A DNA stretch of 64,000 bases from an uncultured Rubrobacteraceae bacterium. GTDB lineage: Bacteria > Actinomycetota > Rubrobacteria > Rubrobacterales > Rubrobacteraceae. The translations under genes and the position numbers were made by a program. The number at the start of each line of letters is the position of its first letter. Position 1 is the first letter of the stretch. Under the pieces are notes generated by a model that saw only the letters and a program-made list of their open reading frames with translations, ran no database searches and was not told the origin of the DNA. Below are positions 1 through 64,000 of the stretch, one piece after another. The DNA is taken from assembly GCA_902806085.1 (NCBI GenBank), contig CADCVH010000073.1, forward strand, positions 1-64,000. Reading direction: 5' to 3'.

Positions 1-959
1 CGGGCGCTGCCGAGCTGGTTGAGCTGGGTGTTCTCGAGCTTGAGGCCGAGCTCCTCGGTGATGACCTCGCCGCCGGTGAGGATCGCGATGTCCTCGAGCA
101 TCCTCTTGCGCCGGTCGCCGAAGCCGGGGGCCTTGACCGTCGCGGCGTTGAACGTCCCGCGCAGCTTGTTGACGATCAGGGTGGCCAGAGCCTCGCCCTC
201 GACGTCCTCGGAGACTATGAGGAGCGGGCGGTTGGACTGCATGACCTGGTTGAGGATCGGGAGCACGTCCTGGACATTGCCGATTTTCTGGTTGGCGATC
301 AGGACGAGCGGCTCGTCGAGGACGGCCTCCATGCGCTCCTGGTCGGTCACGAAGTACGGGGAGAGGTAGCCCTTGTCGAACTGCATCCCCTCGGTGAACT
401 CGAGGTCCATCCCGAAGGTCTGGCCCTCCTCGACGTTGACGACGCCGTCCTTGCCGACCTTATCGATGGCGTCGGCTATGACGTTGCCGATCTCGTCAGA
501 ACGGGCGGAAATAGCGCCGACCCGCGAGATCTCGTCCCGGCCGCTGATCTCCTGAGACTGGTTCTTGACGGCCTCAACAGCCGCGGCAACGGCCTTGTCG
601 ATGCCGGCCCGCAGGATCACCGGGTTCGCGCCGGCGGCCACGTTCTTGAGGCCCTCGCGTACGATGGTCTGCGCGAGCACCGTGGCCGTGGTCGTCCCGT
701 CGCCGGCTACGTCGTTGGTCTTGGTGGCGACTTCCTTGACGAGCTGGGCGCCCTGGTTCTCGAAGATGTCCTCGAGCTCGATCTCCCGGGCAATGGTTAC
801 GCCGTCGTTGGTGATCGTCGGCGAGCCGAACTTCTTGTCGAGCACCACGTACTGGCCCTTGGGACCGAGCGTGATCTTGACCGCCTCGGCGAGCTTGTTG
901 ACCCCCGCCTCGAGCGCCCGACGCGCCTCGGTATTGAACCTTAGCTCTTTGTGCGCCAC
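1..959 (-). CDS. groEL: Chaperonin GroEL, N-terminal part (cut by window edge)
   Basis: This encodes the ATP-dependent Hsp60 chaperonin subunit that folds proteins in the cytoplasm. About 319 codons of the usual ~540 are present and the C-terminus lies beyond base 1. The start is GTG at 959, six bases after a strong GGAGG. It is missed by the ORF track because the frame runs off the window. Residues read [18 protein letters not shown], with LGPKG near 31-35 and the ATP-binding DGTTT at 87-91, the same numbering as E. coli GroEL. No groES lies directly upstream; the gene has its own promoter and CIRCE site. Confidence 0.97.
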
Positions 960-1007
960 TGCCTACCTCCTCTGCTAGACTACGCAACACGCGATTTCTT
1001 CACGCGT

Positions 1008-1034
1008 TTGGCACTCTTATCCTCCGAGTGCCAG
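1008..1034 (-). promoter_or_regulatory. CIRCE operator (HrcA binding site) of groEL
   Basis: The sequence TTGGCACTC-N9-GAGTGCCAG is an inverted repeat that matches the CIRCE consensus TTAGCACTC-N9-GAGTGCTAA at 7 of 9 positions per arm with the exact 9-base spacer. It starts 7 bases downstream of the groEL -10 box, so it covers the likely transcription start. HrcA repression of groEL is the inference; hrcA itself is not in the window. Confidence 0.93.
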
Positions 1035-1041
1035 CGGCGAA

Positions 1042-1070
1042 AGTATATTCCTGGCCGGGGTACAATTCAA
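1042..1070 (-). promoter_or_regulatory. groEL sigma-A-type promoter
   Basis: On the minus strand, TTGAAT and TATACT are separated by exactly 17 bases. The -10 box occupies 1042-1047 and the -35 box 1065-1070. The predicted start falls inside the CIRCE site, which is the usual arrangement for HrcA repression. Confidence 0.88.
1061..1066 (+). promoter_or_regulatory. -10 box of leaderless zinc-ribbon gene
   Basis: TACAAT ends 7 bases before the GTG at 1074, so transcription would begin at or next to the start codon. It overlaps the groEL -35 region on the opposite strand, so the two genes are divergently transcribed from one compact control region. No convincing -35 box is visible. Confidence 0.55.
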
Positions 1071-1073
1071 TCC

Positions 1074-1319
1074 GTGGGCGTCTTCCGTACAGACAAGATA
1101 CCGGGCCTGAGCAGGATCCCGAAAGAGCTCGGCCGCGAGCAACGCGCCTGCGACCGTTGCGGCACCCGAACCCAGCACATCCTCTACCAGGTCCCCAAGA
1201 AGCTGGTCTTCGTCTACCTCAAGGACCACCCGAACAGCCTGCACGCGACCTGCGTGGGGTGCGCCACCAGCACGGTCCTCACCGGCGAGGAGCGCGAGAG
1301 GGTTCTCGGAGCACACTAA
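1074..1319 (+). CDS. Small zinc-ribbon protein
   Basis: This is an 81-residue protein of unknown role with two CxxC pairs (C26/C29 in CDRC, C60/C63 in CVGC), which look like a treble-clef or zinc-ribbon site. There is no signal peptide or membrane segment, so it should be cytoplasmic. I chose GTG 1074 because the longer ORF from 951 reads through the groEL control region. There is no Shine-Dalgarno sequence and a TACAAT box sits 7 bases upstream, so a leaderless message is likely. It is divergent from groEL. The function is not recognisable from sequence. Confidence 0.75.
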   Translation: MGVFRTDKIPGLSRIPKELGREQRACDRCGTRTQHILYQVPKKLVFVYLKDHPNSLHATCVGCATSTVLTGEERERVLGAH

Positions 1320-1517
1320 ACCGCGAGCCTCTAACTCCCGGCGGTCGGCTACCGGCGAAGATCCCGGAACTCGGGACGAAAGTCGCGCGCGGCCTTGCTA
1401 GCAGGCTTCGCTTCGCGCCGGTCTCGGATCGGTCCCGCGCCGGCGGAACGCGGCGTCCGGGCGGTGGAGAGGCCCCGGTGTCTTCCCTGCGGGGTGTAAC
1501 GAGTGCGCGGAAGTCAT
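1320..1517. other. Intergenic region, nothing recognised
   Basis: This is a very GC-rich stretch between the 3' ends of two convergent genes. I see no tRNA, long hairpin with T-tract or plausible small ORF in it. Confidence 0.5.
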
Positions 1518-3029
1518 CTATCCGGTTTTGGAGGGCCGGGCGGTTCTTTCCGGAGGCTTGCTGGGCGTCGGTTCGCCCGTTTGGGCCTCGCTTCCGCCGG
1601 TTGGGGGGCCAGGCGCGGTTGCCGCGGCACCGTCGTATTGATCTTCCGCCGGTTCCAGCGGGCTGGGTTTGGAGGTGTTCCGGCCGGGGGCCGGCCGTTC
1701 CGGTTTTTCGGTGTCGGTTGCGACAGGGGGCTTCGGGGGTTCGGCGGGCTTGGGGGGGTTAGCGGGCTGCGGCCGGTTCGAGTTCTGGGGTTTGGCCGGG
1801 GTATTGGAGGGGTCCGCCTGGGGCTGTTCCTCGGGGCGGTCCGGCTTCTTTGCGGGCGGGTCCTGCTTGCGGGCCCGCCTTTCGACGGCGGGGTCCGGCT
1901 TCGGGTTCTCTTTGCGGGCGTCGCTTTGGGCGGGGCTCGGTTTGGGGTCGTTCGAGCCGGTGTCGAGGTCGGGGCTGATGCCCGGGTTGGCTGGTCCCTC
2001 GTCGGGGCCGGAGGGGATCGGCGGGGCGGGTCTTTGGGCCTCGCAGAAGCGGGCTTCGGAGTCGCCGGTGACGGCGCCGCCGTTCGCCTTGATCCACTCC
2101 AGGAGCGGGTAGGGGTTCATGGCGCCGGAGTCGGCTTGCTCCCTGGCGCCGCCCACGTCGTACCAGCCGAGGTGCAGGTGCGGCGGGAAGAGGCCGCGCG
2201 TGGCCGGCGGGCCCTGGCCGGTGTCCCCGGCGTAGCCGACCACCTGCCCGGCCTGGACCCTGGAGCCGATGGGCAACGCGCTCTCCTTCTCCAGGTGCGC
2301 GTAGTAGAAAAGGTCGCCCTGTTTTATGGGGCCTATCGAGTAGTCGGCCCGGACCATCACCGTGTAGCCGCCCAGGGTGTTCCACCCGTCGGCGTCGGAC
2401 CCGGCGACAGGGACCACGGTGCCGTCGGTGATGGCGTACTCGGGGACGCCGGACGGGGTCATGAGGTCCGTCCCTTCGTGCCCGCCCTGCGTGCGCGGCG
2501 CCCCCCAGGTGTCTTCGTAAGAGTAGTAGAAGCGCTTCTCCAGGGGGAACACGACCCTGCCGCCCTCAGGCGCGTCTTCGAGGTTCCCGCACACCGGCCC
2601 GGCGGCCGGCGCGGCGCCCGGATCCGGAGGACGGTAGAAGACCGGCGGCGCGGCCTCGGGGGCCTTCGGCCCTCCGTCCACCGGTACTTCGTCCACCGGT
2701 ACTTCGTCCACCGGTACTTCTTGCGCGCGCACGGCGTCGTGTCTTTCCGCCTCGGCGGGGACCGGGGGGAGGCGGGGCTCGGCGATGTTCGGGCCGACGT
2801 CCGGCCGCCCCGTGCTGCCCCGGATGTCTTCTAGGGAGGAGATCACGTCCTCCGTAAAACGCGTGACCTGCGGGGTTTCGCGCTTGCCGGCTGGAGGTTT
2901 CGGGGCTTCGGGCTCCCGCGCGGTCAGGGAGCTGGCCTCCGCGTTCGGGCCGCCCACCCGCGCGAGGGACACCAGGATCGTCAGGACGAAGAGCAGGTAG
3001 GCGAGCCTCATCCAGCCGAACCGCGGCAC
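1518..3029 (-). CDS. Exported M23 family peptidase with proline-rich tail
   Basis: This is a probable cell-wall endopeptidase of the LytM/M23 zinc family acting outside the membrane. An N-terminal hydrophobic segment (about residues 9-23) is a signal peptide or anchor. The peptidase domain (about 145-295) has the zinc ligands H184 and D188 in GGHEGTD, H245 in YYAHL and H286 in PHLHLGW. The last ~190 residues are rich in Pro, Lys, Glu and Asp and are probably disordered or wall-associated. Residues 105-117 are a VPVDE pentapeptide repeat. GTG 3029 has a GAAGGGGG upstream; ATG 3011 (MRLAYLL) is an alternative start. Confidence 0.88.
   Translation of the reverse strand: MPRFGWMRLAYLLFVLTILVSLARVGGPNAEASSLTAREPEAPKPPAGKRETPQVTRFTEDVISSLEDIRGSTGRPDVGPNIAEPRLPPVPAEAERHDAVRAQEVPVDEVPVDEVPVDGGPKAPEAAPPVFYRPPDPGAAPAAGPVCGNLEDAPEGGRVVFPLEKRFYYSYEDTWGAPRTQGGHEGTDLMTPSGVPEYAITDGTVVPVAGSDADGWNTLGGYTVMVRADYSIGPIKQGDLFYYAHLEKESALPIGSRVQAGQVVGYAGDTGQGPPATRGLFPPHLHLGWYDVGGAREQADSGAMNPYPLLEWIKANGGAVTGDSEARFCEAQRPAPPIPSGPDEGPANPGISPDLDTGSNDPKPSPAQSDARKENPKPDPAVERRARKQDPPAKKPDRPEEQPQADPSNTPAKPQNSNRPQPANPPKPAEPPKPPVATDTEKPERPAPGRNTSKPSPLEPAEDQYDGAAATAPGPPTGGSEAQTGEPTPSKPPERTARPSKTG
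2676..2720 (-). repeat. 15-bp tandem repeat, three copies, inside the M23 gene
   Basis: Three perfect copies of GTCCACCGGTACTTC encode VPVDE repeats in the linker ahead of the M23 domain. Perfect nucleotide identity suggests recent slippage expansion, so copy number may vary between strains. Confidence 0.95.
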
Positions 3030-3122
3030 CCGTCACCCCCTTCCCGGCGATCCTCCAACAGACGCGCCCACTCTCACAGATCGGCCAACGGCCGTCAAGG
3101 GTTCGAGCCCCGGGCCGACGCC

Positions 3123-4109
3123 CTACACGCTGCGGGCGTTGAGCGCCAGGTAGTCCGGGAAGGGAACGGCCGGCGAGAGCGGGACGGCCGCCCCGATCAT
3201 GGCCGCGTTATCGGTACACAGCCCGGGGGGCGGGATGACGAGGCGAAGCCCGCGAAGGCCGCACTCCTCTTCCAGGGTGCGGCGCAGGAGCCCGTTGGCG
3301 GCCACACCCCCGGCGACCACGACCGCCGGGGCGTCGTGCGCCTCGGCGGCGCGCAGGAGCTTGCGGGAAAGGGCCTCGACCACGGCCGCCTCGTAGCCGG
3401 CGGCCAGGTGCGGCAGCTCTTCGCGCGCCCCGGCTTCGTCCAGCGCTTTCAGCTTGTAGAGCAGGCTCGTCTTCAGGCCGGAGAAGCTGAAGTCCAGGTT
3501 GTTCTTGTCCCTGAGGCCGACGGGGAAGTCGTACCGGGCCGGGTCCCCATTCTGGGCGGCGCGCGAGATCTCCGGTCCTCCGGGGAAGCCGAGCCCTAGC
3601 ATCCGGGCGCCCTTGTCCAGGGCCTCGCCCGCCGCGTCGTCCAGCGTCTCACCGAGCAGGCGCATGCCGTCGGTACCTACCCAATAGAGGGCGGTGTGAC
3701 CGCCCGAGGCGATCAGGGCGACGAAGGGCGGTTCCAGGTCCGGCCGGGCGAGGTAGGCCGCGGCGACGTGACCCTCCAGGTGGTCAACCGGGACGAGCGG
3801 CAGCCGGCGGGCGTAGGCCAGGCCCTTCGCGGCCGAGACGCCGACGAGGAGCGCCCCGATAAGGCCCGGCCTCACCGTCACCGCCACGCTCGTGACGTCG
3901 TCGAGGTCCACGTCCGCGTCGGCCAAAGCCCTTTCGACCACGCCGTCCAGGCGTTCGAGGTGGGCGCGGGAGGCCACCTCGGGGACGACGCCGCCGTAGC
4001 GGGCGTGCTCGGTCTGGGTGTGGACGACGTTCGAGAGGGCCCTCCGGCCGTCGGGTGCTAGGACCGCGGCGCAGGTGTCGTCGCAGGAGGTCTCTATGGC
4101 GAGGATCAT
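3123..4109 (-). CDS. tsaD: tRNA N6-threonylcarbamoyladenosine transferase TsaD
   Basis: This is the catalytic subunit that transfers threonylcarbamoyl from TC-AMP to A37 of ANN-decoding tRNAs, working with TsaB and TsaE. It has 328 residues, the family's usual size, and starts MILAIETSCDDT. H110 and H114 (DHLEGH) are the metal-binding pair, and TDNAAMIG near the C-terminus completes the ASKHA fold. ATG 4109 lies 7 bases after a TATAAC box with no Shine-Dalgarno, suggesting a leaderless transcript. Its partners tsaB and tsaE lie nearby on the same strand, separated by one plus-strand gene. Confidence 0.97.
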   Translation of the reverse strand: MILAIETSCDDTCAAVLAPDGRRALSNVVHTQTEHARYGGVVPEVASRAHLERLDGVVERALADADVDLDDVTSVAVTVRPGLIGALLVGVSAAKGLAYARRLPLVPVDHLEGHVAAAYLARPDLEPPFVALIASGGHTALYWVGTDGMRLLGETLDDAAGEALDKGARMLGLGFPGGPEISRAAQNGDPARYDFPVGLRDKNNLDFSFSGLKTSLLYKLKALDEAGAREELPHLAAGYEAAVVEALSRKLLRAAEAHDAPAVVVAGGVAANGLLRRTLEEECGLRGLRLVIPPPGLCTDNAAMIGAAVPLSPAVPFPDYLALNARSV

Positions 4110-4116
4110 GCCAGGG

Positions 4117-4122
4117 GTTATA
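4117..4122 (-). promoter_or_regulatory. -10 box of tsaD (leaderless)
   Basis: TATAAC on the minus strand is followed by 7 bases and then the tsaD ATG, which places the start of transcription at the start codon. Confidence 0.55.
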
Positions 4123-4391
4123 GCACCCGACGGCCGGCCGCCGCCGCGGCCTCTACGCGGCCGGATCTACGGCCCCGTTCGCGAGAAATTTTGTTCCGCA
4201 ACAGAATCGATACACGAACGTCACCCGGCCTTAACGCGGCGGCCCGATAATGCGGAAGAACCTCCGGCGAAGCAGAGATCCCCCTCCGCTTGCACAACAC
4301 GCCGGGGGTTTCTCTCTGCCCGCGGCGGGGCGGTGGCTCCCGCGAACCCGGTGGTGTGAAGGCCGTTGCCGGGCCCGACGAACCGGGGCGC

Positions 4392-4397
4392 TATACT
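4392..4397 (+). promoter_or_regulatory. -10 box of the 4404 membrane protein gene (leaderless)
   Basis: TATACT lies 6 bases before ATG 4404. There is no Shine-Dalgarno sequence in the gap. Confidence 0.6.
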
Positions 4398-4403
4398 CCT
4401 TGC

Positions 4404-4676
4404 ATGCGGACCTACTCGCTCTTGTTTGCCCTGATCTCGCTGGTCATGCTGGTGATGTTCTCCATCTACGTGTTTCGTGGGCCGGTGGACCCCCTGATCG
4501 CAGCCGGCCTCTTCGCCTCTTTTCTCGCCTGCGCGGTCCCGGCCCTGCTCTTGCTGAAGCCTTTCGACCCGCCGGAGGAGTTGCGCCGCCGCGAGGAGGC
4601 CCGCCGGGAGCGGGTGGCCCGGCGCGGGTTTACCGACCGCCCCCGGAAGGACCCTCCGAAAGGTCGAGGGTCATGA
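4404..4676 (+). CDS. Small two-helix membrane protein
   Basis: This is a 90-residue protein starting MRTYSLLFALISLV, with two hydrophobic segments (about residues 5-22 and 31-51). A highly basic cytoplasmic tail rich in Arg and Pro follows. I prefer ATG 4404 to the longer ORF from 4290 because TATACT sits 6 bases upstream and the extra N-terminus has no protein character. The last 47 bases overlap the 3' end of rimI on the other strand. It resembles DUF4229-type small actinobacterial membrane proteins in layout, but I cannot assign a function. Confidence 0.72.
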   Translation: MRTYSLLFALISLVMLVMFSIYVFRGPVDPLIAAGLFASFLACAVPALLLLKPFDPPEELRRREEARRERVARRGFTDRPRKDPPKGRGS

Positions 4677-5100
4677 GCACCGCGTCCTCGTCCCCGTAGT
4701 AGCGGGGCCTGCGGCCGGTCTCCCGGAAGCCTAGCGACGCGTAGAGCCTGCGGGCCGTCCGGTTGGAGGGCCGGACCTCCAGGTGGACGAGGCGGGCGTC
4801 GGGGTAGGCGGCCAGGGTGGCCCAGATCAGGGCGCGGGCGTGGCCGCGGCGCCGGTGCTCGGGGAGGACGGCGATGGTCGTGATGTGCATCTCGTCGAGC
4901 ACGCTGCGGACGCCTATCTGCCCGATCACCTCGTCCCCCTGCTCGAGGGCGAGGTAGAGGCCGAACGGGCTCGTAAGCTCGTCGCGCCAGATCCTCTCGC
5001 CCCAAGGCTTGGGCAACGAGCGCCTGTCCACCTCCATGGCCGCCGGGAGGTCCGAAAGCGTCATCCGGCGCAGGAACGGCCCCGTCTCGGCCTCCCTCAC
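4630..5100 (-). CDS. rimI: Ribosomal-protein-alanine N-acetyltransferase RimI-like
   Basis: This is a GNAT-fold N-acetyltransferase of about 156 residues. It carries the acetyl-CoA loop motif EHRRRGHARALI and the C-terminal NRTARRLYASLGF segment typical of RimI. In many bacteria rimI sits between tsaB and tsaD, as here, and acetylates the N-terminal Ala of S18. I chose GTG 5100 because it overlaps the tsaB stop as GTGA; the track's GTG at 5112 is an alternative. It ends antiparallel to the small membrane gene at 4404-4676. Confidence 0.87.
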   Translation of the reverse strand: MREAETGPFLRRMTLSDLPAAMEVDRRSLPKPWGERIWRDELTSPFGLYLALEQGDEVIGQIGVRSVLDEMHITTIAVLPEHRRRGHARALIWATLAAYPDARLVHLEVRPSNRTARRLYASLGFRETGRRPRYYGDEDAVLMTLDLSEGPSGGGR

Positions 5101-5774
5101 GACCGCCCCCACGGGTTCAGGTCGCGGCGGACCTCGGCGTCCGGCTCGCGGACGTAGATGGGGACCAAGTCATCGGCGCCCACCGGGGAGAGGTCGGCCG
5201 AGATCACGTGCCCCACCGCCGAGACCCGGTGCAGCGGCGAGCCGTCCGGGGGGATAGGGCCAAGGCCTTCGAGCGCCCCCCTGTAGCGCACCGCGCCGTC
5301 ACCCACGACGAGCGGGTTTCCCTCCGTCGAGAGCCCTTCGGGCGCCATACAAGAGATGCCGGTCGTGGAACCGTCCGCCGAAAACCTCCGGGCGAAGACC
5401 TGCCCCCTCCTGGCGTCGATGACGGCGAGGACGTCCGCGCGGCACGAGAGCGCGGGGGCGGCGAGGGCGTCCAGGGTGGGGTTTTTGGCGAGGGCAGCAC
5501 CCGTGCCGAAGGCGAGGGCGCGGGCGGTGGCCGCCGCGATGCGGATGCCGGTGAAGGTGCCGGGGCCGACCCCGCAGAGCACGCGCCCGACGGAGGAGAG
5601 CTCCTCGCCCGCGAAGCCCAGGGCGGCGTGGACGGCGGGGAGCAGGGCTTCGGAGGCGCCGCCGGACGGGCCGCCGGAGGAGACGGAGATCTCGGCGAGG
5701 ACTTCCCGGTCCTCCATCCTGGCGACGGCGACCGTGGTGACGGGGGTGGAGGCGTCGAGCGCCAGGATCAGCAC
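5097..5774 (-). CDS. tsaB: t6A biosynthesis protein TsaB
   Basis: This is the ASKHA-fold partner that dimerises with TsaD for t6A37 synthesis in the cytoplasm. The 225-residue product starts VLILALDASTP and contains the diagnostic CGVGPGTFTGIRI. The longer ORF from 5885 extends into tsaE in another frame and is not credible. GTG 5774 overlaps the tsaE 3' end by a few bases, so it is translationally coupled in the udg-tsaE-tsaB-rimI unit. Confidence 0.93.
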   Translation of the reverse strand: MLILALDASTPVTTVAVARMEDREVLAEISVSSGGPSGGASEALLPAVHAALGFAGEELSSVGRVLCGVGPGTFTGIRIAAATARALAFGTGAALAKNPTLDALAAPALSCRADVLAVIDARRGQVFARRFSADGSTTGISCMAPEGLSTEGNPLVVGDGAVRYRGALEGLGPIPPDGSPLHRVSAVGHVISADLSPVGADDLVPIYVREPDAEVRRDLNPWGRS

Positions 5775-6211
5775 AGCCGCCCCGCGACGGGACCCGTGAT
5801 GGTTACGCGGCGGGTCTCCGGGCTCTCGTGGTCGAGGCGGACGACCGTCGGGTCCTTCAGGGCGTCGAGCGCGGGCTCGGCCCACTCTATGAACGTCACG
5901 GCGTCCGCCCCGAGGTAGTCGTCCACCTCCAGGACGTCCGGCGCCTCGATGCCCTCGAGCCGGTAGAGGTCCAGGTGGTTGACCGTCACCGGACGCCCGT
6001 CCAACTTCCCCTCGTAGCCGCGGGCGAACTGGTAGGTCGGGCTCGTGACCCGCCCCCCGACGCCCAGGGCGGGGGCGGCGGCCCGGACGAAGGTCGTCTT
6101 GCCGGCGCCGACGGGCCCGGAGAGGACTACCACGTCGCCGGGGACGAGCGCGCCGGCCACGCGGGCGGCAAGGTCCCCGAGGGCGGCCTCGTCGAGGACT
6201 CCGAGATCCAC
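5768..6211 (-). CDS. tsaE: tRNA t6A ATPase TsaE
   Basis: This is the P-loop ATPase that drives the TsaBD cycle. The product is 147 residues, with Walker A GPVGAGKTT and SPTYQFARGY after it. The downstream HLDLYRL and FIEWAE motifs are typical of the family. I chose GTG 6211, which has GGAGG 9 bases upstream and lies just after the udg stop; the ORF track's longer start runs into udg in another frame. Confidence 0.93.
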   Translation of the reverse strand: MDLGVLDEAALGDLAARVAGALVPGDVVVLSGPVGAGKTTFVRAAAPALGVGGRVTSPTYQFARGYEGKLDGRPVTVNHLDLYRLEGIEAPDVLEVDDYLGADAVTFIEWAEPALDALKDPTVVRLDHESPETRRVTITGPVAGRLC

Positions 6212-6228
6212 GGCGGGGCCTCCGGTAC

Positions 6229-6855
6229 CTACCAGAGCCCCGGCTGGAGAGGTTCGGGCTCCTCGGAGCGGGTGACGTTCAGGGTCTCGTAGGTGGAGGG
6301 GCGCTCGGCCGCGAGAAGCTCCGGCAGCCGGGAGAAGTCCGACAAGAGGAGCGCCCGGTCGGCCGGGGTGTAGAGCGCCCGCGAGAGGGAGAGCGTCGGG
6401 AAGACGTAGCGGCCGTCCAGGGGAATGGCCCGGCCCCGGATGCGGGCGGCGGACTCCTTTCTCCCGGTGAGCACCCGGCTCGCCAGGTCCCCCATCGCCA
6501 CGACCACGAGCGGGTCCACGGCGGCGAGCTGGGAGAGGAGGTAGGGCCGGCAGGAGCTTATCTCCGCCGGCTTCGGCGGCCTCGGGGGCGACCCCGGCGG
6601 GCGGCATTTGACCAGCGTGGTCAGGTAGGCCCCATCCCGACCGACCCCCACAGAGTCGAGCAGCCGGTCGAGGAGCATCCCCGAGGCGCCCATAAAAGGC
6701 TTGCCCTGCGCGTCCTCGTTAAAGCCGGGCGCCTCGCCGACGACGAAGAGGCCAGCGTTTAACGGCCCCTCGCCGAAGACGACCCGCGTCCTGGACTGGC
6801 TCAGGCCGCACTTCGTGCAACCCAGCGCCTCCTTCTGGGCCTCCGCGAACTCCAA
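6229..6855 (-). CDS. Family 4-like uracil-DNA glycosylase with altered second motif
   Basis: This 208-residue enzyme should excise uracil from DNA in base excision repair. Family-4 features are clear: the Fe-S cysteines C13/C16 (CTKC), C84 (KCRPPG) and C102, and motif 1 GEAPGFNED at 40-48. At the position where family-4 enzymes have a His-Pro motif (such as HPAA), this protein reads PTLSLSRAL (153-161), so the usual catalytic His is absent. It may be a weak or re-specialised glycosylase. The start is TTG 6855, three bases after the PspC-gene stop. It heads the tsaE-tsaB-rimI unit. Confidence 0.82.
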   Translation of the reverse strand: MEFAEAQKEALGCTKCGLSQSRTRVVFGEGPLNAGLFVVGEAPGFNEDAQGKPFMGASGMLLDRLLDSVGVGRDGAYLTTLVKCRPPGSPPRPPKPAEISSCRPYLLSQLAAVDPLVVVAMGDLASRVLTGRKESAARIRGRAIPLDGRYVFPTLSLSRALYTPADRALLLSDFSRLPELLAAERPSTYETLNVTRSEEPEPLQPGLW

Positions 6856-6858
6856 GCC

Positions 6859-7059
6859 CTAGAACTCGTCGCTCTCCGGCAAGACGGCGCCAAGGATGAT
6901 GTAGACGACGAGCACCGGGATGAGGCTGAAGCCCGGGATCGCGATCGCGAGCACGGCCGTCACCAGCCGCACGACGTTCGGGTTCCACCCCTGGGCGCGG
7001 GCCAGCCCGCCGCACACGCCGAGCAACCAGCGGTCCCTCTTTGCCCTTTGGAAACGCAA
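6859..7059 (-). CDS. PspC domain membrane protein
   Basis: This 66-residue protein is essentially one PspC domain. It has an RDRWLLGVCGGLA signature followed by two hydrophobic segments (about 27-41 and 44-60) and ends PESDEF. PspC-type proteins sit in the inner membrane and take part in envelope-stress sensing; here there are no other psp genes nearby. The start is TTG 7059, with GGGAGGT about 8 bases upstream. It is followed directly by udg. Confidence 0.85.
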   Translation of the reverse strand: MRFQRAKRDRWLLGVCGGLARAQGWNPNVVRLVTAVLAIAIPGFSLIPVLVVYIILGAVLPESDEF

Positions 7060-7129
7060 TACGATTACCTCCCCCGGCCCCCGCGGGGCCGCCTTCGTGT
7101 GCCCGAATTTTACAGCACGCCGCCGTTGG

Positions 7130-7230
7130 CGGCTGTCGGCGCGCCGGCTTCGCCACCCTTTCGGCGCGCTCCGGCTACGCCTCCGCTTTCGGCACGGCGC
7201 CCCGCGCCTCTCGGGACCCGGACTCCGGCG
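7130..7230. repeat. Dispersed intergenic repeat, copy 1
   Basis: The stretch containing CCGGCTACGCCTCCGCTTTCGGC recurs in part at about 35157-35240 and 49521-49556, each time just beyond a stop codon. It consists of short alternations of GCC(G)GCTTCGCC and CTTTCGGC-like units. No ORF or T-tract terminator is apparent. Confidence 0.5.
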
Positions 7231-7242
7231 GCTTTCAGCCCG

Positions 7243-8028
7243 TCAGGCCTTGCTCTGTTGCAGCAGGGATCTGGCGTGGGTTAGCGCCGCCTTGTTTGCG
7301 GACTTGGGGTGCAGGCCGCGGGCCGTCAGGAGGCGGGCGTGGCTTGCGGTGTGGCCGACGTCCGCGGGGGAGCCGGAGGGGAGGCTTGCGGCGAGCGCCC
7401 CGTAGTCGGGTTCGGGGTACGGGCCGAGTCGGCGGCTGGTTTGCAGGAAGCCGGCGCAGAGGTTTTCGTGGCGCTCGACGTGTTCGGGCTTGAGGCTCGG
7501 GCCCTGGGCGGCGAGGCGGTCGGCGAGGCTCAGGACGGCGAGCTCTTCGCCGAAAGGGCCGGCGGCGTTGGCCAGGCGTTCGGGGGGGTGGTCGGTGCGT
7601 TCGTTTTGCATGAAGCCGATCTTGAGGTGCAGGGCGGTGAGGGTCGCCGCGAGGTCCGTCTCCTTTGCGGGGAGGTTCAGGCGCCGGCACACCCGCCGGA
7701 CGAGGGCCGCGCCCAAGGAGTCGTGGGCGACGAAGAGGACGCGGCCTTCGAGCTCGCCCCTGGTTACGGGCTTGGCCACGTCGTGCAGCAGGGCGGCCAG
7801 GCGCAGGCCGTCCACCCGGTCATCCGGTACGCGGGCGCCGAGGCGGCCCCCGGCGAGCTCGCGCTCTACGCGCCGGATCACCTCCAGGACGTGGTCGAGG
7901 GTGTCCAGGTGGTGGTAGGGGCTGCCCTCGAGGCCGCGGGCCAGGGAGAGTTCGGGGACCCGGTCCAGAAGCTCGGTGGGGTCCGCCGGGGGTTCGAGCG
8001 CGTAGAAGAGGGCCTCTCGGGTGCGCAA
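7243..8028 (-). CDS. HD domain phosphohydrolase-like protein
   Basis: This 261-residue cytoplasmic protein has an HD-superfamily metal site: H39/H40 and H46 in YHHLDTLDHV, and H82-D83 in LLHDVAKP. The layout resembles the HD region of tRNA nucleotidyltransferases and related phosphohydrolases, but no nucleotidyltransferase domain is present. The substrate cannot be predicted. It starts with TTG 8028, two bases after the previous gene's stop, so it is probably cotranscribed with it and alr. Its C-terminus ends in a helical Gln/Ser segment. Confidence 0.8.
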   Translation of the reverse strand: MRTREALFYALEPPADPTELLDRVPELSLARGLEGSPYHHLDTLDHVLEVIRRVERELAGGRLGARVPDDRVDGLRLAALLHDVAKPVTRGELEGRVLFVAHDSLGAALVRRVCRRLNLPAKETDLAATLTALHLKIGFMQNERTDHPPERLANAAGPFGEELAVLSLADRLAAQGPSLKPEHVERHENLCAGFLQTSRRLGPYPEPDYGALAASLPSGSPADVGHTASHARLLTARGLHPKSANKAALTHARSLLQQSKA

Positions 8029-8030
8029 CG

Positions 8031-8375
8031 CTACCGCTTGCGGCGGTTCTTCCGGCGGCTCGTGTTCGGGTTCGGGCGGCCCTTGAGCGCGCTCGAGACC
8101 TCCGGGTCGCCTTCGGGGCGGGCGGGTTTGGCCGACTGGTTCTTTTTGGCCTGCTCGATGCGCCGGTTTTTGTTGCGCTCGACGAAGGCGTAGACGAACG
8201 TGAAGACGAAGAAGAAGACCACGGCGTTTATGAGGAGGCCCGTGATCTCGGCGCGGTCGCCCAGGCCGAAGGTCTGTGGGAAGGCGACGCCCAGGACGTA
8301 GAACAGGGCGATGTAGATACCGATAACGATCGCCGACCGGCGGGCGGCGGCTCTCCAGTTAAGGCCCTCGAACAT
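8031..8375 (-). CDS. Two-helix membrane protein with basic tail
   Basis: This 114-residue hypothetical protein has two transmembrane helices (about residues 14-33 and 45-66). A long, strongly basic tail ends SRRKNRRKR. ATG 8375 has GAGGAG at suitable spacing and overlaps the 3' end of alr by 17 bases, so it belongs to the alr operon. I do not recognise the family; the basic tail suggests nucleic acid or lipid contact on the cytoplasmic side. Confidence 0.78.
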   Translation of the reverse strand: MFEGLNWRAAARRSAIVIGIYIALFYVLGVAFPQTFGLGDRAEITGLLINAVVFFFVFTFVYAFVERNKNRRIEQAKKNQSAKPARPEGDPEVSSALKGRPNPNTSRRKNRRKR

Positions 8376-9468
8376 CCGTGTAGCTCCTCTCGACGCGCCG
8401 GGGGTTGATCCCGGTCGTTATCTCGTAGTTTATCGTGCCGCCAAGCCGCCCGAGCTCCTCCGCCGCCACTTTTTCGCCGTCCTGCTCCCCGACGAGCACC
8501 ACCTCGTCCCCGGCCGCCACCTCACCGTCCACCTCAAAGACGCAGGCGTCCATCGTAACCCGCCCGAGAAGCGGCCTCCTCCTGCCCCGGATCAAGGCGT
8601 AAGCCCTCCCCGAGAGGGACCGCCTGTACCCCTCCGCGTACCCGACCGGCACCGTCGCGGCGTACGTCGCCTCTTCGGCCCGAAAGGTCAGCCCGTAGGA
8701 TACCCCCTCCCCCGGCAGGAGCCGTCGCACGTCGGCGACGTAGCTCCTGAGGGACATGGCGGGCCGCAGTCCCTCATCGGCCGGGTCCCCCACGTCCCCT
8801 CCCGGGTGCAGGCCGTAGACCGCGATGCCGGGCCTGACGCAATCGTGGTGGGACCCCGGGTGCCACAGAAGGGCCGCGGAGTTCGCCGCGTGGACGAGCA
8901 CGCCGCCCAAGGGCTGGTCGGCGAGCACGGCGTCGAAGCGTTCCCCCTGCAGCCTCGTCGCCTCCCGGTCGGAGTCCGCCGAGGCGAAGTGGGTGTAGAT
9001 GCCGGCAAGTTGGGCGCCCAGGATGCCGCGGGCCTCCCCCACCTCAGAAGGCCCCACGCCCCAGCGGTTCATGCCCGTGTTGACCTTCAGGTGCGCCCCC
9101 AAACCGGGCACGGAGGAGATGCGCCTCGCGCTCTGGACGGAGTGCGCCGTCACGGCGAGGCGGTTCCGGTGGGCGAGCAGGAGCTTTTGCGGGAGGAGGT
9201 CGGTGAAGACCAGGATCGGGGCCGTTATCCCGGCGTCCCGCAGCTCCGCGCCCTCTTCGGCCGTTACGACGGCCAGGGAGTCTGCGCCCCCTTCGATGGC
9301 GGCCCGGGCGACGGGGACGGAGCCGTGGCCGTAGGCGTCCGCTTTTACGACGGCCATGAGCCGGGCGTCATCTGCGCGGCGTTTGAGGGCGCGGACGTTG
9401 TGGCGGACGGCGCCGAGGTCTATCTCCGCCCGGGTGCGGCCCTCGGTGGTGGGGGGGGCGGTCTCCAA
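8359..9468 (-). CDS. alr: Alanine racemase
   Basis: This PLP-dependent fold-III enzyme interconverts L- and D-alanine for peptidoglycan. The protein has 369 residues. K42 in AVVKADAYGHG forms the Schiff base, and the opposing Tyr lies in GVSYGLTF. MNRWGV and the C-terminal TINYEITT are also family-typical. The start is TTG 9468. It lies just downstream of the CBS protein gene and upstream of the basic membrane protein gene, all on the minus strand. Confidence 0.96.
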   Translation of the reverse strand: METAPPTTEGRTRAEIDLGAVRHNVRALKRRADDARLMAVVKADAYGHGSVPVARAAIEGGADSLAVVTAEEGAELRDAGITAPILVFTDLLPQKLLLAHRNRLAVTAHSVQSARRISSVPGLGAHLKVNTGMNRWGVGPSEVGEARGILGAQLAGIYTHFASADSDREATRLQGERFDAVLADQPLGGVLVHAANSAALLWHPGSHHDCVRPGIAVYGLHPGGDVGDPADEGLRPAMSLRSYVADVRRLLPGEGVSYGLTFRAEEATYAATVPVGYAEGYRRSLSGRAYALIRGRRRPLLGRVTMDACVFEVDGEVAAGDEVVLVGEQDGEKVAAEELGRLGGTINYEITTGINPRRVERSYTDVRGP

Positions 9469-9481
9469 GGGGCCCCCCGCG

Positions 9482-9961
9482 TTACCGGCGGGGGTTGAGG
9501 ACGTGGAGGGTCAGGATGTCCATGCGGGTGACGACGCCGCGGAGGGTGTCGTCGTCGGTGACGGGCAGGATCTTGACCCTGTTCTCGGCCATGATGGTGG
9601 CGGCTTCGGCGAGGGTGGCGTCCGGGGAGATAGTCCTGACGTCCCTCGTCATCACCTGGTCCACCGTGACGCCGGCGCTCTTCAGCGCCTCCTGGCGGTA
9701 CTCGTCCCAGTTGCCGAGCGGGATCATGCCGCCCAGGATGTCCAGAAAGCCGGGGGACTTGATGTCCGCGTCGCGGAAGATCAGATCCCCCTCGGTCACG
9801 ATGCCGACGAGCCTGTCGCCCTCCACGACGGGCGTGCCCGAGATGCCGGACTCGGCGAAGGCCTTGATGGCGCCCTCCACGGTCTCGTCCGGCCCGAGGG
9901 TGGGCCATTCCTCGTGCGCTATGTCCGAGACCTTTAGCTCCCGTATGTCCTGCTGTTCCAT
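9482..9961 (-). CDS. CBS-pair domain protein
   Basis: This 159-residue protein consists of two CBS motifs (about residues 10-65 and 95-155), the adenosyl-ligand sensing module. TPVVEGDRLVGIVTEGDL and LPVTDDDTLRGVVTRMDIL are the characteristic beta-alpha repeats. A central insert of about 30 residues (DILGGMIPLGNW) separates the two motifs. The protein is cytoplasmic; no effector domain is attached, so it probably regulates a partner. ATG 9961 has a GGGGGAT-type ribosome site. Confidence 0.87.
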   Translation of the reverse strand: MEQQDIRELKVSDIAHEEWPTLGPDETVEGAIKAFAESGISGTPVVEGDRLVGIVTEGDLIFRDADIKSPGFLDILGGMIPLGNWDEYRQEALKSAGVTVDQVMTRDVRTISPDATLAEAATIMAENRVKILPVTDDDTLRGVVTRMDILTLHVLNPRR

Positions 9962-10005
9962 CCCGATCCCCCTGCTCTGTCCTGGACCAACCCTGCGCCG
10001 CTATT

Positions 10006-10823
10006 CTAGACGGACCGAAGCCCCCCCGGACCCCACCCCCTCCGCACGGGCTCGATGGCGATCGCCTCCCGCGCGTCGAGGTCGAACTCGACGAGGGCGC
10101 CGTTGAGGACCACGGGCCCTCGGGTCTCCACAGGGATGCCGCCCTGTCTATTCCAGCCGTCCTCCGTCAACAGGGCGAGAAAGCCGTCTTTGTCGAACCC
10201 GATGACGCTATCGGAGCAACCGGTCATGCCGACGTCGGAGGCGTAGGCGGTGCCGCCCGGCAGGACCTGCGCGTCGGCCGTCGGGACGTGGGTGTGGGTC
10301 CCGAGAACGGCCTGGGCCCTGCCCGCCAGGTGGTACCCGAGCGCCTGCTTCTCCCCCGTCGCCTCCGCGTGCGAATCGACCAGGACGAGATCCGTCCGAT
10401 CCTCGAGGTCCGTCAAGGCCCCGTCCGCCGCCTCGAAGGCCGACGTTTTCGTCCTGTCTATAAACACCTTCCCGAGCACGTTGACGATCCCAACCCTCAC
10501 GCCGCCCGCCTCGAACGCGCCCCACCCCCGGCCCGGGTGGCGGCCGTCGAAGTTGGCGGGCCGTATCACCCTCTCCTCGTTCTCGAGAAACCCCTCGTGC
10601 CCTTTCGCGTCGAAGGCGTGGTTGCCTAAAGTGAGGAAGTCCGCGACCTCCAGCAGGGCCGCCCCGCTCTCGGCGGAGACCCCGCGCCCGGTGGGCGCCG
10701 AGTTCTCGGCGTTGGCGACGACGGCATCCAGCCCCAGCTCCTCGCGCAGTTTCGGGACGAGGTCCAGGGCCGCCGCGCACCCGGACGGGCCAACCACGTC
10801 CCCGACAAAGAGCAGCCGGAAGG

Positions 10824-10827
<4 letters not shown>
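10006..10827 (-). CDS. YmdB-family metallophosphoesterase
   Basis: This belongs to the TIGR00282/YmdB family of two-metal phosphodiesterases (2',3'-cyclic nucleotide phosphodiesterase activity is known for B. subtilis YmdB). The 273-residue product starts LTFRLLFVGDVVG. It has the metal-binding signatures GDVVG, NAENSAPTG, TLGNHAFD, DSHAE and GTHTHVPT. TTG 10827 overlaps the nnr stop as TTGA, so the two are coupled; the longer ORF start at 10914 runs into nnr. Confidence 0.9.
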
Positions 10828-12334
<1,507 letters not shown>

Positions 12335-12338
<4 letters not shown>

Positions 12339-12727
12339 CGCTCCTTGCGCACGACGCAGACGGCGACGGCGGAGAGCTCGGAGTGGGTGATGGAGAGGTG
12401 GAGGTCCTCTTCGCGGATGCCGACCATGTCGGCGAAGCGTTGGATCTTGCGCCCCGTGATGCGGATCGTCGGGGCCTGGCGGGGCTTGCGGACGACCTCG
12501 ACGCCGTTCCACTGGATCAGGCCGCAACCCAAAGCCTTGGTGACGGCCTCTTTGGCCGCCCAGCGCCCGGCGTAGTGGCGGTCGAAGAAGCGGAACTTCT
12601 CGCAGTAGGCGATCTCGTCCGGCGTGAAGAGGCGCTGGCGTATCCTCGGCGTGCGTTCGAGGGCGAACCTCATCCGCTCGACGTCCACCACGTCCACCCC
12701 GACACCCGGTACCACGAATCCATCCAT
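12335..12727 (-). CDS. acpS: Holo-[acyl-carrier-protein] synthase
   Basis: This Mg-dependent enzyme transfers 4'-phosphopantetheine from CoA to apo-ACP. The 130-residue product has GVGVDVVDVERM (about residues 8-19), where the Asp binds Mg, and WAAKEAVTKALG, where the Glu is the second ligand. ATG 12727 lies 7 bases after a TAACAT box with no Shine-Dalgarno, so the acpS-nnr-ymdB message is probably leaderless. Confidence 0.95.
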
Positions 12728-12734
12728 ACGCCCT

Positions 12735-12740
12735 ATGTTA
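12735..12740 (-). promoter_or_regulatory. -10 box of acpS (leaderless)
   Basis: TAACAT on the minus strand is followed by 7 bases and the acpS ATG. It is divergent from the kinase promoter at 12783. Confidence 0.45.
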
Positions 12741-12754
12741 CGCGAGATCCGTCG

Positions 12755-12784
12755 CCGGTAAAAGGACTACCGGTAAAAGGACTA
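12755..12784. repeat. 15-bp tandem repeat in the acpS/kinase divergent promoter region
   Basis: CCGGTAAAAGGACTA occurs twice in tandem directly upstream of the -10 box of the plus-strand gene. It could be an operator or a slippage product. Confidence 0.85.
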
Positions 12785-12788
12785 TAGT
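12783..12788 (+). promoter_or_regulatory. -10 box of the diacylglycerol kinase-like gene (leaderless)
   Basis: TATAGT is followed by 7 bases and ATG 12796. A tandem repeat replaces any recognisable -35 box. Confidence 0.55.
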
Positions 12789-12795
12789 AGGAAGC

Positions 12796-13674
12796 ATGAG
12801 AGTCAACCCCGACGCGGTCATTATCGGGAACCCCAACTCCGGGCGCGCCGGCGACCAGGATTACCTGGAGAGCCACGCGGAGATCCTGCGCTCCGGGGGC
12901 CTCTGCGTGGAGGTCCTGAACACGGAGCGCCCGGACCACGCCACGGAGCTCGCGGCGGCGGCCGGCGACCGCCTGGTCGTGGCGGCCGGCGGCGACGGCA
13001 CGGTAAACGAGGTGGTAAACGGCCTCTCGCCGGGGGCCACCCTCGGCATCCTCCCCTTCGGCACGGCGAACGTGCTCGCGCGGGAGCTCGGCCTGCCGCT
13101 CGACGCGCAGGAGGCCTGCGGGCGCATCCTGAACGGGGAGGAGACGCGGGTGGACCTGGGCGTCGCCACGGACTCGGGGGGCGTCGAGCGGCGCTTCGCC
13201 TGCATGGCCGGGGTGGGCTTCGACGCGAAGGTCGTCGGCGAGGTCTCCCCGCGCCAGAAGCGCTACCTGAGGGGCCTGGCCTTCCAGGTTACGGCCTTCA
13301 GGGTCCTCTTCGGGAACACGTTTCCGCCCGTGGAGATCACGGCCGGCGACGAGGTCCACGTCGTGCGGTCCGCCATCGTCGCGAACGGCCACTACTACGG
13401 CGGGGACTACCGGGTCTCCGGGCCGGGCCTCCTCACCAGCGGCAAGCTGGAGACCGTCCTCATGGAGCGCGTGGGCTCGCTCCTGCGGCCCGACGTCTTC
13501 TGGGGCATCATCTTCCGCAGGCCCCTCAACTCCAAGATGAAGTCTTTCACGGCGAGGGAGGTACGCGCGGAGTCCGCCGGCGCCCAGGTCCCCGTCCAGA
13601 TCGACGGCGAACTCTGGGGCTACCTCCCCATGTCTTTCCGCGTCGAGCCGGCCGCCCTGAAGGTGGTGTGTTGA
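12796..13674 (+). CDS. Diacylglycerol/lipid kinase family protein (YegS/DagK type)
   Basis: This is a 292-residue ATP-dependent lipid kinase. The N-terminal catalytic domain carries GNPNSGRAG (11-19) and AGGDGTVNEVVNG (64-76), and the C-terminal beta-sandwich holds the VQIDGE motif. The substrate may be diacylglycerol, as in DgkB, or another membrane lipid; this cannot be settled by sequence. It acts at the inner face of the membrane. It is monocistronic with its own leaderless promoter and an imperfect hairpin downstream. Confidence 0.9.
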   Translation: MRVNPDAVIIGNPNSGRAGDQDYLESHAEILRSGGLCVEVLNTERPDHATELAAAAGDRLVVAAGGDGTVNEVVNGLSPGATLGILPFGTANVLARELGLPLDAQEACGRILNGEETRVDLGVATDSGGVERRFACMAGVGFDAKVVGEVSPRQKRYLRGLAFQVTAFRVLFGNTFPPVEITAGDEVHVVRSAIVANGHYYGGDYRVSGPGLLTSGKLETVLMERVGSLLRPDVFWGIIFRRPLNSKMKSFTAREVRAESAGAQVPVQIDGELWGYLPMSFRVEPAALKVVC

Positions 13675-13684
13675 AGGGTGGGTA

Positions 13685-13727
13685 TCAGGCTCCGGGTTTA
13701 GAGGTCTCTCTGATGCCCGGAATCTGA
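13685..13727 (+). terminator. Imperfect hairpin after the kinase gene
   Basis: TCAGGCTCCGGG pairs imperfectly with CCCGGAATCTGA across a 19-base loop, 10 bases after the stop codon. There is no T-tract, so it may act as a 3' stabiliser or a weak terminator. Confidence 0.4.
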
Positions 13728-13835
13728 GGCCTATTCCGGGGTCCGTCGATACGCAATGCGCCGTGAGCCCGGTCCATTCAACGGCGACCGAAGTGGTACG
13801 TCAGGGTCGTCGGTGGTTCCCGGGGGTCTCCGGAG

Positions 13836-14170
13836 CTAGCGGCGGTCTTGCAGGACCAGACGCAGGCCGAGGCAGATCAGGACACCTCCGCGGTGAGCCA
13901 GCCCTGGCCGTCCGCGAACTTCTGGCGGGTTCTCAACCACGATCCGAGGGTTCCGGAGAACAGCGCCTGCGCGCTTAATATCGTCAGGGGAGCAGCGAGA
14001 AGACCAGCCCGTAAACGAGCGCTTGGAGGGTCGTGCCTATCGCCGGGTCCGCGAACTGCGTCAGGTACGCAAGGGATAACACGGCGATCTTGGGGTTCAG
14101 GAGGCTGGAGGCCACGGCCCGGGCAAAAACCTTTCGGAGCGCGATCGGGGCCCCTCCCCCCGCGTCCCGG
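13836..14170 (-). pseudogene. Remnant of a LysE/RhtB-type amino-acid exporter
   Basis: Three minus-strand frames together resemble the C-terminal half of a LysE-family translocator. The first reads LRKVFARAVASSLLNPKIAVLSLAYLTQFADP and stops after VFSLLP. The second continues with SGTLGSWLRTRQKFADGQGWLTA. The third ends LICLGLRLVLQDRR. The NPK motif and the C-terminal glycine/leucine helix are typical of the family. At least two frameshifts and a missing N-terminal half make it non-functional. The degraded state and neighbouring phased Pho-like boxes suggest an old inactivated gene. Confidence 0.72.
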
Positions 14171-14200
14171 GCGCAACTCGTCGTGGCTTCGACGCAGGAT

Positions 14201-14233
14201 CTTAACGGGTCCTTGACGCACTCTTAACGGGCG
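14201..14233 (+). promoter_or_regulatory. Pho-box-like array A (three 11-bp direct repeats)
   Basis: CTTAACGGGTC, CTTGACGCACT and CTTAACGGGCG lie end to end with an exact 11-base period, the spacing bound by OmpR/PhoB-family regulators. The array lies about 100 bp upstream of the AI-2E-type permease gene. Similar phased motifs occur at three other sites up to 22.7 kb. Confidence 0.62.
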
Positions 14234-14333
14234 CAGGGCCTTCGGCGGTCCGCCCCGTGTTAGGGTCTTTTGTAATGCGGACAGCGGCAACGACCAGGCC
14301 CGGCCGTCATCCTGACCCGGATTCGAGGGCCGG

Positions 14334-15377
14334 ATGACGAGGGGGAATCTGTCCGACCGCGGGCTTCTGCGGGCCGTGCTGGTCGCCTTCGCGTTGCTGG
14401 CGGTCTGGCGCTTCGCGGCGGCGGTGGCCACGGTCGCGCTCTTGCTCGCGACGGCGCTTCTTTTGGCCGTGGCGCTCTCGGCGCCGGTCGAGGCGCTACA
14501 CCGCAGGAAGGTGCCGAGACCGGCCGCCGTGGCGGCCATAGTCGTGGTCGTCCTGGCCATCCTGGGGGTCGTCGGCTACCTGCTGCTGCCGACCCTCGTC
14601 CGAGAAGTGGCGCTGCTCGCGTCCTCGTTGCCGGATGCCGTACAGCAGCTCGTCGAGCGGGTGAGGGAGCTGGCGAACAGGTTGGGGGTCAAGATCGGCG
14701 GCGGGAGCGGCGGCGGGATCTCGCCGCGCACCCTGGCGAACGCCGCGCGCAGGGTCCTCGGCGGCCTACTCGGCCTCTTCGGCGGGCTGGCGTCCCTCTT
14801 TACAGCGCTGCTCGTGCTGCTCTTCGTCCCCCTGTACCTCACGGCGATGCCGGAACCGGTGTCGGACTGGGTGGTGAGGCTGTTCCCGCCGGAGAAGAGG
14901 GCGAAGGCGCGGGAGACGCTTTCCGAGTCCCGCACGAGCCTGCTCGGCTGGCTGCAGGGACGCCTGTTCTCGATGGTCGTGGTCGGGGTCCTCGCCACCG
15001 TCGCCCTTTACTTTATAGGCGTGCCGGGCGCCCTCTTTCTCGGCGTGTTCTCGGGGCTCGTCGCCTTCGTGCCCATAATCGGCTCCGTGGCGGGGGCTAT
15101 ACCGCCCCTGATCCTCGCGTTCGCCGGCAACCCGTGGGACGTCTTGTGGGTCCTGCTGGCCTACCTGGCGATCCAGCAGGTAGAGAGCAACCTGCTCACA
15201 CCCATCGTGATGCAGAAGGCCGTCTCCCTGCACCCGGTCGTCGTCATAGCCTCCGTCACGGTGGCGGGTGCGGCCTTCGGCGTCCTGGGCGCCCTGCTCG
15301 CCGTCCCGGCCACGGTCGTGGCCGGCATCCTGATCCAGAAACTGTGGTTCGAACGCCTGGAAGGTTCCTCCGGATAA
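14334..15377 (+). CDS. AI-2E family transporter (PerM/YdiK type)
   Basis: This 347-residue integral membrane protein has about eight hydrophobic segments and a soluble amphipathic insert (about residues 90-140). The conserved C-terminal half contains GLVAFVPIIGSVAGAIPP and QQVESNLLTPIVMQK. Family members export autoinducer-2 or act in Na+/H+ or small-molecule transport, so the substrate is open. ATG 14334 follows phased Pho-like repeats by about 100 bp. It converges on the ZIP-like gene, with a palindrome between them. Confidence 0.9.
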   Translation: MTRGNLSDRGLLRAVLVAFALLAVWRFAAAVATVALLLATALLLAVALSAPVEALHRRKVPRPAAVAAIVVVVLAILGVVGYLLLPTLVREVALLASSLPDAVQQLVERVRELANRLGVKIGGGSGGGISPRTLANAARRVLGGLLGLFGGLASLFTALLVLLFVPLYLTAMPEPVSDWVVRLFPPEKRAKARETLSESRTSLLGWLQGRLFSMVVVGVLATVALYFIGVPGALFLGVFSGLVAFVPIIGSVAGAIPPLILAFAGNPWDVLWVLLAYLAIQQVESNLLTPIVMQKAVSLHPVVVIASVTVAGAAFGVLGALLAVPATVVAGILIQKLWFERLEGSSG

Positions 15378-15406
15378 AGGGTCTTCCCGAAACGCGGGGG
15401 CGACAA

Positions 15407-15429
15407 GGCCCGAGGTCGGGACCTCGGCC
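15407..15429. terminator. Palindrome between convergent genes
   Basis: GGCCCGAGGTC is followed by GG and GACCTCGGCC, a near-perfect palindrome between the 3' ends of convergent genes. It could terminate in either direction but has no T-tract. Confidence 0.45.
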
Positions 15430-15457
15430 GATAGCCGACCGCCAAAAGCCGTCCTCC

Positions 15458-16222
15458 TTAGAAGGCCACCAGCAGGACGGCGGCGTAGGCGGCGGCCCCG
15501 AGGGCGAAGGCCCAGAACCGGCTCCCGCGCTCCTCCGGCAACTCCTCCTTGAGGACGTTCATGATCACGCCCCCGGCGAGAAAGGCGAACAGCACCGCCA
15601 GGGCGGCCTCGGAGATCCCCGACAGGAGCCCCACGACCCAGCCCACGAGGATAGCCGCGGCCAGCACCCAGCGCCCGGCCCGGTCGTAGGCCCCCTCGTG
15701 GTCCTCGCGCAGCCCGAAGTCGTTGACCACGAAGTGAACGCCCATCGCGAAAGCGAAGAGGACGAGGCTACCGAAACCCGGCTCCTCCCGGTGGAGCATC
15801 AGGTAGCCGATGAGGGCATTGTAGAGGGCGAACGACCCCGTGTGCAGCCAGAAGACGCCCCTCCCGGTGGCGTCTCCCTTGCCCCTTCGCCGCCTCCCTC
15901 CGCGCGACACCTTCGCGGCCCGTTCGAGCCCGTAGAACGTTGCGAGGCCGACGAGCGCCACGAGGTAGACGTGGTACTCGAGGAACGAGAAGCCCTCCCC
16001 GACGGCCTCGCGCAGGGCCTCCTGCTCCTCGGCGAGGTCCGGCAGGAGGTGGACGAAGACGTAGGCCGCGGAGACGCCGCCGGCCGCGGAGAGCCAGCGG
16101 CTGCGCGGCGAGGCGCTCGGGAAGCGCATCCTCCCGGAGAACAGGTGCACCAGGGCCAACCCGGCCGTCAAGAGCAAGGAGAGGAACACCAGCGTCGCAC
16201 CCGGGCCCACCCCGAGGGTCAT
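15458..16222 (-). CDS. ZIP-like integral membrane protein
   Basis: This 254-residue protein has seven to eight hydrophobic segments. Polar or charged motifs inside helices resemble ZIP metal transporters: VFVHLLPDLAEEQ, FAMGVHFVVNDFGLREDHEG, and GGVIMNVLKEELPEE near the C-terminus. A basic loop (SRGGRRRRGKG) splits the two halves. Metal transport is plausible but not certain; it could be a related conserved membrane protein without transport function. ATG 16222 follows GAAGG closely. Confidence 0.68.
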   Translation of the reverse strand: MTLGVGPGATLVFLSLLLTAGLALVHLFSGRMRFPSASPRSRWLSAAGGVSAAYVFVHLLPDLAEEQEALREAVGEGFSFLEYHVYLVALVGLATFYGLERAAKVSRGGRRRRGKGDATGRGVFWLHTGSFALYNALIGYLMLHREEPGFGSLVLFAFAMGVHFVVNDFGLREDHEGAYDRAGRWVLAAAILVGWVVGLLSGISEAALAVLFAFLAGGVIMNVLKEELPEERGSRFWAFALGAAAYAAVLLVAF

Positions 16223-16266
16223 CCTTCGGCGGAGAGCTTCGTGGTCACGCCGTGGGACCGTCCGTT

Positions 16267-16304
16267 CGGGACCCCGCCCGGCACGGGGTTCGGGCGGGGT
16301 CCCG
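16267..16304 (-). terminator. Strong GC hairpin downstream of the binding-protein gene
   Basis: A perfect 14-bp inverted repeat (CGGGACCCCGCCCG / CGGGCGGGGTCCCG) has a 10-base loop. The flanks CCGTCC and GGACGG extend the stem with a bulge. It lies about 150 bases after the stop of the ABC substrate-binding protein gene. Confidence 0.7.
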
Positions 16305-16453
16305 CGGTACGGACGGGCCTGCCCCGGGTGCTTGGTGAGATCTCCACTTGTTGCGTCCTCACTCTCTTGCCGCCACGCTGCGGCATCCTACCCGGCACCG
16401 GGGGTCCACATCCCGGGCGAACCGGCGGGGAAGGCCCCTGCGGACGGTCGTCC

Positions 16454-17803
16454 CTAGGCCTGGTCCACGATCTCCTGCAGCTCCCTGTCCAGCGTGTTGG
16501 CGGCCTCCTCCGGCGACTTCTCGCCCTTGACGCAGGCGTTGAACTGCTCGGCCATCACGAGCGACATGTCCGAGTAGTAGGGGGACAGGGGCCGCGGGCG
16601 GGCGTTCTTTATGGCGCTCTCGCCCAGGGCGATAACCGGAACCCCCTCGACTATCTCCTCGTCGTCGTAGAGGGCTTCGAGCGTCGGCAAGAACGAGCCG
16701 TTCAGCGCCCGGAACTTCTGCTGCTCGGGGGCGATGGCGAACCTCACGAACTCGTAGGCCGCGTCCTTCTCCTCCTCGGATGAGGCGTCGTTCAGGTAGA
16801 AGTTCCAGCCGCCCAGGCCGCTGAAGCTTTGCCGCCCACCACCGGCCACCGGCAACGGGGCGACCCCGATCTGGCCGGGTTCGATGTTCGACTGCCCCTC
16901 CTCGGAGGCAAGCGCGTACATGTAGGGCCAGTTGCGGCAGAAGACCGCCCGGCCGTTCAGGAAGGCGGCCTGGCACTCCTGCTCGGCGTAGGTGGAGACC
17001 GCCCGGGGCGCCACGCCGCTCTCGACCATGCCCCGCTCGATGCTCAGGCCTTCCACGGCGCGCGGGTCGTCAACGACCACCCTCTCGGGGTCGTCCCGGT
17101 CCACGACGTCGCCGCCGGCGGTCCAGATGTACTCCAGGCCGTTGACGGTGCCGCCCTCGTACTCCGCGGCCTGGAACACGAAACCGTCCTCGGCGTCGGA
17201 CTCCCGGGTAACCCTGGTCGCCTGCTCCTCGAGCTCCTCCCAAGTCTCCGGGGGCTCCGAGAAACCGGACTCCTCGAGCAGGTCCCTGCGGTAGTAGAGC
17301 ATCCCGGCGTCCGTGAACCACGGTACGCCGTAGACCCCGTCCTCGTAGGTGCAGGACTCGACCGGAGCCGGCAGGAAGGCCCGGCGTTCTTTTTCGGTGA
17401 AGCGGTCGGAGAGGTCTTCGATCCAGCCGTTCGCCGCGAACTGCGCCGGCCAGACGACGTCGCCCCCGATCAGGTCTATCTCCCCGCCGCCGGCCTGGAA
17501 CTCCGTCTTCACCTGGTTGAAGTATTGGCCGGTGTCGGCGGCCATCACGCGGTACTTCGCCCTGTAGCGGCCTTCGAACTCTTCGTTGAACCGGCGGACT
17601 ATCTCCTCGAGGCTGCCGGAGTTGTCGGGCCCGAAGGAGAAGGTGAACTCGGTGACCCCCGACCCTCCCTGGCTTCCTCCGCCGCACCCCGCCGCCCCGA
17701 GCAAGGCCGCCCCCGCCAGGGCCGAACCCCCGACCTTCAAGAAGCTTCTTCTGCTCAGCCCCCTGCCTCCGGGTACCTGACGTTGCAAGTTTGCCTGCCG
17801 CAT
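16454..17803 (-). CDS. ABC transporter substrate-binding lipoprotein (family 1, sugar-type), Tat-exported
   Basis: This 449-residue extracytoplasmic solute-binding protein has the sugar/glycerol-phosphate fold (MalE/UgpB class). The N-terminus has a Tat motif RRSFLK (18-23) and a lipobox ending at C40 (LGAAGC). Aromatic-rich binding motifs such as VYGVPWFTDAGMLYYRRDLL and FSGLGGWNFYLN are typical of the family. No permease or ATPase gene is adjacent, so it is an orphan component here. ATG 17803 has GAGAGGAG upstream. A phased Pho-like array precedes it, so a phosphorus-containing ligand such as a glycerophosphodiester is a possible but unproven substrate. Confidence 0.87.
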   Translation of the reverse strand: MRQANLQRQVPGGRGLSRRSFLKVGGSALAGAALLGAAGCGGGSQGGSGVTEFTFSFGPDNSGSLEEIVRRFNEEFEGRYRAKYRVMAADTGQYFNQVKTEFQAGGGEIDLIGGDVVWPAQFAANGWIEDLSDRFTEKERRAFLPAPVESCTYEDGVYGVPWFTDAGMLYYRRDLLEESGFSEPPETWEELEEQATRVTRESDAEDGFVFQAAEYEGGTVNGLEYIWTAGGDVVDRDDPERVVVDDPRAVEGLSIERGMVESGVAPRAVSTYAEQECQAAFLNGRAVFCRNWPYMYALASEEGQSNIEPGQIGVAPLPVAGGGRQSFSGLGGWNFYLNDASSEEEKDAAYEFVRFAIAPEQQKFRALNGSFLPTLEALYDDEEIVEGVPVIALGESAIKNARPRPLSPYYSDMSLVMAEQFNACVKGEKSPEEAANTLDRELQEIVDQA

Positions 17804-17868
17804 GCCGCTCCTCTCCGCGCGCTCGTTACGTCTCCTTCCCGATGTTAGGCGCCGAAAGGGTGGCTACC

Positions 17869-17922
17869 GTTAGCGACGGTAAGGCCCGCGTAAAGAAACC
17901 GTAAGCGCCCGGCAAAGACCGT
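17869..17922 (-). promoter_or_regulatory. Pho-box-like array B upstream of the binding-protein gene
   Basis: On the minus strand, GCTTAC, CTTTAC, CCTTAC and GCTAAC motifs begin at 17906, 17895, 17884 and 17874, a spacing of 11, 11 and 10 bases. A TAACAT -10-like box follows at 17847-17842. No -35 box is visible, as expected for an activator-dependent promoter. Confidence 0.62.
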
Positions 17923-17985
17923 CCCGGCAAAGACCGTCCCGGCAAAGACCGTCCCGGCAAAGACCGTCCCGGCATAGGCCGTTCC
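17911..17985. repeat. 15-bp tandem repeat, four perfect copies and one degenerate
   Basis: GGCAAAGACCGTCCC is repeated at 17911, 17926, 17941 and 17956, followed by the degenerate GGCATAGGCCGTTCC. The array sits between the Gmad2 lipoprotein stop and Pho-like array B and shares the GCAAAGACC unit with it. Confidence 0.93.
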
Positions 17986-17994
17986 GGCCGGGGC

Positions 17995-19095
17995 CTACTC
18001 GACGAAGACCTCCACCTCCGTACCGGCCAGGGGGCCGTCGGGCGAGCCCCGGCCGCCCACGCGCAGCGTCGCCAACCCTTCGTGACCCGAAAACCCCAGC
18101 GTGGTCCCGAAGGGTTCCCAAGCAGCCGCGCCCCGGCCGCCCGCGCGAACCGTCTTCGACGCTATGATCTCCCGCTCCCGGTCGAGCAGGGAGACCGTCA
18201 CACCCTTCCCGGAGTGGCGCGAGTACCCCCGCACGTTGAGGGGGCTTCCTACCTCTTCCGCCTCCCGGGGTTGCAGCACGACGGACCTAGCGCCCGTCGT
18301 CGGCGGAAGGTCGAGCTCCTCGCGCACGCCGCGGAAGTCCAGGGCGAGCCGCCCTGACCCGGGAAGCTCCGTCACCCGGTAGAGGAACGCGTGCAGGGCA
18401 AAGACGTCCGCGGAGATCCCGCCATCCGGGTTGCGGACCACGTAGAGCTCGCCCAGCACGGAGCCGACGAAGTCTTCGTCCGTGATCTCCGTCGAGGCGA
18501 CGCCAGGAAAGCGAAGGCGGACGTAGCCCCCTTCCGCGGGGCTTTCGACGGACCAACGGGGGACGCCGGCGGGGACGCCGGCGGGCCCGCCGTCCCGGCC
18601 GAAGTCCATGAGCAGGCGCTCGTAACCGTCGAAGATCCGGAACCGCACCCCCTCGATCCGGTCCGCCGCCCCGGCCTCGCCGCCCCTGATCTCCCCCGAC
18701 GCGACGAAGCCCGTTTCGCCGCCTTCCGGCCCTGATGCCTCGTCCTCGGTTCCGATCTCCGAGTCTAGGGTGGTTCCGGGCGCTCCCGCCCCGGCGGGAT
18801 CTTCGGCCTGCCCTGTCGGAGCCTCTCCCCTATCGTCGGCGCCGCAGCCCGCCATCGAAACGAGTACGGCCGCGAGCGCGGCCACCGCGATCGTCTCGAA
18901 CCGACGGCCGCCCGATGCGGACGCGATGTTCGTCCGCGATGGTCTTGCGTGGGGTTGGGGGGCTCTCCCGTAACCGGAGGAAGCGGCCTCCGCAGGAGCT
19001 TGGGCCCGACCGGGCCCGGCATGGGCTGCGGGGATGAAGGGGGCGACGTCCGCCGGGGCCACGGGCGGACGTCGTGGCAAGTCCCGAACTTTCAC
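17995..19095 (-). CDS. Lipoprotein with AMIN-like and Gmad2 domains
   Basis: This envelope protein has a lipobox-like segment (AALAAVLVSMAGC) followed by an acidic linker. An AMIN-like beta domain follows (around FRIFDGYERLLMDFG to RLALDFRGV). The C-terminal immunoglobulin-like Gmad2 domain contains SPLNVRGYSRHSGKGVTVSLLD and WEPFGTTLGF. Such domains localise or bind at the cell wall. The start is uncertain. GTG 19095 lies five bases after the upstream gene's stop, but it puts about 70 residues ahead of the lipobox, longer than a normal signal peptide. The ORF-track start at 19245 lies inside the previous gene. Confidence 0.75.
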   Translation of the reverse strand: MKVRDLPRRPPVAPADVAPFIPAAHAGPGRAQAPAEAASSGYGRAPQPHARPSRTNIASASGGRRFETIAVAALAAVLVSMAGCGADDRGEAPTGQAEDPAGAGAPGTTLDSEIGTEDEASGPEGGETGFVASGEIRGGEAGAADRIEGVRFRIFDGYERLLMDFGRDGGPAGVPAGVPRWSVESPAEGGYVRLRFPGVASTEITDEDFVGSVLGELYVVRNPDGGISADVFALHAFLYRVTELPGSGRLALDFRGVREELDLPPTTGARSVVLQPREAEEVGSPLNVRGYSRHSGKGVTVSLLDREREIIASKTVRAGGRGAAAWEPFGTTLGFSGHEGLATLRVGGRGSPDGPLAGTEVEVFVE

Positions 19096-19099
19096 CCGC

Positions 19100-19420
19100 T
19101 CAGTCCTCGGTGAAGCGTTCCGTGGGCATGTTCCGGAACCAGCCGTCGACCACCCGGTCGTAGGCGTCGCCGGGGACCACGCCAGGACCCACGAGCAGGC
19201 CGACGAAGATGGCGACCGTGCAGAGCACCACCGGCAGGGGGCCAAGCCTTCTGGCCCCCAGCACGTAACCCGCGATCCCGAGGAACACGCCCACCGCCCC
19301 CGTCGCTATCGAGACGAACAGCGCTCCTAGTGGGACGCAGAAGACCAGGGCGACGACCGAGAGCACCCGTCCCGCGTTGAGCTTCCACACCTCCTGGTTT
19401 TTCTCGGGGTTCGCGTCCAT
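19100..19420 (-). CDS. Small membrane protein (DUF4190-like layout)
   Basis: This 106-residue hypothetical protein starts MDANPEKNQEVWKLN, with three hydrophobic segments (about 17-38, 40-55 and 62-82). A C-terminal soluble tail contains GDAYDRVVDGWFRN. ATG 19420 has GAGGTAGG upstream and lies three bases after the htrA-like stop. It is in a minus-strand run with the protease upstream and the Gmad2 lipoprotein downstream, suggesting an envelope-stress role, but the function is unknown. Confidence 0.78.
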   Translation of the reverse strand: MDANPEKNQEVWKLNAGRVLSVVALVFCVPLGALFVSIATGAVGVFLGIAGYVLGARRLGPLPVVLCTVAIFVGLLVGPGVVPGDAYDRVVDGWFRNMPTERFTED

Positions 19421-19423
19421 GGC

Positions 19424-20542
19424 CTACCTCATCTCCTCTAGCTCGACCGTAAACCCGCGCGCCTCGCCCTCCCCGGCGACGGTCAGCTCCACGGGTTCGC
19501 CGGGGTCGTAGCCGCGCAGGACCGCGAGAAGGTCCCCGGTGCCCGTGACCTTCTCGCCTTCGACGGCGGTCACGACGCCGCCCGGCTCGATGCCGGCGTC
19601 CGAGGCCGGGCCGTCTGGGTCCAAGCCGGTGACTATCGCCCCGGACTCGACGGAGGCGCCGAACCGGCGCGCGGCCTCCGGGGTCAGGTCGGCGAGGGAG
19701 ACGCCCACGTAGGGGTGCTCGGCCCGGCCGTCCTCGATGATCGCGTCCGCAACGTCCCTAGCCGTGGCGGAAGGGATGGCGAAGCCGAGGTTGACCGCCC
19801 CCGTCTGGGCGGGCGGCAGGTAGGCGACGTTGATGCCGACGACGTCGCCGTTTTGGTCCACGAGCGCCCCGCCGGAAGAGCCCGGCGAGATGGCCGCGTC
19901 GGTCTGTATGAGGTCCACCAGGGCGCTCTGCTGGGGCCCGCCGGTGATCTCGGGCGGTATCTCGCGGTTGAGGCCGCTTATGATGCCGGAGGTGACGGTG
20001 GACTGGAAACCCGAGGGGCTGCCGGCGGCCACGGCGAGCTGGCCGACGACGAGGTCCCGGCTGTCGCCGAACTTCGCGGCGGGGAGACCCTCCCGGTCCA
20101 CCTTGACCACGGCTATATCGGTGTACGGGTCGCCGCCGACGACCTCGCCCGTCTCCACCGAGCCGTCGGCGAAGGCGACGTTTACCGTGTCCGCGCCCTC
20201 GACGACGTGGTTGTTGGTGACGACGTAGCCGTCCTCGCGGTAGATCACGCCGCTACCCAACCCCTGCGCCTCCTGGGGCCCGTAAGGCGACGTCTGGATC
20301 GAGGATACGTTGACCTGCACCACGCTCGGCTCGATCTCCCGCGCCACATCGGCCACCGGGGAGACGGCGGCGGCGGGCGCGTTTCGCCCCGCCTTCGCGT
20401 CCTGCCGGGTCCCCGCCTCCTCTCCCTGGGCCCCCGCCTCCTCTCCCCCGCAGCCGGCCGCCAACAAGCCGGCCGCCAGCAAGGCAACGCCGAGCCGTTT
20501 GGGCGGCCGAAGGGTTCTTCTCTTGATGCTGTTATCTGTCAT
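19424..20542 (-). CDS. HtrA/DegP-like serine protease lipoprotein with PDZ domain
   Basis: This 372-residue S1C protease is expected to degrade or refold damaged envelope proteins. A signal peptide ends at lipobox Cys31 (LLAAGC). The catalytic triad is H112 (TNNHVVEG), D142 (YTDIAVVKV) and S223 (PGSSGGAL, where the usual motif is GNSGG). A PDZ domain covers about 275-365 (HPYVGVSLADLTPEAA to the end). ATG 20542 has AAGGAGAG at good spacing. Confidence 0.94.
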   Translation of the reverse strand: MTDNSIKRRTLRPPKRLGVALLAAGLLAAGCGGEEAGAQGEEAGTRQDAKAGRNAPAAAVSPVADVAREIEPSVVQVNVSSIQTSPYGPQEAQGLGSGVIYREDGYVVTNNHVVEGADTVNVAFADGSVETGEVVGGDPYTDIAVVKVDREGLPAAKFGDSRDLVVGQLAVAAGSPSGFQSTVTSGIISGLNREIPPEITGGPQQSALVDLIQTDAAISPGSSGGALVDQNGDVVGINVAYLPPAQTGAVNLGFAIPSATARDVADAIIEDGRAEHPYVGVSLADLTPEAARRFGASVESGAIVTGLDPDGPASDAGIEPGGVVTAVEGEKVTGTGDLLAVLRGYDPGEPVELTVAGEGEARGFTVELEEMR

Positions 20543-20581
20543 CTCGCGCTCTCCTTTATGGCTCGAAACTCTGGTCTCGCG

Positions 20582-20788
20582 CTACCGGGCGACCGTGTCG
20601 TCCCGCAGGGCGGGCTCCTTCTCGGGTAGCTCTCCGGCGGTCTCCTCGTCGTCTAGCTCCCCGGGCGACAAGGTGGTCTCCTCGCCCGCGGACGGCGGCT
20701 CGTCCTCCTGGCTCGGGGAGTTCGCGCCCTCGCAGCCCGCGCAGCCCAGGACGAGCGCCACGAGGACGGTGGCGGTCCTCTTTCTCAT
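20582..20788 (-). CDS. Short acidic lipoprotein
   Basis: This 68-residue product starts MRKRTATVLVALVLGC, a short signal peptide with lipobox Cys16. An acidic low-complexity tail rich in Glu, Asp and Ser follows. ATG 20788 has GGAGG six bases upstream and is preferred over the longer ORF from 20935. No function can be assigned; it is a minus-strand neighbour upstream of the HtrA-like protease gene. Confidence 0.7.
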   Translation of the reverse strand: MRKRTATVLVALVLGCAGCEGANSPSQEDEPPSAGEETTLSPGELDDEETAGELPEKEPALRDDTVAR

Positions 20789-20796
20789 GCTTCCTC

Positions 20797-20931
20797 CTAA
20801 CTGTTGGCGTTTCGGTTCTGCCAGGCCCGGTAGGGTGTCCGGCCGCAGTAGGCGCGGAGCTTCTCCTCGTAGACCCTGTCGGTGGGAATGTGGGGGTTCC
20901 AGGCGGGGGTCGATATCGCCGAAGCTCCCAA
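20797..20931 (-). CDS. Putative 44-residue small protein (possibly frameshifted)
   Basis: The frame from TTG 20931 reads GASAISTPAWNPHIPTDRVYEEKLRAYC and ends RAWQNRNANS. It looks protein-like and has GAGGAGGT nine bases upstream of the TTG. A second frame begins at ATG 20993, overlaps the stop of the upstream membrane gene as ATGA and reads MTPADPGTQAPDQEIEEVKDAW before losing character. The two could be one 60-odd-residue gene broken by a single indel, real or a sequencing error. I do not recognise the family. Confidence 0.42.
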   Translation of the reverse strand: MGASAISTPAWNPHIPTDRVYEEKLRAYCGRTPYRAWQNRNANS

Positions 20932-20989
20932 GCATCTTTGACCTCCTCGATCTCCTGGTCTGGCGCTTGCGTTCCGGGGTCCGCCGGGG

Positions 20990-21475
20990 TCATTTTTCGG
21001 TGGCCCCGGCGGACAAGGGTTCTCCCAGCTTTCCCCCGACGAAGCCGCCGAACAGGTTTATCAAGAAAAGGACGAAACCCGCCAGGAGGGCCGCGGAGGC
21101 GAGCCCGAAGCCCACGGGCGGAAGGGCTGCTCCCTCCGCGAAGACGACGCCGAACATGCCCAGCACGGCGGCAAGTATCAGGCCCGCGATCAGCCCGAGA
21201 ACCGCCGACAGGGAGCCGTGCTTGCCGCCGGAGTAGCCCGCCACCCTGGCCGCGACGTAGCCCCCGATCAGGTAAGACAGGAACCCGGCGACCAGGGAGA
21301 TGACCACGAGCGTCGCGGTGAGTTCTCCACGCTCCACCGGCGGCTCCGAGAAGGAGGCGTAGAGTATCCGCAACACCGGACTCACGAGGAGCCCCGCGAA
21401 GACGGCCACGGCCCATCCCAGGGCCACCGCCCCCCACCGGGTTCCGCCGGCCTTCTTGCTGTCCACGAGGGTCAT
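20990..21475 (-). CDS. Four-helix membrane protein (TIGR04086-like layout)
   Basis: This 161-residue integral membrane protein has hydrophobic segments near 17-38, 52-76, 88-112 and 122-147 and glycine-rich helix motifs (YLIGGYVAARVAGYSGGKHG). The layout recalls TIGR04086/YrzE-like membrane proteins, but the assignment is tentative. ATG 21475 follows GAAGGG closely. Pho-like array C lies just upstream, so it may be phosphate-regulated. Confidence 0.72.
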   Translation of the reverse strand: MTLVDSKKAGGTRWGAVALGWAVAVFAGLLVSPVLRILYASFSEPPVERGELTATLVVISLVAGFLSYLIGGYVAARVAGYSGGKHGSLSAVLGLIAGLILAAVLGMFGVVFAEGAALPPVGFGLASAALLAGFVLFLINLFGGFVGGKLGEPLSAGATEK

Positions 21476-21523
21476 CCCTTCGAGTAGGGGCTGTTTCCGA
21501 CGCCCCTATTCTCTTCGCGGACC

Positions 21524-21582
21524 GTTAACCGCCCGCCCACCGGCGTAAGCGTTCGGCAAAGGGCGCGTTAAGGGCGCTTTAC
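21524..21582 (-). promoter_or_regulatory. Pho-box-like array C
   Basis: Plus-strand motifs GTTAAC (21524), GTAAGC (21545), GCAAAG (21556), GTTAAG (21567) and TTTACA (21578) fall on an 11-base grid, with one degenerate position near 21535. On the minus strand they read CTTAAC/CTTAC toward the membrane protein gene starting at 21475. Confidence 0.55.
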
Positions 21583-21602
21583 AGTTCCCCGGGGGGCCCC
21601 GG

Positions 21603-22484
21603 CTACGCGACGATGGCGCGCAGAAGATCGCCCTGGCGGCCCTCGCGCAGGATCTCCTCGGCCTCGCGCTGTATCTGCCGCACGCGTTCGCGGGAGACGC
21701 CCATCTCGCCGCTGAGCTTGGCGAGCGTGGCCGCGTCCTCTTCGTCCAGGCCGTAGCGGCGCACGAGCACGTAACGGTGGCGCTCGGGCAGCCCGCCCAC
21801 GGCCTCCCCCAGCCGCGCCAGCGCCAGGCCCTGGATCGTCTCCCCGGCCGGGTCCGGCGCGCGGACGTCCTCGACGAGTTCGCCGATCTCCGACCCGTCT
21901 CCGCCCTCCGAGGAGAGCTGCCGGTTGAGGCTGGTGGCGTCCGGCATAGCGCCCTTCGCGAACTTCACCTCCTCGGGATCCCATCCCAGGAACTCCGCGA
22001 GCTCCGCATCCGTCGGTTCCCGGCCCAGGCGCGGCAGAAGGTCCCCGCGGGCGCGCGAGATCTTGCGGATCTTCTCGCCCATGTGCACCGGCACCCGGAT
22101 GGTACGGGCCTTGTCGGCCACGGCCCGCCCGACGGCCTGCCTTATCCACCACGTAGCATAAGTCGAGAACCTGTAGCCCCGATCCGGGTCGAACTTCCCG
22201 ACGGCGGTCATGAGGCCGACGTTGCCCTCCTGGATGAGGTCCTCGAAGGGCAGGCCCGGCGAAGCCCCGCGGTACCTCTTGGCGACGCTGATCACGAGCC
22301 GCAAGTTCTTCTCGACCAGCCGGTGCCTGGCGCGCTCGTCCCCGGCCTTCGCCCTCCTGCTCAACTCCGCCTCCTCCCGGCGCGTGAGCAGGTCGCCCTT
22401 GTCGATGCGGTCGAAGTAGCCCCTGATGAGCCCGGGCGTCTCGCCCGGTCGTTCCGCTCGATGCCTGCCTGCGGTATCGGACAC
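21603..22484 (-). CDS. RpoD-family sigma factor (group 1/2)
   Basis: This 293-residue sigma-70 has region 2 ([46 protein letters not shown]). Region 3 follows, and region 4 carries the helix-turn-helix [17 protein letters not shown]. The short N-terminus without a long region 1.1 suggests a group 2 (SigB/HrdB-like) alternative factor rather than the principal one. GTG 22484 has GGAG eight bases upstream; the longer ORF would run through the Pho-like array. That array faces this gene, so phosphate-linked control is plausible. Confidence 0.92.
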
Positions 22485-22542
22485 GTTTGCTCCTTCGCGG
22501 TCGTCGGTCGTTCTGCCGAAAGCCCCAGTTTCGCGGCCGTTG

Positions 22543-22602
22543 CTTAAATGCCCGTAAAGCCCCGTTAAGGGACGATAAAGCTCCGGTAACACGTTGGTAA
22601 CC
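22543..22602. promoter_or_regulatory. Pho-box-like array D1 (six phased TAA motifs)
   Basis: TAA triplets begin at 22545, 22555, 22566, 22576, 22587 and 22598, with steps of 10, 11, 10, 11 and 11 bases. Most are preceded by G or GT (GTAAAG, GTTAAG, GTAACA). The array lies between the divergent sigma-factor and sensor-kinase genes. Confidence 0.68.
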
Positions 22603-22632
22603 GGCCTCTGTCTCCGTGCCCGCGGAGTTTCT

Positions 22633-22665
22633 GTTAGGGGACGGTAAAGGTTCCGTTAACGACCG
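22633..22665. promoter_or_regulatory. Pho-box-like array D2 (three 11-bp repeats)
   Basis: GTTAGGGGACG, GTAAAGGTTCC and GTTAACGACCG are consecutive 11-base units ending about 45 bases before the sensor-kinase -10 box. They could autoregulate the two-component operon. Confidence 0.65.
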
Positions 22666-22709
22666 GCGAGCCGGCGCCTGTCGTGGGGCGGTGGTCGGCG
22701 ACCGAAAGG

Positions 22710-22715
22710 TACAAT
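22710..22715 (+). promoter_or_regulatory. -10 box of the PhoR-like kinase gene (leaderless)
   Basis: TACAAT is followed by six bases and GTG 22722. The -35 position lacks a consensus, consistent with activation from the upstream phased repeats. Confidence 0.55.
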
Positions 22716-22721
22716 CGTCCC

Positions 22722-24428
22722 GTGCGATACAGGTTCCGAGTCTGGATGCCGCTGCTGGCCGTCCTCATAGTGTTGCTCTCGATCGGGACGCTCCTCCTCT
22801 ACGGGTTGCCGGCGGCCAGGACGCGCCTCGGGCAGTTCTCCGAAGAACGCGCGCTCGCGCGGGCTGCTGCGGCCGCGCGAGGTGTGGAGACCGCCGGGGG
22901 CAAGGACCTCCGGCGCGCGCTGATCATCGCCGCGCGCACGGGCAAGGGGGAGGTGCTGATCGTCAGCGCGCAGGCCCGCGTGGTGGACCGCGGCGGCCCC
23001 GAGATGCTGCCCTCCCCGCCGAAGTTTGTGTTGCGTTCGGCGGCCGAGGGCCGCCGGACCATCGAGGAGGTCGAAGGGGTCAGGATCGCGACCGTCCCGC
23101 TTATCCGCGACGGCCGCCTCGACGGTGGCCTGATCTTCGTGCCAGACGAGGCCGAGAACACCATCTTCGGCATCTTCTCGCGCAGCAGCGTGGAGGCGGC
23201 GGCGATAGCCGCGGTGCTGGGCGGCGGCCTGATGCTCCTCGTCGCAGCACTCCTTTCGAGGCGGGTGGAGCGGCTGACCCTCGGGGCCAGATCCATCGAG
23301 CGGGGAAACCTCTCCTACCGCCTCGAACCCGGCTTCGACGACGAGCTGGGGGGGCTCGCCAAGAGCTTCAACGCGATGGCGGCCAAGCTCGAAGGTTCTT
23401 TCTCCGAGCTGGAGGAGCGCAAGGCGGCCCTCGGCGTGATCCTGGACAACCTCAGCGAGGGCGTCCTCGCGACGGACCTTGAGGGCCGGATCATGTTCGC
23501 GAACCCGGGCGCCCGGGCGATGCTCGGGATGGACGGCGAGGAACCGCCTGAGGAACATCCTGAGGCGCTGCCGAACCCGTGGGCCGAGTTCGACCTGCCA
23601 AAAGCGGTGGCCCGGTGCGCCGAAGAGGGGGAGTGCGGGGAGGCCCGCGTCCGGGGCGAGGAGACCTACCTGCGGGTCAACCTGCGGTCCCTGCCCGAGC
23701 ACGACGAGCACGGTGGCGGGGTGCTCGTCGTCATCCAGGACCTCTCCGAGGGCAGGCGATTGGAGGCGAACCAGCAGCGTTTCTTGGCGAACGCCGCCCA
23801 CGAGCTGAAGACCCCACTGACCACCATCCTCGGCGCCTCCGACCTGCTTCTTGACGGGGACGAAGACGACCCCGAACTGCGCCGCCGCTTTCTCGGGCAC
23901 ATAAACACGGAGGCCCGACGCATGCAGCGGCTCTCGGAGACCCTGCTGCGCCTGGCCCGAACAGGGTTCGACCTGCGGGAGCCCCACCTGGGCGCGGTCG
24001 ACCCGAACGAGGTCGCCCGGAGGGCCGCCGGGAGCATGGAGCCGCTCGCGGAGAGCGCGGGCCTGGAGCTCTCCGTCGAGGGGCACGGGGCCCGGCTCCG
24101 CGCGGATGAGGAGTGGCTAGAGCAGGCGCTGCTCGTGCTACTCAGCAACGCGATCAAGCACTCGAGGCGCGGCGGACACGTCCGGTTGCGCGTGGACGGG
24201 GCCAGCGTGACGGTGGAGGACGATGGGGAGGGCATGGGCCAGATAGACCTCCGCCACGCCTTCGAGCGCTTCTACCAGGGCGCGGGGAGCTCCGGCGGCT
24301 TCGGGCTCGGCCTGCCCATCTGCAAGGAGTTGGTCGAGCGGATGGGGGGCAAGATCTCCATAGAATCCGAGGAAGGGAGCGGCACCACCGTGAAGATACA
24401 CCTGCCGGAGGCCGGATCGGATGCCTAA
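22722..24428 (+). CDS. PhoR-like sensor histidine kinase
   Basis: This 568-residue membrane kinase has TM1 at about 9-28, a small extracytoplasmic domain, TM2 at about 158-178 and HAMP to about 232. A PAS domain follows (about 235-345, LDNLSEGVLATDLEGRIMFAN). The HisKA H360 lies in NAAHELKTPLT, and the HATPase carries an N-box (LLSNAIKHSRRGG) and GFGLGLPICKELV. The HAMP-PAS-HisKA order is that of PhoR. I use GTG 22722 (VRYRFRVWMPLL) because a -10 box sits six bases upstream. It overlaps the response regulator gene by eight bases. Confidence 0.9.
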   Translation: MRYRFRVWMPLLAVLIVLLSIGTLLLYGLPAARTRLGQFSEERALARAAAAARGVETAGGKDLRRALIIAARTGKGEVLIVSAQARVVDRGGPEMLPSPPKFVLRSAAEGRRTIEEVEGVRIATVPLIRDGRLDGGLIFVPDEAENTIFGIFSRSSVEAAAIAAVLGGGLMLLVAALLSRRVERLTLGARSIERGNLSYRLEPGFDDELGGLAKSFNAMAAKLEGSFSELEERKAALGVILDNLSEGVLATDLEGRIMFANPGARAMLGMDGEEPPEEHPEALPNPWAEFDLPKAVARCAEEGECGEARVRGEETYLRVNLRSLPEHDEHGGGVLVVIQDLSEGRRLEANQQRFLANAAHELKTPLTTILGASDLLLDGDEDDPELRRRFLGHINTEARRMQRLSETLLRLARTGFDLREPHLGAVDPNEVARRAAGSMEPLAESAGLELSVEGHGARLRADEEWLEQALLVLLSNAIKHSRRGGHVRLRVDGASVTVEDDGEGMGQIDLRHAFERFYQGAGSSGGFGLGLPICKELVERMGGKISIESEEGSGTTVKIHLPEAGSDA

Positions 24429-25119
24429 GGTGCTGGTGGTCGAGGACGAGCCCGCCGTGAGGGACGTGGTCGAGCACGCCCTCTCCCGCGAGGGCATCGA
24501 GACCGCGGCCGTAGGCGACGGGGAGGCCGCCCTGGAGCGGCTGCGGGGCCAGGAGACCTTCGACCTGGTGATCCTGGACGTCATGCTCCCCGGGATGGAC
24601 GGCGTCTCCGTGTGCCGGGAGCTGCGGGCCGGGCAGGCCAACAGGGACGTCCCGGTGCTCATGCTCACCGCCCGCGACGACGAGACGAGCGTGGTGGTGG
24701 GCCTCGAAGTCGGCGCCGACGACTACGTCACCAAGCCGTTCAGGCCCCGCGAGCTCGTCAGCCGCGTGCGGGCCCACCTGAGGCGCCGGCGCATGGAGGC
24801 GGACCCCGGGCCCGGGCGGAGGTTGGAGTTCCCGGGTCTCAAGATGGACCTCCTGCGCCGGGAGGTCGTCGGCCAGGACGGCGTGGCCCCCCTGACGGCC
24901 AAGGAATTCGAGGTGCTCGCCTTCCTGGCCTCGTCCCCGGGGCGCGTCTACAGCCGGGAGCAGATCATGCGCCACCTCTGGGACGGGGACTTTTTCGGCG
25001 AGGCCCGGGCCGCCGACGTCCACGTCCAGCACATCCGCAAGAAGGTCGAACCCGACCCCCAGAACCCCCGCTACGTCCTGACCGTGCGCGGCGTCGGCTA
25101 CAAGTTCGCCGACCTATAG
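24421..25119 (+). CDS. PhoB/PhoP-like response regulator (OmpR family)
   Basis: This 232-residue regulator has a receiver domain (phospho-acceptor D53 in ILDVMLPGMD, Thr in MLTARD, Lys in VTKPF). A winged-helix OmpR domain ends VRGVGYKFADL. It is translationally coupled to the PhoR-like kinase. OmpR-family proteins bind direct repeats at 11-base spacing, so this regulator is the natural candidate reader of arrays A-D. Whether the stimulus is phosphate is an inference. Confidence 0.92.
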   Translation: MPKVLVVEDEPAVRDVVEHALSREGIETAAVGDGEAALERLRGQETFDLVILDVMLPGMDGVSVCRELRAGQANRDVPVLMLTARDDETSVVVGLEVGADDYVTKPFRPRELVSRVRAHLRRRRMEADPGPGRRLEFPGLKMDLLRREVVGQDGVAPLTAKEFEVLAFLASSPGRVYSREQIMRHLWDGDFFGEARAADVHVQHIRKKVEPDPQNPRYVLTVRGVGYKFADL

Positions 25120-25278
25120 AAGAGCCGGACGTGCCCCAGGTTTCGGGTTGGGTATCTCGCCACGCGCCGAAGCTCGGGCGGTCCTGCCCGGGCGGATTGG
25201 GGGAGGCCGAAGTTGGTACACTCCCCGCCCGGGACCCGGGTTTCGGAACCGTTCTTCGGATCGAACACCGGGAGAAGT

Positions 25279-25650
25279 TTGCTCAGGATCTACGCTTGCG
25301 CCGCCGGATCGATGCTCCTGGCGGTCGGCCTGGCGGGCTTCGTCGTCTTGCCGAAGATGAACGCCGCGGAGGGCTTTTTCCACCTGGCGGTGGGCGCCCT
25401 GTTCGCCTACCTCGGCCTCTGGCAGGGGGACCGCGACGTCGTGCGCACGGTCGTCGGGGGGATGGCCGTGCTCCTTCTAGTCAGCAAGGGCGCCGTCGTG
25501 GCGCTCGTGGTGCCGGGGGGAAACGAGGAGCCCGTCTTCGGCCCGGTCGAGGTGGTGTGCTTCGGGGTCGGGTTCCTGAGCGTAAACGTCGCCCGCCTGA
25601 ACGGGGGCGCGTCGACCGGCGCGGGGTCGGGCGGAGCGGGAAGCGGTTGA
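25279..25650 (+). CDS. Membrane protein (DUF4383-like)
   Basis: This is a hydrophobic protein of about 123 residues with three to four helices (LLRIYACAAGSMLLAVGLAGF, EGFFHLAVGALFAYLGLW and two more) and a Gly/Ser-rich C-terminus. The spacing of FFHLAVGALFAYLG and VGGMAVLLLV resembles DUF4383 proteins. TTG 25279 has GGGAG a few bases upstream; the ORF-track start at 25213 adds a polar N-terminus that does not fit. A TACACT box at 25215 could be its -10. The function is unknown. Confidence 0.65.
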   Translation: MLRIYACAAGSMLLAVGLAGFVVLPKMNAAEGFFHLAVGALFAYLGLWQGDRDVVRTVVGGMAVLLLVSKGAVVALVVPGGNEEPVFGPVEVVCFGVGFLSVNVARLNGGASTGAGSGGAGSG

Positions 25651-25756
25651 GCCTCTTCCCGAGCGCCGCCGGCCTTCGGCTTCTGGAGCCTCTTTGGGCC
25701 CCGGTTGCGAGAAGACGGTTTCCGTTCTCTGGGGCGCGAGGGGGCGTGGGTGCGCG

Positions 25757-27226
25757 ATGGGGCGGCTAGCCTCCGCGTGGGAGAAGCTGGGCTCCTCCTT
25801 CTGGTTCGTCCCCGCCGCGACGCTGGCCGCCACGGTAACGCTGTTCGCCGTCACCTTGCAAGTGGACCAGGCGCTGCGGGGAAACCTCTCGGACCTTTCC
25901 ATAATCTTCTCCGGCGGCCCCACCGCCGCCCGCAGCGTGCTCTCCACGATCGCGGGGAGCATCATAACCGTGGCGGCCACCACGTTCTCCCTGACCATAG
26001 TAGCCCTACAACTCGCCTCCAGCCAGTACTCTCCCCGCGTCCTACGCAACTTCACGTCGGATCTAGGTGTGCAGGTGGTCCTGGGGACCTTTATTGCGAC
26101 GTTTTTGTACTCCTTGCTGGTCCTGCGGATCGTCAGGGCCTCCGAGGACGGGGCGCCGACGTTCGTGCCGGTGATCTCGGTGACCACGGCGGTGCTCATG
26201 GCCCTCGTGTCCGTGGGGCTACTCGTCTACTTTATCCAGCACATCGCCACCATCATCCAGTCCTCGACCATCGTCGAGCAGTCCCGCAAAGACGCCGTGG
26301 AGAGCATCTCTCACCTCGAAGATCTGGACTCTTACCAACCCCCGGAGCGAGAGTTGGAAGAGCGCTTCCGGCTAAAGGTCTCAGGCGGCGGGGAGCCGGC
26401 GGTCGTGCGGGCGAAGCGGAGCGGCTACGTGCAGTACCTCGACGCGGGCGTCGTGCTCGATGCGGTGGCGGCCTCCTGCGATCCGGAGGCCGTCGAGATC
26501 CCCTTCGGCCCCGGTCACTTCGTCGCCGCCGGGTTGCCGATCGCAAAGGTTTGGCCCGCGCCGGAGGGGGGTCTCGACGCCGACACCCGGGAAAGGGCGC
26601 ACAGGGCGTTCTACTTCGGACGGGAGCGCTCCTTCCGACAGGACTTCGCCTTCGGCCTCCGGCAACTCTCGGACATAGCCCTCAAAGGGCTCTCGCCGGG
26701 GGTCAACGACCCGACCACCGCCATGCAGGCGATGGACCAAGTGGAGGCCATCTTCGTCGCCCTGGCCTCGAAGGCCATGCCCCAGCGCCTTCGGGAGCGG
26801 GAGGCGGACGGATCGGCGGTGCTGCTCAAGACCGGGCACTACGGCTTCGACGACGCCGTGGGGCTGGCCTTCGACCAGATCCGGCGGGCCGCCTTCGCAA
26901 GCGGGCAAGTCGCGGTCCTGGAGAGGCTGCTGCAGATCCTGGGCAGGCTTACGGAGGCGAACGACCTGCCCGAACGCCGGGAGGCCCTGTGGAAGAGGAC
27001 GTTCGCCGTTGCCCGTCTGGCCCCGGGGCAGATCCCGGATCCGCACGACGCATCGAACCTCGTCCTGCGGGCCGTGGAGATCGCCTCCGTAAGCCTGCCA
27101 AAGACCGGGCGGCCGAAGACGATGGACGAGGACCTCACGGCGTTGATCGACGCGTCGAAGGGGCTACCCGAAGATGAACGTATCCGCGAGGCGGTGCGCG
27201 CCGCCCGCTCGCACGCCAGCGCGTGA
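25757..27226 (+). CDS. DUF2254 membrane protein
   Basis: This 489-residue predicted inner-membrane protein starts MGRLASAWEKLGSSFWFVP. Four N-terminal helices (about 17-38, 60-85, 105-125 and 140-160) are followed by a large soluble C-terminal part. The segment STIAGSIITVAATTFSLTIVALQLASSQYSPR and the later SPGVNDPTTAMQAMD are characteristic of DUF2254. The biochemical role is not known. I prefer ATG 25757 over 25694 because the extra residues are not family-like. It converges on glmS. Confidence 0.88.
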   Translation: MGRLASAWEKLGSSFWFVPAATLAATVTLFAVTLQVDQALRGNLSDLSIIFSGGPTAARSVLSTIAGSIITVAATTFSLTIVALQLASSQYSPRVLRNFTSDLGVQVVLGTFIATFLYSLLVLRIVRASEDGAPTFVPVISVTTAVLMALVSVGLLVYFIQHIATIIQSSTIVEQSRKDAVESISHLEDLDSYQPPERELEERFRLKVSGGGEPAVVRAKRSGYVQYLDAGVVLDAVAASCDPEAVEIPFGPGHFVAAGLPIAKVWPAPEGGLDADTRERAHRAFYFGRERSFRQDFAFGLRQLSDIALKGLSPGVNDPTTAMQAMDQVEAIFVALASKAMPQRLREREADGSAVLLKTGHYGFDDAVGLAFDQIRRAAFASGQVAVLERLLQILGRLTEANDLPERREALWKRTFAVARLAPGQIPDPHDASNLVLRAVEIASVSLPKTGRPKTMDEDLTALIDASKGLPEDERIREAVRAARSHASA

Positions 27227-27259
27227 GGAGGCCCGGTGGCACCTCACTTCCCCAGCCGG

Positions 27260-29101
27260 CTACTCCACCGTGACGCTTTTCGCGAGGTTGCGGGGCTTGT
27301 CCACGTCCAGACCGCGCCCCGTGGCGACGTCGTGGGCGAGGAGTTGCAGCGGCACGCTCCAGACCAGGGGGCGCAGGATCTCGGGCGCCTCCGGGACGGG
27401 CAGCACGACGCGGGCCACGCGCCCCGCGGCCGGGTCGTCTTCCCCGGCCACGGCGATCACGTTGGCGCCCCGCGCGACGGTCTCCTCGACGTTAGAGAGG
27501 GTCTTCTCGCGAAGGACCCCCTCACCGAGAATCGCCACGACCGGACACTGCTCGTCGACGAGGGCTATGGGGCCGTGCTTCATCTCGCCGGCCGCGTAAC
27601 CTTCAGAGGGGATGTAGGAGATCTCCTTAAGCTTCAAGGCGCCTTCGAGCGCGACCGGGAAGGCGGGCCCGCGCCCGAGGAAGAGCGAGCATCCGGCGTC
27701 CTCAAAGAGTTCGACCGCCGCCCCTATCTTCCCTTCGAGCAAGGCCAGGGTCGCCGCCACCTTCTCCGGCGCGAGGCGCAAGTCCCGGCCCAGGGCGAGG
27801 AGGTCTCTCTCCGGCAGGGTCGCTTTGACGCGGGCGAGCTCCAGGGCGAGCAGGTCCAGCGCGGCGACCTGGGCGGCGAAGGCCTTGGTCGAGGCGACGC
27901 AGATCTCAGGCCCCGCCTCCGTGAGCAGCACCGCGTCGGCCTCGCGCGTGATGAGCGAGCCCCGCGTGTTTGTCACGGCCAACACCTTCCCCCCGAACCC
28001 GCGGGCGGCCTCCACCGCCGCGAGCGTGTCCGTCGTCTCCCCGCTCTGGCTTATGGCGACGACGAGGGTCCTCTCGTCCCCGATGGGATCCGCGTAGCGG
28101 TACTCGCTGGCGACGGCCACCTCCACGGGGACGCGGGCGAGGCGCTCGATGAGGCCCTTGCCGAGCAGGCCAGCGTGCAGGGCCGTGCCGCAGGCCACGA
28201 CGACGACGCGGTCCACGTCGGAGAGGTCGAGGCCCGTCTCCGAGAGGTCGACCCGGCCGTCGGCGTCCAGGCGATCCGCGAGGGTGGCGCGGAGGGCTTC
28301 GGGCTGCTCGTGGATCTCCTTCGTCATGAAGTCCTCGTAGACGCCAAGCTCGACGTCCTGGGCGTCCCAGTCCACCTCGAACGGCTCGCGCTCGACCGGT
28401 TCGCCTTCCCGCGTGAAAAGGGCGACCGAAGCGCCCGTGACCTCGACGACCTCCCCGTTCTCCACGACCAGAAACCGGCGCGTCTCCCCAAGAAGCGCCT
28501 GCACGGCGCTCGCGAGAAAGTTCTCCCCCTCCCCGAGCCCGACCACGAGCGGGCTCTGGTGCCGGGACGCCACGATGACCCCGGGCTCCTTCACGCCCAC
28601 CGCCGCGACCGCAAAGGAACCCTCCAGACGCCCCAGCACCGCCGCGAGCGACCCGCGCAACGGCTCACCGGGGTTTGCCTCCACCCTCTCGGCGAGCAGG
28701 TGCGCCATGACCTCGGTGTCGGTCTCGGACTCGAACCGGACGCCACGCCCTGCCAGCTCGGCCTTGATCTCCGCGAAGTTCTCGATGATGCCGTTGTGCA
28801 CCACGGCCACGGTCCCGCCACCCCCGAGCTGCGGGTGGGCGTTCTTCTCGCTCGGGCGGCCGTGCGTGGCCCAGCGGGTATGCCCGATGCCGGCCCGCAT
28901 TCTGGAGAGGTGTCCGTTACGGGCTGCCACGGCCCTGCCCAGGTTCTCCAGGCGTCCGACCTCCCGGATCGGCTCGATCCCGCCCTCGCCGTGCAGCGCG
29001 AGCCCGGCCGAGTCGTAACCGCGATACTCCAGATGCGAGAGACCTTGCATGAGCACCTCCACGCACCGCTCCCTGCCAACGTAACCGACGATGCCGCACA
29101 C
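27260..29101 (-). CDS. glmS: Glutamine-fructose-6-phosphate aminotransferase
   Basis: This enzyme makes glucosamine-6-phosphate from fructose-6-phosphate and glutamine, the first step toward UDP-GlcNAc. The product has 613 residues. An N-terminal class-II glutaminase (CGIVGYVGRERC, YRGYDSAG) is followed by two SIS domains, and the C-terminus ends LAKSVTVE. I chose GTG 29101 rather than ATG 29107. The nucleophilic Cys must be residue 2, and GGGAGGT lies six bases before the GTG but directly abuts the ATG. No glmS ribozyme is apparent upstream. Confidence 0.97.
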   Translation of the reverse strand: MCGIVGYVGRERCVEVLMQGLSHLEYRGYDSAGLALHGEGGIEPIREVGRLENLGRAVAARNGHLSRMRAGIGHTRWATHGRPSEKNAHPQLGGGGTVAVVHNGIIENFAEIKAELAGRGVRFESETDTEVMAHLLAERVEANPGEPLRGSLAAVLGRLEGSFAVAAVGVKEPGVIVASRHQSPLVVGLGEGENFLASAVQALLGETRRFLVVENGEVVEVTGASVALFTREGEPVEREPFEVDWDAQDVELGVYEDFMTKEIHEQPEALRATLADRLDADGRVDLSETGLDLSDVDRVVVVACGTALHAGLLGKGLIERLARVPVEVAVASEYRYADPIGDERTLVVAISQSGETTDTLAAVEAARGFGGKVLAVTNTRGSLITREADAVLLTEAGPEICVASTKAFAAQVAALDLLALELARVKATLPERDLLALGRDLRLAPEKVAATLALLEGKIGAAVELFEDAGCSLFLGRGPAFPVALEGALKLKEISYIPSEGYAAGEMKHGPIALVDEQCPVVAILGEGVLREKTLSNVEETVARGANVIAVAGEDDPAAGRVARVVLPVPEAPEILRPLVWSVPLQLLAHDVATGRGLDVDKPRNLAKSVTVE

Positions 29102-29485
29102 GGGCATACCTCCCTATTTTCCACGGACGAAGCCTCTTGAGGCGAAGAGAAAGGCGCAGGACGAAAAGTGTCCTGCCGGGCCGAACGGCGTTTTGTCCCC
29201 GGCGTCGCCGCCGGATTTTGTCGCCGCCCTATCGACCGCCCGAAGCCGAGACGCACCCGCCGAATAACTCGATGAACGTCTCCCTCGTCGACTCCCGTGT
29301 TGCGGACCTCTAGGTCCCGGGAGCCCTGGCGCTTGTTCTTGTTCTCTCCGTCCCGCAAGCCCCGACCATCCTGTCGTGACCACCGGGCGTTACCCTACGT
29401 AGATTTCTCTGCTCTACCTCCCATCTTCCGGGCCGTGGGACCGTTAACTCTACCCGCCGCGTCGCAAAAAAGAAACCCGGACCCG
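29102..29485. other. Intergenic region between glmS and the DUF1624 gene
   Basis: No convincing gene is seen. Minus-strand ORFs here (for example one containing NKNKRQGSRDLEVRNTG) lack ribosome sites and family features. A GTTAAC at 29444 is a single copy without phased repeats. Confidence 0.4.
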
Positions 29486-30265
29486 TCAGAAAAGGTTCAG
29501 GTCCACCACGCCTAGCGCGGCGAGCAGGGCGACGAGCAAGGGCTGGTGCACGAGGTAGATCGGGAGCGAGTTCCTGCCGAGCGGGAGCAGCGGCCTCGCG
29601 ACGATCGGGGACCGGGCCGGCAAGCCGGCGGGCCTTCCCTCGCCGTAGACTATGTTGCCGAGGAACAGCCCTATCAGGACGACCCCGAACCAGGGCAGAA
29701 GGGGCCTGTAGTCAGGCATGATCCAACCCTCGGGCACGACCCCGAGGGGCAGCAACCACGGGCTGCCGGACGGGTCCCCGGCCCGCACGTACAGGCCGGC
29801 GGCGAACACGGCGACGCCGAGAACAAGGTTGGCAAGCCCGAGCTTCAGGAACGGGTAGGCGAGGACGATGGAGACCCCGATCAGATGCAGTATCCCAAAC
29901 GCGACGATCCCCATGCCGAAGACGAGGAAGACCGCCGTCAGCAACATCCCGTAGCCGAAGATCCTCAGCCCCCGCAGCAGATACCGGCGAAAGCCCCCGC
30001 CCCCGTCCTCCCTGCTAGCGGTAATGGCGAGCGAGACGCCGACGAGCAGGAGGAAGAGGCTCGCGGTTGCGTCGGCGAAACGGGCCCAGAAGCCGGTGAC
30101 CGCATCCACCTCGTACCCGCCGAAGGCGTAGAGGTCGTAGGTGAAATGGTAGACGACCATCATGAGGATGGCGACGCCGCGGGCGGCGTCCACCTCCCAG
30201 AACCGGCTACCGCTCCTCGTGGCTCTCTCTTTCGCGCGTTCCCCTTCGGCCTGTCGCGGGATCAT
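29486..30265 (-). CDS. DUF1624 / heparan-alpha-glucosaminide N-acetyltransferase-like membrane protein
   Basis: This 259-residue membrane protein has about seven helices. It starts with a basic cytoplasmic stretch followed by FWEVDAARGVAILMMVVYHFTYDL, the hallmark of the DUF1624/acyltransferase group. The conserved VYHF histidine and the C-terminal GRNSLPIYLVHQP motif support membrane-bound acyl transfer. The substrate is unknown. ATG 30265 has no clear ribosome site; the gene is divergent from the GNAT gene at 30310. Confidence 0.85.
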   Translation of the reverse strand: MIPRQAEGERAKERATRSGSRFWEVDAARGVAILMMVVYHFTYDLYAFGGYEVDAVTGFWARFADATASLFLLLVGVSLAITASREDGGGGFRRYLLRGLRIFGYGMLLTAVFLVFGMGIVAFGILHLIGVSIVLAYPFLKLGLANLVLGVAVFAAGLYVRAGDPSGSPWLLPLGVVPEGWIMPDYRPLLPWFGVVLIGLFLGNIVYGEGRPAGLPARSPIVARPLLPLGRNSLPIYLVHQPLLVALLAALGVVDLNLF

Positions 30266-30297
30266 ACCCCACCCGCCGCGTGCCGCGAAGCATGGGG

Positions 30298-30303
30298 TAG
30301 GAT
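30298..30303 (+). promoter_or_regulatory. -10 box of GNAT gene 30310 (leaderless)
   Basis: TAGGAT is followed by six bases and ATG 30310. Confidence 0.5.
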
Positions 30304-30309
30304 TGCAGG

Positions 30310-30804
30310 ATGGAAGCAGAAAACTTCACCATCCGCCCGGCCCGCGGGGAGGACGCCGCCGAGGCGGCGCGGCTGTGGATGCAGAGCGCCGAAGAGCACA
30401 CGGCCCACGACCCCGTCTACGCGACCGCCCCTGACGCCGAGAAGACCATGCGCCGCTTTCTCGCGGACCTCGCCCGCAACAGCTACGCCTTCGTCTTCAT
30501 AGCCACCACCGGGGACCGGACCGTCGGCTTTGTCTCAGGCGAGCTGCGCGAAGGCTCCCCGACCTTCAGGCCCAAGACCTGGGCCTCCGTGGACGACGTA
30601 TTCGTCGAACCCGACCACCGCAACGGGGGCATCGGCCGCGCCCTCCTCGCCAACGTAGCGGAGTGGGCGCGACAAAAAGGCGCCGACGGCGTCTCCCTGC
30701 AGGTCGCGGCGGCCAACGCCAGGGGCCGCAAGTTCTACGAAGACCTCGGTTTTCGCGAGGTCTCCGTCTACGAGCTGCTGGAGTTTGATCGGGCTTCAGG
30801 CTAG
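30310..30804 (+). CDS. GNAT family N-acetyltransferase
   Basis: This 164-residue protein is a single GNAT domain with the acetyl-CoA motif EPDHRNGGIGRALLANVAEW and the C-terminal NARGRKFYEDLGFREV. The substrate is unknown; similar stand-alone GNATs acetylate small amines or peptides. The start follows a TAGGAT box by six bases. Its stop overlaps that of the next, convergent GNAT gene by four bases. Confidence 0.87.
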   Translation: MEAENFTIRPARGEDAAEAARLWMQSAEEHTAHDPVYATAPDAEKTMRRFLADLARNSYAFVFIATTGDRTVGFVSGELREGSPTFRPKTWASVDDVFVEPDHRNGGIGRALLANVAEWARQKGADGVSLQVAAANARGRKFYEDLGFREVSVYELLEFDRASG

Positions 30805-31283
30805 AGGCTTCGGGTTTCGGGTTTTTCGTTCCGCCGGTCACCGATGACGAGAGACCTGGAAAAGACCCGCACATCGGCCTCCCGCTCGTACCCGGAAGCG
30901 GCGTAGAAGGGGTCCGCCTCCCTTTCCTCCACCTGAGCTTCAACGTAATGTACGCCGCGTTCTCTGCAACGTTCGTCCGCAGCTTTCAAGAGGGCTCCTC
31001 CGACGCCGCGGCGCCTGGCCTCCGGGCGGGCGTAGAGGTCTTCGATGCTGGCGAAGGGGCCGCCGAGGGAGATGTTGGGCCGGAAGGCGAGCACCAGGAC
31101 GCCCACCATCCGGTCGTCGAGGTACGCGGCGAGCACCTCGACGTCGCCGGCTTCGACGGAGTGCCGGAGCTCCCCGACGAAGTCGTCCGGCACGGGCTCG
31201 CCGTCCCTGAGCCATTCTTCCAGGAGGCTTAGGGGCCCGCGGAGCTCCGGGGCGGGTACCGGCGCGACCTCGATCCGGCTCAC
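30801..31283 (-). CDS. GNAT family N-acetyltransferase in the ltaE operon
   Basis: This 160-residue GNAT protein has RPEARRRGVGGALLKAADERC as its acetyl-CoA loop and ADPFYAASGYEREADVRVF near the end. GTG 31283 overlaps the ltaE stop as GTGA, so it is the last gene of acyP-rnhC-ltaE-GNAT. The longer ORF from 31742 lies inside ltaE in another frame. The substrate is unknown. Confidence 0.83.
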   Translation of the reverse strand: MSRIEVAPVPAPELRGPLSLLEEWLRDGEPVPDDFVGELRHSVEAGDVEVLAAYLDDRMVGVLVLAFRPNISLGGPFASIEDLYARPEARRRGVGGALLKAADERCRERGVHYVEAQVEEREADPFYAASGYEREADVRVFSRSLVIGDRRNEKPETRSL

Positions 31284-32296
31284 CGTTCGACGGCTGCGGT
31301 TACCCTGGACGCGGCCTCGACGGCCGCTTCTATATCGTCGTCGCCCACGTCCAGGTGGGTGCAGAGTCGGGCGTAGCCGGGCCTGCCGAGGGTGGCGAGG
31401 ATGCCCTCGCGCGCCAGGGCCTGCAGGAACCCTTCCGGGTCGTCCACTTCGACGAGCACGAGGTTGGTCTGGGGTGGATCCACTTTGTAGCCGACTTCCC
31501 TCAACCTGTTTGCGAGGTTCTGGGCCCGCTCGTGGTCTTCGGCGAGCCTCTCCTGGTGGTTCTCGAAGCCGTAGAGGGAGGCGGCGGCGATGACGCCGGC
31601 CTGACGCATGCCGCCGCCGAACGCCTTGCGGGCGCGGCGGGCCTCGTCGATGGCCTCGCTGGTCCCGGCGAGCAGGGAGCCGACGGGGGCGCCCAGGCCC
31701 TTGGAGGAGCAGACGGAGACCGTATCCACGTGGTCGCACCACTCGCGGGCGGGGATGCCGGTGGCCGCCTGGGCGTTGAAGAGCCTGGCGCCGTCAAGGT
31801 GCACCTTGAGGCCGCCCTCCCGCGCCACGGCGGCGACCGCGGCGAAGTCCTCCAGCGGGTAGACCGTCCCGCCGGCGGTATTGTGGGTGTTCTCCAGGCA
31901 GAGCAGGCGGGAGCGCGGGAAGTGGACGTTCTCCGGCCGGATCGCCTTCCGGACGGTCTCGGGGTCCAAGACGCCGCTTTCGCCGGGGAGGGTGCGGAGT
32001 TGGACGGAGGAGAGGAGGGCGGGGGCGCCGCCCTCGTAGACGAAGACGTGGGCGCCCTCGTGGATCAGGACTTCCTCCGCGCGGTTCGTGTTGACGTGGA
32101 CCCCGATCTGGTTGGTCATCGTCCCCGACGGCGCGTACATGGCCGCCTCCTTGCCGAGCAAGTCGGCGACGTACTCCTCGAGCCGGTTGACGGTCGGGTC
32201 CTCCCCGAACACGTCGTCCCCTAAAGGTGCCTCCATCATGGCCCGGCGCATCCCCTCCGTCGGCCGCGTAACCGTGTCGCTGCGAAGATCTATCAC
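31280..32296 (-). CDS. ltaE: Low-specificity L-threonine aldolase
   Basis: This PLP-dependent fold-I enzyme cleaves L-threonine or allo-threonine to glycine and acetaldehyde. The product is 338 residues and starts VIDLRSDTVTRPT. HLDGARLFNA holds the Asp that contacts the PLP pyridine, and the Schiff-base Lys is in SVCSSKGLGAPVGS. The start is GTG 32296, overlapping the rnhC stop as GTGA. Confidence 0.94.
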   Translation of the reverse strand: MIDLRSDTVTRPTEGMRRAMMEAPLGDDVFGEDPTVNRLEEYVADLLGKEAAMYAPSGTMTNQIGVHVNTNRAEEVLIHEGAHVFVYEGGAPALLSSVQLRTLPGESGVLDPETVRKAIRPENVHFPRSRLLCLENTHNTAGGTVYPLEDFAAVAAVAREGGLKVHLDGARLFNAQAATGIPAREWCDHVDTVSVCSSKGLGAPVGSLLAGTSEAIDEARRARKAFGGGMRQAGVIAAASLYGFENHQERLAEDHERAQNLANRLREVGYKVDPPQTNLVLVEVDDPEGFLQALAREGILATLGRPGYARLCTHLDVGDDDIEAAVEAASRVTAAVER

Positions 32297-33228
32297 GAGT
32301 TTCCTCCGTCCTTGTCTCTTCCGAGCACCTTCTCTGTCGTGGCGAAATGGACCTTCGCCACCTCCGCCAGCCCCTCCTCGCCCAACTCCTCGACCACCCG
32401 GCGGGCGGCTTCGAGGACGTGCGTGGCCCCAAGGGGCAACTTGAACCCTACCTTACCGGAGAGCCGGTCCACCTCATCGAGCTGCCTCGCCCGCGCCACC
32501 ACGGAGGCGGCCGCCACCGCCGCGTCGTCCTCCGCCCTGGGCCGCACCTCCAGGCGCACGCCGGCCGGGACCGACGGCCCCAGACGCGAGCGGGCGGACT
32601 TCGCGTACTGGTCCACTACCACGAGCTCTACCTCACTTGCAAGTTCACGGATGATCCCGGCGTCCACCTCGCCGAGCAGCTCGTTCACGTTGCCGGCCGC
32701 CCCCCGCCTGGCCTCGTACTCTCCGGGGCCGAGCACCACGACGCGGGCGTTCCCGGGACCGACGGCCTCGAGGACGCGCTCCGCCATCGCCCGTACCCCT
32801 AGCACGCCCACCGTCTTGGAATCCCGCACCCCTATCTCGCGCAGCCTCTCCGCCACCTTGTCGCCGGTCACGCGCACCCCGGCCACGACCAGGGGGCCGA
32901 AGTAGTCCCCTTTGCCGGCCTCGTCGATCCCGAGCCGCGGCGTGCCAGACAACACGGGCCTGGGCCCGGCGGCCGGACCCGGACGACCCTCGCCGGCCTT
33001 TTTCCCGCCCGTCCTCCAGCCTTCGAGCGCCTCCCTCAACCTTGAGGCTTTACCCCCGGTAGACACCTTGCCCGTGCGGTAGACGTTGAGCTTCGCGGTC
33101 TCGCCGTTTCGGACGAGGTCGAACTGGGTTCCGTGGTCTATGGGGCGGCTGCCGGCGACCTTCGCGCCCTCGTCGTCGAGCAGGCGGCGCAGGCCGGCGG
33201 GGATGCGGTTGCGATCGTCCGGGCTCAA
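32293..33228 (-). CDS. rnhC: Ribonuclease HIII
   Basis: This enzyme cleaves the RNA strand of RNA-DNA hybrids. The 311-residue product has an N-terminal TBP-like substrate-binding domain (GTQFDLVRNGETAKLNVYRTGKVS). The catalytic domain has GIDEAGKGDYFGPLV (D102, E103) and RDSKTVG (D136), the RNase HIII version of the DEDD site. TTG 33228 overlaps the acyP stop as TTGA; the ORF-track start at 33321 lies inside acyP. RNase HIII is best known in Firmicutes and is less usual in actinobacteria. Confidence 0.92.
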   Translation of the reverse strand: MSPDDRNRIPAGLRRLLDDEGAKVAGSRPIDHGTQFDLVRNGETAKLNVYRTGKVSTGGKASRLREALEGWRTGGKKAGEGRPGPAAGPRPVLSGTPRLGIDEAGKGDYFGPLVVAGVRVTGDKVAERLREIGVRDSKTVGVLGVRAMAERVLEAVGPGNARVVVLGPGEYEARRGAAGNVNELLGEVDAGIIRELASEVELVVVDQYAKSARSRLGPSVPAGVRLEVRPRAEDDAAVAAASVVARARQLDEVDRLSGKVGFKLPLGATHVLEAARRVVEELGEEGLAEVAKVHFATTEKVLGRDKDGGNS

Positions 33229-33506
33229 CGGACCTCGAAGCCCGTCAGGTCTTCGCGGCCCGGCCCGAAGTCCGCGCTCACGTCCTCGACGGAGGCGTCC
33301 GGCGGGCCCTGCTCGCACCACCGGACCATCTCCCTGACCCCTTCCGAGGGGCCCTCGAAGACCGCCTCCACGGCGCCGTCCGGCGAGTTGCGCACCCAGC
33401 CTGAGAGGCCGAGGCGCTCGGCGTTGCGGCGGGCAGAGTCCCGAAAGAACACGCCCTGCACCCGGCCCGTGACGCGTACGTCGGCCCGTTCTCGTTCGTC
33501 TTGCAC
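33225..33506 (-). CDS. acyP: Acylphosphatase
   Basis: This 93-residue acylphosphatase hydrolyses carboxyl-phosphate bonds of small molecules. The catalytic Arg lies in GRVQGVFFRDSARR and the catalytic Asn in GWVRNSPDGAVEA, both fully conserved. GTG 33506 has GGAGGT seven bases upstream. It is first in the acyP-rnhC-ltaE-GNAT unit. Confidence 0.94.
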   Translation of the reverse strand: MQDERERADVRVTGRVQGVFFRDSARRNAERLGLSGWVRNSPDGAVEAVFEGPSEGVREMVRWCEQGPPDASVEDVSADFGPGREDLTGFEVR

Positions 33507-33595
33507 GCTGCGTACCTCCGTAAGGTTCCTATCCTTTAGTGTGGGGCCGACCTCTGTTTGGGGGCCCCAACCCGATATGCTAGCCTAGAGCGGCT

Positions 33596-35155
33596 ATGGA
33601 GACAGAAGGGCGGGCGACGGACCGCGCGAGCGGGGGGGTACTGGGGGAGCGCACCGGCGGGGTGCTCCTTACCCTGGTCGTGCCGACGCGTAACGAGGCG
33701 GAGAACGTGGCGGGGCTGGTGGGCGGGCTGCGCGAGAGCCTCGCCGGCGTCGAGTACCGGGTCGTCTTCGTGGACGATTCCACCGACGGGACGCCCGAGG
33801 TGATCCGGGGCCTCGCGGAGGAGGACGGGCGGGTGGTCCTCGTCCACCGCGAGGGCGCCCAGCGGGAGGGAGGCCTCTCCACGGCGGTTACGACCGGGAT
33901 AGAGCTGTTCTCCGGCGAGAGCGAGTTCACCTGCGTGATGGACGCGGACATGCAGCACCCACCGGAGAAGGTCAGGCAGATGCTGGAGGTCGCCCGCTCG
34001 GGCGAGGCGGACGTCGTGGTGGCGAGCCGGTACGCGCGCGGCGGAAGCTACGAGGGCCTAGCCGGCCGCACCCGGAGGGCCGTCTCCGTGGGGACCAAGT
34101 ACCTCGCCCAACTGGTCTTCAAGGAGGCGCGCAAGACCAGCGACCCGATGACCGGGTTCTTCCTCGTGCGCAACGGGTCGATCTCGGGCATCCAGTTCCG
34201 GCCGACGGGGTTCAAGGTCCTGCTGGAGATACTCGTGTGCGCACCGGAGCTACGGGTCGTCGAGGTGCCGTTCGGGTTCCAGGCGCGCAACGCGGGTGTC
34301 TCCAAGGCCAGCCTGCGCCAGGGCCTCGAGTACCTGACGCACATCCTCAGCCTCTTCTGGTACGTGCCGTCGGCCGGCCGTTTCTGGAAGTTCGCGCTCG
34401 TGGGGGCCTCCGGGGTGCTCGTCAACAGCGCCGTGCTCGTAACCCTCGCCGAAGTTTTCGACGCGCACAAGGTGATCGCCTGGATGTTCGCCGTGGGGCT
34501 CTCGATCTTGAGCAACTTCCTCCTGAACAACGCCTTTACCTGGCGCGACATCCGGCATTCGAGCCGCATCCACTTCCTCCTGCGCGGCGCCCTCGCCTAC
34601 CCGGTCGCCGTCGTGGGCATCGGCGCGAACTTCGCGGTCTTCTACCCGCTCTTGAAGTACGTCTCGGACGAGTTTCCCTTTTACGTGATCTTCAACCTCC
34701 TCGGCATCCTGGCCGCGACGGCCGTGAACTTCGTCCTCTCCTCACGCCTGGTCTTCAGGCCCTCCCTGCCAAAGAACCTCGACCCCCACGCCCCCCCGAG
34801 ACAGGTCGCAGAAGAGATGCGCCGCGAGCTCAAGGCCGACCGGGTCGTCCTCGTCGCCGCCCCCGGCCTCTCCCCCCTGGACGCAGACGCCCACGCCCTA
34901 ACCCCCGCGGACCGCGGCGTGATCCAGCTAGTGACGGACACAGCCCAGCCCACCCTCACGGTGACCGGCCCCCGCCGCCTCCCCCAGGCCCGCACCAACG
35001 CCCGCTGGACCAACTCCCTCGCCGTCCCCGTACTCCGGGGCAACCAACCCGTCGGCGTGGTCTACGCCACCCGCCGCTCGACCGAACCTTTTACCGAGGA
35101 AGACCTCCACTGGCTCACCGCCCACACCAGCACCGCCGCGCCACTGTTCGAATAG
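33596..35155 (+). CDS. DPM1-like glycosyltransferase fused to GtrA and a GAF-like domain
   Basis: This 519-residue protein has three parts. Residues 25-255 are a GT-A family 2 domain like dolichol/polyprenyl-phosphate mannosyltransferase (VDDSTDG 59-65, MDADMQHPPE 115-124, and DPMTGFFLVRN). Residues 262-395 are a four-helix GtrA domain (FWKFALVGASGVLVNSAVL). The C-terminal ~115 residues (about 405-519) look like a GAF fold (VILVTDTA-like core, LAVPVLRGNQPVGVVYATR, FTEEDLHWLTAHTS). It probably transfers a sugar to a polyprenyl phosphate and flips or assists it. The GAF-type tail is unusual and may sense a ligand. Confidence 0.87.
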   Translation: METEGRATDRASGGVLGERTGGVLLTLVVPTRNEAENVAGLVGGLRESLAGVEYRVVFVDDSTDGTPEVIRGLAEEDGRVVLVHREGAQREGGLSTAVTTGIELFSGESEFTCVMDADMQHPPEKVRQMLEVARSGEADVVVASRYARGGSYEGLAGRTRRAVSVGTKYLAQLVFKEARKTSDPMTGFFLVRNGSISGIQFRPTGFKVLLEILVCAPELRVVEVPFGFQARNAGVSKASLRQGLEYLTHILSLFWYVPSAGRFWKFALVGASGVLVNSAVLVTLAEVFDAHKVIAWMFAVGLSILSNFLLNNAFTWRDIRHSSRIHFLLRGALAYPVAVVGIGANFAVFYPLLKYVSDEFPFYVIFNLLGILAATAVNFVLSSRLVFRPSLPKNLDPHAPPRQVAEEMRRELKADRVVLVAAPGLSPLDADAHALTPADRGVIQLVTDTAQPTLTVTGPRRLPQARTNARWTNSLAVPVLRGNQPVGVVYATRRSTEPFTEEDLHWLTAHTSTAAPLFE

Positions 35156-35808
35156 CACGCCGGCTACGCCGGCTTTCGGCACGCACCAGCCTTCGGCTTC
35201 CGCTCTTAGTACGCCACGGTAACCGCCTCCGCTTTCAGCATTTCGGCCTTGATCCCTTCAAGGCCCACCCGGCCACACGGGAAAAACCCTCCCAGCAGCA
35301 TCGTTTCGGAGATGCGCTCGTCCCCCTTACCTGCCGCCGTCCACCTTCAAGCCGAAGCCGCCTGAATGCGCCGTGCTGAAAGCCTCCGAAAGAGGCGTGC
35401 TGAAAGGAGCGAAGCCGAAGCGCGCTAAACGACGTGGCGCCCCGGCGACGGATCGCCGGGACGCCCGGCTCGATTCCTCCTCCCAGGGAACCGTAGACCG
35501 GGCCCTACCACCCCTCCCGACCGGTAGAGCCCTGAACGAACCCCGTCTCAACCCAAGCTTTACACCGAGCCTCCGGGTCACGGGATTCGCCCGGGGGATT
35601 ATTAGCACCCCGCCCGACGCCACGCAACACCGGTTAATCCTTATACTTAAGCCAAAACACCGATGTTTTGACCCCGCATGCACGAGATGTTCTTTGAGTC
35701 GGCAACCACGACACAACATCTTGCTACTCGACCAAAACCACAGGATGACCTCGGACTAACATGAACTTCCAGTCGAGGTTTATACACGTCGAAGGTGCCC
35801 TTTGGCCG
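35156..35808. other. Intergenic region with dispersed repeat and an AT-richer palindrome
   Basis: The first ~90 bases carry copies of the GCC(G)GCTTTCGGC/GCCTCCGCTTTCAGC repeat also seen near 7.18 kb and 49.54 kb. From about 35620 the composition drops in GC, with TATACT at 35642 and the palindrome CAAAACA-CCGA-TGTTTTG at 35653-35670. Longer ORFs here (35327-35719 minus, 35373-35759 plus) lack ribosome sites and family features. A small RNA or operator is possible but not shown. Confidence 0.4.
35653..35670. promoter_or_regulatory. Palindrome in AT-richer intergenic stretch
   Basis: CAAAACA and TGTTTTG form perfect 7-base arms around CCGA. It lies shortly after a TATACT box at 35642-35647 in a long region with no assigned gene. 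It might be an operator; no regulator gene is adjacent. Confidence 0.35.
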
Positions 35809-36702
35809 CTACCTCGTGGGATGGTCCTCGGGGGCGTCGTGTGTTGGGATCGACAACACGTGGCGGCGTTCGGAGGCCACGAGCCTGAACCCGGCGTTTC
35901 GGAGAAGGGGGGCGGAGGTGGCCGCGTTTGCCTTGGTCAGGGCCAGCGTGGCGCCGAGGGCGTGGGCGAGTCGGCACCTCCCGGCTACCAGGGCGCGGTA
36001 GGCGCCCCGTCTTCTGTGCTCCGCGAGCGTTCCGGCTCCCCACAGCCGCACCGTTTCGCCGACGACCTCCGCCCCGGCGGTCGCGACGGCCCTATCGTCC
36101 CCGTGCGCCGGGTCTTGCGCGAAGGCCAGGAACCGGAGCGCGCAAGCGCCGTCTTTGGCCGCGTCCGGTCCGGGCTTCCGGTGCTTCAGGCCCTCGATGC
36201 CGCCCAGGTAGGCGTGGATCTCCGGCTCCACGAGAACCGAGGGGTTAGGAAAGACGCGGGACTCGACCGCGTGGGCGGCCCGGAGCCCCGCCTCGTCGCG
36301 GGCCAGGTCTACGCGCACGTCGGCGGGAAGGTCGAGCCGGGGGAGCCTCGGCTGCGGGCCGTCGCCCAGTTCGAAGGCGAGGACCTCGAGGTCTTCGGTC
36401 TTCTCGAAGCCCCGGCGCGAGAGGAGGGCATCCATGAAGGGTGGGGAGACGGCGTCGCCGGTGTGCCATACGAGCCGTCCCCCGCCGGACGCCCGGAGCT
36501 CTTCTACCGTCTCCAGGATCAGGGCCTCCGCCCGATCCCGCGCCGGCCACGAGCGCCACACGCGGCTCGTGCCCCGGCGTCCGGGCGGGTGGACCAGGAG
36601 ACGCTCACCGTCCTCCACGAGGGTGCCGGCGGCCGGGACGTGCACCCAGCGCTCCGACTCTCGCAGGACTGCTTCGTCCGTGCACCTTTGCGTGGCTCCC
36701 AC
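35809..36702 (-). CDS. GNAT-type acetyltransferase, two-domain
   Basis: This 297-residue protein has an N-terminal partial GNAT-like region and a complete C-terminal GNAT domain. The acetyl-CoA loop is LAEHRRRGAYRALVAGRCR, followed by ATSAPLLRNAGFRLV. Tandem-GNAT proteins of this size are common in actinobacteria, and the substrate is unknown. GTG 36702 lies six bases after a TAGGCT box, so it may be leaderless. Confidence 0.82.
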   Translation of the reverse strand: MGATQRCTDEAVLRESERWVHVPAAGTLVEDGERLLVHPPGRRGTSRVWRSWPARDRAEALILETVEELRASGGGRLVWHTGDAVSPPFMDALLSRRGFEKTEDLEVLAFELGDGPQPRLPRLDLPADVRVDLARDEAGLRAAHAVESRVFPNPSVLVEPEIHAYLGGIEGLKHRKPGPDAAKDGACALRFLAFAQDPAHGDDRAVATAGAEVVGETVRLWGAGTLAEHRRRGAYRALVAGRCRLAHALGATLALTKANAATSAPLLRNAGFRLVASERRHVLSIPTHDAPEDHPTR

Positions 36703-36708
36703 GCGGTT

Positions 36709-36714
36709 AGCCTA
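36709..36714 (-). promoter_or_regulatory. -10 box of GNAT gene 35809-36702 (leaderless)
   Basis: TAGGCT on the minus strand is followed by six bases and GTG 36702. Confidence 0.45.
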
Positions 36715-36744
36715 GCGGACGCGGCCGGTCGGGACAGGCACTCT

Positions 36745-37326
36745 TCACCCAGACCCGTCGAGGTCTTCCCGGATCATCGAGAAGATCAGGGTGTTGCGGG
36801 GGGTGCCGTCGGTGCCGACGGAGTCGTTGCGCAGCTCCCCTTCCAGCCGGAAGCCCGCGCGCTCGGCGACCCTGGCGCTGGGACGGTTCAGGGGATCGCA
36901 CCGGATCTCCACGCGTTGGGCGCCGAGGACGCCGAAGGCGAAGGCGGAGATTCCGCGCACCGCCTCTGTGGTGTAACCCCGGTCGGCGAAAGGCGTGCGG
37001 CACCAGTAGCCGATCTCGAACTTCGGGACCGACCAGTCGATGTGGTGCAGCCCGCTGCTTCCGACGAGGGTCCCGGTCCCCCTGAGAAACAGGTGCATCC
37101 GGAGCTCGGTCCTCTCCAGAAAGCGGACCCGCGCCTGACGCGCGCTCGCCTCCGAGTCATCCACCGTCCCGTGCTCCCGCGGCCAGGGCATCCAGGGCAG
37201 CAGCTCGTCCATCGACTCCCTGACGGCCGCGTGCAATTCGGGGCCGTCGCCGGGCATCGGTGAGCGGACGGTGAGCCGCTCCGTCTCGAGCTCGTCCGCA
37301 AAGTCTTTGAGTATCGGTGGCCGCAA
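36745..37326 (-). CDS. RimJ/RimL-like GNAT acetyltransferase
   Basis: This 193-residue protein is a RimL-type GNAT. It opens LETERLTVRSPMPGDGPEL, has FEIGYWCRTPFADRGYTTEAVRGI as the cofactor region and ends with RPSARVAERAGFRLEGELRN. Family members acetylate ribosomal proteins or free amines. The start is probably TTG 37326, with GGAGG about 12 bases upstream. It is divergent from the SAM hydrolase gene. Confidence 0.85.
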   Translation of the reverse strand: MRPPILKDFADELETERLTVRSPMPGDGPELHAAVRESMDELLPWMPWPREHGTVDDSEASARQARVRFLERTELRMHLFLRGTGTLVGSSGLHHIDWSVPKFEIGYWCRTPFADRGYTTEAVRGISAFAFGVLGAQRVEIRCDPLNRPSARVAERAGFRLEGELRNDSVGTDGTPRNTLIFSMIREDLDGSG

Positions 37327-37496
37327 GCCTCATCCCCCCTCCGTTTATTCCAGCATACACGCGACGGACAAGCCTTTCGCGCTGGGTCGAAAGCTTCGGC
37401 CCCGGGGAACCCGCCTCGCCAGAACATCGTGTCCGTCAGACCCCGCACGGGAAGTACACGGCGCACCTGCCCGCTGGCCCGGACCGCTCGGCGCTT

Positions 37497-37502
37497 TATA
37501 CT
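37497..37502 (+). promoter_or_regulatory. -10 box of SAM hydrolase gene (leaderless)
   Basis: TATACT is followed by exactly six bases and ATG 37509, with no ribosome-binding sequence between. Confidence 0.62.
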
Positions 37503-37508
37503 AAGGTC

Positions 37509-38333
37509 ATGAGGCCCGTGTGTTTTCTGACGGATTTTGGGCTCGCCGACGACTTTGTCGGCACGTGCAAAGGCGTGATGCTCGGCGTCGCGCCGGGGCT
37601 GACCATCGTGGACCTTACGCACGAGGTGCCCAGCTTCGAGGTGGAGGCGGGGGCCGAGATCCTGCAGCACGCTACCCGCTACATGCCGCCGCAAACGGTC
37701 TACCTGGCCGTGATAGACCCCGGCGTCGGAACGGGCCGCCGCGCCCTCGTCCTGAGAACCGGCACCGAGGCGCTGCTTGTCGGGCCGGACAACGGCCTGC
37801 TTCTCCCGGCGGCCAACTCCTTGGGCGGCGTCCTGGAAGCGGTGGTTCTCACAAACCCCGACTACCAGGTCCACCCCGTCTCGAACACGTTCCACGGACG
37901 CGACGTCTTCGCCCCGGCGGCCGCCTACCTCGCCTCGGGAACCCCGCTCGGGGAGCTCGGACAGACGGTGGATTCTTCCTCCCTCATGCGCCTCGACGAG
38001 ATACGGCCGTCCCGGGAACAGGGCGAGGCGCTTGAGGCCGGCATCATCTCCATCGACCGTTTCGGCAACGCCAGGCTCTCGCTCATGCAGGAAGAATCCG
38101 GGCTCGAATACGGCGACGTCCTGCAGGTCGACACCGGAGACGGACAAATGTTCGTTCGCTACGTGGAGACCTTCGGCTCTTCCAACGCGGGGGAACTGGT
38201 CATCGTGCCGGACTCTCACTGGCGTCTGAGCCTCTCGATCAACAAGGGAAACGCCTCCCAGGCGCTCGGCCTGAGGGTGGGAAACCGGGTGCGATTGCTT
38301 CCCCCGGAGGATCCGGCCGGTGCCGGTGTCTGA
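37509..38333 (+). CDS. S-adenosyl-L-methionine hydrolase (adenosine-forming), DUF62
   Basis: This 274-residue member of the SAM hydroxide adenosyltransferase/fluorinase superfamily hydrolyses SAM to adenosine and methionine. Signatures are LTDFGLADDFVGTCKGVM, VIDPGVGTGRRALVLR, VGPDNGLLLP and TFHGRDVFAPAAAYLA, and the length is typical. The upstream extension in the ORF track (from 37317) is discarded because TATACT lies six bases before ATG 37509. It is followed, with a 14-base overlap, by a membrane coiled-coil protein gene. Confidence 0.92.
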   Translation: MRPVCFLTDFGLADDFVGTCKGVMLGVAPGLTIVDLTHEVPSFEVEAGAEILQHATRYMPPQTVYLAVIDPGVGTGRRALVLRTGTEALLVGPDNGLLLPAANSLGGVLEAVVLTNPDYQVHPVSNTFHGRDVFAPAAAYLASGTPLGELGQTVDSSSLMRLDEIRPSREQGEALEAGIISIDRFGNARLSLMQEESGLEYGDVLQVDTGDGQMFVRYVETFGSSNAGELVIVPDSHWRLSLSINKGNASQALGLRVGNRVRLLPPEDPAGAGV

Positions 38334-39054
38334 TCCCGCAAACGGGGGAGCACCGGGGCCCCCGTCCCTCACGCCCCAGGCCCGGCGCCGGGTCGTGCGG
38401 GCCGCGGCGCTGCGCCCGCTGAACGTCCTCGTCCTCGTAATCGGCGCCGTCTTCTTCGCCGCGACCCTGGCCTGGTGGTTGGTGCCGCTTACCCTCGCGA
38501 CCTACGCCGCCCTTGTCTTTCTGGGGGCCTCGGACCCGATCCTCCAGCGGCGGACCCTCGGCCTCCAAGCGCCTGTTATAGATCAAGCCCAAGACGTTTC
38601 CCCGGAGCGCCGCGCCCGGTGGCTACCCCGGGGCGAGGTCCGGCAAAAGGTTGATGCCGCGCTCGCGGAGTACCGTAAGGTAGTGGCGGCCATAGAAGTC
38701 TCCGACGACGTTACCCGGGCCGTCCTCGAAGACACCATACCAAGGCTACACGCCACCGCCGACCGGCTCGTCGACGTCGCCCTTCAGAGGGAAAAGGCGG
38801 CGGAGACCGTTCGCGACTTGCGCGAAAAGCCCGGGGCCGGCACGAGGTCGGACGACCTTCGACGGCTGCAGACGCGGGTAGACGAGGCGGATGCGGAGAT
38901 CTCGGCGACCCACGAAGAACTGCTCGACCTACGCGCCAAGGTGGTCAGGATCTCCATAGACACGGACGATGCCCGCAAGGCGGACGCCCTCAACGCTTCC
39001 CTGGACGAGCTGAACGCGCGCTTAGAAGCCCTCGGCGACATGACCTCTCCCTAA
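38320..39054 (+). CDS. Two-helix membrane protein with coiled-coil tail
   Basis: This 244-residue protein has two adjacent hydrophobic segments (about 34-66) and then a long cytoplasmic region with heptad-like Leu/Ala/Glu patterning (about 115-240). GTG 38320 has GGAGGA seven bases upstream and overlaps the SAM hydrolase gene, so the two are coupled. The family is not recognised; the layout suggests a membrane-tethered oligomeric scaffold. A hairpin follows the stop. Confidence 0.75.
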   Translation: MPVSDPANGGAPGPPSLTPQARRRVVRAAALRPLNVLVLVIGAVFFAATLAWWLVPLTLATYAALVFLGASDPILQRRTLGLQAPVIDQAQDVSPERRARWLPRGEVRQKVDAALAEYRKVVAAIEVSDDVTRAVLEDTIPRLHATADRLVDVALQREKAAETVRDLREKPGAGTRSDDLRRLQTRVDEADAEISATHEELLDLRAKVVRISIDTDDARKADALNASLDELNARLEALGDMTSP

Positions 39055-39092
39055 ACGGAAAATTTAGGGAAACCCGGGGCCCGATCCGTTAC

Positions 39093-39112
39093 GCCCCCGA
39101 CGTGCCGGGGGC
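39093..39112 (+). terminator. Hairpin after the coiled-coil membrane gene
   Basis: GCCCCCG and CGGGGGC form 7-base arms with the six-base loop ACGTGC, 39 bases after the stop. No T-tract follows. Confidence 0.5.
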
Positions 39113-39136
39113 TGAGTGACGGAAGGATCCCACGCG

Positions 39137-39164
39137 AAATCGCGCGCGGCAAATCGCGCGCGGC
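39137..39164. repeat. 14-bp tandem repeat, two copies
   Basis: AAATCGCGCGCGGC is repeated perfectly in tandem in the intergenic region between convergent genes. No function is apparent. Confidence 0.9.
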
Positions 39165-39388
39165 AGGAACGAAGGCCAACGCCAACTCTAAGCTATCCCC
39201 AAGCGAGAGTGGCCGGAGCGCCCGTTTTGCGCATCGGTCACGCGTGGAGAAGCTGGCGCGCTTCAGGGGTCCGTGTCGTTATAAGGGTACGGTTTTTGTA
39301 TGAGAGAACGGCCGAGGCACGCCGGCCTCGAAAAGCGGCGTCGCGCTGTTTGGCCGGAGGTCGGTCGTGGTTGGCGAAGGCGTTTCTG

Positions 39389-39928
39389 CTAGGCCGAGCT
39401 TGCCCGCCAACCGCGACCGTCGTTGTCCTCTTCGAGGACCTCCGGCTGGGGCGTTGGACGATGCACGGGAACGCCGCTGAGCTCCTGCCTGGACTCTTCC
39501 ACGGAGACCAACGAGTCCTGGAACCAATCCTCCAGCTGGCCCATCACGCGGTCCCTGTACACCTCGGAGCCGCTTGCGACCTCCTCGGCGTACCGCTCGG
39601 CGCCGTCCGTGATCTCCCCCGCCCGACGCTCCGCGCGACGGCAGAGCTCGGTCTCGGGGACCATGGCGTTGGCCCGGTGGTGGGCCTCCTCCACTATGCG
39701 TCTGCCTTCCTCCTCCGCGGAGGCGACCATGACGCCGCACTCCCGCCGAAGGGCCTCGGCCTCGGCCAACTCGCGCGGCAGAGAAGCCCTGAGCTCATCT
39801 AGCATCACGAGCAGATCCGACCGGTCGACGACGGCCCGTCCTTTACGCATCGGCACCCCGGATGCGTCTTGAACGATCGCCTCTAACTCGTCCAAAACCC
39901 CACTGATGTACTGCATGTCTTCTCTCAT
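39389..39928 (-). CDS. Coiled-coil protein (V-ATPase E / DivIVA-like pattern)
   Basis: This 179-residue soluble, strongly helical protein has Ala/Glu/Arg-rich heptads from about 45 to 150 (ASAEEEGRRIVEEAHHRANAM). The N-terminus MREDMQYISGVLDELEAIV is hydrophobically patterned. It resembles DivIVA/SepF-type or ATP-synthase-stalk-like coiled coils, but no specific family is certain. ATG 39928 lies seven bases after TAGGGT, suggesting a leaderless message. Confidence 0.75.
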   Translation of the reverse strand: MREDMQYISGVLDELEAIVQDASGVPMRKGRAVVDRSDLLVMLDELRASLPRELAEAEALRRECGVMVASAEEEGRRIVEEAHHRANAMVPETELCRRAERRAGEITDGAERYAEEVASGSEVYRDRVMGQLEDWFQDSLVSVEESRQELSGVPVHRPTPQPEVLEEDNDGRGWRASSA

Positions 39929-39935
39929 GGGGGCA

Positions 39936-39941
39936 ACCCTA
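39936..39941 (-). promoter_or_regulatory. -10 box of coiled-coil gene (leaderless)
   Basis: TAGGGT on the minus strand is followed by seven bases and ATG 39928. Confidence 0.5.
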
Positions 39942-40485
39942 GCACGCCCCTTTGGACTACGCTAGCCTTTCTGAAAGTATTTTTTGCTGCTCTACCTCAT
40001 TCTCAGGTTTAATTTTATCTTAGGGTTAAGTGCAAGTCTTCTACCGATGTTCGGCCACGCGGTCCGCGGCACCTCCCGCGGACTTTTGTGCTTTAGAATG
40101 GCGGCTCGTGCAGTTATCCACAGGCAGAAGCGTGGTATTGCAAGGTTCAACCGCGCCGCCAGAGTGGATTGAAGCGGGTGTAGAGGGCCCCGTTTGCGAT
40201 GCACCGCGCCCGTCTTGCGCGACGGCCGCCGGCTGGCGGGAGTGATGCGGCCCAAGAGGTTTTAGGGCGGTGATCTCCGGGGCGAAACCTGGCGGATGCG
40301 CATGGTTCCTGCGCCGGACCGGGCTTGTACGAAGGCCGTTTCGCCTCGCCGGAATCCCAAGCTGCGAGGGGAGGCGGCAGAGCTTTCCGCGCCCGAAGTC
40401 GGGCGGGACGGGCGGCGATGCTGCGGATGCCCGTGGCGACGCGTGCGGTGCTGCGCCGGCGGACGGGATCTCGTAAAACCCCGGG
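39942..40485. other. Gene-free region with AT-rich core and one DnaA-box-like 9-mer
   Basis: About 540 bases without a supportable gene. Bases 39965-40030 are unusually AT-rich (TTTAATTTTATCTTAGGGTTAAG). A perfect TTATCCACA lies at 40114-40122, but it is single, so an origin is not supported. ORFs here look like chance frames. A small RNA gene cannot be excluded. Confidence 0.4.
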
Positions 40486-40974
40486 TTAGAGTTGGCGATT
40501 CGCGACGCCGGCGGCGATCATCGCGATCACCATCGCGACGAGACGGATGGGGTTGACGACCCCCTCCAGAACGCCCGGGCCCAGGACCACGAAGAACGGT
40601 ACCGCGGTGGCGACGACGGAGACGAGGATGGCTATGGGGCCGCCGTTGCGACCGCCGGCGCGGTTGATGAGGGTTCCCGCCCCGTAACCGGCGGCGGCCG
40701 AGATGAGCAACGTAAACGGGAGCGCGAAGAGTACGTAAGCCACCACGAAGGTCCCGACGGCGGCGATCCCGACGCCGGCGAGGAGGGTCTTCAAGATCTG
40801 GTTCGGCTTCATGGCGCCCGCCCGGGCGCCGCGGGGGAGCCTGGCGTCTTCCGGGCACTTTATGCCGACTTCGGTCTGGCGCATGCACTCGGTGCAGATG
40901 GGCCGCCCGCAGGTGGCGCACGAGACGCGCGTCTCCCTCCTGGGGTGCCGGTAGCAATGCATGGGTTCGGACAT
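40486..40974 (-). CDS. B-box-type zinc-finger membrane protein, last gene of the dnaK operon
   Basis: This 162-residue protein has an N-terminal zinc-binding region, MHCYRHPRRETRVSCATCGRPICTECMRQTEVGIKCPED. It is a B-box-like arrangement of Cys/His of the kind found ahead of rhomboid-type membrane domains. Four hydrophobic segments follow (about 62-150). It is not long enough to be a rhomboid protease and lacks the GxS motif. ATG 40974 overlaps the hspR stop as TGATG, so it is coupled to hspR and should be heat-shock regulated. Confidence 0.82.
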   Translation of the reverse strand: MSEPMHCYRHPRRETRVSCATCGRPICTECMRQTEVGIKCPEDARLPRGARAGAMKPNQILKTLLAGVGIAAVGTFVVAYVLFALPFTLLISAAAGYGAGTLINRAGGRNGGPIAILVSVVATAVPFFVVLGPGVLEGVVNPIRLVAMVIAMIAAGVANRQL

Positions 40975-41381
40975 CAGCGCCCCCTCCGGCCCCGACGGGC
41001 GCGCGCCAACTCGCCCCTGGGCACCAGGACGATCTCCCTCTTGTAGCTCTGGTGGATCTCGGCGATGGCCCTGTCGTGCTCCAGCTCCCGCCTGCTCAAC
41101 TCTTCTCGCAGCAGCCGGTTCTCGGCCGCTAGCCCGGCGACCCGGCCTTCGAGGTCGAGGACCGTCTTGACCCCCGCCAGGTTCATCCCCATCTCCTGGG
41201 TTAGCCGCTGGATGTGGCGGCCAAGCTCGACGTCCTCCTGGGAGTAGAGGCGCGTGTTCTTGATGCTCTTGCGCGGGCGGAGCAGTCCCTTCTGCTCGTA
41301 CATCCGCAACGTCTGGGGGTGGACCCCGATCAACTCGGAGGCGATGCCTATCATGTACAGGGGCCGTTTGCGGAGGCTCAC
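40974..41381 (-). CDS. hspR: Heat-shock repressor HspR (MerR family)
   Basis: This 135-residue MerR-type winged-helix protein starts SLRKRPLYMIGIASELIGVHPQTLRMYEQKGLL, with TRLYSQEDVELGRHIQRL as the wing region. A C-terminal coiled coil and basic tail follow. In actinobacteria HspR, with DnaK as co-repressor, represses the dnaK operon by binding HAIR sites. Its operon position and the HAIR-like site at 45137 fit this. GTG 41381 overlaps the dnaJ stop as GTGA. Confidence 0.93.
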   Translation of the reverse strand: MSLRKRPLYMIGIASELIGVHPQTLRMYEQKGLLRPRKSIKNTRLYSQEDVELGRHIQRLTQEMGMNLAGVKTVLDLEGRVAGLAAENRLLREELSRRELEHDRAIAEIHQSYKREIVLVPRGELARARRGRRGR

Positions 41382-42523
41382 GACCCCGCCCTCCTGAACA
41401 GCTCGGCCCGCACGTTCTCGTCCCGCTCTTCGGCCAGCGCCTCCAGGATCTCACGCTCCCGCCGCCTGAGCTTCTTCGGCACGACCACGCCCACCCGCAC
41501 GATAAGGTCCCCCCGCTCGGGCCCGCTCCTTCTGGTCCTCGGGGCCCCGGCCCCCCTTACCTTGAACTGCTTGCCGTCCTGCGTCCCGGCCGGGAGCTTG
41601 AGCCTGACCGTCCCGCCCCCGGGCCTGGGCGCCTCGATCTCCGCCCCGAGCGCCGCCTCGACGAAGCTAACCGGCACCGAGACCACGAAATCGTCGCCCT
41701 TCCTCTTGAACACGGGGTGCTCCTCGACCCTCGTCACCACGAAAAGGTCCCCGGCGGGCCCGCCGCTCCTCCCGGCGCCCCCCCTCCCCGGTATCCGCAC
41801 CTTCATCCCGTCCCTGGCCCCGGCCGGGATCCTGACCTTCACCTGCTTGACCGACCGCGTCTTCCCGGCGCCTTTGCACCTGGGGCACGGCGTCTCCACG
41901 ATGCTGCCCCGCCCCCCGCACCGCGTGCAAGCCGTCGAGAGCGCGAACAAACCCTGATCCCGGCTCTGCGTCCCGCGCCCGCCGCACTGCGGGCAGGTCC
42001 GCGGCGAGGTCCCGGGAGCGGCCCCACTCCCCCCGCAATCCCCACAAGCCTCCTCCACCGGCACCCCAACCCGCGTCGTAACGCCTTCGAGGGCCTCTGC
42101 GAACTTCAACTTCACGCTTACTGTTACGTCCTCGCCCTTGGGCGAGGTTTGGCGGCGGGTCGAGGTGGCTCGCCCGAAGACGTCGCCGAGGTTGCCGAAG
42201 CCCCCGAAAAGGTCCGAGAGGTCGGAGAGGTCCTGGAATTCCGCGCCGCCGGCGGTGCCACCGGCGGTACGGCCGGCGCCCTGTCCGGCGTTTCCGGACC
42301 CGAAGAACTGGCGCGGGCCCTCGTCGTATTCCCGGCGTTTCTCGGGGTTGGAGAGGACCTCGTAGGCCTGCTGGATCCCCTTGAAGCGCTCCTCCGCGCC
42401 GTCGTCGCCGGGGTTGGCGTCGGGGTGGTACTTGCGGGCGAGGCGGCGGTAGGAGCGCCGGATCTCGTCCTGCGAAGCACCCTTGGATACCTCCAGGACT
42501 TTGTAGAGGTCCTTCGTCTCCAC
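41378..42523 (-). CDS. dnaJ: Chaperone protein DnaJ
   Basis: This is the Hsp40 co-chaperone that stimulates DnaK ATPase and delivers substrates. The 381-residue product has a J domain with HPD at 33-35 (KYHPDANPGD) and a short Gly-rich linker. A zinc-finger region follows with CGDCGGSG, CPQCGGRG, CTRCGGRG and CPRCKGAG, then the C-terminal substrate-binding domain (VPVSFVEAALGAEIEAP). All four CxxCxGxG repeats are intact, so it is DnaJ proper rather than CbpA. GTG 42523 lies just after the grpE stop. Confidence 0.96.
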   Translation of the reverse strand: METKDLYKVLEVSKGASQDEIRRSYRRLARKYHPDANPGDDGAEERFKGIQQAYEVLSNPEKRREYDEGPRQFFGSGNAGQGAGRTAGGTAGGAEFQDLSDLSDLFGGFGNLGDVFGRATSTRRQTSPKGEDVTVSVKLKFAEALEGVTTRVGVPVEEACGDCGGSGAAPGTSPRTCPQCGGRGTQSRDQGLFALSTACTRCGGRGSIVETPCPRCKGAGKTRSVKQVKVRIPAGARDGMKVRIPGRGGAGRSGGPAGDLFVVTRVEEHPVFKRKGDDFVVSVPVSFVEAALGAEIEAPRPGGGTVRLKLPAGTQDGKQFKVRGAGAPRTRRSGPERGDLIVRVGVVVPKKLRRREREILEALAEERDENVRAELFRRAGS

Positions 42524-42526
42524 GGC

Positions 42527-43195
42527 CTAAACCTGCTTCGCGACCACAACCTTCGCGGGGCGTATGGCCCTGCCGTTGAGCAGATACCCCCTCTGAAAGG
42601 TTTGGAGGACGGTGCCGTCTTCGTGCTCTTCGGAGGGGCGGCCCATGACGGCCTCGTGCACGTTCGGGTCGAAGGGCTGGCCGTCGGAGGCGACGGGCAG
42701 GAGGCCCTCGTCGGCCAGCACGCCGGCGAGCTGCTCGCGGGTGGCCTGGACGCCCTCCCGGACGTCCCCGTTGGACTCCAGGGCGCGGTCCAGGTTGTCC
42801 AGCACCGGCAGGATCTCCTGCACCAGTTTCTCGGAGGCGGCCTCGAGGGTCCTCGCCCGCTCCCGCTCCTGCCGCTTGCGGGAGTTGTCGAACTCGGCCT
42901 TCAGGCGCCGCAGGGCGTCCAGGTACTGGTCCCGCTCCGCGCTTACGGCCTCGAACTCGGAGAGCGGCACGACGGCCTCTTCCTCGGCCACCTCCGGGAT
43001 ATCGGCCCCCGGGATTCCGGCCTCCGGTGCGTCCGCCTCTTCGTCCACCTCCCCCGTCTCCTCGACGATGTCCGGATCGACCGGGGAGCCCTGCGCCTCT
43101 TCTACGGGGCCGGGCTCCTCCCGGAGGGAGTCGTCCTCCGGGAGGTTGGGGTCGCGCCTCTCCTCTGTGTCGGCCAACTTACCTGCGCTCCCCAT
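42527..43195 (-). CDS. grpE: Nucleotide exchange factor GrpE
   Basis: This is the nucleotide exchange factor of DnaK. The 222-residue product has a very acidic N-terminal half, a central coiled coil ([22 protein letters not shown]), and the beta domain ending [41 protein letters not shown] 43195 overlaps the dnaK 3' end by 17 bases; TTG 43177 is an alternative. The ORF-track start at 43240 lies inside dnaK and is rejected. Confidence 0.94.
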
Positions 43196-45086
43196 CCTGC
43201 TGCTCTTCCTCGTCCTCGACGACCTCGGCATCCTCGACAAGGTCGTCGGTGTCGGTGGCCTCGGAGGTGCCGGCCTGCTGGTCCTGGACCTGGCTGTAGA
43301 GGGCCTCGGAAAGCTTGTGGGAGGCCGTGACGAGCGCCTCTTGCTTGGTCTTGATCTCCTCGACGTCCCCGCCGGCGAGGGCCTCCTTCGCCTCCTTGAT
43401 GGCCTGCTCTATCTCGAGCTTCGTGTTCGGGTCGACCTTGCCGTCCACGTCCTTGAGGGAACGCTCGACGGAGTAGACGAGGTTGTCCGCGTTGTTGCGA
43501 ACGTCCGCCTCCTCCTTGCGCCGGCGGTCCTCCTCGGCGTGCGCCTCGGCGTCCTGCATCATCTGCTGGATCTCCGAATCGGAGAGGCCGCCCGTGGCCG
43601 TGATCGTGATCCTCTGCTCCTTGCCCGTCCCGAGGTCCTTGGCGCCCACGTTCACGATGCCGTTCGCGTCGATGTCGAAGGCGACCTCGATCTGCGGTAC
43701 GCCCCTCGGCGCCGGCGGGATGCCGACGAGCTGGAAGTTGCCGATAAGCTTGTTGTACGCGGCTATCTCGCGCTCGCCCTGGTAGACCTTGATCTCGACC
43801 GAGTTCTGGTTGTCGTCGGCGGTCGTGAAGGTCTCACCCTTGCGCGTAGGTATAGTCGTGTTCCGCTCGATGAGCTTCGTGAAGACGCCGCCCTTGGTCT
43901 CGATACCCAAAGAGAGGGGCGTGACGTCGAGGAGCAGGACGTCCTTCACCTCGCCGGCGAGCACGCCGGCCTGGATGGCGGCGCCGATGGCGACGACCTC
44001 GTCGGGGTTGATGCCCCTGTGGGGCTCCTTGCCCGTGATCTCCTTGACCTTGTCCTGCACCGCCGGGATGCGCGTCGAGCCGCCGACGAGGATGACCTGG
44101 TCGACTTGGCCCTGCTGCAGGCCGGCGTCGCTCATCGCCTGGCGAACCGGGCCGGCCGTGCCCTCGACGAGGTCGGCGGTCAGGTTGTTGAACTGCGCGC
44201 GAGAGAGCGTCAGGTCCATGTGCTTCGGGCCGTTCTGGTCGGCCGTGATGAACGGGAGGTTTATAGAGGTGCTCGTCGTCGACGAGAGCTCCCTCTTGGC
44301 CTTCTCGGCGGCCTCGATGAGCCGCTGGGTGGCCATCTTGTCCTTGGAGAGGTCTATGCCCTCGGCCCGCCTGAACTCGGAGGTCATCCACTCGACGATC
44401 TTGGTGTCGAAGTCGTCGCCGCCGAGATGGTTGTTGCCGCTCGTGGCCTTGACCTCGAAGACGCCCTCGCCGAGCTCCAGGATGGAGACGTCGAAGGTGC
44501 CGCCGCCGAGGTCGAAGACGAGGATGGTCTGGTCCTGCTCCTTGTCCATGCCGTAGGCGAGGGCCGCGGCGGTGGGCTCGTTGATGATCCGCTTCACGTT
44601 GAGGCCCGCGATGCGCCCCGCGTCCTTGGTGGCCTGGCGCTGGGCGTCCTCGAAGTACGCGGGCACGGTGATGACCGCGTCGGTCACCTCGTCGCCCAGG
44701 TAATCTTCGGCGTCCTTCTTGAGCTTCTGGAGGGTCATCGCGCTGATCTCCGGCGCCGAGTAGCTCTTCTCGCCGACCTTGACCTGGATGTCCCCGCCGG
44801 ACCCGGACTCGACGTTGTAGCCGACGCGCCCGGCCTCGGCCTTGATGTCGCTGAACCGGCGGCCCATGAAGCGCTTGATCGAGTAGATCGTGCGGTCCGG
44901 GTTGGTTACCGCCTGCCTCCTGGCGAGCTGCCCCACCAGCCGGTCCCCGCTCCTCTTGTCGAACGCCACCACCGACGGCGTCGTCCGCTCACCCTCGGCG
45001 TTGGTGATGACCGTCGGCTCACCGCCCTCCAACACCGCAACACAACTGTTCGTCGTCCCCAGGTCTATCCCTATGCTCTTGCCCAC
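43179..45086 (-). CDS. dnaK: Chaperone protein DnaK (Hsp70)
   Basis: This is a 635-residue Hsp70. The ATPase domain carries [32 protein letters not shown] and [13 protein letters not shown], and the linker reads [16 protein letters not shown]. The substrate-binding domain and an acidic C-terminus ([19 protein letters not shown]) follow. The 840-codon ORF on the opposite strand is a shadow produced by biased codons. It is the first gene of dnaK-grpE-dnaJ-hspR-zinc-finger, with a strong promoter and HAIR-like operator. Confidence 0.98.
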
Positions 45087-45127
45087 GCGCCTGCCTCCAA
45101 CGGTATCGAATTATCTGAGTTGCCGAG

Positions 45128-45156
45128 AGTATAAAATGTGAGTGTCAGGCCTTCAA
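45128..45156 (-). promoter_or_regulatory. dnaK operon promoter
   Basis: On the minus strand TTGAAG (45156-45151) and TATACT (45133-45128) are exactly 17 bases apart. The HAIR-like operator overlaps the -35 box and spacer. Confidence 0.88.
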
Positions 45157-45157
45157 G
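45137..45157 (-). promoter_or_regulatory. HAIR-like operator (HspR site)
   Basis: The minus strand reads CTTGAAG-GCCTGAC-ACTCACA, against the HAIR consensus CTTGAGT-N7-ACTCAAG. The spacer is exactly seven bases and the central CTTGA and ACTCA are intact, with two differences at each outer end. Its position over the -35 box and spacer fits repression. Confidence 0.75.
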
Positions 45158-45250
45158 TTTTACGTTGATGGGATGAGACGGCGGCATAGGGTAGGATACC
45201 GTGGCCCCTCGCGGGCGGGCGAGGGGCAAGACCTGGAGGTTTCTGGAGGC

Positions 45251-45940
45251 TTGGACGAGACTATATTGTTGGTCGACGACGACGCGGCCCTTCTGGAGGT
45301 GACCTCCATCGTGTTGGCGTCGGAGGGGTACCGGGTCGTGACGGCGATGGATGGCACGGAGGCTTTGAGGGCGCTCGAGGGCGAAGATTTGGACCTCGTG
45401 GTCCTGGACATCATGCTGCCCAGGATGAGCGGGTTCGAGGTCTTGAAGAAGATGCGGGAGCAGAGCGACGTGCCGGTGGTGTTGCTCACGGCCAAGAGCC
45501 AATCGGTGGACAAGGTCGTGGGGCTCGAGCTCGGGGCCGACGACTACATAACCAAGCCCTTCGACACCAAGGAGTTGCTCGCCAGGATCAAGGCGATCCT
45601 GAGGCGGTTCGGGCGCGGGGGGCGGGGCCGGGAGGGGCTCTTGCGGCTCGGGAACCTGGAGTTGGACCCGGGGGCTTACACGGTCAGCCGGGACGGCCGG
45701 CTGTTGGAGCTCACGCCGACGGAGTTCAAGATCCTCGCGTTGTTGATGCGGCGTCCTGGGCAGGCCTTTACGCGGGCCCAGATCTCCGAGGCCGTCTCGA
45801 CGGGTTCGCACTACCTCGCCAGCCGCTACATAGACGTCCACATAAGCAGGCTCAGGGCCAAGGTCGAGGGGGACCCGTCCAGGCCGCAGATCATACAGAC
45901 CGTGCCGAGCGTGGGTTACCGGGCCGCCAGGCCGGGTTAG
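45251..45940 (+). CDS. WalR/PhoB-like response regulator (OmpR family)
   Basis: This regulator of about 229 residues has a receiver domain (DDD near 9-11, D53 in VVLDIMLPRMSG, Lys in ITKPFDTKE) and a winged-helix domain (LTPTEFKILALLMRRPGQAFTR, ending QTVPSVGYRAARPG). TTG 45251 follows two GGAGG runs; the ORF-track ATG 45173 would add a 26-residue non-homologous leader. It is followed directly by its kinase and is divergent from dnaK. A WalR-like cell-envelope role is inferred from the WalK-like partner and the downstream lipoprotein. Confidence 0.88.
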   Translation: MDETILLVDDDAALLEVTSIVLASEGYRVVTAMDGTEALRALEGEDLDLVVLDIMLPRMSGFEVLKKMREQSDVPVVLLTAKSQSVDKVVGLELGADDYITKPFDTKELLARIKAILRRFGRGGRGREGLLRLGNLELDPGAYTVSRDGRLLELTPTEFKILALLMRRPGQAFTRAQISEAVSTGSHYLASRYIDVHISRLRAKVEGDPSRPQIIQTVPSVGYRAARPG

Positions 45941-45950
45941 GAGCGGCGCC

Positions 45951-47825
45951 ATAGAGAAGAAGAGCAAGAGAAGGGGGCTGCTGCCCCCGGCAAGCTTCCA
46001 GGCCCGCATCTTCGTGGCCCTGGTCGGCATCTCCTCCGTGACGAGCCTTATAATCGGCCTCGTCCTCTACTCTTTCGCGCAGGACCAGCTTACTGACGCG
46101 GAGAACGAGCTCCTCCGCCAACGCTCCCAGACGGCGAACGCCGGCGCCCAGGAGTTTCTGGAGGGCCAGCGGGACCCGGAGGACCAGACCCTCCCCCCCG
46201 CCGAGGTCTACGCCGAGGAGCTCGTCACCACGGTCGGCGACCCGACGGGCCTCGAGGTCCTCTACGTCGGCCCCGACGGGGAGCCGCTGGCCGCCCGCGA
46301 CGGGCTCGGGGACCCGGCGGCCCCGGGCCGGACGCTCGACAGGCTCGGGCTGGAGCCCGGCACCCTGGAGGAGGTGGCCGCGTCCTCCCGACAGGAGGGT
46401 CGGACGGTTTGGAGCGAGGAGAGGTCGGGCTACGTGGCGGTCCTGCCGCTCGTGAACCGGGACGGGACGTCCGAGGGCACGCTCATCTACGACGTTCCAA
46501 AAGACGAGATCGGCGAGACGCTCCGCTACTTGCGCTTCGGCATCGTGGGGGCCATTTTGACTAGCGTGCTCCTCGCCGCCGCGGCGAGCCTGCTGCTGGC
46601 CCGCCAGCTCACCCGCCCGCTCTCGGAGACCCGGGACGCGGCGATAAGGGTAGCCTCGGGGGATTACGCCGCCGTCGTGCCCGTCAAGAGCCGCGACGAG
46701 CTCGGCGAGCTCGCCCGGGCCTTCAACTACATGGCAGAGGAAATAGAGCACTACGTCGGGGAGATCCAGGAGCAAAAAAGCCGCCTGGAGGCCGTGCTGG
46801 AGGCCTCCCCCGAGGCGGTTGTCGCCACCGACGGCGCCGGACGCGTGACCATGGTAAACCCCGCCGCCGCGAGGATGCTCGGCGTCAGGCACTCGGACCG
46901 GGGCCGCGCGCTCGACGAGCTCGGCACGCCGGGGGGCATCGTCCGGTGCGTCCGGGAGGCCGACGCCAACGGGGTCGCCGTCCGGGAGGTGGACCTCGGG
47001 GAGAAGACGTTCTGGGCCTACGCGGCGAGGATGGACCGTGGGGAAGACAACGGCGCGGCCGGGGACGCCGGCATCATCCTCGCGGTCAGGGACATAACGG
47101 AGCACCGCTCGCTGGAGAAGGCCAAGACGGCCTTCGTCTCGGACTTCTCCCACGAGCTCAGGACGCCGCTCACGACCATACAGAGCGCCGTCGGCCTGCT
47201 GGAGCGCGCCCGCGAGAGGCTCGACCCGCTCGAGCACCGCGCCCTGGAGCTGGCCGAGGGCGAGCTCGCCCGCATCCGCGCGATGGTCGAGGAGCTCCTG
47301 ACGCTTGCCCAGATGGACTCCTGGCAGTACCAGCTCGAGGTCGGCCCGGCCGACCTGGGGGACGTGATCCGAACCGCCATGCGCTCCGTGGAGACGAAGG
47401 CCCAGAGGTTCGGGATAGAGGTCTACTTCGAAGACGCGGTCGAGCACCGCTGCGTCTGCGACGTCCAGAAGGTCTACCAGGTCTTCCTGAACCTCCTGGA
47501 CAACGCCATAAAGTACTCAGACCCCGGGGACCGCGTGGACGTTTCGGTCGACGAGGACGTCTCCTGCATAACCGTCCGCATCAAGGACACGGGCGTCGGC
47601 ATCCCGGAGGAGGACCTCGAACAGCTCTTCGAGCGCTTCTACAGGGTAAACAAGGACCGCTCGCGCGCCACAGGCGGGAGCGGCCTGGGCCTCGCCATAA
47701 GCAAGCAGATCGTGGAGATGCACGGCGGGGGCATCTCGGTAGAGAGCGAGGTCGGCCGCGGTTCGACCTTCCTGATCCACCTTCCCAAAACCCCGCCCTC
47801 CCGCTCTTCGAGCTATGCACTCTAG
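45951..47825 (+). CDS. WalK-like sensor histidine kinase (possible ATA start)
   Basis: This membrane kinase has the order TM1 (about 20-44), extracytoplasmic sensor, TM2 (about 195-218), HAMP, PAS (about 278-380), HisKA with H401 in FSHELRTPLTT, and HATPase with NLLDNAIKYS and GGSGLGLAISKQIV. This is the WalK/VicK order. The basic N-terminus IEKKSKRRGLLPPASFQARIF is expected for such kinases but has no ATG/GTG/TTG. AGGAG sits seven bases before ATA 45951. The first conventional start is GTG 46014, inside TM1. Either a rare ATA start or an upstream sequencing error is likely. Confidence 0.86.
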   Translation: MEKKSKRRGLLPPASFQARIFVALVGISSVTSLIIGLVLYSFAQDQLTDAENELLRQRSQTANAGAQEFLEGQRDPEDQTLPPAEVYAEELVTTVGDPTGLEVLYVGPDGEPLAARDGLGDPAAPGRTLDRLGLEPGTLEEVAASSRQEGRTVWSEERSGYVAVLPLVNRDGTSEGTLIYDVPKDEIGETLRYLRFGIVGAILTSVLLAAAASLLLARQLTRPLSETRDAAIRVASGDYAAVVPVKSRDELGELARAFNYMAEEIEHYVGEIQEQKSRLEAVLEASPEAVVATDGAGRVTMVNPAAARMLGVRHSDRGRALDELGTPGGIVRCVREADANGVAVREVDLGEKTFWAYAARMDRGEDNGAAGDAGIILAVRDITEHRSLEKAKTAFVSDFSHELRTPLTTIQSAVGLLERARERLDPLEHRALELAEGELARIRAMVEELLTLAQMDSWQYQLEVGPADLGDVIRTAMRSVETKAQRFGIEVYFEDAVEHRCVCDVQKVYQVFLNLLDNAIKYSDPGDRVDVSVDEDVSCITVRIKDTGVGIPEEDLEQLFERFYRVNKDRSRATGGSGLGLAISKQIVEMHGGGISVESEVGRGSTFLIHLPKTPPSRSSSYAL

Positions 47826-49023
47826 GCGTAGACGTATCCGCCCCCTGCTCCGGGCGGCCCTGCTGACCGCGATCGTCGCCGCGGCGGCCGGGTGCGCGCA
47901 CGACGACGAGCTTTCCATACCCCCGCTCCCCGCCACGGAGGGGCACGTAAACCCGGGCCTCGGGGCGGAGGCCCGGCCCCTGAGCTCGGGCCCCGGGTAC
48001 AAGGGGGCGCCGAGTTGGGCGCCGGGGGGCGAGCGGGTGGCGTTTTTGGTGGACGGGTACGTGGTGGACAGGACCGTGGACAGGACCGTGGACGGGAACG
48101 AGGCGACGCGCTGGACCACCAGGGACTTTGCGGCGGAGGAGGCCGAGTGGACGGGCGACGAGGCCCTGACCGTTCTCGGCGCGACGGACGGCGGGCCGGG
48201 GTCCCTCTACCGGGCCTCGGGCGAAGCCTCGCTCGCTGTCGAAAAGGTCGCGTCGGGCGTCCTCGCCGTGGGCCCCGGCCCGGAGCGGGGCCAGGCCCTC
48301 GTGGCGCTCGAACTCGGGCGGGGGGAGGGCGGGGTCGCCCTGCTGCAAGACGGGCGGGTGGAGCGCATCTACAAGGGTGCCGTGGGGGGTAGGATCACAG
48401 GCCTCTCCCCCTCGCCCGGCGGTGAGAAGGTCGCCCTCGCGGTGCGCCCGGTCGGGGGCCGCCTGGCGAACGAGCTGCACGTCTTCGACCTCCGCGAGGG
48501 GAAGGACCTCAAGGTGTCCGACCTCGACGACCGGGGCATCCTGGGGTCGCCCCAGTGGACGGACCGCGGCATCTACTTCGTGGCGGGCTCGGACGCGGTC
48601 GTGGAGGAGGGCGGCGAGCCGCCCTACGACCTGTACCGGGCCGGTCCCGAGCCCGGGAGACCCGAGCCCGCGCCGGGGGTCGGCGAGGACTTCGTGGCCG
48701 GCAGCGCCCGGGTCTCCCCGGATGGAGAGCGCCTCGCAGTCGTCGGGCGTCTCAACCCCAAATCCCCCGCGAACCTCTACGTCCTGGAGCTCTCCACCGG
48801 GGACTTTGCTGCCATGACGACGAACGAAGACATGGAGATAAAGGCCGGTCCGGACGACCTCGCCTGGTCGCCCGCGGGCACCAGCGTCGCGATAGTGGCC
48901 CGCGGCGCCTCCACCGGGGAGCCCGAGGTGCGCGCCGCGCCCGCGGACGACCTTCTGGACGACTTCTACAACCTCTACGAGGTGCCGGTCCTGGCACCGG
49001 CCCCCCCCGGGGAGGCGCGGTGA
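47815..49023 (+). CDS. Lipoprotein with beta-propeller-like repeats, WalRK-associated
   Basis: This 402-residue exported protein has a basic start (MHSRRRRIRP), a hydrophobic stretch and lipobox Cys27 (AAAAGC). Repeated blocks such as APSWAPGGERVAFLV, ITGLSPSPGGEKVALAV, ARVSPDGERLAVVG and DDLAWSPAGTSVAIVA are TolB/WD40-like propeller blades. It probably modulates the kinase from outside, by analogy with the YycH/LpqB class, which is an inference. It overlaps the kinase gene by 11 bases. A short DRTV repeat is encoded near 48067-48093. Confidence 0.8.
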   Translation: MHSRRRRIRPLLRAALLTAIVAAAAGCAHDDELSIPPLPATEGHVNPGLGAEARPLSSGPGYKGAPSWAPGGERVAFLVDGYVVDRTVDRTVDGNEATRWTTRDFAAEEAEWTGDEALTVLGATDGGPGSLYRASGEASLAVEKVASGVLAVGPGPERGQALVALELGRGEGGVALLQDGRVERIYKGAVGGRITGLSPSPGGEKVALAVRPVGGRLANELHVFDLREGKDLKVSDLDDRGILGSPQWTDRGIYFVAGSDAVVEEGGEPPYDLYRAGPEPGRPEPAPGVGEDFVAGSARVSPDGERLAVVGRLNPKSPANLYVLELSTGDFAAMTTNEDMEIKAGPDDLAWSPAGTSVAIVARGASTGEPEVRAAPADDLLDDFYNLYEVPVLAPAPPGEAR

Positions 49024-49520
49024 GGGAGGTAGCGCTCTGGGCCTCCGGCGCGGCGCTGGCCTTCTTCGTCACCGCGGGCGCCTTCCTGCTGCTGGCGAAC
49101 CTGGCGACCGGCTCCTCGGGTGAGAACCTCTCGCCGGACGCGGGGCCAGGCAAATCCGGTCCGGCCCTGGACCTCGACCTCAACAAGGGGCAGCTCGCCT
49201 TCCTCGAAGCGGGAACGGGCCAGAAGCTGCGGCTCGCCGTGCAGAACGGGGGCGCCCAGGACTTCTCGGACGTCAACCTCACGCTCGAAGTCTCCTCCGG
49301 GAACACCGCCATCCCGGAGACCCGCTACTACCGGCATACCCTGCGGACGCTCGAAACCGGAGAGACGCGAAACGTGGAGTTCGTCCTGGATCTCTCGGAG
49401 TCCGAAAGCACGAACGCGGCCGTCCCGAGCGCCCAATCAGAACCGCAAAAACTCATCGAGATCCGGGCCACCACCCCCCAGGGCGTCTCCGCCGTCAGGA
49501 CGGCCATCATACCGCTGTAG
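49020..49520 (+). CDS. Membrane-anchored protein with Ig-like extracytoplasmic domain
   Basis: This 166-residue protein starts VREVALWASGAALAFFVTAGAFLLLANLATG, a single N-terminal anchor. A beta-rich domain follows (LRLAVQNGGAQDFSDVNLTLEVSSG, GETRNVEFVLDLSES). GTG 49020 overlaps the lipoprotein stop as GTGA, so this is the fourth gene of the WalRK-like unit. The long ORF from 48555 in the track is a frame artefact upstream of this point. The family is not named with certainty. Confidence 0.78.
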   Translation: MREVALWASGAALAFFVTAGAFLLLANLATGSSGENLSPDAGPGKSGPALDLDLNKGQLAFLEAGTGQKLRLAVQNGGAQDFSDVNLTLEVSSGNTAIPETRYYRHTLRTLETGETRNVEFVLDLSESESTNAAVPSAQSEPQKLIEIRATTPQGVSAVRTAIIPL

Positions 49521-49700
49521 CGCGCTACGGCCGTCGCCTCCGCTTTCGGCTTTTCGTTCTGGAACTCGCCCGCCCCCGGTCGGCGCGGGGTCAGCCGCCG
49601 GGCAGGACTGGAAGCCCGCTCCTACGAGGTGGCCGGTTTCCGAGGCGGACCGGTAGTCCATATACTCGTCGGCGATCCGCCCAGCGCCCGGGGCGGCGTG
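49521..49700. repeat. Intergenic region with dispersed repeat copy 3
   Basis: CGCGCTACGGCCGTCGCCTCCGCTTTCGGC begins directly after the stop codon and matches the repeats near 7.18 kb and 35.2 kb. The remaining ~140 bases up to the GNAT gene show nothing recognisable. Confidence 0.5.
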
Positions 49701-50318
49701 CTATCCGTCCCGGTGTTCGCCCTCTGCCTGGGCCAGGACGCCGGGGGATGGGACTTTTCCTTTTAGGCTTGGCAGGCGGACCTTGCCGACCAGGGAGCGG
49801 GCCAGCTCCCCCACCTCGACCGCGCTTCCGAGCTCCGTGCGGACCAGGGTGTAATGGCCGAGTCGGTACGACGCGCGGCGCACGGGCCGCCAGCCGCTCT
49901 CCAGTAGAAACCGGGTGTGGGCGTGGTGGGCCGTCTCCCGGTCGCTGGCGACGGCGTCCACCGCGGCGACGCCCCGGAGGCGGAGGTCCCTCAGCATCCG
50001 AACCAGCAGCCGGCGGCGGGTGCGCGCGTCGCCATCCACAAAGGCGAGCAGCACGGCGTCATCATCGAGGGGGCCAACGGGGTATCGGCCCGCGCGCGGG
50101 AGGGCCTCCCGCGGCGCGAAGAGCACGAAGCCATGGACCTCGTCGCCCCTGCGCAGGACGAAACCCGCCGTCCCCCAGCAGTTCTCCACCTCCCGCAGCC
50201 ATTCCTCCGCGGGGCGGCCCTCGGTCCAGAAAGAGATCGTGGCCTCCAGGACAGGCACCTCGTCGGCCCGGTCCGCCGAGATCGCCGAGATCGTCGGCAC
50301 GAAGGAGGCGGCTTTCAT
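49701..50318 (-). CDS. GNAT-like acetyltransferase
   Basis: This 205-residue protein has a GNAT-like centre (ENCWGTAGFVLRRGDEVHGFVLFAP). Conserved Arg residues follow where the acetyl-CoA loop is expected (RTRRRLLVRMLRDLRLRG), and HAHTRFLLESGWRPVRRASY is the C-terminal motif. The cofactor loop is degenerate, so activity is uncertain. ATG 50318 overlaps the YtxH-gene stop as ATGA. Confidence 0.68.
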   Translation of the reverse strand: MKAASFVPTISAISADRADEVPVLEATISFWTEGRPAEEWLREVENCWGTAGFVLRRGDEVHGFVLFAPREALPRAGRYPVGPLDDDAVLLAFVDGDARTRRRLLVRMLRDLRLRGVAAVDAVASDRETAHHAHTRFLLESGWRPVRRASYRLGHYTLVRTELGSAVEVGELARSLVGKVRLPSLKGKVPSPGVLAQAEGEHRDG

Positions 50319-50728
50319 CCTTCCGGGCCCCTCCCGATGTCGCGCGTGCCCCGGAGCCGCTCGCGCGTCTCGCGCACCTTTCTCCGCAGCTCTTCGGACC
50401 TCTCCGCGTCGCCGGCGAAGCCCTCCGGGTCCCCGGGCTCGACGCCGCTCGACACGTCCCGCAATCGCGGGCCGGCGGTGGCCGCGTTCGTGGGGGGCGC
50501 CTCCGGCTCGGGATTGGGAGGGCGGCGGCCCTCGCGGGAGGCGGCCACGCGCTCGCGCATCCCCTCCTGGGCCTCGAAGTAAGATTCGCGCCCGCGCTCG
50601 CGGGCTTCACCGGCGCGGTCCGCGAGGGAGCCCCGCAGTTCCCTGCCGCTGCGGGGGGCGAGGAGCACGCCCGCCACGAGCCCCGCGGCCCCGCCGACCA
50701 GGAACGTTCTCAGCCGTCCTTTATCCAC
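50315..50728 (-). CDS. YtxH domain protein
   Basis: This 137-residue protein opens with a glycine-rich helix FLVGGAAGLVAGVLLAPRSGRELR, the YtxH signature. A long charged Glu/Arg region of coiled-coil character follows. YtxH proteins are stress-related and membrane-associated, but their biochemical role is unknown. GTG 50728 has AGGAGG upstream. The bases TTATCCACA over its start codon match a DnaA box, probably by chance. Confidence 0.82.
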   Translation of the reverse strand: MDKGRLRTFLVGGAAGLVAGVLLAPRSGRELRGSLADRAGEARERGRESYFEAQEGMRERVAASREGRRPPNPEPEAPPTNAATAGPRLRDVSSGVEPGDPEGFAGDAERSEELRRKVRETRERLRGTRDIGRGPEG

Positions 50729-50760
50729 ACCTCTGCCTCCTCGTGGGCCTTTCGGGTATT

Positions 50761-51744
50761 CTAACCGCTTTCGGTTCGGGAGATCGGGATGCCCTGGCGC
50801 GGGGTGTCCGCGCCCATCAGGAGCGGGGAGGTCCGCCGTTCGGCCCTCTCGGCGATCCCCGAGACGCGGTTCGCCACGATCTCGACCACCTCATCCGAGG
50901 TGTTCTCTATGGAGAGGTTCTCGACCGCGTTGACGCCGGCGCGGCCCGCGCTCTCGACTATGTAGTCGTGGATCTGGCGTATCTGCTGGAAGTGGCTTAT
51001 GTACTCCTCCGCCGGCCGGCGCATCGCCGTGCCCATGGCCCGGATGTAGAACCTGGAGCGGTGGACGTTCTCGTCGGAGAGGTGGACCACGAGCGTGCAG
51101 ACGTTCGGGTGATCCAGGTATCGCTCGGGAATGATCTCCGGCACCAGGTGAACCCCCTCGACGACGAGGTTCGTCCCCTCCTTGAGCCCCCGCTCCACGA
51201 TCGCCTCCACCCCGACGCAGACCCTCGCCGTCTGCTCCCTGAAACCGAAGAGCACGGCTTCGTCCTCGTCGACCGGCACCCGCACGTCCTGGCGCTTGAT
51301 CTCGTAGGAGCTCTTGTGCAGGATCGGCAGCAGGTCGGGGCTGATGGCGTGGCGCAGGACCTCCCGGATGGAGTCCGTCCCGACGACGCTCTGGATGTTC
51401 AACCGCCTGGCCACGTCCGCCGCGAGCGTGCTCGTCCCGACGCCCGTGGCGCCCCCGATCAGGACCACCACGGGCTCGCTGGACTCGCGCAGGATGCGCC
51501 ACTTGTCCAACCTGCCCACGGCGATGGCGTCCTTCCTGACGAGCTTGTCCCGGACGCGCGCGAGGACCTCTTCCTCCTCGACCGTGAAGCGCTGCTCGGC
51601 CATCAGCTCGGCGCGGACCTCGCTCGCTATCTGGTGGGACAGCTCCGGGCCCGCGCCCGCCTGGGCCAGCGTCTGGGCCAGAATGCCGCGGGAGAACGGG
51701 GTCTGGCGCCCGCCCTTGACGATGGTGATCTCACGTTCCTCCAT
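50761..51744 (-). CDS. 2-phosphoglycerate kinase-like protein with ATP-cone domain
   Basis: This 327-residue protein has an N-terminal ATP-cone-like segment (about 5-90, IVKGGRQTPFSRGILAQTL). A P-loop kinase domain follows, whose nucleotide loop reads GGATGVGTST (about 96-105), with Thr where Walker A usually has Lys. Downstream motifs are VGTDSIREVLRHAI, EGVHLVPEIIPERYL and SRFYIRAMG. The overall pattern is that of archaeal-type 2-phosphoglycerate kinases (2PG to 2,3-diphosphoglycerate). The bacterial role is unclear. ATG 51744 has GGGAGGG upstream. Confidence 0.78.
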   Translation of the reverse strand: MEEREITIVKGGRQTPFSRGILAQTLAQAGAGPELSHQIASEVRAELMAEQRFTVEEEEVLARVRDKLVRKDAIAVGRLDKWRILRESSEPVVVLIGGATGVGTSTLAADVARRLNIQSVVGTDSIREVLRHAISPDLLPILHKSSYEIKRQDVRVPVDEDEAVLFGFREQTARVCVGVEAIVERGLKEGTNLVVEGVHLVPEIIPERYLDHPNVCTLVVHLSDENVHRSRFYIRAMGTAMRRPAEEYISHFQQIRQIHDYIVESAGRAGVNAVENLSIENTSDEVVEIVANRVSGIAERAERRTSPLLMGADTPRQGIPISRTESG

Positions 51745-51771
51745 GGCGCCCTCCCAAGGGAACCGACGACC

Positions 51772-52344
51772 CTAGTCGCCGAGGATGCGCAGGCCCCCGA
51801 ACTTCCTCCCCCGCCGCTTCCTGATGCGAGCGTAGAAGAATAGCAGAAACGCCACGAGCAGTACCGGCAAGAGGGGCACGAAGAGGGCCAGAATTCCGCC
51901 CACCAATGCCACCGCGTCTTCGATCAGGCTGAGAAAAGAAGTGGACACCCCGGAAGAGGCGTCCCGCGCCGGTGGTCGCAGCAAAACCTTGAGCACGGCG
52001 ACGACCCCCGCCACGATTCCGCCCGCGACGAGCCACGGCACGGCGTCCGCAGCCACACCCGAAGCGAGGCCGAACAGCAGCGCGCCCGACGCGGCCCTGA
52101 TCGGGACCATGATCCAGTTAAAGACGCGTTCTATCGCCCGGATTTTATCCAGCACGATCTCCAGGATCGATAGACCCGCCAGGCCCCCAAAGAGGGCCCA
52201 CTCGTTCACCGCGACGCCAGGCGCCGAGAGATCGAACACCCCAAGAGCGGCGAACAGCACGGACAGCGCAGGCAACAGAAACGCCCTCACCCCCGCCACG
52301 GAGGCGAGGCCTACGCCAAGTCCTACTGCAAGCAAAATTTCCAT
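51772..52344 (-). CDS. DUF4126 membrane protein
   Basis: This 190-residue protein starts [25 protein letters not shown], with four to five hydrophobic segments ([36 protein letters not shown] and others) and a basic C-terminus. ATG 52344 lies six bases after a perfect TATAAT, so the longer ORF start at 52377 is rejected and the message is probably leaderless. The family function is unknown. Confidence 0.85.
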
Positions 52345-52350
52345 GCCGAC

Positions 52351-52356
52351 ATTATA
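52351..52356 (-). promoter_or_regulatory. -10 box of the DUF4126 gene (leaderless)
   Basis: A perfect TATAAT on the minus strand is followed by six bases and ATG 52344. TTGAAG lies 15 bases further upstream, so it is a slightly short promoter. This is the clearest leaderless case in the window. Confidence 0.75.
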
Positions 52357-52537
52357 CCTGTGGCAGATAGGCTTCAAGGCCGGCGAACTGCCCCGAAGAG
52401 GCGAACCTCGCGGCGCTCGGGGTGGGTCAGGTAGCGGTTCGCCGGACGGCCCTGGTTGCCCCGATCCCCGTTTACCTCTAGGCTATACTTGCTCAAATTC
52501 GTGGCGTGTACGCCGCAAAAGATCCGGAGGATTGAAC

Positions 52538-53920
52538 GTGTCGCAGGCCGTTACGATGGAGAAAGTTGTCGCCTTTTGCAAGCGCCGGGGCTTCGTGTAC
52601 CAGAGCTCGGAGATCTACGGCGGCCTCCGGTCCTCTTACGATTACGGCCCCTTGGGCGTCGAGATGAAGCGGAACATAAAAGAGGAGTGGTGGCGGAGCA
52701 CCGTCCACATGCGCGACGACGTGGTGGGCCTGGACGCGGCGATTATCATGCACCCCAAGGTGTGGGAGGCCTCCGGGCACACCGCGACCTTCAACGACAT
52801 GCTCGTCGAGAGCCGCACCAGCAAGCGCCGCTACAGGGCCGACCACCTCATCGAGGACGCCACCGGAATCGACGCCGAAGGGCTGAGCCCCGAGGAGCTG
52901 ACGAAGATCATCCAGGAGGACGACCGGGTCAAGGACCCCGTGGACGGCGGGCGGGACTTCGCGCCGGTGCGCCCCTTCAACCTGATGTTCGAGACGTACA
53001 TGGGGCCGGTCAAGAGCGAGGAGAACCTGGCGTATTTGAGGCCGGAGACGGCGCAGGGGATCTTCGTGAACTTCAAGAACGTGACCCAGACGAGCCGGGT
53101 GAAGGTGCCGTTCGGCATCGCGCAGCAGGGCAAGTCCTTCCGAAACGAGATCACGCCCGGCAACTTCATCTTCCGCACCCGCGAGTTCGAGCAGATGGAG
53201 ATGGAGTTCTTCGTCGAGCCCGGCACGGACGAGGAGTGGCACGAGTACTGGATCGAGCAGCGCTGGAACTGGTACCTGAACCTCGGCATCAAGGAGGAGA
53301 ACCTCCGCCGCTACGAGCACCCGCGGGAGAAGCTCTCCCACTACTCCAAGCGCACGGTGGACATCGAGTACAACTACCCGTTCGCCGGCTGGTCGGAGCT
53401 CGAAGGCGTTGCCAACCGCACGGACTACGACCTCAAGCAGCACGCCGAGCACTCCGGCGAGAGCCTGGAGTACATAGACCAGGCGACCAACAAGCGCTAC
53501 TACCCGTACGTCATAGAGCCCGCCGTCGGACCGGACAGAATAATGCTCGCCTTCCTCATGGACGCCTACACGGAGGAGGAGATAGGCGGCGAGGAGCGCA
53601 CCGTCTTGAAGCTCCACCCCCGCATCGCCCCCACCAAGGCGGCCGTCTTTCCGCTCTCCAAAAAGCAGCCCGTCTCGACCATAGCGCGCGAGCTCTACGA
53701 TGACCTCAAGGGGGACTACCGGCTCTTCTACGACGACTCGGGCTCCATCGGCCGGCGCTACCGGCGCCAGGACGAGGCCGGCACCCCTTTCTGCGTCACG
53801 GTCGACTTCGACACCATCGAGGACAGGCAGGTGACCATCCGCGACCGCGACACGCTAGAGCAGGAGCGCGTCCCGATAGAAGCGGTGCGGGACAGGTTGA
53901 AGGCTTTGATCTCGGGCTAG
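52538..53920 (+). CDS. glyS: Glycyl-tRNA synthetase (class II, single-chain)
   Basis: This enzyme charges tRNA-Gly. The 460-residue product is the single-chain alpha2 type. It has [18 protein letters not shown] near the start, motif 2 ([21 protein letters not shown]), [12 protein letters not shown], motif 3 region ([17 protein letters not shown]) and the anticodon-binding domain at the C-terminus. GTG 52538 has GGAGG seven bases upstream; the ORF track extends the frame back to 51941, through the DUF4126 gene, which is not credible. A TATACT at about 52483 is a possible -10. Confidence 0.97.
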
Positions 53921-53957
53921 CTTGGCTTCGCGCGTGGGGCATCGGGAGAGGTAGGGC

Positions 53958-54410
53958 GTGCCGGTCGAGGTGATCGGAATAGACCACGTCTTCGTCGCGG
54001 TGCGCGACATGGACGCGGCGACGGAGTTCTACGACCGCGTGATGCCCGTCCTCGGCTTCAGGCGGGGCGACGGAAGCCTCGGCGGAGACCCCCACGTCTT
54101 CTACTACGGCCGTCAGCTCGTGTACGCGTTGAGGCCGGCGAAAGAGGGCACAGCGGACCACGATCCCTACGCCCCGGGCCTCCACCACCTCTGCTTCAGG
54201 GTGGTGGACGAGGAAGCCGTGGACCGGGCCGCCGGCGAGCTCGTCGAAGCGGGCGTCGAAGCGACGCCGCCCCGCTACTACCCGGAGTACGGTCCCGACT
54301 ACTACGCCACCTTCTTCGAGGACCCCGACGGGATACGGTTGGAGGTCATGAACTTCCGGGAGCTCAGGCGCAAGATCATGTACGACTGGGAGGCGGGGGC
54401 CGGCCGTTAG
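53958..54410 (+). CDS. VOC family (glyoxalase-like) protein
   Basis: This 150-residue vicinal-oxygen-chelate protein has metal ligands in IDHVFVAV, LHHLCFRV and GIRLEVMNF (His, His, Glu). The two beta-alpha-beta-beta-beta modules are complete. The specific reaction (lyase, dioxygenase or resistance-type) cannot be assigned. GTG 53958 has GAGAGGTAGG upstream. It follows glyS on the same strand. Confidence 0.85.
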   Translation: MPVEVIGIDHVFVAVRDMDAATEFYDRVMPVLGFRRGDGSLGGDPHVFYYGRQLVYALRPAKEGTADHDPYAPGLHHLCFRVVDEEAVDRAAGELVEAGVEATPPRYYPEYGPDYYATFFEDPDGIRLEVMNFRELRRKIMYDWEAGAGR

Positions 54411-54608
54411 GGAACGCCTCTCGTCTCTCTGAAGCACCCCGGATCGCGCCGCCGTCTAGCTTTCTCGCCGGGACGTTCGAGGCGGCCCGGCGTTGCGCGA
54501 GAGATCTAGTTCACACGCGGCTTCGGCCGTCGTCCCTGGAATCCTGTTTCTGCTGGTACAGTCCGCGTGAGAAACCCACCAAACCCTAGCAAAGGAACAG
54601 TAAAGATC

Positions 54609-55208
54609 ATGGATATCGCCGTGCTGGCACAACTCCTGTCTTCCCTTGGCACCCTCGTCGTTGCGTCCGGGATCCTCTACCAGGGCAGGCAAGCGCGCAA
54701 GGCGCGCGACGACACGGACCGGCCGCAGATCATAGTCGACGCGGACTACACCGGGCGCTTCACCACCAACATAGTGGTGCGCAACATCGGGAACGGGACG
54801 GCCAAGAACATCACGTTCGAGTTCTCGGCGCCGCTTGAGAGCACGAGCGGGTACGACATCACCGAGCTGCCGTACTTCAAGCACGGCATAAACTTCATGG
54901 CCCCGCAGACGGACCTCCCCGCCGTCTGGGACTCGTACCAGAACGTGGTGCAGAACCTGAGGGACAAGGGCCTGACGAAGGGCATCACGATCACCTCGAA
55001 GTACCAAGACCGCAACGGAGAGCCGTACGAGACCGAGTGGACCATAAACCCGCTGCTGCTCGAAGGGAGCGGCTACTCGGACTACAAGGGTTACGAGGAC
55101 GAGGTGCAGGCCCTGCAGGACCAGGCGAGGGCCATGGAGCAGATCTCCGAGGACCTCAAAGACCTCAAAGAGGCCGCGGGCCATCGACTCGACGAACGGG
55201 TGAGCTAG
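54609..55208 (+). CDS. Membrane-anchored protein of unknown function
   Basis: This protein of about 199 residues starts MDIAVLAQLLSSLGTLVVASGILY, one N-terminal helix. A beta-rich domain follows (PQIIVDADYTGRFTTNIVVRNIGNGTAKNITFEF) and then an acidic helical tail. It resembles the uncharacterised single-helix proteins with an immunoglobulin-like domain found in many bacteria. TACAGT at 54557 may be its -10; ATG 54609 has AAAGGA upstream, while the ORF-track start 54567 falls about at the expected transcription start. The composition is less GC-rich than its neighbours. Confidence 0.68.
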   Translation: MDIAVLAQLLSSLGTLVVASGILYQGRQARKARDDTDRPQIIVDADYTGRFTTNIVVRNIGNGTAKNITFEFSAPLESTSGYDITELPYFKHGINFMAPQTDLPAVWDSYQNVVQNLRDKGLTKGITITSKYQDRNGEPYETEWTINPLLLEGSGYSDYKGYEDEVQALQDQARAMEQISEDLKDLKEAAGHRLDERVS

Positions 55209-55276
55209 GCAACCCGGACCGGCCCCCGGCCGTACCGGCGGCAGGCGCCGCCGAGAAAAACGAACGCGCCGACAAA

Positions 55277-55306
55277 GCGGAGCCCCCGCAGAGACGGGGG
55301 CTCCGC
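55277..55306. terminator. Bidirectional hairpin between convergent genes
   Basis: GCGGAGCCCCC and GGGGGCTCCGC form a perfect 11-base stem with an 8-base loop. It lies between the convergent stops at 55208 and 55327, so it can serve both genes. Confidence 0.8.
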
Positions 55307-55326
55307 CAGAGTCTGCTCCGGGCCGG

Positions 55327-56760
55327 TCAGCCGGTCAGCTCGACCGGGTTCCGCCAGCCGTCGAGCGCCTCGCGGCGGGGGATCAGGTGCTCTTCCGGCG
55401 TCCCCTGATCCTCGAGGAACCCTATGGCGTCTTCGCAGAGGGCCTCGCCCTCTCCGGGGCGGCTGCGCCAGACGTTGTTCGTCTCCCCAGGGTCGGTGCG
55501 GAGGTCGTAGAGCTCGGGCTGGTCGTTCGGGCCGCCGAGGATCGCGGAGCGTTCGCGGGTGGTTACGGTGAAGGGCATGTAGCTCGCGACCTTGCGGGGC
55601 GTGGAGTCGACGGCGGTCGTGATCTCCCCCTCCGCCATGTACAGCGGCCACGAGCTGACCACGAAGGGCCGGTGCTCGCTCTTGTGCCCGGTGAGCACGC
55701 CGCCGAAGGACTCGCCCTTCATCGTCATCGGGTTGGCGAGGCCGGTGAGGTCGAGGATCGTGGGCGCTATGTCCGGGGCCGTGGTCATGGCGTGGCGGTG
55801 GCCCGGCGTGAGGCCGGGGCCTCGGGCTATCAGGGGGATGCGGCTGATCTCGTTGTACAGGGGCGACCACTGCACCGTGAGCAGCCACGACTCGGAGAGC
55901 CAGGCCGGCAGGTTCGAGCCTTCCGAAACGGCCGCTTCGGGCTCGTGGACCCACTCGGCCTTGCCGAAGTAGTCGTGCTCCCCGAAATAGAAGCCGTGGT
56001 CGGTGGTGAAAATCACGATGGTGTTATCGCGCAGGTTCAGCGCGTCGAGCTTGCCGAGGAAGCGCCCGATCCAGAAGTCCACCATCGTGACCTCGCCGCA
56101 GTACGTCGCGTGCGCGAGCTCGACGTCGTCCTCCGTGAGCCCCGCCTCCCGCCAGTTGCCGTAGGCGGGGTAGATCTGCTCCCCTTCGAAACCCTCCCGG
56201 TACTGCTTCGTGTAGTAGTCCGGCGCGTCCCAGGGCTCGTGCGGGTCCCACGTGTCCACGTACAGGAAGAACTGCTCGTCGTGGTGCCGCTCCAGCCACC
56301 TCTCGGCCTCGGTCATCGTCCGGGCCACGAGCCGGTCTTCCTCCCTCGTCCACGTCGAGCGCGCGTCGGCCCTCTCGTGGGGCCTTGTGTCGTCCCCCTG
56401 CCCCCTCACCCAGATGAAGTCGTCGAACCCCCGATCGTAGCCGAACCCGTTCCTGACATAGAACGGCGTGTCCACAACCCCCATCGTCGTGTACCCCGCA
56501 CCCGACATGACCTCGGGCAGCGTCGTCAGGTGCCGGGGCAAGGGCTCCCAACCCATGTGCGTGTACGAGAACGTCCCCGTCAGGACGTCCGCCCGCGCCG
56601 GCATCGTCGGGAACGACGACGCGACGTGGTGGTCGAACACCGCCGACTGGCGGGCGAACGCGTCCAGGTAAGGGGTCTTGATATAAGGGTTCCCGTATGC
56701 CCCGATGTGGTCCCGCCGGAAGGTGTCCGCCACGATCACCACGACGTTCGGTCGATCCAT
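55327..56760 (-). CDS. Sulfatase-fold hydrolase with Thr in place of the catalytic Cys/Ser
   Basis: This 477-residue alkaline-phosphatase-superfamily enzyme starts MDRPNVVVIVADTFRRDHIGAYG. The usual C/S-x-P-S-R...TG motif reads T-M-P-A-R-ADVL-TG (T52), so the residue converted to formylglycine in true sulfatases is Thr. Other metal and active-site motifs are present (FTTDHGFYFGEHDYFGKAEWVHE, DTWDPHEPW). A Thr nucleophile is known in phospho-transferring members of the superfamily, so it may be a phosphodiesterase rather than a sulfatase. ATG 56760 has GGAGGAAG upstream; no signal peptide is visible. Confidence 0.86.
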   Translation of the reverse strand: MDRPNVVVIVADTFRRDHIGAYGNPYIKTPYLDAFARQSAVFDHHVASSFPTMPARADVLTGTFSYTHMGWEPLPRHLTTLPEVMSGAGYTTMGVVDTPFYVRNGFGYDRGFDDFIWVRGQGDDTRPHERADARSTWTREEDRLVARTMTEAERWLERHHDEQFFLYVDTWDPHEPWDAPDYYTKQYREGFEGEQIYPAYGNWREAGLTEDDVELAHATYCGEVTMVDFWIGRFLGKLDALNLRDNTIVIFTTDHGFYFGEHDYFGKAEWVHEPEAAVSEGSNLPAWLSESWLLTVQWSPLYNEISRIPLIARGPGLTPGHRHAMTTAPDIAPTILDLTGLANPMTMKGESFGGVLTGHKSEHRPFVVSSWPLYMAEGEITTAVDSTPRKVASYMPFTVTTRERSAILGGPNDQPELYDLRTDPGETNNVWRSRPGEGEALCEDAIGFLEDQGTPEEHLIPRREALDGWRNPVELTG

Positions 56761-56877
56761 TCTTCCTCCAGCTAACTCGTCTCGTAATCCAACGGGGCGA
56801 TACCCTACAATATACTCCACTCAATTGCTAGACAAACTTATGAAATCCACAAGAAAATATGTCGGGTGGCCCACGCG

Positions 56878-57105
56878 CTACACGCTGTGCGTTGGGATAT
56901 CGTGGGTTAGACGCAGAGAGAATCCCACTTGGGGAAGCGTGAGCAGGTGGTAGCCCAAACGGTGCGGGTCGTCGTTGACCAGGCGCTCGATGGCGACCGA
57001 GCCCTCAGAACCCCGGATACTGAACGGTATCCTCAGCTTGCCTTGTAACCCCGAAGCGGTGCAAGACCACTCCCGCATAGTCACGCCCGTAGCCCATTCG
57101 CCCAT
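56878..57105 (-). CDS. Possible 75-residue orphan ORF (low confidence)
   Basis: A minus-strand frame reads REWSCTASGLQGKLRIPFSIRG and VAIERLVNDDPHRLGYHLL, which has protein-like composition. The local GC content is lower than in neighbouring genes. There is no clear ribosome site and no family is recognised. It may be a small foreign gene or the remnant of one. It lies between the sulfatase-like gene and the DUF4260 promoter. Confidence 0.25.
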   Translation of the reverse strand: MGEWATGVTMREWSCTASGLQGKLRIPFSIRGSEGSVAIERLVNDDPHRLGYHLLTLPQVGFSLRLTHDIPTHSV

Positions 57106-57131
57106 CTCCGAGAAAAAGTCGCCTCACACCA

Positions 57132-57175
57132 TTGACAAAACTAATGTCGTTAGTATATAACTACCTCAGTTAGTA
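57132..57175 (+). promoter_or_regulatory. DUF4260-tetR promoter with TetR-type operator
   Basis: TTGACA (57132-57137) is followed 16 bases later by TATATA or 18 bases later by TATAAC. ACTAA-N5-TTAGT (57140-57154), an inverted repeat, lies inside the spacer. GTTAGTA occurs again exactly 20 bases downstream (57149 and 57169), two helical turns apart. This is the layout expected for a repressor such as the adjacent TetR protein. Confidence 0.68.
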
Positions 57176-57213
57176 AATCGGGCGGGACGAGGTTCCGCGG
57201 AGAGGAGCAGATC

Positions 57214-57636
57214 ATGGAATCGGCGATGGACCAGAGGCAGCGAGAGGAACGGGCGATGAACAGGACTTCCGGGCCCCTTTCTTGGACGCGTCCGGCGGCG
57301 ATGCTGAGGGCCGAGGGGGCGGCCATGCTGGCCGGTGGTGCGGCGTTGTACTGGCTCAACGGGGAGAGCTGGTGGTTGTTCGCGCTGCTGCTCTTGGCCC
57401 CCGACGCGTCGATGGCGGGCTACCTGGCGGGTCCGAGGGTCGGGGCGGCCCTCTACAACGTCTTCCACTCCTATCCGTTGCCCGCCGCCTTGGGGATCTT
57501 CGGTCTCTTGGCGGGGGCTCCGCTCGCCGTTGGTGTCGCCTCGGTGTGGTTCGCGCACATCGGAATGGACCGGATGTTGGGCTACGGCCTCAAGTACGGG
57601 AGCGGTTTCAAGGACACGCACCTCGGGCGGGTGTAG
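57214..57636 (+). CDS. DUF4260 membrane protein
   Basis: This 140-residue membrane protein has about four helices, with RAEGAAMLAGGAALYWLNG, PDASMAGYLAGPRVGAALYNVFHSYPLP and HIGMDRMLGYGLKYGSGFKDTHLG, the DUF4260 signatures. The function is unknown. ATG 57214 has GAGGAG six bases upstream. It is the first gene downstream of the TetR-type operator and is followed by tetR on the same strand. Confidence 0.88.
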   Translation: MESAMDQRQREERAMNRTSGPLSWTRPAAMLRAEGAAMLAGGAALYWLNGESWWLFALLLLAPDASMAGYLAGPRVGAALYNVFHSYPLPAALGIFGLLAGAPLAVGVASVWFAHIGMDRMLGYGLKYGSGFKDTHLGRV

Positions 57637-57680
57637 GGTTTCCGTGGAGGATGTTCCGACATGGACCGAGGGGTTCGGGC

Positions 57681-58268
57681 ATGCCTAGGGCGGGTTTGAA
57701 TCGGGCGGCGGTGGTGGAGGCGGCCGCCACCCTGGTTGACGAGGAAGGGGCGGGCGAGGAGCTCTCGCTCGCCCGTCTCGCGGAACACCTCGGCGTCCGC
57801 AAGCCCTCGCTCTACAACCACGTCTCCGGGATCGGCGACTTGCGGCGCGAGTTGGCCCTCGCGGGTCTTCGTGAGTTGGGACGAAGCCTCTCCCGCGCCG
57901 CCCTCGGCAGGGGGGGCGAAGAGGGTCTTTTCGCGCTCGCGGAAGCGTACCGTAGCTTCGTCAAAGAGCGGCCGGGGCTCTACGAAGCCACCGTCAGGTC
58001 TTACCGGCTCTATGCTCCCAACGACCCGGGGTTGGGGGCGGCCGAGGGGGAGACGCTGGAGCCGGTGTTGGCCGTGCTCGACTCTCTCGGCCTCCGTGAA
58101 GAGGAGGCCATCCACGCGGCGAGGGGCCTGAGGAGCGTGGCCCACGGCTTCGCCACGCTGGAGAAGGCCGGGGGCTTCGGCATGGATGTGGACCAAGACG
58201 AGAGCTTCCGAAGGCTGGTGTGCGCGTTCGTCGACGGGCTTTCCGGAAGACCGCCGTCCGGGATTTAG
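57681..58268 (+). CDS. TetR family transcriptional regulator (TetR_C_33/WHG type)
   Basis: This 195-residue regulator has an N-terminal TetR helix-turn-helix (SLARLAEHLGVRKPSLYNHVSG, about 32-53). The C-terminal ligand domain (LREEEAIHAARGLRSVAHGFATLE) resembles the WHG type. I use ATG 57681 with GAGGGG upstream; the ORF-track start 57282 lies in the DUF4260 gene. It probably represses its own two-gene unit through the operator at 57140-57175. Confidence 0.9.
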   Translation: MPRAGLNRAAVVEAAATLVDEEGAGEELSLARLAEHLGVRKPSLYNHVSGIGDLRRELALAGLRELGRSLSRAALGRGGEEGLFALAEAYRSFVKERPGLYEATVRSYRLYAPNDPGLGAAEGETLEPVLAVLDSLGLREEEAIHAARGLRSVAHGFATLEKAGGFGMDVDQDESFRRLVCAFVDGLSGRPPSGI

Positions 58269-58462
58269 CGAGGCTCGGGGGCGTGGCCGCCCGGTCCAGC
58301 GCCGGGCGGCTCTCGCGGTTCCGCAAGAACCTGTACGGCTGTCCGAGACGCCGAGCGGACGCCGCCGAGCAGGCGCAGGGCGACGCCCTGCTCGTCCGCG
58401 ATCGCGGCCACGCGCCGGGCCTCTTCGACCACGTCCGAACACCGTCCGTTGGTTTCTTGCAT
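58265..58462 (-). pseudogene. Truncated nucleotidyltransferase-like remnant
   Basis: The frame from ATG 58462 reads MQETNGRCSDVVEEARRVAAIADEQGVALRLLGGV, matching the N-terminus of nucleotidyltransferase-fold proteins. The frame then loses similarity. A shifted frame (RNRESRPALDRAATPPSLA) may hold the eroded continuation. With only about 35 meaningful residues it cannot be functional. AGGAG lies upstream. It is just after the glycine-betaine-type binding protein gene. Confidence 0.5.
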
Positions 58463-58467
58463 CGCTC

Positions 58468-59385
58468 CTACCCTTCCTCGGCCCGACGGGCGGCCTCGAT
58501 CCAGGGCCGCACCGCGTCCCGGTTCTCCGACTCCTCCAGCCAGTCGCGCACGCCGTCGTCCACTTCCCTCTCCTCGTCCACGGCCTCGTTGATCGCCACC
58601 TCCAGGGAGCCGACCTGGGTGGCGTCCAGCCTCACGGCGCTTATGAGGGCGTGGGCGACGGGGTCGTCTTCGGCAAAACCCTCGCGGGCCACGGTGTGGA
58701 GCGTCTGGGGGTCGTCCGCCGTGCCCAGGGCGTTCTTCGGGTCCTCCAGGTAGCGGAAGTCGTACTCCAGGTTCATCCAGTGCGGCGACCAGGCGACGAA
58801 CACGAAGGGCTCGCGCATGGCGTAAGCCTTCTGGAGCTCGACGAGCATCGCGGGGGTGCTCGCCTCCACGAGCCTGAAGTCCAGGTCGTACCGCGGGAGG
58901 GCGTTGCGGCTGATCTTCTCCATCAGCACGGCACCCGGCTCTATGCCGGTGATCATGCCCGGCTCGGTGGACTTGAGGTCGCCTATGCTGTCGATGCCTT
59001 CCATGTAGCGGGGGACGGCGACCCCGAAGACGGTCTCCCCCTCGTACCAGGGCTCCCGGTGGACTTCCACCCGGCTCCCGGCCCTGTCGACGTACTGCCG
59101 GTGGTTCGGCATCCAGGCGTCCATGAAGACGTCCGTCTCCCCCTCGGCCACGCCCCTGAAGACCTCGGGCACCTTCTCCGCGCGCTTTAGCTGCACGTTC
59201 TCGTAGCCGAGGTCCTCCTCCAGGAGAACGCGGACAAGGTTGGAGTTCGCCACGTTCTCGTCCCAGGCCAGGTAGCCGAGCGTGACCTGTTTCAGCCCGC
59301 CCAGGCCGCAACCGGCCGGCAGGACGACGAGCGCCACGAGCACCACGCCGACGAACAAGGCCCGAAGCCCCCGCACGCTCCTCAC
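58468..59385 (-). CDS. Glycine betaine/choline-type ABC substrate-binding lipoprotein (OpuAC/ProX)
   Basis: This 305-residue binding protein has a signal peptide ending at lipobox Cys26 (VLPAGC). The OpuAC fold carries VTLGYLAWDENVANSNLV, TDVFMDAWMPNHRQYVD, EPWYEGETVFGVAVP and FVFVAWSPHWMN. It includes aromatic and Trp residues that form a quaternary-amine cage. No permease or ATPase gene is next to it. GTG 59385 is used. It should capture compatible solutes at the membrane surface. Confidence 0.9.
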   Translation of the reverse strand: MRSVRGLRALFVGVVLVALVVLPAGCGLGGLKQVTLGYLAWDENVANSNLVRVLLEEDLGYENVQLKRAEKVPEVFRGVAEGETDVFMDAWMPNHRQYVDRAGSRVEVHREPWYEGETVFGVAVPRYMEGIDSIGDLKSTEPGMITGIEPGAVLMEKISRNALPRYDLDFRLVEASTPAMLVELQKAYAMREPFVFVAWSPHWMNLEYDFRYLEDPKNALGTADDPQTLHTVAREGFAEDDPVAHALISAVRLDATQVGSLEVAINEAVDEEREVDDGVRDWLEESENRDAVRPWIEAARRAEEG

Positions 59386-59752
59386 GCCCCCGCCCCGCGA
59401 CGCGGCCGTCCAGGCCCGTGAGATCCCGCGCCCTTCCGATACCGCCGCCCGAAAACCACCGGACGGTAATCGAACCGGACGATCGGGGCCTCTCCCAGTT
59501 CTCCTCTTTACGTGGCCTCTCCTCCGTCAGCCCGCTACGTGAGCTCGCGCCACCCACCGCCGCCCTTCCAACCGCCGGAACGGAGATGCATGCAACCCGC
59601 TTATCCTGTCAACCCTACCCGGATGTGAACGGCAGCATCATACGCCGTCCCCCCACCCCATTCAACTAAAGGGGCGCACGAAACGCACCCCCCACAAAAC
59701 CTCCGGCGGCGGTGGCAGCCCCGCCCTCCCCACGATAAACTACCCGAGCCTT
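59386..59752. other. Intergenic region before tRNA-Arg
   Basis: Nothing beyond ordinary intergenic sequence is recognised. ORFs covering parts of it on either strand are short and lack ribosome sites. A promoter for the tRNA is not obvious. Confidence 0.4.
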
Positions 59753-59828
59753 GCGCCTGTAGCTCAGGGGATAGAGCATTGGTTTCCTAAACCATGTGTC
59801 GGAGGTTCGAATCCTTCCAGGCGCACCA
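59753..59828 (+). tRNA. tRNA-Arg, anticodon CCT
   Basis: The acceptor stem GCGCCTG pairs with CAGGCGC. The D arm (GCTCAGGGGATAGAGC), anticodon loop TTCCTAA (anticodon CCT, reading AGG) and T arm (GGAGGTTCGAATCCTTCC) are all standard. The 3' CCA is encoded. It is 76 bases including CCA. Confidence 0.97.
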
Positions 59829-59891
59829 CGCGAACGCAAGACCGGGGCCAACCCGGGGCCAACTAGAAACGGACGAAATCCAGGAAACGCG

Positions 59892-59915
59892 GCCCCCCGG
59901 AGAGCGGGGGCTTTT
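59892..59915 (+). terminator. Intrinsic terminator after tRNA-Arg
   Basis: GCCCCCCGG and GCGGGGGC form a stem around GAGA, followed by TTTT. It lies about 65 bases downstream of the tRNA. Confidence 0.72.
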
Positions 59916-59932
59916 CCGTGGGAAGGAGCACC

Positions 59933-60103
59933 GTGACCGACCGCCGGGACGAGGAACGCAACGACCGCGAGAGGGAGGACGCCGAACGCCGGCGGGAGCA
60001 GGACGAGCGCAGGTCCGACGAGCTCAGGGAGGCGTGGCGCCGCAACCACCCCACCACGCCGGAAGAGGGCGAGAGGGCCCGACGCCCGAGGGGGCGGCCG
60101 TAA
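59933..60103 (+). CDS. Small, highly charged protein
   Basis: This 56-residue product is almost entirely Arg, Asp and Glu (VTDRRDEERNDREREDAERRREQ). It would form a charged helix. GTG 59933 has AAGGAG six bases upstream, which supports translation. Proteins of such composition cannot be assigned a function. It lies between the tRNA terminator and the 3' end of birA. Confidence 0.5.
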   Translation: MTDRRDEERNDREREDAERRREQDERRSDELREAWRRNHPTTPEEGERARRPRGRP

Positions 60104-60226
60104 GCGCCAAGACGGGTCCCCTCATAGTCCCTCATCGTCGGGCCTCACGAGTTCCACCCCGCGGGAGTCCTCCCGCCCGAGGAGTTCCCCCGCCGCGTAA
60201 CCGGGACTAGGGCGCCGGGCGTGCGG

Positions 60227-61042
60227 TCATGAGGCGTGCGCCCCTCCCTCTCGCGAGAGACTCGTCACCTCTCCTTCGTACAGCTCGAGCACGCCGTCGC
60301 GCGTTTCGAGCAACAGGGCGCCGTCCGGGGCGATGTCCGCGGCCAGCCCTTCGAGGACTTCGCCGGATCTCCTGACGCGAACGCGCTCCCCGAGCGTCAG
60401 GCTCAGCGCGCGCCAATCGTCCAGGATAGCGGCGAAATCGTGTACGCGGCGCAGTTCCGCGTCCAGGTTTCGGAGGAGGCGGCGGAGAAGGTCGAGGGCG
60501 TCCACGTCGCGGCCGAGTTCGTGACGGAGGGTGGCGACCTCGCGGTCCGTCACGCCCAAGTCTTCGGGGTCCAGGTTGGCGTTGAGGCCGACGCCGAGGA
60601 CGACGTGGTCCACGCGGGGCACGTTTTCGGCCTTTGCGGTCCGGATGCTCGACTCGGCGAGGATGCCACAGACCTTGCGTCCGCCCGGCTCGACCAGCAG
60701 GTCGTTGGGCCACTTGATGCCCGCGTTCGCCCCGATGTCCCGCAATGCCTTGGCCACGGCGACGGCCGCCGTCTGGGTGAGGCGGGGCGCCGCGGCGGCT
60801 TCCAGATCGGGGCGAAGCACGAGGGACATCCAGAGCCCCCCCTCCGGCGAGCCCCATGACCGCCGGAGCCTGCCGCGCCCGCCGGTCTGGACGCCCGCCA
60901 GGACGAGCGTGCCGTGGGGGGCCCCGGCCTGGGCGAGCTCGCGGGCCCGCTCCTGGGTGGAACCCAACGCCCCGTGTGCCTCGACGACGCGGGCGAGCGG
61001 GCTTCCGAGCGAGAGGACGGACTCCTCGGTGAGGCCGTTCAA
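60227..61042 (-). CDS. birA: Biotin-[acetyl-CoA-carboxylase] ligase BirA (no HTH)
   Basis: This enzyme activates biotin and attaches it to carboxyl carrier proteins. The 271-residue product has GGRGRLRRSWGSPEGGLWMSL (the biotin-AMP loop), GIKWPNDLLV and a C-terminal SH3-like domain (VRVRRSGEVLEGLAADIAPDG). No N-terminal helix-turn-helix is present, so it should not be a repressor. TTG 61042 overlaps the cobT stop as TTGA; it is the last gene of the cobalamin operon. Confidence 0.93.
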   Translation of the reverse strand: MNGLTEESVLSLGSPLARVVEAHGALGSTQERARELAQAGAPHGTLVLAGVQTGGRGRLRRSWGSPEGGLWMSLVLRPDLEAAAAPRLTQTAAVAVAKALRDIGANAGIKWPNDLLVEPGGRKVCGILAESSIRTAKAENVPRVDHVVLGVGLNANLDPEDLGVTDREVATLRHELGRDVDALDLLRRLLRNLDAELRRVHDFAAILDDWRALSLTLGERVRVRRSGEVLEGLAADIAPDGALLLETRDGVLELYEGEVTSLSREGGAHAS

Positions 61043-62100
61043 CCGAAACCGAGCTCTTCGAGCGTCGCCATCTCCCCGAGCGTGCGCGCGGCGGCCTGGA
61101 CCAGGGGGACGGCGAGCAGGCCGCCGGTCCCCTCACCGAGGCGCAAGCTCAGGTCGAGGAGGGGTTCGAGGCCGAGGTGGTTCAGGGAGACCCTCGCGCC
61201 CGGCTCCGACGAGAGGTGGCCGACGATCGCGTACCCGATCGAATCGGGGGCAAAGGCGTGGGCGACGAGGGCGGCGGAGTTGGAGACGACGCCGTCCAGG
61301 ATAACGGGCACCCCGCACGCGGCGCCCATCAGGATCACGCCCGCGATGGCCCCGTGCTCCAGCCCCCCGACCGCCGCGAGGACGCCCAGCGGGTCCCCGG
61401 GATCCGGCCGGTGCAGGTCCAACGCTTCGCCCACCACCCTGACCTTGAGCTTCAGAGTCTCGTCGTCTATGCCGGTGCCGCGCCCGGTGGTCTTCTCGGG
61501 GGGACGGCCGGTGAAGGTCGAGATCAGGGCCGAGGCGGGCGTGGTGTTGGCGATGCCCATGTCCCCGACGACGAGCAGGTCCACCCCCCCGCTCTCGACG
61601 AGCTCCTCCGCAACGCCCGCCCCGGCGAGCACCGCCCGGGCGGCCTCCTCCCGGCCCATGGCCGGCCCGCGGCTCAGGTCGTCCGTGCCCGCCCTGACCT
61701 TCGCCCCCCGCAGGGACGGATGCCGCCCCAAGTCCCCGGCGACCCCGACGTCGAGCACGCTCACCCGCGCCCCGACGGTCTTCGCGATGGCGTTGACCGC
61801 CGCCCCGCCGGCGCAGAAGTTCCCCACCATGGCCGCCGTCACCTCCCGCGGCCACGGCGAGACGCCCCGGTCAAGCACCCCGTGATCGCCGGCGCAGACG
61901 ACGACGGCCGGGCCCTCCGGCACGGGTGGCGGGCTCTCCCCCGCCATGCCGGCCAGCCGTCCGCCAAGCTCCTCCAGCCGCCCCAGGCTACCCGGCGGTT
62001 TGGCGAGCGTGGGGTGCCGCTCCCCGGCCCTGGCAACGGCGCCCTCGTCGGGCGGCTGTACCTCCGCCGCGAGCTCCCTGACCCTGTCCTCCAGGCTCAA
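61039..62100 (-). CDS. cobT: Nicotinate-nucleotide-dimethylbenzimidazole phosphoribosyltransferase
   Basis: This enzyme forms alpha-ribazole-5'-phosphate from nicotinate mononucleotide and 5,6-dimethylbenzimidazole for cobalamin's lower ligand. The 353-residue product has AGDHGV near residue 70, GDMGIANTTPASALIS, and the catalytic Glu in LRLGEGTGG close to the C-terminus. It lies ten bases after cbiX. The start is GTG/ATG 62100. Confidence 0.95.
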   Translation of the reverse strand: MSLEDRVRELAAEVQPPDEGAVARAGERHPTLAKPPGSLGRLEELGGRLAGMAGESPPPVPEGPAVVVCAGDHGVLDRGVSPWPREVTAAMVGNFCAGGAAVNAIAKTVGARVSVLDVGVAGDLGRHPSLRGAKVRAGTDDLSRGPAMGREEAARAVLAGAGVAEELVESGGVDLLVVGDMGIANTTPASALISTFTGRPPEKTTGRGTGIDDETLKLKVRVVGEALDLHRPDPGDPLGVLAAVGGLEHGAIAGVILMGAACGVPVILDGVVSNSAALVAHAFAPDSIGYAIVGHLSSEPGARVSLNHLGLEPLLDLSLRLGEGTGGLLAVPLVQAAARTLGEMATLEELGFG

Positions 62101-62109
62101 CCCGGCCGC

Positions 62110-63060
62110 CTAGTGGTGATTGCCGTGCGAATGGTCGTGGCCGTGGTGATGGCCGTGGTCGTGGCCCGGCTCGTCGGGGTGGTAGTGGGGCGTGGCGGGG
62201 GCGCCGACCTTCTCCTCGAAGCCGGGAAGTGCCACGCGGTGGACGCAGACGTCGCAGTTCATGCGGATGTCCCCCCGGACGGCCTCCGCGTAGCGCTCCA
62301 TCAGGAGGTCGGCGACCCGTCCGTCGGGGCCGAAGTAGCCGGCGTAGCGCACCTCGACGTCCCCGTTCTCGGCTGCGAAGGCTTCGGCCTGCTCGCGGAT
62401 GCGCTCTTCCAGGACGCCCGTAAAGAGGAAGTACGAGAAAACGACGACACGCCGGGCGCCGAGCTTGCGGCAGCGGTCGAGGCCTTCCCGGACGGTGGGC
62501 GGGGTCATGCTTATGAAGGCGCTCTCCACCAGGGGGTACTTGCGGCCCTCGTAGAAGAGGCGCGAGATCTTTGTGATGTCTGAGTTCGCGTCGGGGTCCG
62601 AGGAGCCGCGGCCGACGACGAGCACGGCCGTGTCGGGCTTTTCGTGTTCGGGGACGACGGCGGAGATCCTCTCCTCCATGAGCTCGAGCAGCTCCGGGCG
62701 GACGCCGAGCGCGCGGCCGTACTGGAAGCTCATGTCCGGGTGGTCTATCCCCTCGCGCACGAGCGTGGCCGGGATGTCGTCCTTGGCGTGGCCGGCGGCG
62801 AGGAGCATGAGGGGGACCGCGGCAACGTTTCGGGTACCGCCCTCGGAGATCCGGCCCACGCACTCAGAGATCGGGGGCCGCGACAGCTCTATGAAGCCAC
62901 CCTCCACGGGCAGGCCGGGGTTGCGCCCCCGGACCAGTTCCACGAGCTCGTGGAATTCCCTGGCACCCCGGGGGTCGCGGCTGCCGTGGCCCACGATAAG
63001 CAGCGCGGGATCCCCCCCGCCCTTCCCGTTCTTCCTCCCGATGCTAACCGTCTCTCGCAT
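62110..63060 (-). CDS. cbiX: Sirohydrochlorin cobaltochelatase CbiX-type with His-rich tail
   Basis: This two-domain type-II chelatase inserts Co2+ into sirohydrochlorin early in anaerobic cobalamin synthesis. The 316-residue product has LLIVGHGSRDPRG (H25) and AAGHAKDDIP as metal-site motifs, and a second CbiX-like half (VLVVGRGSSDPDANSD). The last ~23 residues (HPDEPGHDHGHHHGHDHSHG) hold 11 His, a metal reservoir or delivery tail. ATG 63060 has GAGGAGGAAG upstream and overlaps cbiC by 17 bases. An Ni/Fe sirohydrochlorin chelatase role is less likely given the cob context. Confidence 0.92.
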   Translation of the reverse strand: MRETVSIGRKNGKGGGDPALLIVGHGSRDPRGAREFHELVELVRGRNPGLPVEGGFIELSRPPISECVGRISEGGTRNVAAVPLMLLAAGHAKDDIPATLVREGIDHPDMSFQYGRALGVRPELLELMEERISAVVPEHEKPDTAVLVVGRGSSDPDANSDITKISRLFYEGRKYPLVESAFISMTPPTVREGLDRCRKLGARRVVVFSYFLFTGVLEERIREQAEAFAAENGDVEVRYAGYFGPDGRVADLLMERYAEAVRGDIRMNCDVCVHRVALPGFEEKVGAPATPHYHPDEPGHDHGHHHGHDHSHGNHH

Positions 63061-63643
63061 CTTCCTCCTCGTAGTAGATAAGCGCGTTCAACGCCGCCGC
63101 CGCGACCGCGGAGCCGCCCTTAGGCCCCCGGTTCGCCACGCCCGGCAAATCGCTGTCCAACAATGCTTCCTTCGACTCGGCCGCCCCGACGAAGCCGACC
63201 GGAAGCCCGATCACGAGCGCCGGACATATGTCCGTTTCCAGGAGCCAGAAGAGCGCCGTCGGCGCGTTCCCCACGACCCAGACGGCCCCGTCGCCGACCT
63301 TCTCCGCCGCGAGCCAGAACCCCGCCGCCGACCGCGTGATGCCGAGCCCTTCCGAGAGTTTCCCCGCGCGAGGATCCGAGACAAAGCAGAGGGTCTCCCG
63401 CGCGGTGATGCCGGCCGCCACCATCCCGACGTCCGTCACGACGGGCGCGTCCCGGCGCAGGGCATCGACGCCGCCTTGCAGGGCCGGCTCGTCCAGGACG
63501 AGGCTCTCGGCGTACTCCGGGTCCGCGGAGGCGTGGATGACGCGCTCGGCGACGGCCCGGCCCAAAGGCCCCAGGTGGGAGAGGTCCACCATCCCGCGCA
63601 GGATACGGTAGCTCTCCCTCTCGATCGGGTGGACGCGCCTCAA
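63044..63643 (-). CDS. cbiC: Precorrin-8X / cobalt-precorrin-8 methylmutase
   Basis: This enzyme moves the C-11 methyl group to C-12 to form hydrogenobyrinate or cobyrinate. The 199-residue product starts LRRVHPIERESYRIL. It has ERVIHASADPEYAESL, TDVGMVAAGI, WVVGNAPTALFWLLE and GLPVGFVGAAESKEAL, all typical of CobH/CbiC. TTG 63643 overlaps the ferredoxin stop as TTGA; the longer ORF is in another frame over the ferredoxin gene. Confidence 0.93.
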   Translation of the reverse strand: MRRVHPIERESYRILRGMVDLSHLGPLGRAVAERVIHASADPEYAESLVLDEPALQGGVDALRRDAPVVTDVGMVAAGITARETLCFVSDPRAGKLSEGLGITRSAAGFWLAAEKVGDGAVWVVGNAPTALFWLLETDICPALVIGLPVGFVGAAESKEALLDSDLPGVANRGPKGGSAVAAAALNALIYYEEEDARDG

Positions 63644-63843
63644 CCGTCCTCCAGCAGGACTTCGACGCAGGCGGAGACCGGGCAGACCTCGGCGCACTCG
63701 GCGCAGCCCGAGCAGCGGTCTTCGAGCACGATCAGGGGCGAACCGTAGCCCCGCGGGGCCGGCTGTATCGCCTTCTCGGGGCAGGTCTTTATGCACGCCC
63801 CGCACCCGGCGCAGGCGTCCGTAACGGCGAAGACGGACTTCAC
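63640..63843 (-). CDS. Two-[4Fe-4S] ferredoxin in the cobalamin operon
   Basis: This 67-residue protein carries two CxxCxxCxxxCP clusters: CAGCGACIKTCP and CSGCAECAEVCP. It is an electron carrier, probably feeding a cobalamin-pathway reductase, such as the ring-contraction or cobalt-reduction step. GTG 63843 overlaps the cobJ stop as GTGA; it also overlaps cbiC by four bases. Confidence 0.93.
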   Translation of the reverse strand: MKSVFAVTDACAGCGACIKTCPEKAIQPAPRGYGSPLIVLEDRCSGCAECAEVCPVSACVEVLLEDG

Positions 63844-64000
63844 GACAGGTACCCCCGTGGGGTGACCATGCGGCCGGCGACGAGCTTCGTCTGCGAGCTG
63901 CCGACGACCACGACCGTCAGCATGTCCACGTCTTCGGGGCGCAGCGAGGCGAGGTCGGTCAGGGTGACGGCCTGCGTCGGGCGGTAGGCGTCCTTCACCA
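63840..64000 (-). CDS. cobJ: Precorrin-3B C17-methyltransferase, C-terminal end (cut by window edge)
   Basis: About 53 C-terminal codons are present. The segment VVVVGSSQTKLVAGRMVTPRGY matches the C-terminus of CobJ/CbiH SAM-dependent ring-contraction methyltransferases. Upstream sequence lies beyond base 64000. It is the first visible gene of the cobJ-ferredoxin-cbiC-cbiX-cobT-birA unit. Confidence 0.85.
   Translation of the reverse strand, partial: VKDAYRPTQAVTLTDLASLRPEDVDMLTVVVVGSSQTKLVAGRMVTPRGYLS

Follow-up and report, generated by a model that had tools for sequence, protein, structure and literature searches.

Which reaction can a protein of the sulfatase fold catalyze if threonine stands where its relatives carry the cysteine that is modified to formylglycine, and which substrate does it act on? 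The question is raised by P0002, encoded in the window, a 64,000-nucleotide stretch of DNA from an uncultured Rubrobacteraceae bacterium. The initial annotation had placed Thr at the nucleophile position, regarded the remaining motifs as intact and expected a chemistry other than formylglycine catalysis. The gene, its ribosome-binding site and the codons of the active-site residues are listed below with the evidence in brackets; SmCS denotes the choline sulfatase BetC of S. meliloti (PMC5870055).

55327..56760, minus strand: Thr-type PF00884 enzyme P0002, 477 aa plus stop codon (intact ORF, profile match, AlphaFold2 model)
56765..56769, minus strand: GGAGG, Shine-Dalgarno-like ribosome-binding site (sequence)
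56725..56727, minus strand: D12 codon, metal ligand (alignment; Asp14 of SmCS)
56605..56607, minus strand: T52 codon, presumed nucleophile, opening helix 52-61 at its N-terminal end (alignment and model)
56593..56595, minus strand: R56 codon, conserved signature Arg (54/54, 10/10 and 6/6 rows)
56470..56472, minus strand: D97 codon, replaces the active-site Lys of Cys-type sulfatases (alignment)
56239..56241, minus strand: H174 codon, half of the putative leaving-group acid pair (alignment; His201 of SmCS)
55996..56001, minus strand: D254 and H255 codons, metal ligands (alignment; Asp296/His297 of SmCS)
55960..55962, minus strand: K267 codon, other half of the acid pair (alignment; Lys309 of SmCS)

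P0002 matches the Pfam profile PF00884 (Sulfatase) with 168.6 bits (cut-off 25) and the C-terminal domain SGSH_C with 43.5 bits. Since it stays far under the cut-off of all NCBIfam equivalogs, it falls outside any named family; weak similarity was seen to CptA, EptA and LtaS. The 477-residue protein starts with MDRPNVVVIVAD, which already forms the first core strand, and a hydrophobic N-terminal helix is absent from both sequence and model, with no evident membrane domain or signal peptide. The accepted AlphaFold2 model, obtained from a 70-row alignment (pLDDT 91, pTM 0.92; a run on 24 near-identical orthologs with pLDDT 63 was discarded), has the sulfatase/phosphonate-monoester-hydrolase fold. 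Its top Foldseek matches in the PDB are S1/arylsulfatases, phosphonate monoester hydrolases (PMHs) and SmCS with TM scores of about 0.67-0.72, many S1 sulfatases being matched with probability 1.00; LtaS/EptA transferases were not among these top matches.

The signature of P0002, FPTMPARADVLTG (residues F50-P51-T52-M53-P54-A55-R56-A57-D58), places T52 in the column that holds Cys in the seven aligned Cys-type paralogs of the same genome, which contains about 20 PF00884 matches in total. In the model, T52 is the first residue of helix 52-61, where members of the superfamily are expected to have their nucleophile. About 25 Rubrobacteraceae orthologs (68-97% identical) all carry Thr here, as does every one of the 54 rows that make up the wider clade, so that a sequencing or annotation error can be dismissed. 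The initial annotation was thus right about this position, and the aligned residue is T52 rather than another Ser or Cys. A nearby alternative nucleophile was rejected, as no Cys neighbors the aligned column and S48 and S49 lie upstream of T52 and vary across the wider clade; a lone local point mutation was likewise rejected for a residue that is invariant across phyla.

ThrS, as we label the Thr-type PF00884 gene in neighborhood descriptions, is present in 28 of 40 genomes of the class, with orthologs in most Rubrobacteraceae. A contig scan retrieved relatives with 40-48% identity from Chloroflexota, Armatimonadota, Poribacteria and from Thaumarchaeota-labelled and Desulfococcaceae records, with Thr wherever the position could be aligned; the scan was biased toward Thr because one of its two patterns contained the Thr motif, the other (DTWDPHE) being free of it. 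In a maximum-likelihood tree calculated with the motif columns excluded, all Thr/Ser rows stand apart from the Cys rows with a support of 95, the Cys side being long-branched, and P0002 groups with a clade in sulfur-gene context (99) nested in the Rubrobacteraceae clade (100). As far as the alignments tell, Thr in place of Cys is a fixed feature of an uncharacterized multi-phylum branch. The substitution is therefore real but extends well beyond this gene. Thr is already a documented residue in PF00884, where 30 of the 59 sequences in the Pfam seed carry it (PMC5066984). Our literature search on Thr-type S1 sulfatases yielded nothing past the SulfAtlas remark on Thr, and we found no description of a soluble sulfatase-like branch that combines TxPxR with Asp for Lys and a choline context.

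Residues were compared in 54 clade rows, 10 paralogs and 6 Cys-type rows and then in proteins phylum-wide. Both types, Thr and Cys, carry D12, R56, H174, D254 and K267, each residue deviating once at the most, and all Thr-type rows have H255. The metal ligands D12, D254 and H255 are thus conserved as previously annotated, but the claim of otherwise intact motifs does not extend to the GK-x-H motif of the Cys types, which is changed to V-D97-T-P in P0002, Lys giving way to D97 and His to P99. The D97 column holds Asp in all 64 Thr/Ser rows of the branch (62 Thr and 2 Ser), whereas Cys rows have Lys (31/32) or, in one case, Glu; in a further three Thr proteins, which are longer and of another kind, the residue is Ser. 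The pairing of D97 with K102 of SmCS is taken from the multiple alignment, HMMER pairwise alignments shifting it by one residue. On this alignment evidence, the active site is altered as a unit, with a clean split between Thr/Ser-with-Asp and Cys-with-Lys. In SmCS, the retained equivalents are the metal ligands and His201-Lys309, which protonates the leaving group, and His104 contacts formylglycine (PMC5870055). As P0002 keeps the metal ligands and the acid pair and has lost Lys102/His104, we infer that the residues serving formylglycine were lost with it. Conservation of T52, R56, H174, K267 and the metal ligands across phyla points to strong selection on the active site. As the initial annotation expected, P0002 probably does not rely on formylglycine chemistry. 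D97 or D172 could conceivably hold a second metal ion.

The absence of an adjacent sulfatase maturase was confirmed: PF03781 (FGE) has no match on the window's contig and three elsewhere in the genome. The best of these shares contig C30 with a Cys-type sulfatase (C30:9777 and C30:4478), the FGE-family gene lying about 4 kb from it (G000:C30:4478-10625), which suggests a functional formylglycine maturation in this organism.

P0002 shares the one-metal ligands and the His-Lys acid pair (D12, D254, H255, H174, K267) with S1 formylglycine sulfatases but has neither a convertible Cys/Ser in C/S-x-P/A-x-R nor the Lys/His of GK-x-H. Within S1, it has in common with BetC (SmCS, PDB 6fny) the fold, the one-metal Asp/Asp/His site, the signature Arg, the equivalent of the His201-Lys309 leaving-group pair and, for the gene in clades I and II, a position ahead of choline oxidation genes; it differs in its nucleophile (Thr instead of Cys/formylglycine), in D97 and P99 for Lys102-x-His104, and in its score against TIGR03417 (82.8 bits, cut-off 433). 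PMHs/PehA (PDB 2w8s, 2vqr, 4uph) are among the closest folds, share the xPARA signature and one metal and, like P0002, are devoid of the sulfatase Lys/His pair. However, PMHs use formylglycine where P0002 has Thr and D97, and P0002 reaches 105.7 bits against PehA (NF045661, cut-off 900). The NPP family, which belongs to the same alkaline-phosphatase superfamily, uses a Thr/Ser nucleophile and two zinc sites, whereas H174 and K267 of P0002 align with the sulfatase-type acid pair and its PF01663 match is weak (29 bits). One NPP, ENPP6, is a choline-specific glycerophosphodiesterase with a choline diester as substrate (PMC4757880).

The gene neighborhood gives an indication of the substrate. Locus genes were called with a simple codon-usage script that may miss starts. 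Near the gene, the window contains:

58471..59385, minus strand: OpuAC-type substrate-binding protein (best NCBIfam match choline ABC binding TIGR03414, 116 bits, below cut-off)
57301..58265, plus strand: two small genes, of 111 aa and of 190 aa, the latter a TetR-type regulator (gene calls)

Rubrobacteraceae ThrS copies occur in four neighborhood types. In type I, ThrS is followed by a GbsB-type choline dehydrogenase (NF053866; 626 and 633 bits, cut-off 550) and an aldehyde dehydrogenase. An IclR regulator, a sarcosine-oxidase-like DAO protein, GcvT and formate-THF ligase (FTHFS) are usually nearby, and often also a divergent operon of a nucleotidyltransferase-like gene (assigned by eye), a metallophosphoesterase and an APC permease. 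Each of the 13 above-cut-off GbsB genes of the class shares the strand of ThrS and is separated from it by no more than about 100 bases. In type II, ThrS precedes a GMC oxidoreductase resembling the choline dehydrogenase BetA (318-361 bits, under cut-off) and an aldehyde dehydrogenase; GMC and aldehyde dehydrogenase neighbors score under the choline/betaine equivalog cut-offs, and on contig C80 of P0002's own genome, G000, the ThrS-GMC pair is followed by the contig end. Type III, which includes P0002, comprises a choline-type binding protein, the nucleotidyltransferase-like gene, metallophosphoesterase, APC permease and ThrS. Of these neighbors only the binding protein (58471-59385) remains in the window, where the genes at 57301..58265 occupy the slot of the relatives' permease, metallophosphoesterase and nucleotidyltransferase-like genes; an OpuAC-type binding protein also adjoins the ThrS operon in loci L054, L055, L133 and L140. 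Type IV is the sister clade of P0002 (75-78% identical) and has sulfur genes alongside, namely for a transporter of the TauE family and for sulfotransferase/ATP-sulfurylase proteins. A BetC-like siting beside choline-to-betaine oxidation genes is thus seen in clades I and II, while the window copy has the choline-type binding protein only. Chloroflexota copies have mixed neighbors (ABC importer, amine oxidase-like protein, LIV-binding protein); a PLP decarboxylase beside them was discarded as a substrate clue because it is diaminopimelate decarboxylase and uninformative. Neighbor clusters read from the opposite strand, clusters 1 and 2 among them, were rejected as antisense shadow ORFs.

Since two non-homologous candidate choline oxidases are encoded directly downstream of ThrS, choline is the product that we assign to the enzyme, and P0002 is probably a Thr-nucleophile hydrolase that releases choline from a choline ester. 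From the computed fold, the conservation of the named residues, the co-segregation of Thr with Asp and the choline-pathway context of the orthologs, we infer catalysis, the substrate and the roles of T52 and D97 as follows. P0002 would belong to the sulfatase/phosphonate-monoester-hydrolase branch and act in the cytosol as a hydrolase with a single metal and with unmodified Thr instead of formylglycine. One divalent metal bound by D12, D254 and H255 would lower the pKa of T52, which would attack the P (or S) atom of the choline ester, with R56 and the metal positioning the non-bridging oxygens. The departing choline would be protonated by the H174-K267 pair, and the Thr-ester intermediate would be hydrolyzed by water activated by D97, which replaces the formylglycine-specific Lys/His. 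The freed choline could then be oxidized to glycine betaine, an osmoprotectant. Regarding the ester, we lean towards a phosphate ester of choline, either glycerophosphocholine or phosphocholine, choline-O-sulfate being a close rival: phosphate is favored by the Thr-nucleophile precedent and the metallophosphoesterase neighbor, sulfate by the type IV genes, the BetC-like slot and a less positive pocket. The mixed neighbors of more distant relatives and the below-cut-off scores of the GMC and aldehyde dehydrogenase neighbors speak against the choline reading, and the substrate of P0002 itself could have shifted because its own copy has no adjoining choline-oxidation genes and its sister clade has sulfur genes.

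The sulfate version, in which the same enzyme would release the same product from choline-O-sulfate via a sulfo-threonine at T52 that is formed and turned over, is a tentative alternative. We know of no Thr-based sulfatase, and the Thr/Ser members of the superfamily known to us act on phosphorus, which counts against it, as does the metallophosphoesterase gene in the neighboring operon. On the other hand, 7 of 10 sister-clade loci contain TauE and 6 of 10 contain a sulfotransferase gene, an ATP-sulfurylase gene or both. Choline (clade I) and sulfate (clade IV) would correspond exactly to what choline-O-sulfate yields on hydrolysis. In the choline pathway, ThrS would also stand in for BetC; no BetC (TIGR03417) above cut-off was found in 61 genomes in a search run without a positive control. 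Furthermore, the loss of Lys and gain of Asp should disfavor dianionic phosphocholine. Repeated turnover on choline-O-sulfate has been described for choline sulfatase with its Cys unmodified (PMC6189696), and weak additional activity on phosphorylcholine for the modified enzyme (PMC5870055), which indicates that both esters are close in this fold. A formylglycine-independent S1-type sulfatase that hydrolyzes choline-O-sulfate with a Thr nucleophile and Asp for the active-site Lys is thus a possibility to which we give less than even weight. If it holds, sulfate monoesters can be hydrolyzed in the sulfatase fold without cysteine-to-formylglycine modification, and formylglycine is no longer a strict requirement for class I sulfatases.

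Several observations concern the sulfur genes themselves. In L057:5459-7549 (equivalent to L141:10099-12093 of Rubrobacter marinus), a single ORF fuses Sulfotransfer_5, PUA_2 and ATP-sulfurylase and adjoins the Thr-type enzyme, and in L056 and L080 sulfotransferase and ATP-sulfurylase are separate adjacent genes. No informative PDB relative was found for the Sulfotransfer_5 protein. An assignment of L141 genes as CysDN was rejected, as they encode 3-hydroxybutyrate dehydrogenase and acetoacetate-CoA ligase.

It is unlikely that P0002 hydrolyzes another small ester or diester and that its choline neighbors reflect coincidence or inherited synteny. Although the Chloroflexota neighbors are mixed and the context has changed in the P0002 clade and its sister clade, GbsB adjoins ThrS in 13 of 13 cases and, in another lineage, a non-homologous oxidase of a choline-dehydrogenase-containing family takes the same slot. 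A phosphotransferase that shifts a phospho-alcohol group between lipids or glycans without hydrolysis is considerably less probable still. LtaS/EptA/MCR are PF00884 proteins with one metal and a Thr nucleophile and therefore share nucleophile and metal site with P0002, in line with the weak NCBIfam similarity. But they are membrane anchored and act on lipids, whereas P0002 has no anchor and no close sequence or fold match among them, its fold matches being soluble S1 sulfatases and PMHs and its neighbors catabolic enzymes. A catalytically dead sulfatase relative, suggested by the replaced canonical nucleophile, is the least credible reading given that the metal ligands, R56, H174, K267 and T52 are kept across phyla.

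For the choline-ester hydrolase, the present findings suggest that Rubrobacteria obtain choline and betaine via an enzyme in BetC's place. A multi-phylum 'sulfatase' branch mislabelled by generic annotation thereby gains a concrete and testable function, and the linked Cys-to-Thr and Lys-to-Asp exchanges provide a marker that divides Thr-type from formylglycine-type proteins in the examined set.

Further copies and relatives were encountered. Contig C111 (L133, same bin) is a syntenic repeat of window positions 50517-59826 with 86-92% DNA identity; because it also duplicates a gene read as glycyl-tRNA synthetase, it probably stems from a co-binned second strain or relative and was left out of the true paralogs. 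Frameshifts split one Thr-type copy each in R. marinus (L075:7944-9441) and G006 (G006:C1:1256879-1258311, L140), both of which keep another full-length copy. Clusters of several PF00884 proteins in L096 and L089, including a distinct Y-T-Q-A-S-F type, adjoin a gene matching the ATP-sulfurylase/sulfotransferase protein. Finally, the genome of P0002 (G000) harbors a second Thr/Ser-type PF00884 clade with the motif P-T/S-I-x-A-R-R on contigs C108, C115, C129, C10 and C1 (loci L009, L015, L016, L013, L014 and L012); as its Ser members have Asp at the D97 position, their Ser may be direct-acting rather than a formylglycine precursor.
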